Assembly (NCBI GenBank): GCA_933228675.1
Contig: OW121743.1
Coordinates: forward strand, 110,727,468-110,791,467
Source of the DNA: Stomorhina lunata
Lineage: Eukaryota > Arthropoda > Insecta > Diptera > Rhiniidae
Length of the DNA stretch: 64,000 nt
Reading direction: 5' to 3'
In this document: piece by piece, positions 1 to 64,000 of the stretch
How the letters are laid out: every line of letters starts with the position of its first letter
How positions within the stretch are numbered: the first letter of the stretch is position 1
Program-made: the position numbers and the translations under genes
Notes under the pieces: model-generated
The model's database searches: none
What the model was told of the DNA's origin: nothing
Seen by the model: the letters and a program-made list of their open reading frames with translations, nothing else

Positions 1-99
1 ATTATTTTACTGGGGTCAAGGGACTTAAAACAACCGGAGTTTTGATATATATATTTTTTTAATTTATGTATATTCGAGAGACCACCTAACGTAAAATTT

Positions 100-870
100 G
101 TTACACCAGTTATAAACATTATACTCTGTACCACCGAAAGTAAAAAGGTATATTGGATTTGAGCTAATAGAAATATTAGTCAGCCTTCATCTTTAAGTAT
201 ACCGATCAAATCAGAACCATTTTCTGAGTGTATTAAACGAAAGCTTGTCAAAGTACAGGTAGCAATTTTTAAATAAAATTAAGCATACATTGGGTCCGTT
301 CGTATGCTCTATATTTTGTACAAAATATTACTGAAAGTCGTTTGTTTACCCAATGATATATAAAAAAACTGCCCAGTAAGTAAACGAACGCAAATATTGA
401 CTCACTATATGTGGGAAGGGTATAATAAGTTCGTGCTGATGTATGTATTGATCTAAGACCTACCGACAACTGTCCTCTATCGTTTTTTCTGCTATATCTA
501 TTTCTCTTCTATCAGGAAGGATCATAATGAACCGAGTGTAGTTGCCATTCATCATCTTCAAACCTAACCTAACAAAATTTTAAATATAAATTTATTTTGA
601 TTGAAATTGGCCAAAATCGATCCATTATTTCAGTATATTTTGATTAAGTTAAGAAGAAATATTGCTTATACAAAAATCACTGTATCAAATTTTGTTGAAA
701 TCGCACAATTTCTCAAATACCAAAAAAAAAAAAAGTTTTAATCTAAAGATATTTGTTAACTCGATAAGTGAAATTTCGTTACAATCGGTCCATGTTCGAT
801 CCTAGCTCTAACATATCAGATCCGCTGTCGAAATTACATAAATATACTTATTAGCATATGTATGTGGTTT
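100..870. repeat. Diverged copy of a dispersed interspersed repeat
   Basis: No gene is seen in 1-1225. Much of this stretch resembles the better preserved copy at 12420-12850. Shared segments include the lead-in 'agtataccgatc' followed by a 'ctgagt' block, 'acaggtagcaattttta', and the 'aaaatcgatccattatt' block. A further related piece at about 405-470 contains 'gggtataataagtt' and 'gctgatgtatgta'. The family is non-coding and its class is unknown. Ends cannot be fixed by eye. Confidence 0.5.
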
Positions 871-1225
871 TAGGTGGTAGAGGTTAGCACAAATGTGAAC
901 AGAAATTCCAAACGGATTGACAATCTTAATATATCCTCAGATGTTTTTGATGGATTATATAAAGAGAAAAAGTTGAATTGTTGGACAAAAATAAATTTGT
1001 CACATCTTGTTTGAATTAAATAAACAAAATGAATGAATTATTTAAATAATTTTAAGAAATCTTCCATAATCTTTAAATTTGTTGTTGTTCATTCATTCAT
1101 GTTTTAATATTCAAAAATATCATTATTTTCTTTTGTTTTTATTAACATCTAAATTGATTAAACACTAAATATATTATGCGAAATTAAATACGGCATATTT
1201 TGCTGTAATATTTTTTCCTTTCTCC

Positions 1226-4200
1226 TTAAAGCGTATAGTCAAGTTCATAACGTTCATATTGATTTTTAGGATCATTTGTTATGCGCGGATAACCAGCTAT
1301 TAAAGCATCTTGACCGCCAATGTAAAGGGAATTGTAAATTTTCCAGTACACATCACGCACTTTACGAGCAGGATGGAATAGTCCTTGTAAGGTATATTGC
1401 AATATTTTAATTGGTCCCAATGATACACGCAAACCTTCCACTGCATCCATGAAAGCTTGAACCAAATGAGGAGACGTTTCAAAAATGTTAGGCCACACAT
1501 AGTTCAGCAAATGTACTAGAGCATCTTCGCAACCAAAACCATAAACACCTAAAGACATGTGTTTAATAGCAGCACAAGCCGTTTGACGATGTACTAAGTC
1601 ACGATCCATGAGAGCATCTTCCAAAAGCGGGCAAACTGCGTATATGTAATCTTTTCCCATTTCGCCAATATATTCAAAAAGGAACGACAACGATTTAAGG
1701 ACACCGTTCTGAACATTTAATTCAGGCACCCTATATTCATTCATTAGAGCCGGCAGTACGGTGAAAGGACGGCAAGTCTCCGCCACAATGGCTATAGCTA
1801 CTGTCGTGCAAACACGATTTTGGCGTTCTTGTACCTTAAGGTTATTGAGTAACGTGGCTAAAACATCATGTGGACCAATGGCCTTGGCTATGTAACCAAA
1901 AGTGTTGACAGTGGCACGACGAATTGCTTTCTTATGAGCCTTTAACAATTCTAAGAGTTCAAAACAAATACGCATCCATTCTCTGGCGGATACATACTCT
2001 GGTCCTCTATCTGCTATACGACCAACTAAATCAATACAATTCTCTTGTACTTTTTCGTGACGATTTTTTAGAATGGGCGTTAAACGTGGTAAAAGATCTT
2101 TAATGGGTGGTGTCATTTTTGTCATACCAATTACATTAACGATGGCTTTCAATGCACCAAGAATACTACCCAATACCTCCGGATATTCTTCACCGAGATA
2201 TTCATAAAGAACAACGCCCAAATGACCCATTAGTTTTTCCTCTTGGCATGTCTTCATGACAATGGCAATACGAGAAATCAAATCAGCTGCCTGCTGTCTC
2301 ACTTTGGCGGACTTATTATTTAAACGCCAAAGTATAGTACCACATATTTGTGGCAAATATGGCTTAACACGTTTGCCTAACTGATTCACTATAGTACCGA
2401 AACCATTTAACATAACCACATCCTCTGTTGTTTGTTCTTGGAAAGCATAGAGTATACCGTCAATAAGTTGTTCTTCTAGACGAGAATCTATATCAGCGGC
2501 TCCTAAATTACCCATTATTTTTTCAATGGTCTCCATAACCATTTTACGATATTGTTCATTTTCATCTTTAAGATCGTCAACAATACGATTAATAATTTCT
2601 GATGCCCCCACCTTGTTAGCAATTTCAACTGTGGTATCAACTAACTGCCGGTAATTACGACGATCTAAAGCCATACGATGATTCCAGAAAAACTTAAAGA
2701 AGTGTGGCAAAATCTCTTCTTTTATATATTGAGCTTCAACACCATCAGTAGCACAACATTGTTTTACTACTTTTAAGACAATTTTTTTCATTTCTTCATC
2801 CGGAGATTGAAACTCACGAATCAAAATAAGCATTACTTCACGCGTATAGTAGTTGGCATATTCAGCATCCATGAGGGGAATTAAATAACCAATAGCTTTT
2901 AAGAATGCAGCTAAGCCTTTACCACGATGAGTTCGAATACCTTTCCACAAAGGTTTTAAAACAGAATCAAAGGATTCAATACCATATGGTGTGGCAGCTT
3001 CAGCTAAAGCAGCTATAGCCAAAGCGGTGATTGTACGAACTTTCTGCTGTTCATCGACCAAACCATGTTCAATAATTTCCACCAATGCCTTTAGATGAGG
3101 CAGAATAGCGCAACCCATTAGAATAGCAATTTGCTGCACAATTTTAATACCAGTGTGACGAGCCTGCCAAGATTTTTTCGATTTACACACAGCCTTAAGA
3201 AAAGGTAATAAAGATGGAATTCCCAACGCTGAAGCAACAACAGCAAAAGCACGAGCTGTAGTGTTACGCACGTATTCATCAATATTATCAATATCGGGAC
3301 GCATAGTAGAGATCATAGTAGCCAATCCGGCGGCCTTGGCAAGATTTGATATAATCTCGCGACCCTCAACACGCGCATAGTAGTCCTCGTCGATCAGTAA
3401 GGGTTCAATGACCACAAGAATTTTGTGGACATAAGGTCTCACCAAGTCATCCAATTTGTACAAAACGCGATCGATTACTTTAACCAAAAGATGTCTTTCT
3501 TGATCCTCCAAAGTAGGAGACATAAGTAGCGGTAAAATTTGGTTAAATAATGGACCAGCACCGAATTCTCTAGCCTTATCCGTAATCTGTCTTAAAGCCG
3601 ATTTACGCATAGGCGGTGAACCATTTTTAATTGTCAGTAAGAGTTTCATTATTTTTCGTTCCTTCACTTCCTCTGGAGATAAAGAGTCTTCATCAACATC
3701 TACCAGTAATTTATCAAAGTATTGTGCATCTTCTGGTTTCATGAATGGCAAATTTTGACCCTTGGGCTGATTATCCATAAACTTGGCATTTTTATCCTCC
3801 ACTTGAATAAAGAATCCAGCAGGCGTTCCTGCAATAGGAGTAGGCGTCGCCATTAATTTTCGACCTGGAGTACGTAGTGGCACATAACCAGCAGGTGGAG
3901 GTAAAATTTTATAACCAGGTGGAAACATTTGATCAAGTTCCTCATCAGTAAACGGGCGATTACGTTCATCGATTTCTTTTTCCCAACGATAAGCTTGAAG
4001 TTGTTCGGGTGTCATGGCCGCTAAGGCTCCTGGAGTTGGTGTAGCCATGGCCATGGCTTTTACACCAATGGGTGTAGAACCACCCGGGGTTAACATTGGT
4101 GTTACATGTCCTGGTGTAGCATGTGGTGTCATGCTAGGAGTCATACTTGGTGTCATAGCCGAGGGCGTAGCATTTGATGGTGTCTCATCCCAACGAGATC

Positions 4201-5403
4201 TTCTCTTTGATGCTCCAGGTGTAGACTCAGCTACTACATTGTCACTGGTGCCTCTATCGGGTTTCGGTGTCTCAGCCCAACCACTATGGCCTGGAGTTTC
4301 TCTTTCGGTCTTCGGTGTCTCATCCCAGCGATTACGTCGAACAGATTTTTCATGGCCAGGTGTTTCATGTCCCGGAGTCATGGCATGAGCTGGTGTGGCA
4401 TCCCAAATACGAGTACTTATTCCTGGTGTAGCACCTGGAGTTTCAGATCCTGTTTTATGAGCAGGAGTTTCGTCCCACCGATGATCCGCTGGAGTTTTCT
4501 GTAAAATTATAAAGGAAGACTTTTATTAATTTAGTTTAATTTATAAATGTATACTCATTACCTCCTCCCATGTAGGCGTGGCGGCACTACTTGGAGTTGC
4601 AGCAACCTTAGCTGGCACAAAACTATCACTTACAGTCTGATCCCAACGACCACGTTTACGGCCACCTTCTTTTGGTGGATCTGGTACCGTTTTTAACAAA
4701 GTACCATCTTTTGATTTCTCAATAATTTTACGCCTTAGTTCACTTTCTTCACCTTTTAACATTTGCTCGCGCATTATATCTGTATATGTACGAGAACCGA
4801 CATCAGGAGTTTTTCCACCTTCCGCAAAGGGATCAGCACGTTCCGGCGAAATAATAACACGACGACGTTTCTGTTTATATTCATCTTCTCGATCAGCTAT
4901 AGTCGCACGCCTACGATCAGCTAGAGGATCCACATCCTCCTTGCCCTGAAATATAATAAATAAAACAATTTTCTTACAATTCTTTTCAACAGAACTCACC
5001 TGTGTAACATCGTTTAACACAGATTTAGGAGCTGTGTAAGTGGTACGCTTTTGTGCCACTGGTAAACCCTCATCTTCGTCCTCGTCGGCTTCTTCGTTTG
5101 CCGCAATGGAGGTATGATATCCATCATAACGATTTTTAGTTTTTCCGCCTTCATCATAAAATTCAGTGTCATAAAAATTTCCACTGTCCAATAAACTTAC
5201 ACCTTCAGTAGTACTTTTTTGGACTTCTTTCTTTTTTGATTGTATATCTGCGATTTGAGCCTCAATGTCTGGCGGAAGAAAAACCATGATAAATTAGATA
5301 AAAACTAACACTTTTATCAAAAATGTTTAAAATAGTTTTGTACATTTCGTTAATCTTGGAAAGATTTTTACTTACCCTCATGAGTCCTCGGTATATTTTC
5401 CAT
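1226..5403 (-). CDS. Sf3b1: Splicing factor 3B subunit 1 (SF3B1/SF3b155), U2 snRNP
   Basis: Nuclear core of the SF3b complex in U2 snRNP; it clamps the branch-point helix during spliceosome assembly. Coding exons on the minus strand: 5403-5376, 5268-5000, 4945-4562 and 4498-1226 (28+269+384+3273 nt = 1317 aa, against about 1300 in human). The start is the ATG at 5403. Exon 1 encodes MENIPRTHE and joins in phase to DIEAQI, as in known SF3B1 proteins; the in-frame ATG at 5287 lies within intron 1. Residues about 1-470 are disordered and rich in TPGH, WDETP and RWDETP motifs, known CDK phosphorylation and U2AF-ligand-like sites. The rest is the HEAT-repeat superhelix, almost identical to vertebrate SF3B1 (for example [18 protein letters not shown]). 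The protein ends in YELDYTL. The gene looks intact. Confidence 0.98.
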
Positions 5404-6475
5404 TTTTCTCACAAAACGTTTTACAAATTAACAATTTTTTGAGGAAAGCTACAAAACAATGCTGTCAACATGGAGTTTTATAAACGCAATATCAGCAAAA
5501 AATTATTTTTTCAATTAAGGATCATTAATTTAAGGTGGTATCAGTTCCACAAAAATAAATCTAAATATATTTTGTACAAATTGATTTAAATTTTCTCATA
5601 TTGCAACTGGCAGGAAAAACTTCTACGGATAAAAAACGAATTTTTCTATAGGTACTTGAAAATTATTTCCTATTTTGTTTGTTCCCGTACTTTAACGGAA
5701 CTACCCAAAAAAGTCCTAAGTTATCAGAAATTACTCAAAAAACAACAATTAGTATTGAAAATTTCGTACGGAAACACTTTTGAGCAAGTTTGCGTAGTTT
5801 CGGTACCAAAACTTGAGTTTTGATATTTCGTATACATATTTTAGTTACAATGTGGTATGAAGTTGGGGGTGGTACAAATACCGTTACGTAGTTTGTGAAC
5901 AGCCCCCTTATGTAAGACAAACATCAAAAAATATCTTATAAAACGAAAGATAATTTAAGTATTTTATTTTTGCAAAACTTCGCACAAATACGATTTCTGT
6001 AAACATAAATCCATGAGCTAAATTTCGTAATAATCGGTCAACATTTGAATCTAGTTTTCATATCAGACCTGCTGCCGAAAACATAAAATTACTTAAATCT
6101 GTAGAAATTGTTGCTGTGCAAGAAAAATAAGCACAGATAAGACTTTAATTATTAAAAAAAATTAATTAGTGATGAAGGGATCAGAAATTAATCGTCTGGC
6201 AATACTAATTTCACAACAATTACCTTTTGTATATATCAAAAAGAGTGCTACCAAGTTTACAAAACTTCTCGGATTTAATATAAATATCTGTCGCTTGCTG
6301 CCGAAATCTTTTGTAACATATTGTTCTCATCTGGAAACGTACTGCATTTTGACCGCGTGTGTATTTTTTACATTATATTCTATAACAATTGTTAATAATA
6401 ATTATATCTTATTCTAGGGCATTACATTTAAATTTAACCATTGCTCCAACTACAGAATTTACTAAAAAACGCAAA
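5404..6475. other. Intergenic region between divergent Sf3b1 and Ahcy
   Basis: About 1.07 kb separates the Sf3b1 start codon from the Ahcy start codon, and the genes point away from each other, so both promoters should lie here. A plausible 3' splice site (ttctag at about 6412-6417) precedes the Ahcy start codon and may end a 5' UTR intron. A repeat of the GTTCCCGTAC family is at 5668-5790. A piece at about 5970-6090 resembles the 760-860 repeat. No convincing core promoter motif was recognised. The small open frame at 6169-6417 has no recognisable protein. Confidence 0.5.
5668..5790 (+). repeat. GTTCCCGTACTTTAACG dispersed repeat, copy 1
   Basis: Starts TTTGTTCCCGTACTTTAACG and ends near CGTACGGAAACACTTTTG. 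It is collinear with the reverse complement of 9225-9340, sharing blocks such as ATTACTCAA and ATTGAAAATTT. A GTACGGGAACA fragment also occurs near 32262 and a GTACGGAAACA fragment near 37612. Non-coding, class unknown. Confidence 0.6.
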
Positions 6476-8638
6476 ATGTCTAAACCTGCCTACAAAGTTG
6501 GTAAGTTGTGATGCATTTTACATGCGACAAATTGTAATCTAGCACGTTTTTAATATGTATTTAATTCATATCTTTTTTTCATTTTGTCGCTGTCTAATAA
6601 ACTAACAGCTGATATTAAATTGGCTGAATGGGGTCGCAAGGCTATTATTATTGCCGAAAATGAAATGCCTGGTCTTATGTCTTGCCGCAAGAAGTACGGT
6701 CCATTGAAGATTTTAAAAGGCGCCCGTATTGCCGGTTGCTTGCACATGACTCTTCAAACTGCTGTACTTATTGAAACCTTGGTAGAATTGGGCGCTGAAG
6801 TAAGTATATGCGTATATTAATATTTATTCTAAAATAGATTATGGTATTTTGAACTTAAAACTATTTTTATTCCTGATTTTAGGGCATACAGGTTTGCCTT
6901 AAATCAGGAATAAAAAGTGAGGTTTTAATCAACAGGACTGGGGGGTTACCGCGTAACTACATTCGAAAGTAATTATTTTCGAAACACCATGCTTAAAGCA
7001 TACAAATTCGAACAGTTTTGTTTTCGAATCAAGATACGCAGTTACCCCCCTGACATGAATAAGCTTATCTTATCACTACGGTCAAACCCATTTTTTCAAA
7101 ATTTAAAGAAAGTATCAAGTATAAGCGTGTTTTTAATAATGTAATAAAAAAATTCAAAACAATTTCCTTATCTTTTAGAAAACTACAATAGCATAAACAT
7201 ATGAAAATTTTTTGTTTTTTTTATGTGGCTAACATTAAAAAAATAAAACGATTAATCTGAGTTATCTTTTAAAGTCAACAATATTTAAAAATCTTCCCCC
7301 CTGAAAAGGTCATCTCTTGTTTAGGACCTTTCTTATCAGTAATATTATTCTTTAAAAGTATCAATTGTTTCTTACTGTAGCAAAAAATACCGTGACGTGA
7401 AATATTAATTTTTAGAAAAGTTCAAAAAGATCAAACATTTTAAAATTATTTCCGTTTTTATGTAAATATTTTATTGTACTTTTTTCCTTTTTAAGGTTCA
7501 ATGGTCCAGTTGCAACATTTTCAGTACTCAAGATCATGCCGCCGCTGCTATTGCTGCTGCTGGTATACCCGTTTATGCCTGGAAGGGTGAAACCGAAGAA
7601 GAATATCAATGGTGTATTGAACAAACTTTGGTATTCCCCGATGGCCAGCCTTTAAATATGATTTTGGATGATGGTGGTGATCTTACAAATTTGATCCATG
7701 AAAAATATCCCCAATACTTGAAAGGCATTAAGGGGTTGTCTGAAGAAACTACAACAGGTGTTCATAATTTGTACAAAATGTTCAAGGAGGGACGCTTAGG
7801 TGTACCAGCCATTAATGTCAACGATTCAGTAACTAAGGTATGTTGTTGCCTAACTGAATCGACATATTTTAAATAATGATTTTTTTTCTATTTTTAGAGC
7901 AAATTTGATAACTTGTATGGTTGCCGTGAATCACTTATCGATGGTATTAAGCGTGCCACAGATGTAATGATTGCTGGCAAAGTATGCGCTGTTGCTGGTT
8001 ATGGTGATGTAGGCAAAGGTTGTGCCCAGGCTTTAAGAGGCTGTGGTGGTCGTGTTATTGTCACTGAAATTGATCCCATTAACGCTTTACAAGCTGCCAT
8101 GGAAGGCTTTGAAGTTACCACTATGGAGGAAGCCTGCAAAGAAGCTACTATTTTTGTTACCACCACCGGTTGTTTGGACATTATCACCGGTGAACATTTC
8201 GCCAACATGAAGGACGATTCTATTGTATGCAACATTGGTCATTTCGACTGTGAAATTGATGTTGCCTGGTTGAATGCCAATGCTGTAGAAAAAGTTAATG
8301 TAAAGCCTCAAGTAGATCGTTACACACTAGCTAATGGTCGTCACATTATCCTTTTGGCTGAAGGTCGTTTGGTAAACTTAGGCTGCGCTCACGGTCATCC
8401 CAGTTTTGTTATGTCCAACTCTTTCACCAACCAAGTTTTGGCCCAAATTGAATTGTGGACTAAATCCGAACAATATGCTGTTGGTGTACATGTATTGCCC
8501 AAGATTTTGGATGAAGAAGTTGCCAGTTTACATTTGGAGAAACTGGGTGTTAAGTTGACAAAATTAACTCCCAAACAATCTGAATATTTGGGTATTTCCG
8601 TCAGTGGCCCATTCAAACCCGATCATTACAGATATTAG
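6476..8638 (+). CDS. Ahcy: Adenosylhomocysteinase (SAH hydrolase)
   Basis: Cytosolic NAD-dependent enzyme that splits S-adenosylhomocysteine into adenosine and homocysteine, relieving product inhibition of methyltransferases. Exons: 6476-6500, 6609-6799, 7496-7837 and 7898-8638 (25+191+342+741 nt = 432 aa, the usual length). The protein starts [19 protein letters not shown]. Substrate-domain motifs seen include [16 protein letters not shown], and [15 protein letters not shown] in exon 3. The NAD-binding Rossmann motif [15 protein letters not shown] is in exon 4. The C-terminal tail ends in PFKPDHYRY, the conserved Lys-Tyr segment that reaches the partner subunit's NAD site. Intron 2 (6800-7495) carries a hairpin and a short inverted-repeat element. 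No defect is seen. Confidence 0.98.
6864..6916. other. Near-perfect 53-nt hairpin in Ahcy intron 2
   Basis: The arms TTTTTATTCCTGATTT and AAATCAGGAATAAAAA pair over 16 bp, followed by a mismatch, 3 further pairs and a loop of about 13 nt. It lies inside intron 2 and ends 24 nt before the inverted-repeat element at 6940. It could be a transposon scar or a local structural element. No function can be assigned. Confidence 0.7.
6940..7050. mobile_element. Short terminal-inverted-repeat element (MITE-like) in Ahcy intron 2
   Basis: The left end GGGGGGTTACCGCGTA is matched by the reverse complement of the right end, GGGGGGTAACTGCGTA. Nested TTCGAA sites lie further in. The whole is 111 bp and non-coding. 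No clear target duplication flanks it. The class is unassigned. Confidence 0.6.
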
Positions 8639-8721
8639 AATTTTAATGAAGTTTTATTTTAAGTTTTTATCTACTTGGAGCTATTACCAATACGTACGTT
8701 TAAATTTCAAAAAAATATTGT

Positions 8722-8727
8722 AATAAA
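8722..8727 (+). promoter_or_regulatory. Poly(A) signal AATAAA for Ahcy
   Basis: A canonical AATAAA lies 84 nt after the Ahcy stop codon, followed by an A-rich and then T-rich stretch. It is the first such hexamer in the 3' UTR. Confidence 0.55.
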
Positions 8728-9224
8728 AAATGAAAAAAAAAATTTGTGCAAATTATAAAAAGTATTTTTTAATTAACAATATTAAATAATGGAAACTTTT
8801 TGAACTATATTAATATAATACTTTTTAATTAAATAAAAACGACTTGCTGTGCATCATACATATACGATACATTAGACAGAAAAAGGGTTAAAAAACTTCA
8901 GAATCGACTTCACTGATACAAAGTATCATACGGCCGTTATTAGCCTTCTATAATAATAGTTTACTTGTTTAAAATTAGATTTTTGTCCTCTTTAATGTTT
9001 AAACTGGTTCATATTTAATTAATGTCATATATGATGTACAGTAATAATTGAGAACATCACATGCGATTCACTCATTCTTTTTTTTTTTGTAAAGTTTGTA
9101 TTTTAATAAACAATACATTTTGAAAACTAAACGTATTGAGATGTCATTATTTTATCTTGTGCCATGTTCTCATTTGAATCGTGTGTGATGCACAGAAAGT
9201 TTGGTTTAAAATAATATATTTGTT

Positions 9225-9340
9225 CCTTTACCAAAAGTGTTCCCGTACAAAATTTTCAATGTAAATTGTTTATTGAGTAATTCCTGACAACTTTGGACAG
9301 TTTATTGTTATTTCGTTAAAGTACGGGAACAAATATAATG
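9225..9340 (-). repeat. GTTCCCGTACTTTAACG dispersed repeat, copy 2 (inverted)
   Basis: The reverse complement starts TTTGTTCCCGTACTTTAACG and follows copy 1 (5668-5790) block by block, including ATTACTCAA and ATTGAAAATTT, and ends in GTACGGGAACACTTTTG. Both ends carry a GTTCC-type motif, so the family may have its own terminal repeats. Confidence 0.65.
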
Positions 9341-10203
9341 ATAAAAAATGTCTTCGCAGAAAGCCCAATTTAACATCACTTAAAAAACAACAGGCAGCGC
9401 ATAAGAACTGTTTTAAACAAGACTAACATTTTTGACGTACGGACTCAAAAAAAAAATTTAGGGAAAGGTTTCAATCAGTCCTATATGATATACCCAAAGT
9501 AACGAACAAATTTCGACTTTTTCAAATGATTTAGTCCCAGTCTAAAAACCACAAAATGTACCAAATTATTTTGTTATTAAAATTACAACCTGTACTTGCA
9601 TGAACAAACGTCTCGTTCCGCATAGAATTCAAGTTCAAGATATACTTGGTTATATATTGAGTTTTGAAAATCGTGATACGGAGATTTGAAAAGAGAATTG
9701 TAAGATTTTATAAAAAAAAAATAACCAAACATTTTATCAGTGTATATATTTTATTATGGTGGCATTACTCAGTTTGATTTTAAAACCGAGTATGGCAGCT
9801 CCTATTTGAAGTTACCATTTCCCAATGAATTACAATCACAGTGTCTAAAAGAAATATTTTAATATTTATTTTTTTACAACACATTCATTATTTTCATAAT
9901 TTATCCAAAACAGTATTATTAAAACTTTATGATATAATTTAATATAAGCTCAAAAAAAGTTTTTAATAACTTAAATAGAGTTTAATTAAATGTTTTTGAT
10001 TTTAAGTGAATTTCAAAAGTTGAGATTTCTTATATTGTTTGTTCACTTTTGTTGGTCACTGTAAAACACATACACGTGTTTATTTCATTTGACAGCATTC
10101 AAAATATCGTGGTCTTTTTAAACATACAGTCAGACGAGATCGGTAAAAGACTTAGTTATTTTCATTTAAATTTTCAATTAAGAGTGAATTAAATTTTATC
10201 GAA

Positions 10204-10923
10204 ATGGGCTTTGGACGCGGCGGTGGTGGTGGAGGCGGACGTGGCTTTGGAGGAGGCCGTGGTGGCGGCGGTGGTCGTGGTGGTGGAGGTGGTTTTGGCC
10301 GCGGAGGTGGTGGCGGTCGTGGAGGTGGCGGCCGTGGAGGCGGTGGCGGATTTGGTCGCGGAGGAGGTGGACGTGGTGGTGGCAACTTCCAACAAGGTCC
10401 ACCAGATCGTGTTATACCCCTCGGTCATTATTCCTATAAATGTGAAGACGATTTGGTATGTAAAGTAGAAATCGATGATGTGCCTTACTTTAACGCACCA
10501 ATCTACTTGGAAAACAAAGAACAAATTGGTAAAATTGATGAAATCTTTGGCACTGTTAAAGACTACTCTGTCTCCGTGAAATTATCCGACAACATGAACG
10601 CCAGCAGTTTCAAACAAAAACAACAATTGTATATTGATCCCTCAAAACTGTTACCCATTGCCAGATTTTTACCCAAGCCACCTCAACCAAAAGGTGCTAA
10701 AAAGAAGGGACCTGCTGGAGGTGTTGGTCAAAGAGGAGGTGGTCGAGGAGGCGGCGGTGGTTTTGGTCGCGGAGGTGGTGGTCGTGGAGGCGGTGGCGGA
10801 TTTGGCCGCGGAGGTGGTGGTGGTGGCCGTGGAGGCGGTGGTGGTTTTGGCCGCGGAGGTGGTGGTGGACGTGGAGGCGGTGGCGGACGTGGTGGTGGAG
10901 GCGGTGGTCGCGGCCGCTGGTAA
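10204..10923 (+). CDS. GAR1: H/ACA ribonucleoprotein complex subunit GAR1
   Basis: Nucleolar and Cajal-body protein of H/ACA snoRNPs and telomerase-type RNPs; it binds the dyskerin/Cbf5 pseudouridine synthase and aids substrate turnover. Single exon, 239 aa, close to the usual fly length. Residues about 1-68 form a [11 protein letters not shown]-rich (GAR) domain. Residues about 73-162 are the conserved GAR1 core ([17 protein letters not shown], then [18 protein letters not shown], then [17 protein letters not shown]). A lysine-rich linker and a second GAR domain run to the end (GRGRW). The glycine codon runs create long antisense open frames that are not genes. Confidence 0.97.
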
Positions 10924-11141
10924 TTTCCATAACACTACGTTTTAAGCATTTTTAGATGAGCTCCCTCTTTATTAGATTTAAGTAGATTTTTTAATACATA
11001 AAATTTTAAATGTATAAGAACTTAAGAAATATACAATTTCAGTGTGTATTACAATTGAAACCAATTGTGTAAATTTTCAATGAAGCCTTTTACTGAATAA
11101 CATCCTCAGAATTTTTACAATATTATTAGGAATTAGGTACA

Positions 11142-11147
11142 AATAAA
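11142..11147 (+). promoter_or_regulatory. Candidate poly(A) signal for GAR1
   Basis: AATAAA about 220 nt after the GAR1 stop codon, followed by a T-rich tract at 11166-11176. It could also be chance in this AT-rich sequence. Confidence 0.4.
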
Positions 11148-11533
11148 TGTCGAAACTTAATACAAGTTTTTTTTTTCCTAAAAATAACGCCTTTAATTAT
11201 ATTTGTATTTAAGAAAGTTTAAAGTTTCTCATCGTACCAATTCTGCAGTTTTTAGGAATTATTTGACATTTCAAAGATCGGAATGGTTTTAGTCTCTATA
11301 GAATTAATTGAAATCTTTTGATTGAAGAAATTGTCAAAAAAAAGCAAAGAAATGCATACAGAGGAAATATACAAATTGAATTCCACTTCGAAAACAAAAA
11401 GTGGTTTCATTAAAAAGTTGCACATTAGTGTATTGCACTAGGATGCCAGTTTCATTCCGAAAAATGTCATTTTATGAAGAAGCAAGGTTGGGAAGGAATT
11501 CATTCCATATCGAGAGAAATTGAGTTTTTTGCA

Positions 11534-11728
11534 AATCGCCGCATTCGATATCGATCGAAAATTTAGACTTTTAAGCAAATATTGTGTAACATACCTTAGG
11601 GATTTTTAAAATAATTTATTTTGTAAAATGTTTAATAAAATTTGATATCTAAACATATCTGCTTGTGTTCACTTCAGTGAACAAAGTATACCACACAAAT
11701 GTTTCGACCGATATCGAATGCGGCAATT
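11534..11728. mobile_element. 195-bp element with 27-bp terminal inverted repeats
   Basis: The left arm (11534-11560) contains GCCGCATTCGATATCG and the right arm (11702-11728) is its inverse, with two mismatches over 27 bp. The interior is AT-rich and non-coding and includes a small TTCACTTCAGTGAA hairpin. This fits a MITE. No clear target duplication was seen. Confidence 0.6.
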
Positions 11729-12419
11729 AAGCCCCAGAGTAACCTTCTGATCACATTGGACGTATTTTAGGGAAAATAAAACATTGAATTTCGTGAGTTT
11801 TGTGTCATGGCTGATAGGCTATAAAACTATAAAATATTTTTCTAAAATCAAAAACTTTTGAAGGTCCATAATTATATTCGAATATAATTCTTTTGAAATG
11901 CGAAGTAAGCCTCAGATTACATAACGAGTTCGCATTTTTTGGCAAATAAAACTGAATACTATTCATTGAACACATATTTCTATATGACTGATCATAATAT
12001 TTGACTAAATGATTTACTATATTGGTCATCTGCAGAACGGTCATCTGCCGAAGTCTTATTCTACAATAGAAAGTATGTGTGTACGATTAACAGAAAAATA
12101 AGTTCCACTAAATACCGATTTTTGGACATTCTGTAACATATAATCTACTAAACAATAAAAAGATAAGATTGAAAAATAAATTTAATCTTGATCATAACTT
12201 AAAGGACAGGTATTTTGTAATTTTCTTAGAATCGGGTAAAAAGTACACTTTGGTGTTGTTTTTAAATCAATCTATAGCAATCTATATTGGAGTCAATAAA
12301 CAAGAAAAAACACAGAATACATTTTCGGTACTCTTGAAAATTTGGACATTTCATAGAAAAAAAGTTATATTAGAATCGGTACAAATTAAAAAAAACTGAA
12401 GGAACATAGAATTTTTATA

Positions 12420-12850
12420 CTCTTCACCACCATAGGTGGAAAGGGTATTATAAGTTTATGCTGATGTATGTAACGCACATAAATATTTGTCTTAGACCCA
12501 TCTTTTAGTATACCAATAGGCTTAGAATCACTTTCTGAGTCGATTTAGCGATGTCCGTCCGTCCTTCTGGCTGGACGGCTGGCTGGCTGGACCCCCATGT
12601 AAACCTTGTAATCAAACTACAGGTCGCAATTCTAAAGATAATCTGATGAAATTTTTGATAATAGGACCATGGCTATTGAAATTCGTCAAAATCGGTCCAT
12701 TATTTATGGTACCTCCCATAGGTCCCACTTCCCGGATTTGATATATTGGCCACAAAAATTAATATTTTTTCATAAAATTTAAAACAAATACTGCTTATAT
12801 TAACTTAAATCACTGTACCAAATTTCAGTCAAAATTTGACCATAGCTCCC
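12420..12850 (+). repeat. Dispersed repeat, best preserved copy (CACCACCATAGGTGG family)
   Basis: Begins at the palindrome-like CACCACCATAGGTGG and continues through a GTCCGTCCGTCC / GGCTGGCTGG stretch, 'ctacaggtcgcaatt' and 'aaaatcggtccatt'. Related pieces occur at 100-870, 5970-6090, 13500-13910 and 40718-40735. Repeats of this look are common in calyptrate fly genomes (from memory, unverified). Non-coding. Confidence 0.6.
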
Positions 12851-14042
12851 ATACAAATTCTTTTCTCAAAACGCACTAAATGAGACAAAATTCACTAAAA
12901 CGCTCGTGAATCCGAAGATAATGAGAATTTTAAGTTTATTTTTTGCATACATAATTTGTGACAACTGTAATCAATTTGCCCAAGAAAATACATACAAATT
13001 AAATTTCACTTTGAAAATTTCATTCCGAAAAAATTATCGTTTTACTTTTTGTAGAAAAGCAAGATACGGAATTCATTCACATAAGAACGGAATTGAGTTC
13101 TGTGACATGGCTGTTTATTTTTAACTAAAGTACATAACATTTTAAATGATATGTCATTATTTTCGATTGAAATATTAAATTATAGAAAAAATTGAGTCAT
13201 GATATCAAATAAATAAAATAATCACATCAACTTTTCAACAAATTTCTGTGCGGAACAAGTTAGAATGAACTAGAGTCGGGCTTTTGATTTTGTAATACTC
13301 TAAACCAGGTCCCACCTAGAGAAAATTATAAAAGATTGTGTGTTTGTGGGTTTTAATGTATAAGTGCTATTTTTTAAGAGAGCGCAACATGACCTTACTC
13401 CAATGAAAGACAATACCGACTGAAGAAAATGTAATATTTTACAAAAACAAAACAATGTCGTATAAATAAGAGTCATTCTCAAGGTTCAACAAGGTACCAC
13501 AAAATGCACGTATGTACATATGTAATGCATAGATATATTGGTTTATGACCCACCTTTACTTCTCATAGCCTTTACGAAATTGAGATATTGGCCTCAAATG
13601 ATAGTACATATATTTTGATGAAATGAACAGAAATCAAAGTGATTTTTAAAAAAGATCCTATATTGGTCAAATAGTCACTTACAGTTTTACACATTTTTTT
13701 TAATTCCAAAATACTAGACAAAATTAACCGATTTAACCCTATTTAATTAATATTCATAAACTTTTTGTATAAACTGTAATCAAATTGCAAAATTAAAAAA
13801 AAAAAAACGGTCCACAAGTCTTGAGAAAGTGATTGTTTGATGACATTTTGCAAGAAAAAGAAAATACATTTGACCTCAGTGGTGAAGGGTATCATATGTT
13901 CGAGCTTTACCGACTTTTATAGTTTTTTCCATGAATTTTAATCTCATTTTGAAATTCACATCACAATGAGAGTAACAAAATTAAAAACATACAACGACTC
14001 AATCACGTAGTAGATATGAGCGATAGATACTTATATTGTAGT

Positions 14043-14686
14043 CAGAGCTGCCAGAAATTTTTCGCGAAAAATCTGCATATTATTCCAAAAATATCGGCAT
14101 AATCGCCATTTTGCTTTCCGATAATCGCAAAAAAAAATCGGAAATGCCGAAATCTATTTAAAATTCCTTTTAAAAAATTTGCATTTATGTATTTGAATCT
14201 AAATTAAATTATGTATTAGTAATTTTTATAAACTTCAACACTATAAGTAGAATACGTTACATTAAGTTTAAGTTGGTGTTTGCATAGAAATAATACTCCG
14301 ACTCCAACCTTTTAAAACACAAAACGACTAAAAATCACTTTCTTGAAGAACAAACTTTTTCCTTGTTATAAGTACGAACCCTAAACCGGATTGATTCTTA
14401 AAATTTGTGCATTTTGATGAAGTTCACAAAAACATTGGTTGTTTGAAATCGGTGTGTCAAATTTTGCTAAAACTTGCTCACATTTGATCATACCTCTCAT
14501 TTAGTACCAACTTTCAAAAATCAATAGATGTGGAAATCTTATATCGTTTATTACCCGCAGATTTTTAATATAAATTCAAGTTTGTTTTCGAGATAAGTTA
14601 AAAAATAGGCATTTCATCGGCACCTTAGCATTTTTGAGGTCAAAAATCGCCAAAATGGAAATAAAACGGCAAATCTGGCACGCCTG
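14043..14686. mobile_element. Non-autonomous hAT-type transposon with 8-bp target duplication
   Basis: The left terminus CAGAGCTGCCAGA and the inverted right terminus CAGGCGTGCCAGA match at 11 of 13 positions. The element is flanked on both sides by the same 8 bp, ATTGTAGT (14035-14042 and 14687-14694). An 8-bp duplication with CAG..TGCCA ends is characteristic of hAT transposons. The 644-bp interior has no transposase frame and is rich in AAAATCG/GCCGA-type words. Confidence 0.8.
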
Positions 14687-15002
14687 ATTGTAGTAGCTGT
14701 ATATAGTACAGATAAGTATGTATTTTATTAAGAGTGTGTCGTAATGAAAACAACTCTAATCGAGTAAAATAAATAAAAGTTAACATCATATAGTGTACCC
14801 GTTAACATCACTTGTTGATTGTTTAGATCAAAATACACAAATATACGGAAGATTGTAAAAATATAAAATAAATAGTAATAAGAAAATGAGAATTTAAAAT
14901 ATTTTTTTTTGTGAAATTAATACCAAAAGGAAAATTAACGGAAACTATAAATTTAGTGTAATAAATTTGCAAATAATTTGCCACTAAAAATCATTTAAGA
15001 AA

Positions 15003-17751
15003 ATGATTTGTTTAAAATCTGGCTTAATATGGTTTCTGCTTGTAATCGTGCATCATGGAATTTCATCGCCTCTACAACGAATAACAACGGCCACTATTGG
15101 CACTCAATGGAAAAGGGAAACAAAGCCGATGTGGAATGTAGAATTTATACCCGAGAATATGACAGCTCATATGAATACGGTGGAGCGATTGGAAGTAAAA
15201 ATTACAAGTATGTTGGCCACAAAATGAAATCTAATGTTTATGCAACCAAATAGCACTAATTTACAAAATTTAACTTCTTACATTACTATTGGTCACCCCT
15301 GTATATTTGGCTTAAAATAACACTTGCTTTTGGAACATAATACATAACGTGGTAGCTATAAGATGAAGGTTAATTTCAATAACTTTTCGAACGCCGATTT
15401 AGGCTTTCGTATTACCCTTGCCAATTTTCATGTAGATAAAACTAAAATTTGTAGCTTTGAGGAACTTAACACTTTTTTAACTTAAAAAGAATTTAAGACG
15501 ATTTTGTTTATTTTTCACAGGCTTTGTTCTTTTAAAAATAGTCTCTAACAGTACGTTTACACACGTAGGTGACTTGTTACAAGTTGTGTATACGTATTCT
15601 TCTGACATGCAAGTAAAAAAATCACTGGCAATCAAAATCGCTTGTCAGTGAGCCTACAACTTGCAGAAGTGTGATTGTGTTAGTAAAAAAATATAAATGT
15701 ATTGAGCTGGCCGAGGATTGAACTTGGACCTCTGGTATGCTAGACGGATGGCTAACCTGCTATACCACGGCGGTTCAAAAAAATTATATTTTGTTTAAAA
15801 TTTAAAATTTTGCATGTTTTAAGTCTTAAAAAAATAGTTTAACTTGGTAGTAAATTTTGGTGTTGAGTAGTGTAATTAGTCAAATTCCCAGTTGCACTTA
15901 AGTGTAAAATGTTACAATTACTAAAAGTCACACGTGCATACTATCATGTAATGTAAAAAGTGTGAATTTCAACCATTTATTGTAAAACTAGAAGAACCCG
16001 TTGCCCGTAGCCGGAATGATTTAAAATTCTGTATTGAAAATATTATGTACTTAAAAAAAAAAAAACAAATCCCATTATATTACCTCTATATATCAGAATT
16101 ATTAGAATATTATAAAAAACTACAATATTTTAATTCCATTTCAGTCGATTTTGGGATACATTTTAATTTTGGTCATTTTCGATTCAAATTGTTACCATTT
16201 TAATCGCCAATTGCTGAAATTTTTTAAAAAATTTATAAGTTATATAAATTTTTAGTTTAATTAATTAGATAAATTGGTTTTATAGAAAAAGGAAAGTGAT
16301 AACCACTTTTTTCTATTATATACCAAGGCTTTATTTCTTTAGGGGATACAATGTTTTTATTTTAAGCTGTTATGTATTTAATTATTTACTGATATAAAAT
16401 CATAATGGTCGCATAATTTTATAAATTTAATCCTTACTTTAATTTATAACATATTTTTTCTTTCAGATATTGATGTAAATAATTTAAATTTCATATCATT
16501 CAGATTTAAATCCGATAATGAAGGATTGGCTAAAGTGGACGATATAATAATTGGATCTCAAATAAATCCAATAAGTAGGATGTGGCAGGGAAATATTACT
16601 ATAGACGTAATATTCTTGGGATCAACACGCATTTACGTTGAAATGATAAATAGTTTTGATAATACAACGGAATTAAGCAAAGAATCTTTTGATATAGTTA
16701 TCATACGGAAACAGCGAATTATAGACCATGTTTTTACGGGCTCTGTTATTTTATTAGTTTCGTTATTGTACATTAATTTTGGCGCTGCATTAGATTTGCA
16801 GGTTCTAAAAGGTCTTATTACAAGACCAGTGGTAAGTACAATATATAAGCAAATTTAAGTAAAGTTAATTAAATTATTTAAATTTCACAGAGTCCCAGTA
16901 TTGGTATTGTATGTCAGTATGCGTTCATGCCTTTAATAAGTTTTGCTGTTGGATATTTTATTTTCCCCAATAGTCCGGAAATGCAGTTGGGTTTATTTTT
17001 TACTGGTGTTGCGCCCAGTGGTGGTGCCTCAAACTTATGGACTGTACTTTTGGGTGGCAATATTAATCTATCGGTTTTATTGACAACTGTCAGCAACTTG
17101 GTTGCTTTTTTCATGATGCCATTCTGGATTTTCACCTTGGGTCATATTATTTTTTCCCAAGCCAATTTAGAAGTTCCCTATGTTAAAATAGCAACCTATT
17201 CCGTAGCATTAATTGTACCCTTAGCAATTGGAATGGCTTTACAACGATATACACCGAGGGTTGGACGTGTCCTAGTTCGTCTTTTAAAGCCCATATCGAC
17301 ATGTTTAATATTATTTATTGTAGTCTTTGCTATAGTAACAAATTTATATTTATTCCAATTGTTTTCATGGCAGGTAAAATATGTTTAATATTATACCTAT
17401 ATTTCGTTTTATTTATTTTTTCTTTTTACTTCCTTTTAGATTATTCTGGCTGGATTGCTATTGCCCTGGTTAGGCTATATTATATCCTGGTCTGTGGCAA
17501 AGACTTTAAAACAAAACTCTGTCGATTCTTTAACTATAGCTATAGAAACGGGCATACAAAATACTGGCATTGCGATATTTTTGTTAAAAACTTTGACACA
17601 ACCTCAGGCGGATTTAACTATAGTTATACCAGTTGCTGTTGATATTATGACCATGATTCCGCTAGCGGGTTTATATATTTATCAGAAATGTACTGGTCGT
17701 AATATAAAAGATGGCATTTTAACAGAAGAACAACAAAGTATAAGACCTTAA
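15003..17751 (+). CDS. SLC10-family (sodium/bile acid cotransporter-like) membrane protein
   Basis: Predicted plasma-membrane symporter of the bile-acid/sodium symporter family; substrate unknown. Exons: 15003-15207, 16467-16831, 16891-17373 and 17440-17751 (205+365+483+312 nt = 454 aa), in phase throughout. The start ATG at 15003 gives a hydrophobic signal peptide (LIWFLLVIVHHGISS). A long extracellular N-terminal region of about 140 residues follows, then roughly nine membrane segments. Family marks are GVAPSGGASNLWTVLLGGN in exon 3 and ETGIQNTGIAIFLL in exon 4. The long ectodomain resembles the SLC10A3/A5 (P3-like) branch rather than SLC10A1/A2. The intact frame suggests a working gene. 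Intron 1 (1.26 kb) contains a SINE head. Confidence 0.92.
15701..15776 (-). mobile_element. tRNA-derived SINE head (copy A)
   Basis: Read on the minus strand it starts GAACCGCCGTGGTATAGCAG, an A-box-like region, and continues to ATACCAGAGGTCC and the B-box-like AAGTTCAATCC. It matches copies B (25685-25970) and C (28351-28582). Only the head is present; the SINE body is missing. It lies antisense in SLC10 intron 1. Confidence 0.75.
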
Positions 17752-17990
17752 GGTTTTAAAAAAAAGAATTAAGTTTATTTAATTAACAAAAGCCAATTAA
17801 TAGTAGGTAGATATAGTACTTCATCGTTCCAGCTCGTAAGTAATGTGCAAGTATTGTATATATTATCCATTGCAAATCTCTTAAGTTATTTAATAATTTA
17901 AAAATATTGTTACTTTTTTACAATTATTAATACATACATACCCTTGTTGTTGAAAATTTAACAGAAGTCTTTTGTTTGGAGCTTAGCATT
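17752..17990. other. Convergent 3' ends of the SLC10 gene and APC1
   Basis: The two genes end tail to tail 239 bp apart, so this stretch must hold both 3' UTRs. No clear canonical AATAAA was singled out; several AT-rich candidates exist. Confidence 0.5.
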
Positions 17991-20900
17991 TTAAGCACTT
18001 GTTGCTTGCAGAATTTTCAATAGACATTGTGCAGTAGACGTATTCAATTGAAGTTTATGAAACTCTTTTATGTAGCCAATATAGTTAGCTGGACTCTTGA
18101 CCACTAAATTCATTAGATTTGGGGTGAGTTGGTAGAAAATAATAACGGCTATCAAACGTTTAATATCTTGTGCCGAAAGATTGGCAATAATATGTGGTTC
18201 AAAATCGCGTGAACCTATAAACTGTCGCAAGGGCAGAGACAATTGTTGACGACAATTATCTAAAAAGGTTTTAAACTGTTCAACGTAGGCTAATAGTAGC
18301 TCTTTGGAAAAGAGTATGTGCGATTGCGAGTAATTCTTCATATAGGAGCTAATTAGTTTTAACTGCCAAATGTCATTGAAGCTAAGTTGTTGGGTCTTTA
18401 AGTGTAAGACATGCTAAAAATTAAAATACCAAGTTTTCATTAACTATTGACTTTTACAAAAGTTTATCCTATCATATACTTACATTGTATGCAGCCAAAT
18501 AGATGGGTAAAACATGCATTTTATCCTTGACAACGGCATTGTAAAACAACATCGTTAAATGTTGCTTCAAAGCTAATTCAGTTGTGGAAGTTTCGGATTC
18601 GTCTAAATGTAATAGTCGGTCTGTAAATCCTATGACATATGGTTCATTCGAAAATCTTTCCAATGTTTTCGGATCTATTTCCCAGCATACGTATTGTTCC
18701 GTTGTTAAAGTCTGCGAAAATAGACTTTTAAGACGATCTGGATCTTCAAGATGAGATAGACAGCCAGAACGTTTTTTAATCTCAATGCAAGCGGAGTTTT
18801 CTAATGCTTTACTAGAGAATTAAAAAAAAGAATCATAAGGTAAAAAACATTAACATTTCAAAATTGTCCAACAAAAAAATATTTTTTTTTGTATTTGATT
18901 TAAATATTTTATAAAAAATATAAAAATAATTTAATTTTCACAAAAAATTTAGAAAAAAAATTCTGATCTATTTTCCAAAAAGTTTATTATAAAAATGTAA
19001 TATTTCATAAGATTTTCGATGTTTTTTTTAATTTATATTTGAACTCTATACTTACACCAATTGATTCCAGTTGCGATTCTTTTCAAACGAGACTGGCCAA
19101 TAATTTGGATCATCTACAACAACTTTTTGCAAGGTACTTAATTCGGGTAACATACAAGGAGCCATTGGCAAACGTCTCAACTCCTTAGAGCCGATTTCCA
19201 ATATTGATATATTACACAAGCATAGTTTTCGCGTATCAATATCACGAGGCAAAAATAGGCGAGGTTCTACAGCCAAGACATACAAATGACGAAAAGCTTG
19301 AAGGTGGTATCTAAAATTAAAAATAATTGGGTATTTAAAATTTTAAACTGCGAATTTCTTTTTACGCCATTAAAATACCTATTATCATTGCTGTGAGTTG
19401 GGAATTTAGGAAACAAGGCACATACTAGTGCAGCTACCGCTTCTGGGGTTTTTGATATGCTGAAGCGACCAGCGCCCAAAAATAGAAAACCCAAAGCCAT
19501 ATGTATTGCCATGTGAGAGCCATATGTCACATGAGGATGTGGAGTTCCAATTCTCGATCTTAAATAACGTATAATGCGTAGAATTTCTAAATCACCAGAA
19601 CCGGCAAATACTAAAGATATAGCTAACAAAATAACCATTAGACTATTTTCTATGGTAGTTCGTCCCGCAAATTCTCCCACATATTTTCCAGAAAACCCTA
19701 AAAACAATTTAATAGCTCTTCTAAGGGTTTTAAAGGCAATGGGATTTTCGGAGCCGGCATATTTTAAGCCAATACAAAAGGCAGCACCCGCAATTATATT
19801 GCAATAAGCTTGACTAGAATTAAATAAAATTTAAACTTACATTTTAATACATATCTTTTAAACTTACATATTAATACATAATTTTTACTTACGTTATAGC
19901 CTCATGATCGATATCTTCATTATCGTTAACTTGTGCTCCCTTTTCGACATCAAACCTTAGGTTGACCGGGAATTGATTATGTAACCATTCTTCATCTGGT
20001 TGAACTTCACTCCACATGATTAAGCCATGGGAAATTGTGCGTAGTAGTAATAGATCTGGCCTCACTAGATCTAACAAATAACGAGTATTTGGAGGATTCA
20101 TCCATTCGGCAACTGCTTTGTTGTCGGTGCTAAAAAACATAAGACCAAGTGCAAGAGTAGCACCCGGAGCTGTAACATCTATATTAACCTGCTCGCCCTC
20201 ACGAACTTGGAATGAAGGCAATTTATATTTTTCTTTTTGGGAACCAGTTAACAGTCTTTTATTTCCACCCACCATATAATAGTGTAAAGTATCGGGTAAC
20301 TGAAGGTCTCTTAGGCCAGCCGGAGATTCACCCTGGCCCAGAGTTACTAAACCTAAGGCTAGACCAGCTGTTAAGGCATACGATTCCCTTTCAACACAAT
20401 TTTCCATTTCTGGTCCGGGAGGTCGTCCTACTTCTTGCAATAAAACTTCTGCTATGTGTCTTTTAGCAGTACCCTGGTAAAGCAAACCAATTCCCATTAA
20501 AGAGGCTACCTGTATATTTTGGGGTATATCTAGTTCCAAGGCTGTTGCTGGAAGTAAAGCTTCTATGTGCACACTCAAAAGTTTAGTTGTAGTATTATTC
20601 ATAGTACCCCTATGAGTGGCTGATATTCCCAACAGTAAGCCTACACTTGTCATTTCATCGCACTTCACTAAATATTCGTAAATACTCATAAACGATAAAG
20701 TTTTCAAGTGGTTATTTAAACCCAAAGCCATTAGAAAGCCAGCATGTTCAGTAGAGATATCCGCTTGACCTTTGGGCTTATTGTAAACAATCCATGTGGA
20801 ATCTACATCTCGAGCGTTTGGTGATATCTTTAATCCAGCTGCTACACCATTATGGAATGTTGGCCATAGACTCATATTGGCGGGGAATTCAATTTGTTGC

Positions 20901-23900
20901 ATTTCGACAGTGGCACCTTTAATGGGTTCTTTGCCTATTAGACATAATTTGGGTATGGGCATAGATTCGGTTGGTGTGGGTATGGAAGTTCTTAATGTAA
21001 ACATTCCTCTACCCAAAGGCAAAGTCATAGTTCTTGTGCACAAGGTAAATAACTGCTTCTCTTGCTCCTCTATAAATTCATGGTCTGATGTGCCTGGAGA
21101 TTGAGTAATATCTATTATAACCGGTTCTGAAGACGTTAAAAGCCTACGAACTTCTGTTACACGCATATCGTCTGGATATCGCAGACTCAGTAATTTAGTA
21201 TCTATATTATCCATGCCATCATCTAAAGCACCTTCCATCTGAGATATTCCACTTTTTGAGGGAGGACAACGAGCTGATAACGAGTCCTCTGTATCGATAT
21301 TCATATTTTGCAAATAATTTGAACTTTTGTTCTGACTCGCAAAATCACAATTTTGCAATTTGGCATGAGCAACTAAATCAGAACGCAAAATTAATTCGTA
21401 TGTAGCTGGAGAACAACCAATAGGTGGTTCTAATCTTGAGTATTCTAAGCATTCAGATATTATTAAATTAACTGCAACGGGCAAATTTTCTATGTCCTTA
21501 CGAGTCATTTCTATGAGAAAAATATATATTTGTATTAAAAAATAATACATAGCATCTAGGAAACTTACTCATATTAATTAATATTTGTATGACTTGTTCA
21601 GAGCGCGTTACATTGGTAGAAATAAACCTTTTTGGTTTTTTGGCAAAAAAAGATTGCACTGAATCAGTAAACTCTAAAGGTTTTATCCAATGTTTGATTT
21701 TATGAGTACCATGCATAATAAGAGAGACCACCTAAAATATATTTAATGGAGTTCAGATATTGACATAAAAGTATGAAATACCAACCAACCTGCAATACAT
21801 TGCGACTTAAATCATTTAAACCGTCCACATAATTATAAGGTAAAACATCCTTATTGTGTATTATATTTTCAAGCTGATTAAAAACACTGGGAGCTTGAAC
21901 TTGTAAAAGTTCTTTATATGACATTTGTGAACCATGCTGTTCAGTTAAGATACAAGTCTTTGAACAATTCTTGACCAGCAAAGGAAAGTCTAAAGCATAA
22001 TGAAACGTATAAGACTGTAATTGCATATCGAAGGCCATTTGATGCAGAAACTGTAAAAATAACATTTAAATATTTGTATTCCAATTTAAATAACAAATTA
22101 CCTTTGCTAATGGTAACAAATGCGAATGCATGGTATCGTCCAATTTAAAATCTTCATACAGCAAATGAAAACTATAAAATATTGCTGGTATTGTATTAAA
22201 CAAGCAGGCCGTTGTATCGATATTATTACACTGGACATTATTATCTTTTGTTTGCTTAGTATCAGTGCCCTCAAGAACGGATAACATAAATTGCCAATCC
22301 TCATCTGTTCCCGAATGTATTTCATCGTTTTTCTTTCTTTTCTTTGGCTCTTCAGCGCTAAACGAAGTTGCAGTGTTGCTGCTGAAGTCATGCATTACAG
22401 CTGAATAACCCATTAGATCTAACAGAACATTACAAAATATTTCCCATTCCTGTTCGACAGAATAATCTCGAGAACCAGGTGGATTACGGGTTCCATACCA
22501 TTTTGTAATAAATTGTATGTACTGGTCTTTTTTTAGGACCTGCTTCAAAACTACAATACAACGACTAACAAATTTAGTTTCATTTATCAGAGGCAATGCT
22601 ATACGCAGCATTTTTCCGGAACTATATACTAAAGTTAACCGATTAACTGCTGGATCCCGAAGACCCAAACAAATGTTACTAGATCTGAAATTTGTGTGGT
22701 AAATAAAAATGGTCATACAATGAAGAAAAATGTACACTGTACCTGTTGGAGAACTGTGGTTGTAGAGGATGTACAGGTGATAACAAATGTAATTCATCTT
22801 CAAATGTTGTGTCTCCAGGCTTTTGTGCAGATGGCAAAAGACTGCTACGACGAGGAAATGAGGTATTTGGAGATTTATTTTGTGTAGCTGGAGTAATATT
22901 CAGAGTAACTTTAGAAGTTGGTGTATTGTTGTTAAGTGTATTGGGAATGTGGACTTTAGATACCAAAACATTACCAGTGTAAAGTATTAAAGTTCCCGAG
23001 GGGTCAAGAACAGCAATCATATTCATACGCTAAATAAATAGTATTGTAAAATGTTGTAGTAGAAATTACATTTTTTATAAATTACCTCTAAAGCCACAGC
23101 ATCTTTTGCCACCACAGTTATGGGTTTGGTAGATATTTGTAATTCTTTGTTTTCAAAATTATTTAAACGCACCATTTGTAGTTTACATGAACGGGGCAAA
23201 AGGTAACAAAGAAATGTTTGGCCCACTAAATCGGTGTGTATAAAAGCTTTTGAAGATATTTCACAAAAATCTCGATTGCTTTAAATAAAAACAATTTAAT
23301 TGTTCTAATAGGTATTATTTGAGAGTTATCAGCGCTACTTACTTGCCATATGTATTTTCTGTCCATACATGTTCCAAACAAAGTTCGGGTACTATAGGTT
23401 TTGAGGGCTGTGATTGACCGCATTTACGTATATCCTGCACAGAAATTGAATGCTGACCTATTGTCGACTGTAAATTACTTAGAGGAGAAGCTGGAGTCGA
23501 ACGGCTAAAAGTAAGCAGACAATTTAAAAATTTCTACTCTTTTAATGACATTGTAATTACTTGAAATTTCCAAACGCTCCACTTAATGAATGCGCACAAT
23601 TCAGGAACTTACTTATATGAGTAGAATAATTCGATGTTCCTAAGCTAGTGCGTCCTAAATGTGTGCTATTTTTCGGAGCAACTAGATTATAAAAATATAT
23701 ATTTAAAATTCAAAACTATTAAAATGAAAAACGAAACCCTTACCGCCTGGAAATTTCATACCACTTTGGGAGAAACTGCACTGACCAGCAGGATTATGCC
23801 CTAAAGTACTAGCACCTTTATGCATACTAAACTGGTGTACTGTACTTCCTAATACTGTCTCATTTTGGGCTCCAATATATTGTATCTCATCGGCTGATGC

Positions 23901-25139
23901 TTTACGCAGTTTTGATATAAAATGTTTACCAATTTTGGTATCATACAACAGCAAAAGGTCCGAATTTTCATCGGAAAATATTATATTATAATCGGATTCA
24001 ATAAGATATGAAATAACATTTGTAGCCGACTTGTTTAGAACTGGACAAATCTCATCCAAAGGATGGGATAGTGAAAATAAACGTGGCATGGATATGCTAT
24101 GATTTTGTATTATAGTATTAGAAGCTACTTTTTCCAAAAGTATACCAAAGCGTGTGGGCCACACATGGGATATGGGAAATTCCAAATTCGATAAGAAGTC
24201 TTCACCATTACTGCAATATACCCGTAATGATGTTTGATCTAAAATATTGATGAAATCAGATTTGTTTTTAATAAGTGCAACAATAAAAGAAATCGGAACA
24301 AGTTTAAATTAAGAATATATCACCGATGTTTTTGATTTTTTCTCCTTACAGGGTTATTAAATTATTAAATTTAGCTATTTTATTTTAGAAAGACAATCGG
24401 TTTTTATGGACTTGAAGTAGATTTAAGCCTAAAGTCATATACCAACCAATTAAACAAATGGATGTTTGTTTATTATCCTCTTCCTCCTCTTCATCTTTAC
24501 CGTATTTCAATCGAGTTTGTATAAAGGATTTATTACAAAAGAAAGCAAATTTTATAGGAGTCTCACATGTGAAACACAGTCGAGGTAAAATATTACGTTC
24601 ATCTGCTAAACCTTAAGTGGGATAATTAAAATCAAGTTTAATAAAATAATTACTACTAAACAAACAATTTTATTCATACCTCTAGTCCAGACTGCAGTAT
24701 GCTTTTTAACGTACAACTCCTCTTCCGAGTTAATTAGGTATTCGCTTACATATCCCTGAGGTGCTTTTGAGTAATTCAACTTATCCTCTTTATTCTGGCT
24801 GCTGGATGCAGTCGAATATTTGTTATTCTTTTTTACAGATGATTTAGTTTTGACATCGAACTTATGGATATTTTCCTCCAATTTACACTCTTCATAGATT
24901 TCTCTAATACACCAGAACTCATTGTGCTCTTCTTTGGCCGAAATATTAACATTTTGTAGACGTTGCAGCAATATATGTTCCGAAGGCAAATGTGGATGTG
25001 GTTTAGTGTCTGTAGGACCAGGATGCTCATCGACCGCCGGTCTACCTCGTGGAATATATTCCAATGGAGGTTCTGATACGGCGATCATTACTTCACCAAT
25101 TTCATCCAGATTTGCAGAAATTTTTTCCAAAACATTCAA
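17991..25139 (-). CDS. shtd: Anaphase-promoting complex subunit 1 (APC1, shattered)
   Basis: Largest scaffold subunit of the APC/C ubiquitin ligase. Fifteen coding exons (minus strand): 25139-24680, 24611-24447, 24238-23744, 23681-23561, 23504-23343, 23278-23086, 23029-22743, 22684-22102, 22050-21790, 21731-21569, 21510-19893, 19813-19379, 19310-19056, 18811-18484, 18413-17991. They sum to 5949 nt = 1982 aa, near the human (about 1944) and fly lengths. The N-terminal half forms the beta-propeller region, with serine/proline-rich loops such as the SFPRRSSLLPSAQKP segment in exon 7. Exons 11-12 carry the proteasome/cyclosome (PC) repeats (VASLMGIGLLYQGTAKRHIAEVLL, AGLALGLVTLGQGES, ATLALGLMFF). 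The donor of exon 2 (ATTG|GTTGGT) is the least certain junction, chosen because the alternative creates a stop. Confidence 0.95.
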
Positions 25140-25562
25140 CGATTATCTCAGGAAAATTATTGTTGCCTCTATTTAGATATATAGACAGGATAAATAAATA
25201 ATTAATTTGTGGAAATTCACTCACAAATCATAATAAAAACGATAATCAAGAAATTAATTCGCCGGCAATAAAAATTCGCGGTTGGTTGGTGCAATTTTTT
25301 GTTTGCAAAAAAAATCTTCTTCTTTTTTGCATAAGAAGGGAAAGATGATATCAAGCATTGTCAACTTTTATATTTAAAAAAGCACTAAAATTTATGAAAA
25401 ACGCGTAAATAAAACACTAATTTGATTTATTGATCTAACTTTATTTTTACCAACTGACTTAAAATCACTTTCAGAAGCTTATAAAAGCAGAACTCATTGT
25501 ACTTAATTTCTTTTCGAATCAGTCCATATTTGATTATAATTTCTATATGCCTAGGATATACA

Positions 25563-25665
25563 TATTGTTGTTGTTGTTGTTACTGCGATATCGCAGAAGT
25601 AGCAGTCCTTGGTCGGAATCTTAGGATTTCCGAGTCGATCGCCCGTGGGAACGTATTTGTATTTA
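25563..25665. repeat. (TTG)n-linked interspersed repeat
   Basis: A TTGTTGTTGTTGTTGTT run is followed by a GC-richer non-coding segment (ATATCGCAGAAGTAGCAG, then TCCTTGGTCGGAATC, then GCCCGTGGGAACG), unlike the AT-rich surroundings. The arrangement resembles the trinucleotide tail and 3' body of a second SINE or other retroposon read on the opposite strand. Only one copy is in the window. Confidence 0.4.
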
Positions 25666-25684
25666 CTTAATCCTATTTGATATG

Positions 25685-25970
25685 TGAACCACCATGGTAT
25701 AACCGCCTAGCATACCAGAGGTCCAAAATTCGATCCCCGGCAAGACTCACTTGTAAAAAATAAATTTTCAAAATAGCGGCGGATTCACCTCATAACTCAG
25801 CTAGCCACTGGTTATTGAGTATTAGGCTATGTAAAACTTCTCTAACTAATGCATTTGCCGTTTGGAGCCGGAGTTAAAACGTAGGTCCCTTTCAATGAGT
25901 CTAAAAATAGATTCGGATGCAGCTCATTGTCTGAGAGAAGTACCCCTTGTTTCAATTGGAATGTTGGAAT
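25685..25970 (+). mobile_element. tRNA-derived SINE (copy B)
   Basis: The head starts GTGAACCACCATGGTATA and has an internal deletion of about 20 bp relative to copy C. It continues through ATACCAGAGGTCC and the B-box-like AATTCGATCCC. The body shares TAAATTTTCAAAA, ATTAGGCTATGTAAAAC, TTCTCTAACTAAT, GGATGCAGCTCATTG and TCTGAGAGAAGTACC with copy C, and ends near AATTGGAATGT. An extra segment of about 60 bp lies between TTCTCTAACTAAT and GGATGCAGC. Confidence 0.82.
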
Positions 25971-27718
25971 ATAAATAAGCATATTTGATGCTAGTAAATA
26001 AAATAATCTTTTGAGGTTTGTCATATTTTAAATCCACAAACAGTCCTCGATAAACTATTACATCCCAGAAAGTGAGGTTTGGTTTTTTGAAATGAGCAAG
26101 GAAAATCCCTTACCGTAAATTATTTACGCAACCAAACCATGATAACAGATCTTTTGTGGCCACAATTGGCTAATGTTAATGATTTCAGCAAGAAATCTGC
26201 ATTGAAAAAGCGAAGTTTTGTTGCAAAATGTGGTTCAAAGTTTTGTGAAAAGAGCGTAGTCTCATTGTGTTATTCCCAAATTTCCACTTTACATTGGTAT
26301 TACTTATTTATTTATAATTCACAATAATATATAAAAGCCACATAGGCCAATCAACATATATTTCAAAGATTTAATTCTGACTAAAACTAATACTTTTAAA
26401 AATAAATCACATTCTCATTATATATCAAAATACATATCTTAATAAAAGTACTCATAGGCTCCCCAGCCACAAAAAAAAAAAGATTTAAAAAAAATTTAGC
26501 ATATATAAATAATCCTATAAGTAGTAGAGAATATATTAGCAAAATATTAAATTAAAATATATTAAACTAAATAGCCAAAAAATGTGTTCAAAACCATTTG
26601 AATTCATAACACCAGTTTAGCTTAATCTTTATTTCAATTTGTTAATAATCTGATAATCTGAAATAACTAACACCCATTATTTTTGTTGGCGGGTGAAAAA
26701 AGGCATTTTAATAAATTAGTTTTAAGAATAGTACCAGCTTTATTTCGTAGTGACGCCATATCATTATTAGTAAATGTTATCAAAAAACTTTCTGGCAGCC
26801 CGTATTATAATCAAAACAATTTCTCTCCCAAAAAAAGAAAAACAACAAAACGAAATAAGTAAAAAAAAAACAGTTGAAAAGAAAATGTCAAAGCTGTGAG
26901 AACATTTAGTTGGATAAGCGGAAGATCTGATTTACGCATTTAACAACAACATAAACATTTTGTTGTTGTTGTTTGTTTATTATATATATTTACAAACAAA
27001 TATAACAACAGTGACACAAGTGTATGCATAGTTAATATTTTATTAATTATTGAAAGCACTTTCGAACTGCTTAAATAAGAGAAACCCAACTAAAAAGTGC
27101 AAAGTACTTGGAAAATCTGAATGAAAGTGTCGTCATCAGTGAAAGTGTTTTAGTGATTTAATTGTTGTATACAACAAAATATTTATGCAAAAACAAAAAT
27201 GAAAATTCTTCTCGAGGTCATATAAAACTGTTGATAAATAAAGTATTCTTTTATAATAAAAAAATGCGTATTCCAAAATTAAAAGTCGATTTCATGTAAC
27301 AACTTGTTGACCCCCTTCACGAAATAATCTCTCCCGCATGAGCAACCAACAAAGGTATCAAGTTTTAATAAGGGAACAACTATTGATTTATACAAAAATA
27401 ATTTATCAATAATTTTGAATAAGAATAAGAAAACTACACCACCCTACATCTCCACCCATTTGGTGCAAGTTAAAAAATAAAAATTTTATTTAAGTAGAAT
27501 GTGAGAACTTGAACAGAATGCGATTGTTAGCTATTACACAGTTTAAATTTAAATTAAAATATTATTTTAAAGTTCATTCATTTGTATTCAAGTGATAAAG
27601 TGTAGTGAATGCTGTTGTAGTTAAACTTTTGGTTTGGTTTTGGTATCTACAGATTGGGTGTGAGTAACAAACCTTTTCAAAACCCATTAAAACCATCAAC
27701 GCAAGCTAAAATAATAAA

Positions 27719-30700
27719 ATGTCAAAAAGTGGTTTCGATTTTCCGAAACGTCCCCTATTTCCTTTGGATCCAAGCAGTACAACATCAGGAAGCAATGGCA
27801 CCAATACCATTATATCATATGGCACTTCAGCACCATATGCCACTACTTCGTTGGGAAACAACGGAGAGCAATCCACCGGTAAACGTATGTTTCTTTATGC
27901 CTCACGGTGTCTACGTGTTATACAACTAAACTGGAAAATTTTTACATCCGCCTTGGCCGTGACATTGTTAGCCATTATTTGGTATTATCCCGTCTTTTTC
28001 CTCTTCCTGCTATTCGTCATTTATTCTTTACTTTTAGTGGTGGCCGGTAAGTTTAATAATTATTTTCTGTTTTCCAAATACCTATTTATGTAAATGTTTT
28101 CAAATGTACACACGTCCGTCCAAGTGTAAATTAACGCCCTTTTTTGTAATACGAGGGCGGTCAGTAAATTTGTGACTTTTTTAATAAAACGCAGGATTTT
28201 TATATAAAACAGTTTATTTTTCTACATAGTCTCCTTTAGTTCTATATAATTAGTACAGGTTTTTCTAATTTTTGTTTATACTTTCCGAAAAATGTGATTG
28301 GTCGATGTCATCAAAATATGCATTTTTTGTGGGATAATTTGCTCGTTGAACCGCCGTGGTATAGCAGGTTAGTCATCCGCCTGGCATACCAGAGGTCCCA
28401 AGTTCGATCCCTGACCAGACCCACTTGAAAAAAATAAATTTTCAAAAAAAGCGGCGTTTTACTTCATAACTATTAGGCTACGTAAAACTTCTCTAACTAA
28501 TCGGATCGGATGCAGCTCATTGTCTGAGAGAAGTACCACTTGTTCGAATTGGAATGTCGTGGAAATTATTATTATTATTATTAATTTCCTTGTTGAAGTC
28601 AAATCTCTTTTCGACGAGCCGTATCTTGAAGTTTGGAATCAATTAATAGTCATTCGGGGCTTAATCTGGATAATATGGAGAATGAGGGAACAATTCGGCA
28701 TTAAAACTGCACATGTGTTAAAATTTACAGACTTATTGGCCCGGCCTCGTATATAATTTTGCTATGTTAGTATAATTATAAACAATTATGTGTTATGTTT
28801 TTTTTTGTTAAGTAATATGAGAGCTTTTTTAAATTTGTATAAAAATTGTTTATAAATTCTAATAAACATTTCCATTACTTAACAGAAAAAGGAAAAGGTT
28901 TTTTTTTAAGAAATCCAGTAAAAATACCGAGAGCCTAAATTCAAACAAATTAAGTTTTTGATTTAAAACATTTTCAACTCTTAAAAAAATTAAAAAAGAA
29001 ATACTAAAGTATTATCTTAAAGTCAATTTATTTTAAATAAATAAATTTAATTAATTTACTGGAAATTTCAGTCACATCTTATCAACATTAGCTAACTATA
29101 CATGAATTTTTAAATGGTTTATTTAATTAACGGATATTTCTGGAGACATATAGTTTTTGTAGCATTATTTATAAAAATTCTTTGTATATGCAATATACAA
29201 TATAAAAAATTTAAAGATATTAACAAAAAATTTTTGAATAAAATTTGTAGTTGTATTAAGTTAAATAAAACATAAACCGTGCCACATAAAAATTCTTAAA
29301 AAAACATAAATTTATTGAAAACTTTATAAATTGTTTTTTTTGAAATTTCCAATAAAGACAAATTGGAATTTTAACTTTAATTTATTATAAATTTATTATA
29401 AATAAACTTTTTAAATAAAACATGTGCTTTTATAAAAAAGTTAATTTATTTACTAACATACAGGTATGTGATGGATATCTATCGTTTTTAAATCGTTCGA
29501 TTTCAGATATATTTTTGAGGTAATTTTAGGTTATTTTTCCAAAAAATTCAAACCAAATGAAAGATAAAATATTAAATCCTTTCGACTGATATTTTATCTT
29601 TCATTTTGTTTCATTTTTTTGGAAAAATAACGGAATATTACCTCAAAAATATATCTTAAATCGAACGATTTGAAAACGATCGATTTCCATCACATACCTG
29701 ATAGCCTCCTTTTAGCTCTATACTCTAAGTCTTATGTTTCTCCATTTTTTCGATCCATTTTGAAAAACATGATTTGTAGAGGCTACCAAAATAGTCACTT
29801 TAGGCTAAATGTGGTCTTAATGTCGATTGTTATCCCTCTTTAAGATAGTCAATGTGGATTATATCACTTTCACCCCAAAAAATGACTTTATTGTTGACAA
29901 ACCCACCTTTGGACTACGATGTGTTGCGATGAATTAGTTACAGCAATCTCTTCTACTTTTAATCTCCGATAGGGTAAGACCGAAAATGTCAAAAGGTTGC
30001 GTAAGTGTTTGATTGTCAGCAAATGAGGCAGCCATCTTGTAGAAGGTATTCTCATTCCCAAAGGATCATTCAAAATTGCAACCACTGAGCCATGTAGGAT
30101 GCTCACAAATCTTTCAGTTTTAATCTTCCATCAGCTAAATCATATCCGATTTTTCCAACTGTTTGTAATGTACATTGTGCCACATCAAAACTCAGAATCC
30201 ACTTTTTACCTTGGAAATGGATGATACAGATTGACTATAAAATTGATCAAGCTTAGCCTTGTTCTGAACAAAATTCCCATTTTTCCACTTTTTCTTACAC
30301 CCTGAGGTAGTCTGCTATTAGGGGCCGCCAAACACAAACTAAATGAAGCATAATGCTCAACTTTAGACAGGAGTCATTTGATAGCTATATATTGACAGGG
30401 GCAGTATTGACATTTCAATAAGTAGATGGAAAATTTAAAAAGACACTGCCCTCGTATGATTAGCTTTTTTTTTATATTACTGCATGCTTTAGATGCAAAA
30501 ATAATCTGTAAAACTGTTTATGTTTATTGCAAAATTTTAAATTTTATTTATTTAATTTCAGCTGTGGCTGGTACTGTTTATATTCACTATCTTTTTACAA
30601 CAAAGGAACCACCAAAACCAAATCGTCAACCATTAAATGTTTTATACAATGCTACCAAGTAAGTATAATTTAAATAAAATACCCAGGAAATAATTAATAA

Positions 30701-33700
30701 CTTGATCAAGAATCATTACTTTAAGAAATGAATTGCAATCATGTATGTAATACGATTTTACAGATTCATATAACATACATATATAAAATAAAAATATGTA
30801 TACAAAATTTTCAGAATATTTCTGTTATTTTATATCTAACGAGTATTAACTATCAATTTTAAAAGTTTCAATCTAAGATCAATATATATATTCATAATTT
30901 TTGTTTAATCTTTATAGAAACAAATTATTTGACTTACCAAATCCGATTAAAAATGCCTCTAACTTACCTCTGATATTTGGTAAAACTGTGGATCTACAAA
31001 TACAACAAATAATTGAATATATTTTAAGAGATTTTATGACACCATGGCTGGGGTAAGTATTTTTCTTAGACAAATTCTTAAACAAATTAAAATTTTTATA
31101 TACTTACGATTTCAAACAGACATGTGGTCACAAAACCAAAATTAGTTAATGATATCGTTAGAGAGGATTTCTGGAATGCCATAGAAAAGATTCACGAAAG
31201 AGCTAAGAAAATTGATGCCTCAAAAATAATAGCCGTTGATATGGTTAACAGAGTAACTGTGCATTTGGAAAAGATACGCATAGCAGAAGCAAGAGCGTAA
31301 GTTTATTAAAGTGTTTTCCGAGTAAAATATACATTTACTATTTCAGACAAAACTTATTTCATAGTGCAGCACATAGTATTTGTTATTTGTTTCGATCACA
31401 TAAACTTTTATGTAATACATATCGAGCCCATAGATTAAAATAATCGTAAGCGACATTTCGTTAAATATGAAAGTTATACGGACCAATAGGTTTTACATAC
31501 AGTGGTGCTCAACTTTGGCTCAGTGTAGAGGCAACTGTGCTAAAAATAGAAATGTTTTTAAAAATTTGTCTAAAACTCCAACTACCCATTGTCCGATTTC
31601 TGCATATTGCGCCACAATCCGCCCAGTAACTTAAAAGTTATTGAAGTAAAACTAAAAAACTTCACATACAATACTTTGCACCATAACTTCTAAACCATTC
31701 ACTCATACATTTATATAACGAAGTGCATACAAAAGAGGCTTTAACCGTTTCTGAGGCAGTCAAATCCTCAAACTAACCAGAAATTCTGTTTTTGGAAAGT
31801 TGGGGTCACGTAAAAAATGAATTTGGGAAAGCTGCTCCAGAACATGTCAAAATACAGGAAATCAGAAGCAGAGCTGTTCAATTACAATTAGTAATCAATT
31901 ACATTACATTACATTTTAAAAATAATCGTAATGATAATGAATTCTCTTTTAAACAATTTCTGATTACTAATTGATTACGATTACTAATAATCTTAATTAA
32001 TCTGGATTACTTTACGATTACAGAATATAATAAAAAGGAATCAAAAGTAATCAAAAACTAATCCGACTACTTTTAAACATTGCTTTTGATATTTTTTTAG
32101 TATTTTCGTAATATTGGAAAAGAATCAAAAGTATTCGAAATGTCTTTGATTACTTTTGAATTTTTTTTGATTACTTTCTTGTAATGTAATCATTACTTCA
32201 CCTGTCAAACTAAGTAATCAAATTAGTAATCATTACGATTACTAATCATTACTTAACACAAAGTACGGGAACACAGAATATCAAAATTTTAGTCCAATCT
32301 CCGATTCTGATGAAATTTTGGGAATACATTCTCCTAGTTCATACAATTTTTAAAGTTCTTAAACATTTTACACTTTTTATATGACTACTAGCTTTATAAC
32401 CCGCTACTTCGTTAGCGGCACCATTTGAATTGACAAAGTTACAAAATTTACCAAAATAACTTTTTCACTTATTTATCAATTCCGATATAAATTAAATTAA
32501 ATACTTATTGGTTCTTAAGATACATATAGGACAAAAAAGTACTACACACGCCTCCCTTATTTTTGTAGTTGACCCAATTTTGATTGCTAACCCAATTTAA
32601 ATCTTGTTCTTGTCGCTTTTGATTTTGAATATTTTACAAAAGTTTCCTTTTTTTACCTGTTGTTTACCAAACATATTTCTTCAATGTCAATAGAACAGTC
32701 CATAAATCATTGATTTATTTTTTGTTTTATTTGACCCGTTTTTGTTATTTTCGATTGCGGTATAAATTTTGTTTCTATAATAATTGATTCAAAAATTATA
32801 TATGGGTCACAAAAGTACCAAAATTTAGTTTTTATCCTTTTTATTCCCTATTTTTAGCTCATTTACGAAAAGTACCTACTAAAAACATGACTTTTTATTT
32901 TTCTATTCGATCTAAATCCAATTTAATTTTTTTTTCTGTCGATATCAGTATCAGAGATATAACTTTACTAATGTTTTTATTTTCTACCCTATTTTAACCC
33001 CAAAACTGTTTAGTTTGCAAAAAGTACTGAAAAGTCCCTTAATTTTTAGGGCTGATCTTAGACCATTTTAGTGTTTGTTTCCATCCATTAGGTTTAGAAG
33101 ATATAATGTCATCGATTTTTCCCTTTTTTACCCCTTTGATTGACACATCTCTAATTTATACTTCTGACTTCATTAGCTTAAATGAATATTTTCCCGTTTT
33201 TACCTTTTGGAACCCCATTTATCGTAAAAGTACCAAGCACATGTTTAATATTTTGTTAATACTTATTGATTGTGGCATAAAGTGAGTCTTTATGTTTATA
33301 AGTTCAAAAGATACGCATGGGTTAAAAAAAAGTACAAAAATATAGTTTTTACCCTTTTTGCCATGTCCCTTTCATTTTCTAGCCGATTATATGATTTATT
33401 CATTTTCTAGCCTGTTTTAACCATAAGCGGTCAAATTAAAAAAAAAAACCGAACCCGTGTCCTTTAATTTTTAATACTGATCGTAGACCAATTTAATCTT
33501 TGTTTCTATCACTTTTGATTTATGAGATATTACGTTACCGATTTTCCCCCTTTTTACTCCAAAAATTAAAAAAAGGAATCAATCGCGTGTCTTATACTTC
33601 TGCCATGTGAATAGACCTGTCTGTAAATTATACTTCTGGCTTTATTTGTTTAAATGATATTCATAGTTTTTACACTTTTGTGCCTCATTTATCGTAAAAG

Positions 33701-36700
33701 CGCGAAGCACCTTAATTTTTGTTAGTCCTTATCAATTGTGATGTAAATAGAGTATTTATGTTTATTAGTTCAAGAGATACTTATAGGGTTAATAAGGTAC
33801 CAAAATATAGTTTTTTCCCTTTTTCTCCCTTATTAGTTCCATTTCCAAAAAAGTACAAAACTCGTGTCCCCTTTTTTTGCAAGATGATCCAAATCCAATT
33901 TCAACTTTGTTTCCAACAATGTAAATTTCGGAGATATGATGTTACTAATTTATCCATTTTCTATTTCAATTTTTTTCAATTTACTTTTTCAATATGAATC
34001 CACCCGTCTGTAAATTATAGTTCTGGCTTCATTAGTTAAAAACCTACCCTTGAATATTTCCCAGTTTTTATCTTTTTTACCTCAATTATCGTAAAAGTAC
34101 CAAATACGTGTCTAATAATTCTTTGTTACTTATCAATTGTGACGTTTACTGTTTCTCTATGTTTGTTATTTCAAAAGATACGTATGGGTTCAAAAAAAGT
34201 ACCAAAATATAGTTTTTGCCCTTTTTTACCCTTATTAGTACCATATTCAAAAAAGTACCAAATACATTTCTCGTTTTTTTTCAGCCCATCCGAAGCAAAT
34301 TTTAACTCTATTCCTATCGTTTTGAATTTCGGAGATATGACGTTACTAATATTTCCCATTTTTCCCTGTTTTAACAAAAGTCAAAAGTACCGAATACATG
34401 TCCCTTAATTTAAAGTGCCGATTTTAGACCGATTTAGTTATTGTTTCTATCACTTTTGGCTAAGAAGATATATTTTTACCGATTTTTACCCCCACAATTA
34501 AAAAAGTACCAGACACTTATTTTACTTTTTTCAGTGTCAATTTACCTGCCAATAAATTATGCTTCTGGCTTCATTAGCCGAAAAGATATTCTTAGCTAAA
34601 AAGCAAAAAACCTACTCTTGAATATTTTCCCTTTTTTTTACCCTTTCGTCCCACATTAATCGCAAAAGTACCAAATACGTGTTTAATAGTTTTTTAAATT
34701 ATGTTTCTATGTTTATTAGTTCAAAAGATATATATGGGTTAAAAAAGTACCAAAATATAGTTTTTACCCTTTTTTATTCTTATTAGTACCATTTTTGAAA
34801 TAGTACCAAATACGTGGCCATTTATTATTTTATCCGATTCAAATCCAATTTAAACTTCGTTTGCATCGGTGTTAGTTTCGGAGATATGATGTTACTAATT
34901 TCTCCCTTTTCTACCATGTTTTACCCTTTAAAAGGTCGAATTTCAAAAAAGTACCGAACACGTGTCCCTTAATTTTTAGTGCTGATCTCAGACTAATTTA
35001 GTTTTTGTTTCTATCACTTTTGATTTAGAAGATATATTTTTTTACCCCCAAAATTAAAAAAAGTACCAAAAATGTATTTTATTTTTTCTTTGTCAATCGA
35101 CCAGTCAATAAATTATACTTCTGGCTTCATTAGCCTAAAAGATATCCATAGCTAAAAACAAAAAACCTACCCTTAAATATTTTCCCTTTTTTACCCTTTT
35201 GTACCCCATTAATCGCAAAAGTACCAAATACGTATTTAATTGTTTTTTAATATCTATCTGTTGCGATATAAATTATGTTTCTATGTTTATTAGTTCAAAA
35301 GATACATATTAGTTGAAAAAAGTACCAAAATATAGTTTTTACCCTTTTTTATTCTTATTAGTACCATTTTTGAAATAGTACCAAATACGTGGCCATTTAT
35401 TTTTTTATCCGATTCAAATCCAATTTAAACTTCGTTTGCATCGGTGTTAGTTTCGGAGATATGATGTTACTAATTTCTCCCTTTTCTACCATGTTTTACC
35501 CTTTAAAAGGTCGAATTTCAAAAAAGTACCGAACACGTGTCCCTTAATTTTTAGTGCTGATCTCAGACTAATTTAGTTTTTGTTTCTATCACTTTTGATT
35601 TAGAAGATATATTTTTTTAGCCCCAAAATTAAAAAAAGTACCAAAAATGTATTTTATTTTTTCTTTGTCAATCGACCAGTCAATAAATTATACTTCTGGC
35701 TTCATTAGCCTAAAAGATATCCATAGCTAAAAACAAAAAACCTACCCTTAAATATTTTCCCTTTTTACCCTTTTGTACCCCATTAATCGCAAAAGTACCA
35801 AATACGTATTTAATTGTTTTTTAATATCTATCTGTTGCGATATAAATTATGTTTCTATGTTTATTAGTTCAAAAGATACATATTAGTTGAAAAAAGTACC
35901 AAAGTATAGTTTTTACCCTTTTTTATCCTTATTAATGCCATTTCCAAAAAAGTACCAAGCACGTGTCTCCTTATTTTCCTAGCCGATTCAAATCCAATTT
36001 CAACTTTGTTTGCATCGATGTTGGTTTCGGAGATATGATGTTACTAATTTCTCCCTTTTCTACCCTGTTTTACCTTCTAGGAGGTTGAATTTCATAAAAG
36101 TACCGAACACGTGTCCCTTGGTTTTAAGTGCCGATCTCAGACCAATTTAGTTTTTGTTTCTATCACTTTTGGTTTAGAAGATATACTTTACAGATTTTTA
36201 CCCCCAAAATTAAAAAAAAAGTACCAAACTCGTAATTTATTTTTTTCAATGTCCATCGACCAGTCAATAAATTATACTTCTGGCTTCATTAGCCTTAAAG
36301 ATATCCATGGCTAAAAACCAAAAAACCTATCCTTGAATATTTTCCCTTATTTTACCCTTTTGTACCCCATTAATCGCAAAAGTACCAAATAGGTATTTAG
36401 TTTTTTTTTAATATCTATCGGTTGCGATATAAAATGTGTTTCTATGTTTATTAGTTCAAAAGATACATATGGGTTAAAAAAAGTACCAAAATATAGTTTT
36501 TACCCTTTTTTATCTTTATTAGTGCCATTTTCAAAAAAGTACCAAACACGTGTCCCCTTATTTTTGTAGGCGATTCAAATCCAATTTCAACTTTGTTTCT
36601 GTCTATGTTGGTTTCGGAGATATGATGTTACTAATTTCTCCCTTTTCTACCCTGTTTTGCCCGCTAGGCGGCCGATTTTCAAAAAAGTACCGAACACGTG

Positions 36701-39700
36701 TCCCTTAATTTTTAGTGCTAATCTCAAGCCAATTTAATTTTCGCTTCTATCGCTGTTGGTTAAGGAGATATAATGTTACCGATTTTTCCCTTTTTACCCT
36801 TTTAATTGAAAAAAGTACCAAACACGTATTTAATATTTTGTACTGGGCAATCGACCTCCCTATAAATTTTATTGGTAGCTTTATTGGTTCAAGTCAAATA
36901 CAAAGAAAAAGAAAAATGGACCTACCCTAAATTTTTTTCCCCGCTTTTCCCCCTTTTTGAACCCTGAATCAAAAAAGTACCAAACACGTGTCTAATATTT
37001 TTTTCTTGTTTACCGGCTCCGTTTTGAATTTTGTTACTCTGTTGATTGGTTCAAAAGATACACATGGGTTTAAAAAAGTACCAACATTTCATTTTTACCC
37101 TTTTTACCCCCTATTTGTCCCATCTGCTAAAAAGTACCAAACACGTGTCTACTTATTTTTGCAGCTTATCCCAACGCAATTTCAATTTCGGGCCTATGAC
37201 GTTTACTTCCGGAGATACAGCATTACTAATTTTTCCCTTTTTTACCCCTTTTTACCCCCTTAGAGGCCGAATTTCCAAAAATCCCGTCTTAATGGATCTA
37301 TACTTTGAAAAAGGTACCCGCTGTCAAAATTTCATCTCTCTAGCTTTAGCCGTTTGGGCTGTGCGATGATGAGTCAGTCAATCAGTCAGTCAGTCAGTCA
37401 CGTTAGAGTTTTATATATATAGATAACTTTTGGTACGGTTATCTGATTATTATGAACTTATTTAAGAAATGAATAAATCTTTAAAATCTTAAATAAATAC
37501 CTCAAAAATCATATCTTCCATTTTCGTTATTCTTCTGTCGATGAAAAATCTGAGCAGTTTTGGATAAGAGGGGGAAAAAATTACTCTTACCAAAGACTCA
37601 AACCAGTATTAAGTACGGAAACACAATTGTATGAGTTTTGAGTAACTACGGAAATATAACTTCTTCTTCTTCTTCTGTTATCTTTGACTCCCAGTGGAGC
37701 CTCAATAAATACATCAAAATATAACAATTTCAACATTTTAATGTCAGATGAATTTTTTACAATAATTTATTAAATTTAAGTGTTTTAAAATTTTTAAGTT
37801 TATTTAACTTATACAACTATAAATTGTATTCGGAACACTCACTATTTTCTTACTCTTTTAATTTTGTAAAACTTACAAATAATCTTCCTTTTATTGTAGT
37901 GCTGAAACAAATACTCCACCAAATTTCTCTACTAATTCGTATTTAGTAAATGATGAGAAAGAATTGGAATTCTTAAGGAAATTATGTGAAATAATGATTA
38001 TACTTCTGCTGCCGAGAGGATACTCATTACCACCTCTTAAAGTTTTACTAAGCGAAATGTTATCTTACAGAAGTAATTAATTATCTTTGATGATTTAAAT
38101 TTACTTTTATTCAAAATTTTCTTTTTTATTTTAATTTTAGTATTTTTTCCTATGATTAAGATGTTAACATCTCCTGATTATATTAATCAAAAAGTTGTTC
38201 AAAATATTGAAAGTCGTTTGGCAGCTGCTGCCATCAGCAAACGTAGCTATGAATATGCTGCTAGTTTTGAAGATTTTCTTAAAATTATTGCCAATTGCGG
38301 AAATTTGGAGGAACTATCGCTGATGCGCAAAAGTATTGTCAACGATTTAATGCATGCCACTACTGTACAAAACTTACAACGTGCCAAAGGTATAGATCCT
38401 GACAATGATCCCGATCATAATCTTTCCAAATCGGAAATTGCTGCTGCTACTAGATTAAAACGTTATATACAACAGTTAACATATGCCAAAGCTCAGTGCG
38501 AAAGAAATCTTGAAAAGTTTGGTTGGAACGGCAACTATTCGAGTGATGTAGATTTGAGTCTTATAGAAATTCTCAACACTGCCGTAGGCAGAAGATTTTT
38601 GACATTATTTTTGGAACCGTTAAAAGCGAGTGCTTTGGTCGGTTTTTATATGGCTGTAGAGGAAATGAAACATGCTCCTAAATCCTCCGCCCATCAATTA
38701 GGTACTGAAATATTTTATACCTATATCAGAGTACCCAAATCTGAGATACAATGTGACAAACATGAACGCAAATTAATAGAAACTTTTCTATTGGGCGATT
38801 CAGGACCTGAAATTTTTTACGCCTTGCAAAAGCAAATACACAAAACTATAGAGGAAAAATATTATCCCCCTTTCGTGTTAAGCGAACAATATCGTTTGTT
38901 AAAGGAGGCCTTAGATGGCGAAGACTATAAAGATCCCACCTTATTAATATGCTCTCTAAGTGATGTTCATGATGAACCGTCTGCCTCGCTGGATGGCTTA
39001 GAGGGCACACCATCTGCTACCATTGATGTGGCAGCTCATACTTCATATGCTCGCAAAAAACTGGAGCAAATACAGGAAAGAATTGATAAGAAAAATCAAG
39101 CATTGGATGCTTTAAAATGTTCCGTAAAGTCGGACTCAAAAGTTTTGCAAATTTTAGAAAAAGAAATGGAATGGTTAAAAAATATAAAACGTCAAACAGA
39201 AGCTCACTTGAGGCGTACCGATGCCTGGACAGAGCATTTGGGTAAATGGAAGGCGACATTGCAAAGTGTAGAGGTAAATAATAATTAAAATACATAATTT
39301 AAATGTTTAACTATTTATCTACTACGTTCTATTAGATTTCAGATGAAAAGGAATCTTTACAATTTATGATCTTGGTGCATGTGGATGAAGATATTAATGC
39401 TCCAGCCTCATATAAAAATACAAGTGGTAAAACTGAAGCCCGACCGGGTAGTATATCTAGTGGTTGGGTGGTAATGAGATCATTAAATCAAGTGCATGTG
39501 AGTAAATATAAAAAAAAAATAATTAAATAAATGTCATGCCCCGGGTGAGGCTTGAACTCACGACCTTAAGATTATGAGACTTACGCGCTGCCAACTGCGC
39601 CACCGAGGCATGTTTAATTGTTTTTAATTTAAAATCATTTTCAATTATTAATTTTATTAAATTTAAATTTTTTACTTTAAGGAATTGCAAAGAAAATTAA

Positions 39701-42472
39701 GACATGTTAGTGCCAATTTAAAATCTTTCGATTTGCCAACAAACTTTAAGTTTTTTTTCTTGAAAAATGATAAACACGCCCTGGAAAAGGCCAAGCAACA
39801 AATACAAAGATTTTTAAATGTGAGTTTATATATTTAAGAAGTTCTAAAATTAGCTTCATTTAATATATTTTAATTTTTAGATAATTTTAGAAGATGACCA
39901 TTTAAATGGCAGTGAAGCTATTTATACGTTTCTAAGCCCTAGTTCTGATCATTTAAAACAAACGTTACCCTCACCTAAAAAGTCGAAATTTTCTCTTTCT
40001 ACTCTGTTCAAAACAGAGGCGGTAAAAAGTTCAGATATCTCCGGCAAGTCTTCAGATCCTTTTTGGGGTTTGCAAAGAGATGATGTGGACATATCAAACT
40101 ATTTGGAGGGCGATACAGCCACAGATAATAAACTATTAGCCGATTTGGATAATAAAGACTCTATAGCGGAGCCTTTATATGCTCTAATGGGTGAAATATT
40201 TGATATGGGTGGAGTATTTAAATGGCTCCGTAAAAGTCTTATATCATTTGTACAAATCACTTATGGTCGAACAATAAACAGGTAAGGCCCTGCAGGTTTT
40301 TAGCAGATTTTTTATTGTTCTATATTATAAATTGTTTTGGTTTTAGGCAAATACGAGAATCTATTTCATACCTATTTGAAGAATCCATGTTACATTATTA
40401 TTTTTCGGCCATGCTTAAATCGTTTTGGCCTGGCGGTGTCTTGGCTTCAGCCTATCCAGTGCGTTCGGATGATATGAAGGAAATGACCACAAATGCTGCT
40501 AAAGCATTACTTATGGATAATATACCCGAAGTATTATGCAATCTTGTAGGAGCCCAGGCGGCCAAACGAGGTGTATTAAAAGTTTTTGATGCTTTACAAA
40601 ATCCTATCTACAATAAACAACTATTTTATGTAAGTCGAAAATTTAAGATCTATAACATTACTTCACAAAATTCAAATTTTTGCGTTACTATTGATCGACA
40701 TTTTATTTTTATACCTTTCACCACCATAGGTGGAAATGATATATTAGGGTTTTAAAACTTATCTTTTAGTATATATAGAAATATCTTTAAGTATATATAG
40801 ATTTTTTTTTATCAAAAACTCTTTTATAGAAAATTTTTCTATAGAAAATTTTTTTATATCAAAAATTTTTCTATAAAAAGTTTTTTATATCAAAAATTTT
40901 TTTATAGAAATTTTTTTATATTAAAAATTTTTCTATAGAAAATTTTTTAATATCAAAAATTTTTCTATACAAAATTTTTTTATATCAAAAATTTTTCTAT
41001 AGAAAATTTTTTTATATCAAAAATTTTTCTATAGAAAATTTTTTTATATCAAAAATTTTTCTATATCAAAAATTTTTCTATAGAAAATGTTTTTATATCA
41101 AAAATTTTTTTATAGAAAATGTTTTTATATCAAAAATTTTTTTATAGATTTTTTTTATAAAAATTTTTCTATACAAATTTTTATAAAAAAATAATTTTTT
41201 ATATTTTTAAATCATAGAAAATTTTCCATAGAAAATTTTTTTAAATCAACAATTTTTCCATTTTCTTTAGAATATTTTTTGAAATAAAAAATTTTTCTAT
41301 AGAAAATCTTTTTATATCAAAAATTTTCTATAAAAAATTAAAAGTCAAACATTTTCCTATAATTTTTTTTAAATCAAACATTTTTTTATATAAAAATTTT
41401 TTCTATAGAAAATTTTTTTATATCAACAATTTTTCTATAGAAAATTTTTTTATATCAAAAATTTTCTATAAAAAATTGTTTTATATCAAAAATGTTTCTA
41501 TAGAAAATTAAAAAAAAAATTATCTATAGAAAATTTTTTTAAATTTTTCTATAGAAAATTTTTTTTATCAAAAATTCTTCTATAGAAAATTTTTTTATCA
41601 AAAATTCTTTATACATTTTTTTATCAAAAATTCTTCTATAGAAAATTTGTTTATATCAAAAATTTTTCTATTGAAAATTTTTTTAAATCAAAAATTTTTC
41701 TATAGAAAATTTTTTTAAATCAAAAATTTTTCTATAGAAAATTTTTTAAATTTTTCTTTAGAAAATTTTTTTTATCAAAAATTCTTCTATAGAAAATTTT
41801 TTTTATCAAAAATTCTTCTATAGAAAATTTTTTTTATCAAAAATTCTTCTATAGAAAGTTTTTTTATATCAAAAATTTTTCTATAGAAAATTTTTTTATA
41901 TCAAAAATTTTTCTATAGAAAAATTTTTTACCAAAAATCTTTTTATAGAAAATTTTTTTTCAAAAATTTTTCTATAGAAACTTTTTTCAAAAATTGTTCT
42001 ATAGAAAATTTTTTATCAAAAATTTTTCTATAGAAATTCAAAAATTTTTCTTTAGAACAAATTTTTATCGAAAACCTTTTTGTAAAATTTTTTTTTTTGA
42101 GAAAATTTTTCGATAGAAAAATATCATCATCGGTCTTGTCCGACTATAACACTTTCTTACATGTTTTTATGTTAAGAATTGTAATCTTTTATTATAATAT
42201 TACAAATTTCGTTGATTTTTTTGTAGGAATTGCTGGAGATATTAATGATGGAATTTTTTCCTGAAATTAAACAACTTAAAATTCATACTCATTCAGGCTT
42301 ATCAACGGCAAGTACTACTGGAATTTCTAATAAATTACAAAATAATAATCATAGTGAAAAACAACACCAACAACAGCATCATAATCCATCACACAGTAGT
42401 GGTAGTAATATTGCTGGCAGTAGTGGAGGACAACAATCACATACAAGTCATTATCATCATACGGGCAAATAA
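27719..42472 (+). CDS. snz: Sorting nexin snazarus (SNX13/14/25-type, PXA-RGS-PX-Nexin_C)
   Basis: ER-anchored sorting nexin known in Drosophila to tether ER, plasma membrane and lipid droplets in fat body. Exons: 27719-28046, 30562-30658, 30918-31052, 31120-31296, 37900-38072, 38141-39273, 39336-39497, 39682-39819, 39881-40281, 40347-40629, 42227-42472 (3273 nt = 1090 aa). N-terminal membrane segments at about residues 85-130 (ALAVTLLAIIWYYPVFFLFL). The PXA domain begins near residue 150 (IIEYILRDFMTPWLG). RGS-like domain about 445-560 (ILNTAVGRRFLTLFLEPLKA), then a coiled coil. PX domain about 682-785 (RSLNQVHELQRKLRHVSANL). Nexin_C about 870-1050. The tail is His/Gln/Ser-rich. Introns 1, 4 and 10 are swollen by transposons and satellites. 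Confidence 0.95.
28152..28749 (-). mobile_element. mariner remnant 1, transposase C-terminal part, in snz intron 1
   Basis: The ends CGAGGGCGGTCAGTAAAT and (inverted) CGAGGCCGGGCCAATAAGT are mariner-type terminal repeats, flanked by TA at 28150-28151 and 28750-28751. The minus strand translates with stops to a mariner-like C-terminal region: PHSPYYPD..APNDY (third catalytic Asp area), then KRFDFNK, then KGDYVEK near the end. The coding remnant is split by SINE copy C. The N-terminal half of the transposase is missing. Confidence 0.85.
28351..28582 (+). mobile_element. tRNA-derived SINE (copy C), inserted in mariner remnant 1
   Basis: Full-looking 232-bp copy. The head CCGCCGTGGTATAGCAGG includes an A-box, followed by B-box AAGTTCGATCC, the shared body, and an (ATT)n tail. 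It is flanked by AATTTGCTCGTTGAA (28336-28350) and AATTTCCTTGTTGAA (28583-28597), a 15-bp target duplication with two mismatches. A long duplication and short-repeat tail indicate LINE-type mobilisation. Confidence 0.87.
29461..29700. mobile_element. 240-bp foldback MITE nested in mariner remnant 2
   Basis: An almost complete inverted repeat. The left arm starts CAGGTATGTGATGGATATC and the right arm, reverse-complemented, starts CAGGTATGTGATGGAAATC. Pairing continues for about 110 bp to a short centre. Flanks read ACATA and ATAGCC; the equivalent uninterrupted sequence in remnant 1 reads ACATAGTC, implying a duplicated ATA (or TA) target. No coding capacity. Confidence 0.85.
29888..30106 (-). 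pseudogene. mariner transposase N-terminal fragment
   Basis: The 72-codon frame contains GSVVAILNDPLGMRIPSTRW followed by LPHLLT. This matches the mariner transposase helix-turn-helix to linker region (family pattern GSV.AILH..LGM.K...RWVPRLLT). It is a fragment only, inside mariner remnant 2; flanking codons are broken. Confidence 0.8.
31880..32262. repeat. Degenerate GTAATC/GATTAC-rich tract in snz intron 4
   Basis: Nearly 400 bp dominated by TAATCA, GATTAC and GTAATC words on both strands, without a strict period. It is followed at 32262 by a GTACGGGAACA fragment of the dispersed repeat. It looks like a decayed short-period repeat. Confidence 0.6.
32388..37426 (+). repeat. Composite 5-kb element made of degenerate 400-600 bp tandem units
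   Basis: The left end has a hairpin head (CCCGCTACTTCGTTAGCGG). The right end has (GTCA)n, then CGTTAGAGTTTTATATATAT. Between them, a unit containing TTCAAAAGATACATAT recurs at about 33302, 33768, 34171, 34721, 35293, 35865, 36457 and 37053. The units near 34.75-35.9 kb are almost identical with a 571-bp period; spacing elsewhere is 400-600 bp. Each unit holds several AAAAAGTACC(A/G)AA sub-repeats. Open frames reading KVPKYSF.PF.PLLVP are by-products. Class uncertain; it sits within snz intron 4. Confidence 0.7.
39537..39609 (-). tRNA. tRNA-Met (CAT anticodon, elongator type)
   Basis: 73-nt cloverleaf on the minus strand. The acceptor GCCTCGG pairs with CCGGGGC (one G-T), with discriminator A. 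The D-arm region has TGGCGCAGTTGG (A box). The anticodon loop is CTCATAA with anticodon CAT. The T arm is GTGAG-TTCAAGC-CTCAC (B box). The transcript runs into a T-rich tract ending in a T9 run on the minus strand (39510-39518), a pol III terminator. It lies antisense in snz intron 7. The acceptor stem is elongator-like; an initiator would start with an A1-U72 pair. Confidence 0.95.
40765..42130 (+). repeat. AT satellite array in snz intron 10 (31-32 bp unit, 'forward')
   Basis: Tandem units of about 32 bp made of two halves, TTTTTCTATAGAAAA and TTTTTTTATATCAAAAA, with many 31-bp variants (TTCTTCTATAG). Each half is a T-run, a core of about 5 bp, then an A-run. It is related to the 28-bp array at 50.9-58.1 kb in the same orientation. 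A short CACCACCATAGGTGG dispersed-repeat piece precedes it at 40718-40735. Confidence 0.85.
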
Positions 42473-44640
42473 TTAGTTCAAAAAAAGAACTAATTATTAT
42501 CAGGTGCTTCATGAACAATAACGAACAATACTAAACAAAAAATATATCTTACGAAACTTCTACCAACCTTCAATGCATTTATGTAACTATAGATTTTTAT
42601 TTTATTATTATTGTTATATATAAGTTGTGAAATTTTAGTTATACTGTTTTTTTTCTTTCGATTTTTTTCATATTTAGGTTAGTACGGTTTACGACAGCGT
42701 ACAGATAGTGAAACGAAATAGCTTTGGTACTTGGGAAATACTTAGATTCTTTATTAAAAAACAACACAAAGTTACAAATATGTCAAAAGTAAGATTTGCT
42801 AAAAGGTTTTTCGATAATACAAAACCTATTTCTATATAATTTTGGGTTTATTTAACATTTTTTTTAATTTTATGCTTAGAATTTTTCTTAAAACAATAGA
42901 TTGCCTTAAGTATTCGAATTATTTATATAAAATATAACTTTTTTATTATTTACGAGGGCAGGTCAATAAGTCAGTATCTTTTTGGTTAAAACACTGTTTG
43001 TTATAGGTATACAAGTTAATTATGTCGATTTTTTGCTTCAAAATATTGCATAATGAGTTATTACATTATTCCAAGTATTGCCCTTCGTTAGCCCCTTATT
43101 TTTACCATCTTTCTGGCAGCATATGAATTCCGCTTCGAAAAACAGCTCCGAAATAAATGAAGTAAGGAATAAATTAGGTAAATTTTTGATACCCTGATCT
43201 GAAGTAAGCGTATTCTAGTAAGGGCGTTCTGCTTTGATCAAAACAAATGGTAGTCAGAAAGGGCAAAGTCTACAAGGCAGGTATTTTCCAAATACTTTTT
43301 GACCGGTCTAGTAACATGTGGTTGAGCGTTTTCATGGTAGAAGATGATGGCCTCGTGTCCGCGAACATTCTGTGATCGTTTAAACCGATTTAAAGAGCTC
43401 TTAATACAAAACACCCTTTTGATCCCACTAAATACAGAGCATTACTTTGGTGTCATAGCTATTCGGTTTTGGTTTTAATTTAACTTCTTAGCCGGGTTTT
43501 ACATATGGCCTTTTGCGTTTGGCGTTAAATCTGAAGAATACAGCAAATGAGTGATCAATTCGAAAATTTAGTAAACTACTTATTTATCATTGAAACAGGA
43601 GGAGCACAGTTGCAATAATATTTATCAAGCTCAGCCTTGGTTTGAGTGAAATTATTTTCCCCAAGAGTATGAGAAATTTACATTTTTCCATTTTCTTCTC
43701 AAAACGTGAGGTAGTTTGCTATCACTACCTGCCAAACACAAACTAAATGACGTAGCTTGTCAGGAGTCAGCTGACAGTTAAATATTGATAGAAGCAATTT
43801 GAATTTCCCTATTAAGAGGCTGGAAATTTAAAAGGTCAAGGACTTATTGACCCGGCCTCGTACAAGTACTTTAATAAAGATCAGATTTTAATGATATATG
43901 TATATAATATATACTTATATATATTTTTTTAATGAAAACCATTTTGTTTAATTTTATATTATAATCTATTTCTATTTAAATTCAGTGTTGATTTTCTTTG
44001 CATTGAAGGTCCATAATAATTTTCCTTATAAAACTTTTTACCTTTTGTTAACTTTAAGTACACATTTGACAATGAAATTGAATTAACAAAAAAGAAAGTT
44101 ACAGTATTAATCACAATTTTAGAAATTTAAGTAAAACCAAAAATTAAAACTTAAACAACATTCCAAAGAAATTGTTATAAAACAAAAAAAAAAAGTAAAC
44201 AAATGTAGACACAAGTTTAATTTACACATATACAAAAGCAAAAATTATAAAACAAAAGTTAACTCACAAAAATAAAAACATATTTAAAGGACAAATATTA
44301 TTTAAGATTTGAAATAACATATTTAGTTACATAACATTATTATGTTCGTTAGTTGATTATTTTTATTGTTAAATTCAAGATTGAATCTTGAAATCGTAAA
44401 ATCTCATAATTAAATAAGATATTTGGTTCTGAAATTTATAAATTTATGCATTATGTATAAGATAAAGGCAAACTCAAAACACTCAAAGCCAAATTGGTTT
44501 GAGTTTAAATTCTCATTATCAGAGTTAAATTTATATCTAAAAATCAAATGAATCCTTCTCTTAAGGGATAAATAACAACAGTTGATCTACCAAAATGTTC
44601 TATAAACCATATCGATTTCTTTTAAATTTTATAAAAAAAA
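42473..44640. other. snz 3' flank
   Basis: Contains the snz 3' UTR, mariner remnant 3, and about 780 bp of plain AT-rich sequence (43861-44640) in which no gene or clear repeat was recognised. Confidence 0.5.
42953..43860 (-). mobile_element. mariner remnant 3, downstream of snz
   Basis: The ends CGAGGGCAGGTCAATAAGTC and (inverted) CGAGGCCGGGTCAATAAGTC are flanked by TA. The minus strand reads HENAQPHVTRPVKKYLE (the second catalytic Asp position appears as Glu), then SDYHLF (third Asp), and close to the end SGIHMLPERW, the usual mariner C-terminus. Stops and frameshifts break it. At 908 bp it is shorter than a complete element of about 1.3 kb. Confidence 0.85.
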
Positions 44641-45269
44641 TTTTAATGTTTAAAATTTTCAGTATAAACATTTTATGGAAAAATTTTTTCTATAAAATTT
44701 TTGTAGAATTTTTTTTTTTTTAATTTTTATAAACAAATTTTATAATAAAATTTTTTTTAGAATAATTTTCATTATAAAATTTTTTATAAAAAAATTTTAT
44801 TATAAAATTTTTTATAGAAAAATTTTATTATAAAATTTTTTATAGAAAAATTTTTATCGAAAAATTTTCATTATAAAATTTTTCATAGAAAAATTTTCAT
44901 TCTAAAATTTTTTAAAAAATTTTCATTATAAAATTTTTTTGTAGAAAATTTGTCGATATAAAGTTTTTATAGAAAAATTTTCATTATAAAATTTTTTAGA
45001 AAAAATTTTTGATTTATTGTTTTCTTATAAAAAAATGTTGGTATAAATTTTTTTATTAAAAATTTTTCATATACAATTTTTATAAAAAAAAAACTGTAAT
45101 TAATAAATTTTTATAGAAAAATTTTGGATACAAGCTTTTAATATCAAATTTTTATAAAAAAAAACTTCTCGTTATAAAATTTTTATAGAAAATTTTTAGA
45201 TAGAAACATTTTCATTATATTATTATCGATACAATTATTTTGTAAAAGTTTTTAATGTAAAATTTTTTT

Positions 45270-45941
45270 CAAAAAGAAGTGTATTTGCATTTGATCCCAA
45301 ACCTGTTACATTTATTTATTAATGTAACAGATCAATTTATTGATAAAAAGCCAAAAAATGTTTGCGGAGAAACCAAATTGATCTGTTGCATTAATAAATA
45401 AATGTAACAGGTTTGGGATCAAATGCAAATACACTTCTTTTTGAATAATATTTACATCCCGACTAATTTGTTATTTTTTGATAAAACTGCATGCATTCAG
45501 CTTATTTTTAAAATAAACTTGTTTATTTTAAAACATCTTACCCCCCCCCCTTCTTCACAGCATTCTGCATATAGTAGCCGACGGCTACAGCAAGAATGTG
45601 GGAAGTGAAGGTAGATGAAAACTGAAAAATGTTTGTTTTTGTTCAGTCGATAATCTACGCTTTTACTTTTGGTTTATGAACATAATTCTTAATAGTTATG
45701 TTCGTAAATTTAGTAATAATGCGAGGTTTTCGATCTGTCTAAATTGGGGATAATCCTCCTGAAGAGATGGCTTAACCAACCATCGAAACGCGTCGAGGAA
45801 TTTGGTTTCTCCGCAAACATTTTTTGGCTTTTTATCAATAAATTGATCTGTTACATTAATAAATAAATGTAACAGGTTTGGGATCAAATGCAAATACACT
45901 TCTTTTTGAATAATATTTACATCCCGACTAATTTGTTATTT
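45270..45941 (+). mobile_element. Non-coding retroelement with hammerhead ribozyme (Penelope-like or retrozyme-like)
   Basis: It is built from three copies of one about 100-bp segment. An inverted copy (45270-45379) is followed directly by a direct copy (45375-45474); a second direct copy is at 45840-45941. The two direct copies are almost identical (one difference, GTTGCATT against GTTACATT) and lie 465 bp apart. The inverted and first direct copies form a long hairpin with arms 45277-45339 and 45375-45437. A complete hammerhead lies just before the last copy. The interior has a C10 run (45541-45550) and an imperfect foldback. There is no reverse transcriptase frame. Paired pseudo-LTRs, an inverted 5' copy and a terminal hammerhead are known features of Penelope-like elements; small size without an ORF also fits animal retrozymes. 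Confidence 0.75.
45741..45803 (+). ncRNA. Type I hammerhead self-cleaving ribozyme
   Basis: All core positions are canonical. The core CTGAAGA is at 45759-45765. Stem II is GATGG (45766-45770) with CCATC (45780-45784) around a 9-nt loop. GAA plus A15.1 is at 45785-45788. Stem III is a minimal ACGCGT (45788-45793). The cleavage triplet is GTC (45792-45794), with predicted cut between 45794 and 45795. Stem I is CCTC (45755-45758) with GAGG (45795-45798), extended by AAATT (45741-45745) with AATTT (45799-45803) beyond a 9-nt one-sided loop. A palindromic, very short stem III is typical of hammerheads in Penelope-like elements, thought to work as dimers. Confidence 0.88.
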
Positions 45942-46400
45942 TATGTAAAATTTTTATACAAAAATTTTCTTATAAATTTTTTTATAGAAAAATTTTCATT
46001 ATAACATTTTATATTGAAAATTTTTCTATAAAAATTTTATATCGAAAATTTTCATTATAAATTTTTTTATAGAACAATTTTCGATATAATTTTTTTGTTA
46101 AACAAATTTTGGTATAAAATTTTGATTGAAAATTTTTCGATAAAAAATGGTTCCTTATTAAATTTTTCGATTTAAATTTTTAATATAAAATTTTGGTAGA
46201 AAAATTTTCAATGTGAAATTTTTATTATAAAACATTTTATAGAAAAATTTTTATTATAAAATTTTATATCGAATATTTCTCTAAAAAAATTGTATATCGA
46301 AAATTTAAAATTTTTTATAGAATAATTTTCGATACAATTTTTTTGTAAAACTAATTTTGATATAAAATTTTGATAGACAATTTTTCGATATAAAATTTTT

Positions 46401-47178
46401 ATAGAAAATTTTTCGATAATAAAGTTTTCCTTATAAAATTTTTCGATTTAAATTTGTAATATACAATTTTGATAGGAAATTTTTTTTTATAAAATTTTTA
46501 TTACAATTTTCGATACAATTTTTTTGTAAAACAAATTTTGATATAAAATTTTTATAAAAAATTTTTCCCTATAAAATTTTTCGATTTTTATTTTTATAGA
46601 AATATTTTCAATATAAAATTTTTAGAGACAAATTTTCAATATAAAATTTTTTATAGAAAAATATTCGATGTAAGATTATCATTTTTTTTATTGAAAATGT
46701 TACTAAAAAAATTGTATGTCAAACATTTTCATTATAAAATTTTATATCGAACATTTTTTATAGAACATTTTTTTCATTCTAAAATTTTTATAGAAAATTT
46801 TTCGATAATAAAGTTTTCCTTATAAAATTTTTCGATTTAAATTTGTAATATACAATTTTGATAGGAAATTTTTTTTTATAAAATTTTTATTACAATTTTC
46901 GATACAATTTTTTTGTAAAACAAATTTTGATATAAAATTTTTATAAAAAATTTTTCCCTATAAAATTTTTCGATTTTTATTTTTATAGAAAGATTTTCAA
47001 TATAAAATTTTAAGAGACAAATTTTCAATATAAAATTTTTTATAGAAAAATATTCGATGTAAGATTATCATTTTTTTATTGAAAATGTTACTAAAAAAAT
47101 TGTATGTCAAACATTTTCATTATAAAATTTTATATCGAACATTTTTTATAGAACATTTTTTTCATTCTAAAATTTTTT
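46401..47178. repeat. 389-bp tandem duplication inside the reverse satellite array
   Basis: The stretch starting ATAGAAAATTTTTCGATAAT at 46401 recurs at 46790 and stays nearly identical for the whole 389 bp, including rare words such as TTTTTCCCTATAAAA and GATGTAAGATTATC. Only a few substitutions and indels separate the copies. Confidence 0.85.
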
Positions 47179-49400
47179 TTATCGAAAATGGTACTAAAAA
47201 AAATGTATATCAAACATTTTCATTTTAAAATTTTTTATAGAAAAATATTCAATATCAAATTTTCATTATAAAATTTTATATCGAAAATTTTTTATAGAAC
47301 AATTTTTTCATTATAACATTTTCTTTATCGAAAAAGTTACTAAGAAAATTTTCATCATTAATTTTTTATAATTTAAGTTTATAATTTTATTCGATATAAA
47401 ATTTGTTATCGAAAATGTTACTAAAAAAATTGTATGCCAAACATTTTCATTATAGAATGTTATATAGAACAATTTTTTCATTATAATTTTTTTATCGAAA
47501 ATTTTACTTTATGTTATTTTATTTTATGTCAAACATTTTCATTATATCAAAAAGTTTTATTATACAATTTTTTATTGAAAATTTTGCATTATAAAATTTT
47601 TATAAAACAATTTTCTTTATAACATTTTTAATCGAAAATGTTACTAAAAAAATTTTATGTCAATTCATTATAAAATTTTGTTTCGAAAAGTTTTGTTATA
47701 AAATTGTTATCGAAAATTTTCATAATAGAACAATTTTCAATAAAATTTTTTTTAAACAAATTTTGGTATAAAATTTTGATAGAAAATTTTTTGGTATAAA
47801 ATTTTGATAGAAAAATTTTCAATATAAAATTTTTTATAGAAAAATTTTCATTATAAAATTTTATATCGAAAAGTTTTATTATAAAATTTTGATCGAAAAT
47901 TTTCATAATAAAATTTTTTATAGAACAATTTTCATTACAAAATTTTTTATAGAACAATTATCAAAACATCTTTTTTGTAAAACAAATTTTATTTAGTATA
48001 CAATTTTGATAGAAAATTTTTCGATAAAAAAGTTTTCCTTATAAAATTTTGATAGGAAAATATACGATTTAAAATTTTTATAGAAAAATTTTCAATATAA
48101 AATTTTTATAGAAAAATTTTCAATATAAAATTTTTATAGTAAAATTTTCAATATAAAATTTTTATAGAAAAATTTTCAATATAAAATTTTTATGGAAAAA
48201 TTTTCAATATAAAATTTTAATAGAAAAATTTTTTATATAAAATTTTTATAGAAAAATTTTCAATATACAATTTATATAGAAAATTTTTATAACAAAATTT
48301 TCAATATTAAATTTTTATAGAAAAATTTTCAATATAAAATTTTTATAGAAAAATTTTCAATATAAAATTTTTATAGAAAAATTTTCAATATAAAATTTTT
48401 ATAGAAAAATTTTCAATATAAAATTTTTATAGAAAAATTTTCAATATAAAATTTTTATAGAAAAATTTTAAATATAAAATTTTTAAAGAAAAATTTTCAA
48501 TATAAAATTTTTATAGAACAATTTTTAATATAAAATTTTTATAGAAAAATTTTAAATATAAAATTTTTATAGAAAAATTTTAAATATACAATTTTTATAG
48601 AAAAATTTTAAATAAAAAATTTTTAGAGAAAAATTTTCAGTATAACTTTTTTATAGAAAAATTTTCAATATAAAATTTTTATAGAAAAATTTTCAATGTA
48701 AAACTTTTATAGAAAAATTTTCAATATAAAATTTTTACAGGAAAATTTTCAATATGAAATTTTTAGAGAAAAATTTTGTGACATAAAAATTTCTTATCGC
48801 AAATTTTATGTTATACAAATTTGTTTAAAAAAAAGTTTTGTAATATGAAAATTTGTTTAAAAAAAAATTTTGTGATATAAAAAATTTTTGTTTAGAAAAT
48901 TGATTGCTATGAAAATTTTTTTAATACAAAATTTTTCGCTATACAAATTTATTTATTAAAATGTTTATAGAAAAATTTTTGCATCTAAAGGTAATTACAA
49001 ATTTTAAGCTAATTTTTGTTATAAATGTTTTTTTTTATATAGTAGACTTTTGATTTTATAAACCTTCCATTTAAAACTTTTGGATAACGCAAACTTTTGT
49101 ATAAAAATATTTCGATCGTTAATTTTTTTGTTAAAACTTTTTAATATTGTTAATATTTATATGAAAACTTTTTAATATCCCTTATTTTTTTGCGAAATCT
49201 TGTTGATATCGTAAACATTTCTATTAACTTTTTGATATCACAAATCTTTCTATTGAAATTTTATGAAAACATTTCGATGTCGTTAATTTTTCTGTTAAAA
49301 CTTTTAAATATTGTCAATTTTTCTATGAATTTTTTGATATCGCAAATTTTTCAATAGAAATATTTCGGTGTTGTAAACATTTTTATGAAAACTTTTCGAT

Positions 49401-50075
49401 TTTAATAACTTCTGTGAAATCTTTTGATGTCGTTAACTTTACTCAATACGAACGTATTCGGATTTGGTTTACAGGACTTACATATCCATGTATGTATTAG
49501 AATTTTAATTTTTTGAGAATTTTAATTATAGCAAAACAAAATAAATAATGAATGAAGTTAAGACAAGATATTATAAATGTGTTATTATGGTAAATTTTAT
49601 AGCAAACCCATATAGTATATATATAAAATTTTAAATGTTCAATGGATTTGTATTGTGTAATTGTATTTGTATATTTATATTATTTTATCAAAAAACCTTA
49701 AGAAAAAAACAAAAAAATTTATACGAAAAGTCACAATGTAAATCTTGTATTGAAAATCTTGTATAGTATAAAAAATATTGAAAAGTAAATCTAAAGAAAT
49801 ACTTTTGTAAATAATTATTTAATAAAAACAAAAAGAATTATTGAAAATAAAACACTATTTATGTACACCTTCCTATAAAAAAAAAACAACAACAAAACTT
49901 TTCTTTAATTATAAAATTAGTATAAAATAATTTATTATTTTAATTTCTCATTAAGTAGCTAAAACTTTGTTTCACTTGGAGGTTTGTGATTTTGTTCCCC
50001 ATTTTTTTTTTGGTATTAAATATTAAAAATTATTATTTAAACATTAAATAATAAACGCTTAATAATAAATATTAA
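49401..50075. other. 3' flank of the SDR gene
   Basis: AT-rich sequence without a recognised gene. The part next to 50075 is the SDR 3' UTR. No clear repeat unit was seen. Confidence 0.45.
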
Positions 50076-53000
50076 TTACTTCTTGTCACTTTCCACACAG
50101 ACATCAAGGTAGTCATTGATAAGGCGCATGGCTTTGATAGGCAAAAATCGTCCAATCTTCTCGATGGTGGTGTAGTAACGAGGAATACTAGCCTCTACCA
50201 TCTCGGTGCGTTGAGCTGAAATTATGGAGGCAGCTGCTTCCTTGACATCAACCAATTTCATGAAGGGGAAACGGAATCTGGGATTCTTGCACAAACCAGT
50301 ATCTACCATGTAGGGGTAGATGGTGGTAAATTTGATCTGGTATATAAGAAATTTAATATGAAATAAGAGGGAATTTCGTTAAAAAAAAATATCAGAAAAA
50401 CTTACTTGTGTTTGAGGATTTTGTTTGTATAATTCTTCTTGTGTTGCTTGCATAAGACCACGTACTGCGAATTTAGTACCACAGTATGGCACCAAATTGG
50501 GCAAACCGAACAAGCCAGCACAGGAGGAAAGGGCAACAATATGACCTTGGTTACGTTCAATCATATCCGGCAAGAAAGCTTGGAGAATCTGTAAGTAGTA
50601 AAGTTTTTAAATTTTATAGAATTTTTGAGAAAAATGTATTAAAAACAGCAAAGAACTATGTAGTTATACAAGCATCTAAAATATTCCGATCGCAATGTTT
50701 TTAGCTTCTACAGATTCCGAAAAATAAGAATAAGAAGTTAGAGAAAACTAAGTCATTTGGTTCCTAAAGTGATCTCTATGGGACCACTGCAAGATATAGA
50801 CTAGAAAATAAAGATTTCTAGACTATTAATGATAAGAGCTGCACCGTTTAAAACGTATGGTTCATACTGTGCATTTTAAACTGCTAGTGTGTGTGCAAAC
50901 ATTTTTTTATAGAAAAATTTTCAAAATAAAATTTAAAAATGAAAAATTTTCTATAAAAATTTTATATTGAAATTTTTTTTTTTTTTATATAAATTTTATA
51001 TTGAATTTTTTTTATAAAAATTTTATATTGAAACTTTTTTTATAAAAATTTTACTATAAAAATTTTATACCAAAATTTGATTTACAAAAAAATTGTATCG
51101 AAAATTGTTCTATTTTATAAAATGAAAATTTTCGATTAAAAATTTTGTAACGAAACTTTTCGATACAAAATTTTATAATGAAAATGTTTGACATCAAATT
51201 TTTCGATAAAAAATTTTATATGAAAATTTTATTTTTATTTATTTTTTATAAAACATTTTAGAATGAAAATTTTCCTAGAAAAATTTTATAATGAAAATTT
51301 TCCGATAAAAATTTCATATCGAAAAATCAACATTTTATACCAGAATTTCTTTTTCACAAAAAAAAAAAAAAAAATGTATCGAAAATTTTCTATAAAATTT
51401 TCGATCTATAAAAAATTTTATAATTAAAATTTTCGATATAAAATTTTAGAACGAAAATGTTTGACATTCAATTTTTATAGTAACATTTTCGATAAAAAAT
51501 CTTTTATGAACATTTTATTTATTTTATATGAAAATTTTTCGATAAAAATTTTATATTGAAAATTTTTCTATAAAAATTTTATATTAAAAATTTTTCTATA
51601 AAAATTTGATATTAAAAATGTTTCTAAAAAAAATTTTATATTGAAAATTTTTCTATAAAAATTTTATGTTGAACATTTTTCTATAAAAATTTGATATTGA
51701 AAATTTTTCGATAAAAATTTTATATTGAAAATTTTACGATAAAAATTTTATATTGAAAATTAAAATTTTGTATCAAAAATGCTTCTATAAAAATTTTATG
51801 TTAAAAATTTTTCTATAAAAATTGTCGATGAAAATTTTATATCGAAAAACTTTATCAAAATTTTATACCAAAATTTGATTTACAAAAAAAAAAAATTGTA
51901 TCGAAAAATGTTCTATAAAAAATTTTTTAATGAAAATATTTGACATCAAATTTTTATAGTAACATTTTCGATAAAATATTTTGTATCAAAATGTTATTTT
52001 TAATTTATTTTTCTATAAAACATTTTATAATGAACATTTTACCATAAAAATTTTATATTGAAAATTTTACCATAAAAATTTTATATTAAAAAATTTTCTA
52101 TAAAAATTTTATATTGAAAATTTTTCTATAAAAATTTTATGTTGAAAATTTTTCTATAAAAATTTTATGTTGAAAATTTTTTTATAAACATTTTATATTG
52201 AAACTTTTACGATAAAAATTTTATATTGAAAAATTTTCTATAAAAATTTTATATTGAAAATTTTGCGATAAAAATTTTATATTGAAAATTTTGCGATAAA
52301 AATTTTATATTGAAAATTTTACGATAAAAATTTTATATTGAAAATTAAAATTTTGTATTAAAAATGCTTCTAAAAAATTTTATATTAAAAATATTATATT
52401 GAAAATTTTTCTATAAAAATTTTATATCGAAAAATTTTCTGTGCAAATTGTCCACCGAAAAATTGTCGATGAAAATTTTATATCGAAAAACTTTATCAAA
52501 ATTTTATACCAAAATTTGATTTACAAAAAAAAAAAATTGTATCGAAAAATGTTCTATAAAAAATTTTTAAATGAAAATAAAATTTTATAACGAAACTTTT
52601 CGATATAAAATTTTATAATGAAAATGTTTGACATCAAATTTTTATAGTAACATTTTCGATAAAATATTTTGTGTCTAAATGTTATTTTTAATTTATTTTT
52701 CTATAAAACATTTTATAATGAAAATTTTACCATAAAAATTTTATATTGAAAATTTTACCATAAAAATTTTATATTAAAAAATTATCTATAAAAATTTTAT
52801 ATTGAAAATTTTTCTATAAAAATTTTATGTTGAAAATTTTTCTATAAAAATTTTATATTGAAACTTTTTCGATAAAAATTTTATATTTAAAATTTTTGTA
52901 TAAAAATTTAATATTGAACATTTTTCTATAAAAATTTAATATTGAAAATTTTTCTATAAATATTTAATATTGAATATTTTTCTATAAAAATTTTATATTG

Positions 53001-56000
53001 ACAATTTTTCTATAAAAATTTAATATTGAAAATTTTTCTATAAAAATTTTATATTGAAAATTTTTCTATAAAAATTTTATATTGAAAATTTTGCGATAGA
53101 AATTTTATATTGAAAATTTTGCGATAAAAATTTTATATTGAAAATTTTTCGATAAAAATTTTATATTGAAAATTAAAATTTTGTATCAAAAATGTTTCTA
53201 TAAAAATTTTATATTGAAAATTTTTCTATAAAAATTTTATATCGAAAAATTTTCTGTGAAAGTTCTTCACCGAAAAATTGTCGATGAAAATTTTATATCG
53301 AAAAACATTTTATCAAAATTTTATACCAAAATTTGATTTACAAAAAAATTGTATCGAAAATTGTTCTATAAAAAAATTTTTAATGAAAATATTCGATTTC
53401 AAATTGTATAACGAAACTTTTCGATATAAAATTTTATAATGAAAATGTTTGACATCAAATTTTTATAGTAACATTTTCGATTAAAAATTTTGTATCAAAA
53501 TGTTTTTTTTTTAATTTATTTTTCTATAAAACATTTTATAATGAAAATTTTACCATAAAAATTTTATATTGAACATTTTTCTATAAAAATTTTATATTGA
53601 AAATTTTTCTATAAAAATTTTATATTGAAAATTTTTCTATAAAAATTTAATATTGAAAATTTTTCTATAAAAATTTAATATTGAAAATTTTTCTACAAAA
53701 ATTTTATAAAGAAAATTTTTCTATAAAAATTTTATAATGAAAATTTTTCTATAAAGATTTAATATTGAAAATTTTTCTATAAAAATTTTATATTGACAAT
53801 TTTTCTATTAAAATTTTATATTGAAAATTTTTGTATAAAAATTTTATAATGAAAATTTTTCTATAAAAATTGTATATTGAAAATTTTTCTATAAAAATTT
53901 TATATTGAAAATTTTTCTATAAAAATTTTATATTGAAAATTTTTCTATAAAAATTTTATATTGAAAATTTTTCTATAAAAATTTTATATTGACAATTTTT
54001 CTATTAAAATTTTATATTGAACATTTTTCTATAAAAATTTTATATTGACAATTTTTCTATTAAAATTTTATATTGAAAATTTTTGTATAAAAATTTTATA
54101 ATGAAAATTTTTCGATAAAAATTGTATATTGAAAATTTTTCTATAAAAATTTTATATTGAAAATTTTTCTATAAAAATTTTATATTGAAAATTTTTCTAT
54201 AAAAATTTTATATTGAAAATTTTTCTATAAAAATTTTATATTGAAAATTTTTCTATAAAAATTTTATATTGACAATTTTTCTATTAAAATTTTATAATGA
54301 AAATTTTTCTATAAAAATTTTATATTGAAAATTTTTGTATAAAAATTTTATAATGAAAATTTTTCTATAAAAATTTTATATTGAAAATTTTTCTATAAAA
54401 ATTTTATATTGAAAATTTTTCTATAAAAATTTTATATTGACAATTTTTCTATAAAAATTTTATATATAAAATTTTTCTTAAAAATTTAATATTGAAAATT
54501 TTTCTATAAAAATTTTATATTCAAATTTTTTCTATAAAAATTTTATATTAAAAATTTTTCTATAAAAACTTTATATTGAAAATTTTTCTATAAAAATTTT
54601 ATATTGAAAATTTTTCTATAAAAATTTTATATTGAAATTTTTTCTATAAAAATTTTATATTGACAATTTTTCTATAAAAATTTTATAAATTTCTTAAAAA
54701 TTTTTTTTTCTTAAAAATTTAATATTGAAAATTTTTCTATAAAAATTTAATATTCAAATTTTTTCTATAAAAATTTTATATTAAAAATTTTTCTATAAAA
54801 ACTTTATATTGAAAATTTTTCTATAAAAATTTTATATTGAAAATTTTTCTATAAAAATTTTATATTGAAATTTTTTCTATAAAAATTTTATATTGAAAAT
54901 TTTTCTATAAATATTTTATATTGAAAATTTTTCTATAAAAATTTTATATTGAAAATTGTTCTATAAAATTTTATATTCAACATTTTTTTATAAAAATTTT
55001 ATATTGAACATTTTTCTATAAATATTTTATATTGACAATTTTTCTATAAAAATTTTATATTGAAACTTTTTCGATAAAAATTTTATATTTAAAGTTTTTG
55101 TATAAAAATTTAATATTGAACATTTTTCTATAAAAATTTAATATTGAAAATTTTTCTATAAATATTTAATATTGAATATTTTTCTATAAAAATTTTATAT
55201 TGACAATTTTTCTATAAAAATTTTATATTGAAAATTTTGCGATAGAAATTTTATATTGAAAATTTTGCGATAAAAATTTTATATTGAAAATTTTTCGATA
55301 AAAATTTTATATTGAAAATTAAAATTTTGTATCAAAAATGTTTCTATAAAAATTTTATATTGAAAATTTTTCTATAAAAATTTTATATCGAAAAATTTTC
55401 TGTGAAAGTTGTTCACCGAAAAATTGTCGATGAAAATTTTATATCGAAAAACATTTTATCAAAATTTTATACCAAAATTTGATTTACAAAAAAATTGTAT
55501 CGAAAATTGTTCTATAAAAAAATTTTTAATGAAAATATTCGATTTCAAATTGTATAACGAAACTTTTCGATATAAAATTTTATAATGAAAATGTTTGACA
55601 TCAAATTTTTATAGTAACATTTTCGATTAAAAATTTTGTATCAAAATGTTTTTTTTTAATTTATTTTTCTATAAAACATTTTATAATGAAAATTTTACCA
55701 TAAAAATTTTATATTGAACATTTTTCTATAAAAATTTTATATTGAAAATTTTTCTATAAAAATTTTATATTGAAAATTTTTCTATAAAAATTTAATATTG
55801 AAAATTTTTCTATAAAAATTTAATATTGAAAATTTTTCTATAAAAATTTTATAAAGAAAATTTTTCTATAAAAATTTTATAATGAAAATTTTTCTATAAA
55901 GATTTAATATTGAAAATTTTTCTATAAAAATTTTATATTGACAATTTTTCTATTAAAATTTTATATTGAAAATTTTTGTATAAAAATTTTATAATGAAAA

Positions 56001-58668
56001 TTTTTCTATAAAAATTGTATATTGAAAATTTTTCTATAAAAATTTTATATTGAAAATTTTTCTATAAAAATTTTATATTGAAAATTTTTCTATAAAGATT
56101 TAATATTGAAAATTTTTCTATAAAAATTTTATATTGACAATTTTTCTATTAAAATTTTATATTGAAAATTTTTGTATAAAAATTTTATAATGAAAATTTT
56201 TCTATAAAAATTTTATATTGAAAATTTTTGTATAAAAATTTTATAATGAAAATTTTTCTATAAAAATTGTATATTGAAAATTTTTCTATAAAAATTTTAT
56301 ATTGAAAGTTTTTCTATAAAAATTTTATATTGAAAATTTTTCTATAAAAATTTTATATTGACAATTTTTCTATTAAAATTTTATATTGAAAATTTTTGTA
56401 TAAAAATTTTGTAATGAAAATTTTTCTATAAAAATTGTATATTGAAAATTTTTCTATAAAAATTTTATATTGAAAATTTTTCTATAAAAATTTTATATTG
56501 AAAATTTTTCTATAAAAATTTTATATTGACAATTTTTCTATTAAAATTTTATATTGAAAATTTTTGTATAAAAATTTTATAATGAAAATTTTTCTATAAA
56601 AATTGTATATTGAAAATTTTTCTATAAAAATTTTATATTGAAAATTTTTCTATAAAAATTTTATATTGAAAATTTTTCTATAAAAATTTTATATTGACAA
56701 TTTTTCTATTAAAATTTTATATTGAAAATTTTTGTATAAAAATTTTATAAAAAATTAATTTTATAAAAATTTTATATTGAAAATTTTTCTATAAAAATTT
56801 TATATTGACAATTTTTCTATTAAAATTTTATATTGAAAATTTTTGTATAAAAATTTTGTAATGAAAATTTTTCTATAAAAATTGTATATTGAAAATTTTT
56901 CTATAAAAATTTTATATTGAAAATTTTTCTATAAAAATTTTATATTGAAAATTTTTCTATAAAAATTTTATATTGACAATTTTTCTATTAAAATTTTATA
57001 TTGAAAATTTTTGTATAAAAATTTTATAATGAAAATTTTTCTATAAAAATTGTATATTGAAAATTTTTCTATAAAAATTTTATATTGAAAATTTTTCTAT
57101 AAAAATTTTATATTGAAAATTTTTCTATAAAAATTTTATATTGAAAATTTTTGTATAAAAGTTTTATATTAAAAATTTTTCTATACAAATTTTATATTTA
57201 AAATTTTTCTATAAAAATTTAATATTGAACATTTTTCTATAAAAATTTAATATTGAAAATTTTTCTATAAATATTTAATATTGAATATTTTTCTATAAAA
57301 ATTTTATATTGACAATTTTTCTATAAAAATTTAATATTGAAAATTTTTCTATAAAAATTTTATATTGACAATTTTTCTATAAAAATTTAATATTGAAAAT
57401 TTTTCTATAAAAATTTAATATTGAATATATTTCTATAAAAATTTAATATTGAAAATTTTTCTATAAATATTTAATATTGAATATTTTTCTATAAAAATTT
57501 TATATTGACAATTTTTCTATAAAAATTTAATATTGAAAATTTTTCTATAAAAATTTAATATTGAATATATTTCTATAAAAATTTTATATTGAAAATTTTT
57601 CTATAAAAATTTTATATTGAAAATTTTTCTATAAAAATTTTATAATGAAAATTTTTCTATAAAAATTGTATATTTAAAATTTTTCTATAAAAATTTAATA
57701 TTGAACATTTTTCTATAAAAATTTAATATTGAAAATTTTTCTATAAATATTTAATATTGAATATTTTTCTATAAAAATTTTATATTGACAATTTTTCTAT
57801 AAAAATTTAATATTGAAAATTTTTCTATAAAAATTTAATATTGAATATATTTCTATAAAAATTTTATATTGAAAATTTTTCTATAAAAATTTTATATTGA
57901 AAATTTTTCTATAAAAATTTAATATTGAAAATTTTTCTATAAAAGTTTTATATTGAAAATTTTTCTATAAAAATTTTATATTGAAAGTTTTTCTATAAAA
58001 ATTTTATATTGAAAATTTTTCTATAAAAATTTATATTGAAAATTTTTCTATAAAAATTTATATTGAAAATTTTTCTTTAAAAATTTGATATCGAAAAATT
58101 TTTATCAATAAATAATAATAGTTACTCACCCAGAAATGAGCTAAAACATTGACATCATACATCAGTCTAATTTCTTGTTCAGTGTGTTCAATCAAGGGAT
58201 GGCAGGGCATTATACCAGCATTGTTAACAATAACGCCAATAAAACCATGTTCTTTCTTAACCTTCTCAATCAAGGCCAAAACTTCTTCGCGGCTGGTGAC
58301 ATTGCAGCTATTTTTAAAAATAACAAATATTTGTTAAAAAAAAAAATTAAATCCATTCCAAAATTCCTCAAAGTCTTTCAAACTTACGTATAAGCAAAAG
58401 CTACACCACCAGCTTGTTTGATTTCCTTAACGGTTTGACTATTATTTTTTTCATTGATGTCAACGCAAATGATTTTAGCTCCCAATGCCGAGTACTGCAA
58501 AGCCAATTGTTTACCAATACCGTGACCGGTGCCAGTGATGAAAACAAACTCTCCTTTGACGTTTATTTCATCTTTGTGCAGAAAAGATTTTATCACAGAT
58601 TCCGCAATAGTAAACCAGAATTTAACGTGTAAAACAATGAATTCGATTACCATTTGTACAATGGCCAT
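50076..58668 (-). CDS. Short-chain dehydrogenase/reductase, SDR16C type (membrane-anchored)
   Basis: NAD(P)-dependent oxidoreductase related to retinol dehydrogenase 10 / 17-beta-HSD 11/13, probably on ER or lipid-droplet membranes; substrate unknown. Exons (minus): 58668-58388, 58307-58130, 50588-50406 and 50336-50076 (281+178+183+261 nt = 300 aa, normal for the family). The start is MAIVQMVIEF; an acceptor upstream (TTTTCAG near 58686) shows the codons before it are 5' UTR. Residues 1-30 are a hydrophobic anchor. The Rossmann motif is TGTGHGIGK, then VNNAGI. The catalytic set is Ser in SSCAG, with YCGTK giving Tyr-x-x-x-Lys. The intron at 50589-58129 is almost entirely satellite, yet the exons are intact and in phase. 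Confidence 0.93.
50895..58090 (+). repeat. 7.2-kb AT satellite array, 28-bp unit 'forward', in the SDR intron
   Basis: The unit is 28 bp, built from two 14-bp halves, TTTTATATTGAAAA and TTTTTCTATAAAAA, at roughly 250 unit lengths. Variants at the core (TATATTGAC, TCTATT, TGCGAT, TCGATA) recur in patterned groups. A distinct block containing ACCAAAATTTGATTTAC, ATTTGACATC and TAGTAACATTTTCGAT punctuates the array at about 51.07, 51.87, 52.51, 53.33 and 55.47 kb, giving a higher-order structure. It is the same family as the reverse array at 44.6-49.4 kb. Confidence 0.92.
52861..56030. repeat. About 2.2-kb segmental duplication within the forward array
   Basis: The block beginning AAACTTTTTCGATAAAAA at about 52861 recurs at about 55062, with the same order of rare variants (TTTGTATAAAAATTTAATAT, TGCGATAGAAATT, CTGTGAAAGTT, then ACCGAAAAATTGTCG). 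The second copy lacks roughly 60 bp. The offset is near 2.2 kb, so this is one recent unequal-exchange or amplification event. Confidence 0.8.
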
Positions 58669-58719
58669 ATAGTCTAGAGAGGGTCTGAAAAGAAAATTTA
58701 CATTTATGATATAATTCAA

Positions 58720-59059
58720 ATTGCAATTAAAATCAAATTAATCTAATGTGTGAAATATTAAAACGGGTTTAACTTGGTCATGAATTTTTATATTATTTAA
58801 ATATGAAGGAAATAGAGTATTAAGTTTCAATACTTGTTTTCTTAAGCTTGGCTGCAGATGTTGTTTATTGAAAATTCTAACCTTAATCAATGTTAAATTT
58901 AATAGATTTGTGAACTTGACTTGAAATACATACTTTTTATATATAATATAGTAAAAACGATTTTGTAGCGAATTGTAAACATTTCTTTTAAACAGTTAAG
59001 AAAGTACTATAGACAGGCTTGAACACACACTAGGGATTCCCGAAAAAATAAAATTTTAC
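58720..59059. other. SDR gene upstream region
   Basis: AT-rich flank holding 5' UTR intron sequence and presumably part of the SDR promoter. No motif was recognised with confidence. Confidence 0.4.
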
Positions 59060-60422
59060 TATATGGGCAAATCCTGCGTGACGGACGATATATTTGTACG
59101 GATTTTGTTTTACTTAAATGTATACCATTGTCGTCCTACACAAGATATCTTCGCACAGATTTCAGAGAATATTAGCCCATCGATTGTGGTATCGAATGGC
59201 ATTTGGAGGAAAAAGATATTCGCTTTTAAAGTGCTGTGACGGACGCTACAAAAAATGGAAGTGACTTTTTTTCAATACATGTTTCTGTAATTTTCATCAA
59301 ATCGGTCATAGTAATAAAAAATTGTAAATACATTATAGATAGAAGAAAATCAGAGGATTACAAAACAGCTTTTAAAAAATATTTTAAAGTTTCCAGTTTC
59401 ACCAAAAATCCATAAATGAACTGTTGCGGACGATACGTGACGGAGAATACAGTTTTTACTTGAATGTTTTTTATTAGGAAAAAATTCATACTTCGTATTT
59501 TTTTTAAGGATTCTTTAATCAGTGAATTTGTTCGCGAATTTCATCTACTTTTCATGTTCGCGGTTAAAATGTGATTTTTGGACACAATATAATATTTCAC
59601 AAAACGGCTACATACATATATTTATATAAAGTTTTACACTTTTTACATCTTATTTTTCTTCGAAAGAATGATGCGGCTAGCTGTTAGAGTGTCCCAAAAA
59701 TAAAAAAAATCAAATTTCGAAAGCATCAAATTTGCCCCACTGTATTTTTTTAACACCTAATACCTTAAATTTAATCTGTGGATATAGACAGTGTTATTGC
59801 TTTATGAATAAGACATACATGTGTTCATAAATTTTGTTTATAATAAATATCATTTTGGAAAAAATATATACTGTGACGGACGCTACACACTTTCCTACGC
59901 ATATTATTCTGTAAAATGCTATATTAACATCTATATATTTTTAGCCTAATGTAAAGCATACTATAAGTTCTCCTTACGAGATAAGTTCAATTGGAGAAAA
60001 AAGAAAAATTGCACTAGTCAAACTTAAAAAACTTTTGTTTCTGTGACGGACGCTACACACTGTGAGCCGTTTTTTACTTGACGTTATTTATATAACTCCA
60101 ATTACTTTTGATGGGGTCTTTTACATCTAATTGTATAAAATTAAGCAGACTTTGAGCCCATACTAAAACTTGATACCTAAATGGATGTTTTTGTGATTTT
60201 TATGAACTTTTAAAAAAACTATTATTTTAAAAAATTTATAAAAATTCGAGATGGGTGCAAATAAAGACCTGCCATTCATGAAGAGGGCAATCAAAAATTG
60301 TAACCATTATATATTCTAAAGGATCAATATATATGGTTAATTTTTCCATGAATACAAATATGCGATTTTGACAGTTTTAAAATTTTGTCCTGGGTTTAAT
60401 GTTTTTCGGATTTGCCCATATA
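59060..60422. mobile_element. 1.36-kb element with 15-bp inverted ends and repeated GTGACGGACGCTACA
   Basis: The ends are TATATGGGCAAATCC (59060-59074) and its exact inverse GGATTTGCCCATATA (60408-60422). Inside, the GC-richer motif TGTGACGGACGCTACA occurs at about 59235, 59872 and 60042, with variants at about 59079 (TGACGGACGATA) and 59425-59450 (GCGGACGATACGTGACGG). There is no open frame of note. It fits a non-autonomous DNA transposon; the class is unknown. Confidence 0.6.
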
Positions 60423-60805
60423 CAATTTTTTTATAGAAAATTTTGATATTCAATTTTTTTATAGAAATTTTCGATACAAAATTTTTTTGTAGAAAATTTT
60501 CGATACAAATTTTTTATAAAAAATTTTCAATATAAAATTTTTTTATAAAAAATTTTTGGTGTACAAATTTTTTATAGAAAATTTTCGATAGAAATTTTTT
60601 TTTATATAGAATTTTTAATATAAAATTTTTTTATAGAAAATTTTCGATAAAGAATTTTTTTATAGAAAATTTTTGATATTTATTTTTTTTTTTCTAAATT
60701 TTCTATATTAAATTTTTTTAAAGAAAATTTTCGATATTTAATTTCCATTTTAAATTTTCGATACAAATTTTTTTTATGGAAAATTTTCGATATAAAATTT
60801 TTTTA
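60423..60805 (-). repeat. AT satellite patch, reverse orientation
   Basis: About 13 diverged units of the form TTTTTTATAGAAAATTTT plus CGATA/TGATATT cores. It belongs to the reverse type like 44.6-49.4 and 62.2-64.0 kb. Confidence 0.75.
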
Positions 60806-60842
60806 TTTGGGAATTAATTATTCGAACTTTAGAATTGATTGA

Positions 60843-61054
60843 AAAATTAGGTTTAATCAGGCTTGATTGAGTTCATTTAACTTTCAAATTATTAATTTTG
60901 AAAATTTGAAAAGTAATTGTGGAGAAAAACTGAAAAAAATATTTTTGAACGCGGCTCAGTGGATTGCAATTTCTGTCCCGCCACAGGACGTCATCAGCAC
61001 TTAGCGCCCTCGACCACAGTCGAGTTGAACTCAAGCCTGATTAAACCTAATTTT
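60843..61054. mobile_element. 212-bp foldback element with long inverted ends
   Basis: The left end contains AATTAGGTTTAATCAGGCTT followed by GA, and the right end is its inverse (AAGCCTGATTAAACCTAATT) over about 25 bp. The interior has an unusually GC-rich core for this region (about 60950-61025: GACGTCATCAGCACTTAGCG, then CCCTCGACCACAGTCGAG). It interrupts the satellite. A MITE is likely; no clear target duplication. Confidence 0.6.
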
Positions 61055-61065
61055 GCAATAAAATT

Positions 61066-61400
61066 TTTTTGTAGAAAATGTTTGATGAATTGGATAAATT
61101 AAATCAAAATTTCACTATATGATAATTTTGATCGAAATTTCACTTTATAATAAATTTGATCAAAATTTTACTATATGATAAATTTAATCAAAAATTCACT
61201 ATATGATAATTTTTATCAAAATTTCACTATAATTTCAATTTGATCGAAATATCACTTTATGATCATTTTGATCCAAATTTCACTATATAATAATTTTATT
61301 CAAAACTTCATTAAATAATAATTTTGATAAGAATTAGACTTTATGAAAATGTTTATCTAAAATTTACTATATAAAAATTTTATCAAATTGATTAAAATTT
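61066..61400 (+). repeat. Distinct 28-bp satellite (TTTCACTATATGATAA type)
   Basis: About a dozen units in which TTTCACTATATGATAA alternates with TTTTGATCAAAA. The period is 28 bp although the sequence differs from the main family. Copies are diverged. No coding capacity. Confidence 0.75.
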
Positions 61401-61611
61401 CATGTTTTATTTTACTTTTAATTGTTTTAGTTAATTGTTTTTTTTTTTTTAAAGTAATTATAACTAATCTTTTTATTTATTTATAAAATTTTTAACCCGA
61501 TATTAATAAACAATTAAGATATGCAACTCATTCATACAGATAATTATAAATGCATTTTTGATATATTGTAAAATAATAAAAAATTAAATGCTTAAATATA
61601 TACTTTTACAA

Positions 61612-61678
61612 ACATGCATACATATGTACATACATATGTACATACATATGTACATACATATGTATGTATGTACGTAAA
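61612..61678. repeat. CATACATATGTA microsatellite
   Basis: Tandem ATGTACATACAT units, self-complementary, ending in a TATGTATGTATGTACG variant. Confidence 0.85.
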
Positions 61679-62194
61679 TGTGTACAATTATAAAATCTTG
61701 ATATTTTTGTCATTTCCCTTATTTTGCATGACTGAGTTTAGTTGGTTTGGATTATTTAACAATGATCTCTAACATTTAAACTAAAAATTTAAATTTTGTA
61801 TTTTATTTACAACTTAAACAAAAAAATATAAATTCACAAAAAAAAAACACAAAATTGAATGAACGCAATGAACTTTGACTGCAGAGATACAGATGTTGAT
61901 GTTGAGATAAAAATTAAAATTTTTTAAATACAAAATTTTAAACGCATATGGTAAAAATGGAAAAATGTAAACAATTCCATAGTATCTTCAAAATTATTCA
62001 ACAATTTGTTGCGTGTATGTAGTATTCAGTTAATTATTTGTTTAATCTTGACAGAATACATTAGCCGGCATTTGTTTAACCTACTACACTCTTTTTTCAT
62101 TTAATAAATAAATAATTAAAGTTTTTATTATACTCATCATTAATTAATTTATAGGTTAAGTCAATATAAATAAAACCCACATCTTTACAATTTT
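61679..62194. other. AT-rich spacer
   Basis: Between the microsatellite and the last array; no gene or repeat recognised. Confidence 0.4.
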
Positions 62195-64000
62195 ATTATA
62201 CAAAATTTTAGAAAAAATTTTTGATATACAATTTTTTTATAGAAAATTTTCTATATAAAATTTTTTCGTAGAAAATTTTCGATATTGAATTTTTTGTATA
62301 GAAAATTTTTGTTATTAAAGTTTTTTTTTTAGAAAATTTTTGATGTTAAATTTTTTAAAAGAAAATTTTTAATATAAAATTCTTTTATAGGAGATTTTTG
62401 ATAAAATTTTTCTTATAGAAAATTTTCGATAAAAATTTATAGAAGATTTTTAAATAAATTTTTTGCTGAAAGTTTTCATTATTAAATTTTGTATAGAAAA
62501 TTTTTAAATAAATTTTTTATAGAAAATTTTTGATATTAAATTTTTTATACAAAATTTTCGATATAAAACTTTTTTGTAAAAAATTTTACATAAAATTTTT
62601 TTTATGAAAACTTCGATATAACATTTTTTTATAGAAAATTTTTAAATACATTTTTTATAGAAAATTTTTGATATTAAATTTTTTTATAGAAAATTTTTGA
62701 TATAAAATTTTTTTGTAAAAAATTTTAGATAAAAATTTTTTTATGGAAACTTTTCGATATAACATTTTTTTATAAAAAATTTTCGATATTAATTTTTTTT
62801 ATAAAAAATTTTCGAAATTAAATTTTTTTATAAAAAATTTTCGATATTAAATGTTTTTACAGAAAATTTTCAACATAATTTTTTTTTGTAGAAAATTTTA
62901 GATATTAATTTAAAAATAAAAATCGATTTTAATTTTTTTTTTATAGAAAATTTTTGATATTAAATTTTTTATAGAAAATTTTTAAATAATTTTTTTATAG
63001 AAAATTTTCGATATTTAATTTTATTATAAAAAATTTTCTATATAAATTTTTTAAAGAATATTTTTGATATTAAATTTTTTTTATAGAAAGTTTTCGATAT
63101 TATATTTTTATTTATAAAATTTTTGATACAAAATTTTTAATACAAAATTTTAAAATAAATTTTTTTGTAGAAAATTTTCGATATAAATTTTCGACATAAA
63201 AAAAAATTTATAGAAAATTTTCGATATAAAATTTTTTTGTAGAAAATTTTCGATAAAAAACTTTTTTATAGAAAATTTTCGATATAAAATTTTTTTGTAA
63301 AAAATTTTGATAAAAAACTTTTTTTATACAAAATTTTCGATTTTAAATTTTTTTATAGAAAATTTTCGATATTAAAATTTTTTATAGAAAATTTTTTATA
63401 TAAATTTTTTTTTTTGGAAAATTTTCAATATAAATTTTTTTTATAAAAAATTTTATATCGAGAATTTTTTTGTAAAAAATTTTCGATATAAAATTTTTTT
63501 ATAAAAAAATTTTTAATATTTAATTTTTTATAGAAAATTTTCGATATTATATTTTTTTAAGAAAATTTTTGATACTAAATTTTTTATATAAAATTTTTTT
63601 AAAGAAAAATTTCGATAGAAAGAAAATTTTCGATATAAAATTGTTTTGTAAAAAATTCGATACATATTTTTTTTGTAGAAAATTTTCGATATAACATTTT
63701 TTTATAAGAAATTATTGAAAATAATTTTTTTTTTTATAGAAAATTTTCAATATAAAATTTTTATATAGAGAATTTTCGATATAAAATTTTTGTATAGAAA
63801 TTTTTCGATAAAAAATTTTATATTTTTTATAGAAAATTTTCGATGTAAAATTTTGTTTATTGAAAATTTTCGATATAAAAGTTTTTTAAAAAAAAATTTC
63901 GATATAAAATTTTTTTAACAAAAATTTTCCATATTAAATTTTGTATAAAAAATTTTCGATATAAAATTTTTTATAAAAAATTTTATATCGAAATTTTTAA
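62195..64000 (-). repeat. AT satellite array, reverse orientation, reaching the window end
   Basis: Units of about 29 bp of the form ATAGAAAATTTTCGATAT plus A4 and T6-7. This is the reverse-type unit with core CGATAT instead of CAATAT and a longer T-run. The array is open at the right edge of the window, so its true length is unknown. Confidence 0.85.

Follow-up and report, generated by a model that had tools for sequence, protein, structure and literature searches.

A minimal hammerhead motif of probable Penelope type within a 675-bp insertion in the fly Stomorhina lunata

What is a hammerhead motif doing between two AT-rich tandem arrays in the genome of a fly? The locus lies in Stomorhina lunata (contig OW121743.1), in a stretch of 64,000 nucleotides that we analysed as a whole and call the window. 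An earlier note on this DNA had read a complete hammerhead ribozyme at 45741-45803, on the forward strand, as part of a satellite array. We find that the motif is real, that the satellite setting is wrong and that the kind of motif is already known.

The motif, its folding and its score

The hammerhead consensus CUGANGA ... GAAA ... UH, with its standard numbering, agrees with the Rfam alignment of this site. The motif, of type I layout, was examined by core and stem inspection, Rfam alignment, a descriptor and folding, and the conserved type I core is present within 45741-45803 (+). The first core segment, CUGAAGA (CTGAAGA in the DNA, C3 to A9), occupies 45759-45765. It is followed by stem II with its 9-nt loop (45766-45784), a perfect 5-bp helix of GAUGG (45766-45770) with CCAUC (45780-45784), inside which an ATG is found at 45767-45769. 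The segment 45785-45794 then holds GAAA (45785-45788, that is G12 to A14 and A15.1), the palindromic helix III ACGCGU (45788-45793) and C17. The U and C of a GUC triplet stand at 45793-45794, directly ahead of the predicted cut. Folding pairs the 5' strand of stem I, UCCUC (45754-45758), with its 3' strand, GAGGA (45795-45799), again as a perfect 5-bp helix. All conserved core positions and the GUC triplet are thus where the earlier note had put them; stem II begins with the canonical G10.1-C11.1 pair, and the core together with GUC leads to the same predicted cut, 45794/45795. As a motif, then, the hammerhead is genuine, with its core, its GUC triplet and both 5-bp helices in place, and self-cleavage is its predicted property.

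Helix III behaves differently from the two other stems. Made of a loopless ACGCGT, it is limited in the monomer to one A-U pair around CGCG, and adding this pair costs energy (-4.7 vs -10.2 kcal/mol). The 63-nt monomer has a z of +0.60, with 143 of 200 shuffles folding at least as well, and its pairing probabilities are about 0.3 for stem I, about 0.47 for stem II and about 0.5 for an alternative helix. A one-sided stem I loop had been described; the outer AAAU/AUUU pairs that would form it have pairing probabilities of 0.02-0.04, and we do not retain it. When two copies are folded together, a double hammerhead appears through a 6-bp ACGCGU helix at -28.9 kcal/mol, a value set against separate monomers (2 x -10.6 = -21.2 kcal/mol) and not against shuffled dimers. 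Hence, where three matched stems had been claimed, stems I and II hold as perfect helices, and helix III comes down to one A-U pair that is stable only between two copies. In this folding model the co-fold supports the earlier suggestion that the ribozyme belongs to a retroelement and acts as a dimer.

The Rfam model RF00163 (Hammerhead_1) aligns over its full length with 45753-45800 (+), at 23.1 bits (E 5.3e-4 in a search of 76 bases). The gathering score of this family is 34, and the above-threshold covariance-model hit that had been proposed as a check is therefore missing. Because of this score we speak of a hammerhead-type motif, like the small hammerheads of Penelope elements. At the gathering threshold, the whole window contained no hammerhead, a tRNA being the sole Rfam match. 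A search of 1,500 bases up to E 10 gave 12 matches with no hammerhead among them; they were mostly microRNA families on the inverted repeat, each under its own family cut-off. The hammerhead alignment surfaced only with the 76-base input, probably owing to laxer filters.

A 675-bp insertion of Penelope-type anatomy

The hammerhead sits in an insertion of 675 bp (45268-45942). Its left part is an inverted arm (45268-45379, minus strand), which is the reverse complement of 45799-45910 at 112 of 112 positions. The arm overlaps by 5 nt, AAATT, with a partial direct copy (45375-45477, +) of 45840-45942, identical at 102 of 103 positions. The complete unit, which carries the hammerhead, follows at 45478-45942 (+) and is 465 nt long according to the start-to-start spacing of the direct copies. 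Partial copy and unit form an unbroken 568-nt stretch of 465-nt periodicity, or 1.22 units, and the last 32 nt (45911-45942), hereafter the tail, occur in both direct copies and not in the inverted arm. Since the two remaining copies end at the equivalent of 45799 and at 45840, the insertion contains a single hammerhead, and the locus alone could not produce a dimer in cis. The inverted arm stops at 45799, 4 nt short of the predicted cleaved end at 45795. As its internal copies are nearly identical, the insertion seems to be young.

A 13-bp direct repeat, ATGTAAAATTTTT, adjoins the insertion on the left (45255-45267) and, as an exact match, on the right (45943-45955). On this strand of the window it is found only at these two flanks, and once on the other strand. 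In anchored comparisons over 13 nt that allowed 1 nt of freedom, the true left flank matched 4 of 12,835 satellite positions and the true right flank also 4 of 12,835, but matches over at least 13 nt were also reached by 535 and 399 of 20,000 satellite pairs drawn at random. An unanchored test was weaker, with 276 of 3,000 such pairs sharing at least 13 nt. Judged from its sequence and position, the repeat is likely, if unproven, to be a target-site duplication.

We derived this repeat anatomy ahead of the comparison with the Penelope literature; the ATG and the 32-nt offset were sought after it. Direct copies of the pseudo-LTR type with an overlapping inverted copy on the 5' side are also the arrangement of Penelope-like insertions, and the 32-nt offset between copy ends falls within the range of about 30-40 bp expected of the optional tail. 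For example, Pen2a_Av of Adineta vaga has an ORF between two direct pseudo-LTRs and an adjacent, overlapping inverted pseudo-LTR, its target duplication measuring 9 bp and its optional tail 31 bp (PMC3846280). The present locus resembles it in having two direct copies with an inverted one overlapping, a tail of nearly the same length (31 bp vs 32 nt) and flanking repeats that are a candidate target duplication. Unlike Pen2a_Av, it has no reverse transcriptase/endonuclease ORF between the direct copies, and its first direct copy is a fragment without the hammerhead.

The Anolis element PAc allows a second comparison. PAc cleaves and extends both target strands, prefers AT-rich DNA and uses two internal priming sites, the interval between them being the tail; its ORF starts at hammerhead stem II, with the cut 26 bp downstream of the start codon (PMC11167929). 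Similarly, the ATG at 45767 lies at stem II with the predicted cut 25 nt beyond the codon, the target is AT-rich and the copy ends differ by 32 nt. In contrast, PAc is primed 111-118 bp into its ORF, at an AC-rich stem-loop and alike on both strands (PMC11167929), whereas here, counted from the ATG, the copies end near nt 144 and nt 176, with a tail that is not rich in AC and a different end on each side. As for the small Penelope hammerheads (Lunse et al. 2017), the motif resembles them in being type I, with almost no helix III, palindromic and suited to dimers; it departs from them in that its ATG GCT TAA opens no frame and in that the insertion has one hammerhead. Altogether, the earlier idea of a retroelement is supported, and in place of a satellite unit we find a single insertion with Penelope-type anatomy.

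A non-coding unit and its possible origin

Autonomous Penelope elements would carry a frame for reverse transcriptase plus GIY-YIG, running from the hammerhead, and this frame is absent here. The ATG at 45767 is followed by GCT and TAA, and between the ATG and 45910 stops occur in all frames (45773, 45839, 45857 and 45860 in one; 45864 and 45870 in another; 45844 and 45907 in the third). By the copy identities, every frame has at least one stop common to all three copies. A Pfam search with the three plus-strand read-through frames of the 465-nt unit gave no match. Stops in all frames and the lack of a Pfam match mean that no autonomous Penelope reading frame begins at the ATG.

A non-coding tandem unit with a type I hammerhead is what is expected of a retrozyme. 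Metazoan retrozymes are repeats of 150-450 bp with a GC content below 50% and target duplications above 4 bp, and retrozyme-like repeats occur in insects (PMC7229834). The present unit is likewise non-coding, a few hundred nucleotides long and tandem (465 nt, 1.22 copies, one hammerhead only), low in GC and flanked by a repeat longer than 4 bp; it is slightly longer than these elements (465 vs about 150-450 nt). Its helix III is weaker than that of most invertebrate retrozymes and closer to that of axolotl HHR_Amex1, a single pair capped by a palindromic tetraloop. The vertebrate hammerhead motifs require dimers for higher rates (PMC7229834).

With moderate confidence, we therefore favour the view that the insertion is a small non-coding retroelement of 465-nt period with a Penelope-type hammerhead, recently inserted by a Penelope-like reverse transcriptase and endonuclease acting in trans. 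In the sequence itself, this view is backed by the hammerhead, by the arrangement of inverted arm and partial copy, by the 32-nt offset between copy ends, by the 13-bp repeat on both flanks and by the lack of a reading frame. On the other hand, the element is present as a single copy within the window, and one 465-nt unit cannot prove a fixed unit; a longer Penelope copy could by chance have been truncated on its 5' side at 45478.

This leads to the main alternative, which is possible but in our view less likely, namely that an autonomous Penelope-like element of the ordinary kind left a short copy here, truncated at its 5' end or deleted internally, in which case the 465 nt would be its pseudo-LTR plus tail and the hammerhead its own. 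The insertion anatomy fits such a remnant equally well, the ATG stands at stem II as in PAc (PMC11167929), 5' truncation and partial tandems are usual in Penelope-like elements (PMC8969392), and the 465 nt may be largely untranslated sequence. However, in Pen2a_Av translation of the pseudo-LTR plus tail yields the opening 12-22 residues of the ORF, and PAc is primed within its ORF, whereas here each of the three frames from the ATG to 45910 is closed by stop codons even though the copies are nearly identical, and none of the plus-strand frames is recognised by Pfam.

The satellite surroundings and the chance of a fortuitous match

From about 40.8 kb on, the window contains extensive AT-rich tandem repeats, whose periods are near 14-15 and 28-32. 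At E 1e-3, the insertion matches nothing in the window except its own internal repeats, so the placement of the hammerhead inside a satellite array had to be given up. Hammerhead-like motifs do have an insect precedent in satellite DNA, pDo500 of Dolichopoda (PMC2808323), and the motif does lie among AT-rich tandem repeats; yet the insertion interrupts these repeats, shares no sequence with them at that threshold and is flanked by the 13-bp repeat. A satellite-type tandem repeat with hammerheads, in the manner of newts or cave crickets, fixed in the local array, is thus very improbable.

The surrounding repeats also served as folding controls. The 465-nt unit folded with a z of -7.7 as a circle (100 shuffles; unit taken as 45476-45940) and of -6.7 as a linear molecule (45478-45942, 40 shuffles). 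Twelve satellite controls ranged from -3.44 to -8.23, one of them being stronger than the unit, and 23 of the 24 gene-side controls were at -2.18 or above, the last one, over a hairpin, reaching -18.15. As the neighbouring satellite folds in a similar range, strong folding does not set the unit apart, and we dropped fold strength as evidence for a retrozyme.

Several other features of the window were recorded. Within the unit, 5' of the hammerhead, further hairpins are found at 45574-45588 (GTAGCCGACGGCTAC) and at 45673-45708 (a 15-bp stem with a 6-nt loop). Another hairpin, at 29461-29700, is near perfect, with 112-nt inverted arms that are 91% complementary and 16 nt apart; the 465-nt stretch from 29268 has a z of -18.15 against 40 shuffles, and the hairpin is possibly a small inverted-repeat transposon. 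At 46391-47177 a 389-bp AT-rich repeat unit is duplicated in tandem with a 99% match; either the duplication is, as it seems, much younger than the surrounding degenerate short periods, or it was produced by the assembly. Two short-chain dehydrogenase frames identified by Pfam (50076-58737, minus strand) lie on either side of a 7-kb AT-rich array at 50.9-58.1 kb, which therefore appears to fill an intron. The window also encodes S-adenosylhomocysteine hydrolase, SF3B1, Gar1 and a bile-acid symporter family protein, as well as an APC1 exon, for which the best-ranked named relative, a Rhagoletis zephyria protein, shows 83% identity over 75% of the query and the highest match overall, an unnamed protein, 93%, both among the 120 of 209 matches listed.

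Could the hammerhead be fortuitous? Our descriptors were composed after the motif had been seen. The strict one required the core, stems of no fewer than 4 bp where wobbles were allowed or of 5 bp where they were not, a G-C pair at the base of stem II and a complementary helix III. On both strands of the window it gave a single match, the 45741-45803 site, and in 60 Mb of one-strand, order-2 Markov sequence it gave none under each of three composition models. For a post hoc descriptor, one match in the window against none in simulated sequence makes a chance match unlikely, in line with the earlier note. A looser descriptor with 3-bp stems gave a weak hammerhead-like match at 12643 (+), which is most likely due to chance. 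The exact hammerhead pattern had no match in viral contigs or prokaryote genomes, nor a 24-nt stretch of the insertion in viral contigs, sets in which fly DNA is not expected. We give little credence to a chance or dead resemblance within a transposon of another kind, for which the Rfam score under threshold and a monomer that folds no better than shuffles may be cited, in view of the simulated sequence empty of matches under every model, the full-length Rfam alignment with every core position, and a Penelope anatomy, where such hammerheads are expected.

Nor is the motif isolated among flies. Hammerheads had been thought sparsely described in Diptera; type III motifs are already in print for four of them, Drosophila pseudoobscura, the house fly, Rhagoletis and the soldier fly (PMC7936874). 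These are likewise fly-genome motifs, of another circular permutation than the type I motif found here. No title among the listed literature matches reported a type I hammerhead in a fly, a weak negative since most subscription papers are outside the coverage, and also because insect retrozyme-like repeats (PMC7229834) and a universal Penelope motif (PMC6155905) are on record. Indeed, Penelope was first discovered in Drosophila virilis (PMC3846280), and all available Penelope-like sequences carry the hammerhead motif (PMC6155905); a type I hammerhead in a fly is therefore implied in print.

How the insertion may have formed and what it would mean

If the insertion is a small non-coding retroelement moved in trans, its formation could be pictured as follows. 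Transcripts with at least two units would cut themselves as two hammerheads join through ACGCGU, and copying of the 465-nt products, in circular or multimeric form, would account for the uninterrupted 1.22 units; the 568-nt stretch could equally stem from a template jump from one linear RNA to another. The endonuclease would open both target strands in AT-rich DNA, reverse transcription would start at two internal sites about 32 nt apart, one per side in this case, and the two cDNAs would be joined through the AAATT microhomology. The short cDNA of the inverted arm comes to within 4 nt of the predicted cut, which is what a hammerhead-cleaved template would yield but, for a single event, is only suggestive; the hammerhead of the 568-nt stretch would have been intact in its template.

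Several observations weigh against this scenario. The priming position, the AC content and the asymmetry of the two sides are unlike those of PAc. Moreover, the PAc hammerhead was cleaved only with added protein, its mutants still inserted in vitro, and no reads ended at the cut site (PMC11167929). The Rfam score is below threshold, the satellite nearby spans z values that include the -6.7 of the unit, and the flanking repeat may be a chance match, given the 535 and 399 pairs mentioned above.

Which enzyme moves the non-coding hammerhead elements of animals has been left open; Penelope-like elements were proposed as the movers of retrozymes because both bear type I hammerheads, form tandem copies and occur together (PMC7229834, PMC7761336), and what the small hammerheads of Penelope elements do has been termed a mystery (PMC7761336). 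What makes the present locus most interesting is that a non-coding hammerhead unit bears the scar of a Penelope-type insertion. We tentatively suggest, while holding it to be far from established, that the locus may be direct structural evidence of an animal retrozyme moved by Penelope machinery, and that the inverted arm may be an in vivo trace of a ribozyme-cleaved template. A nearly undiverged fly insertion with clear ends provides a testable case, in which the ends, the junctions and the cut site predict what other copies in the genome and the ends of the RNAs should look like.
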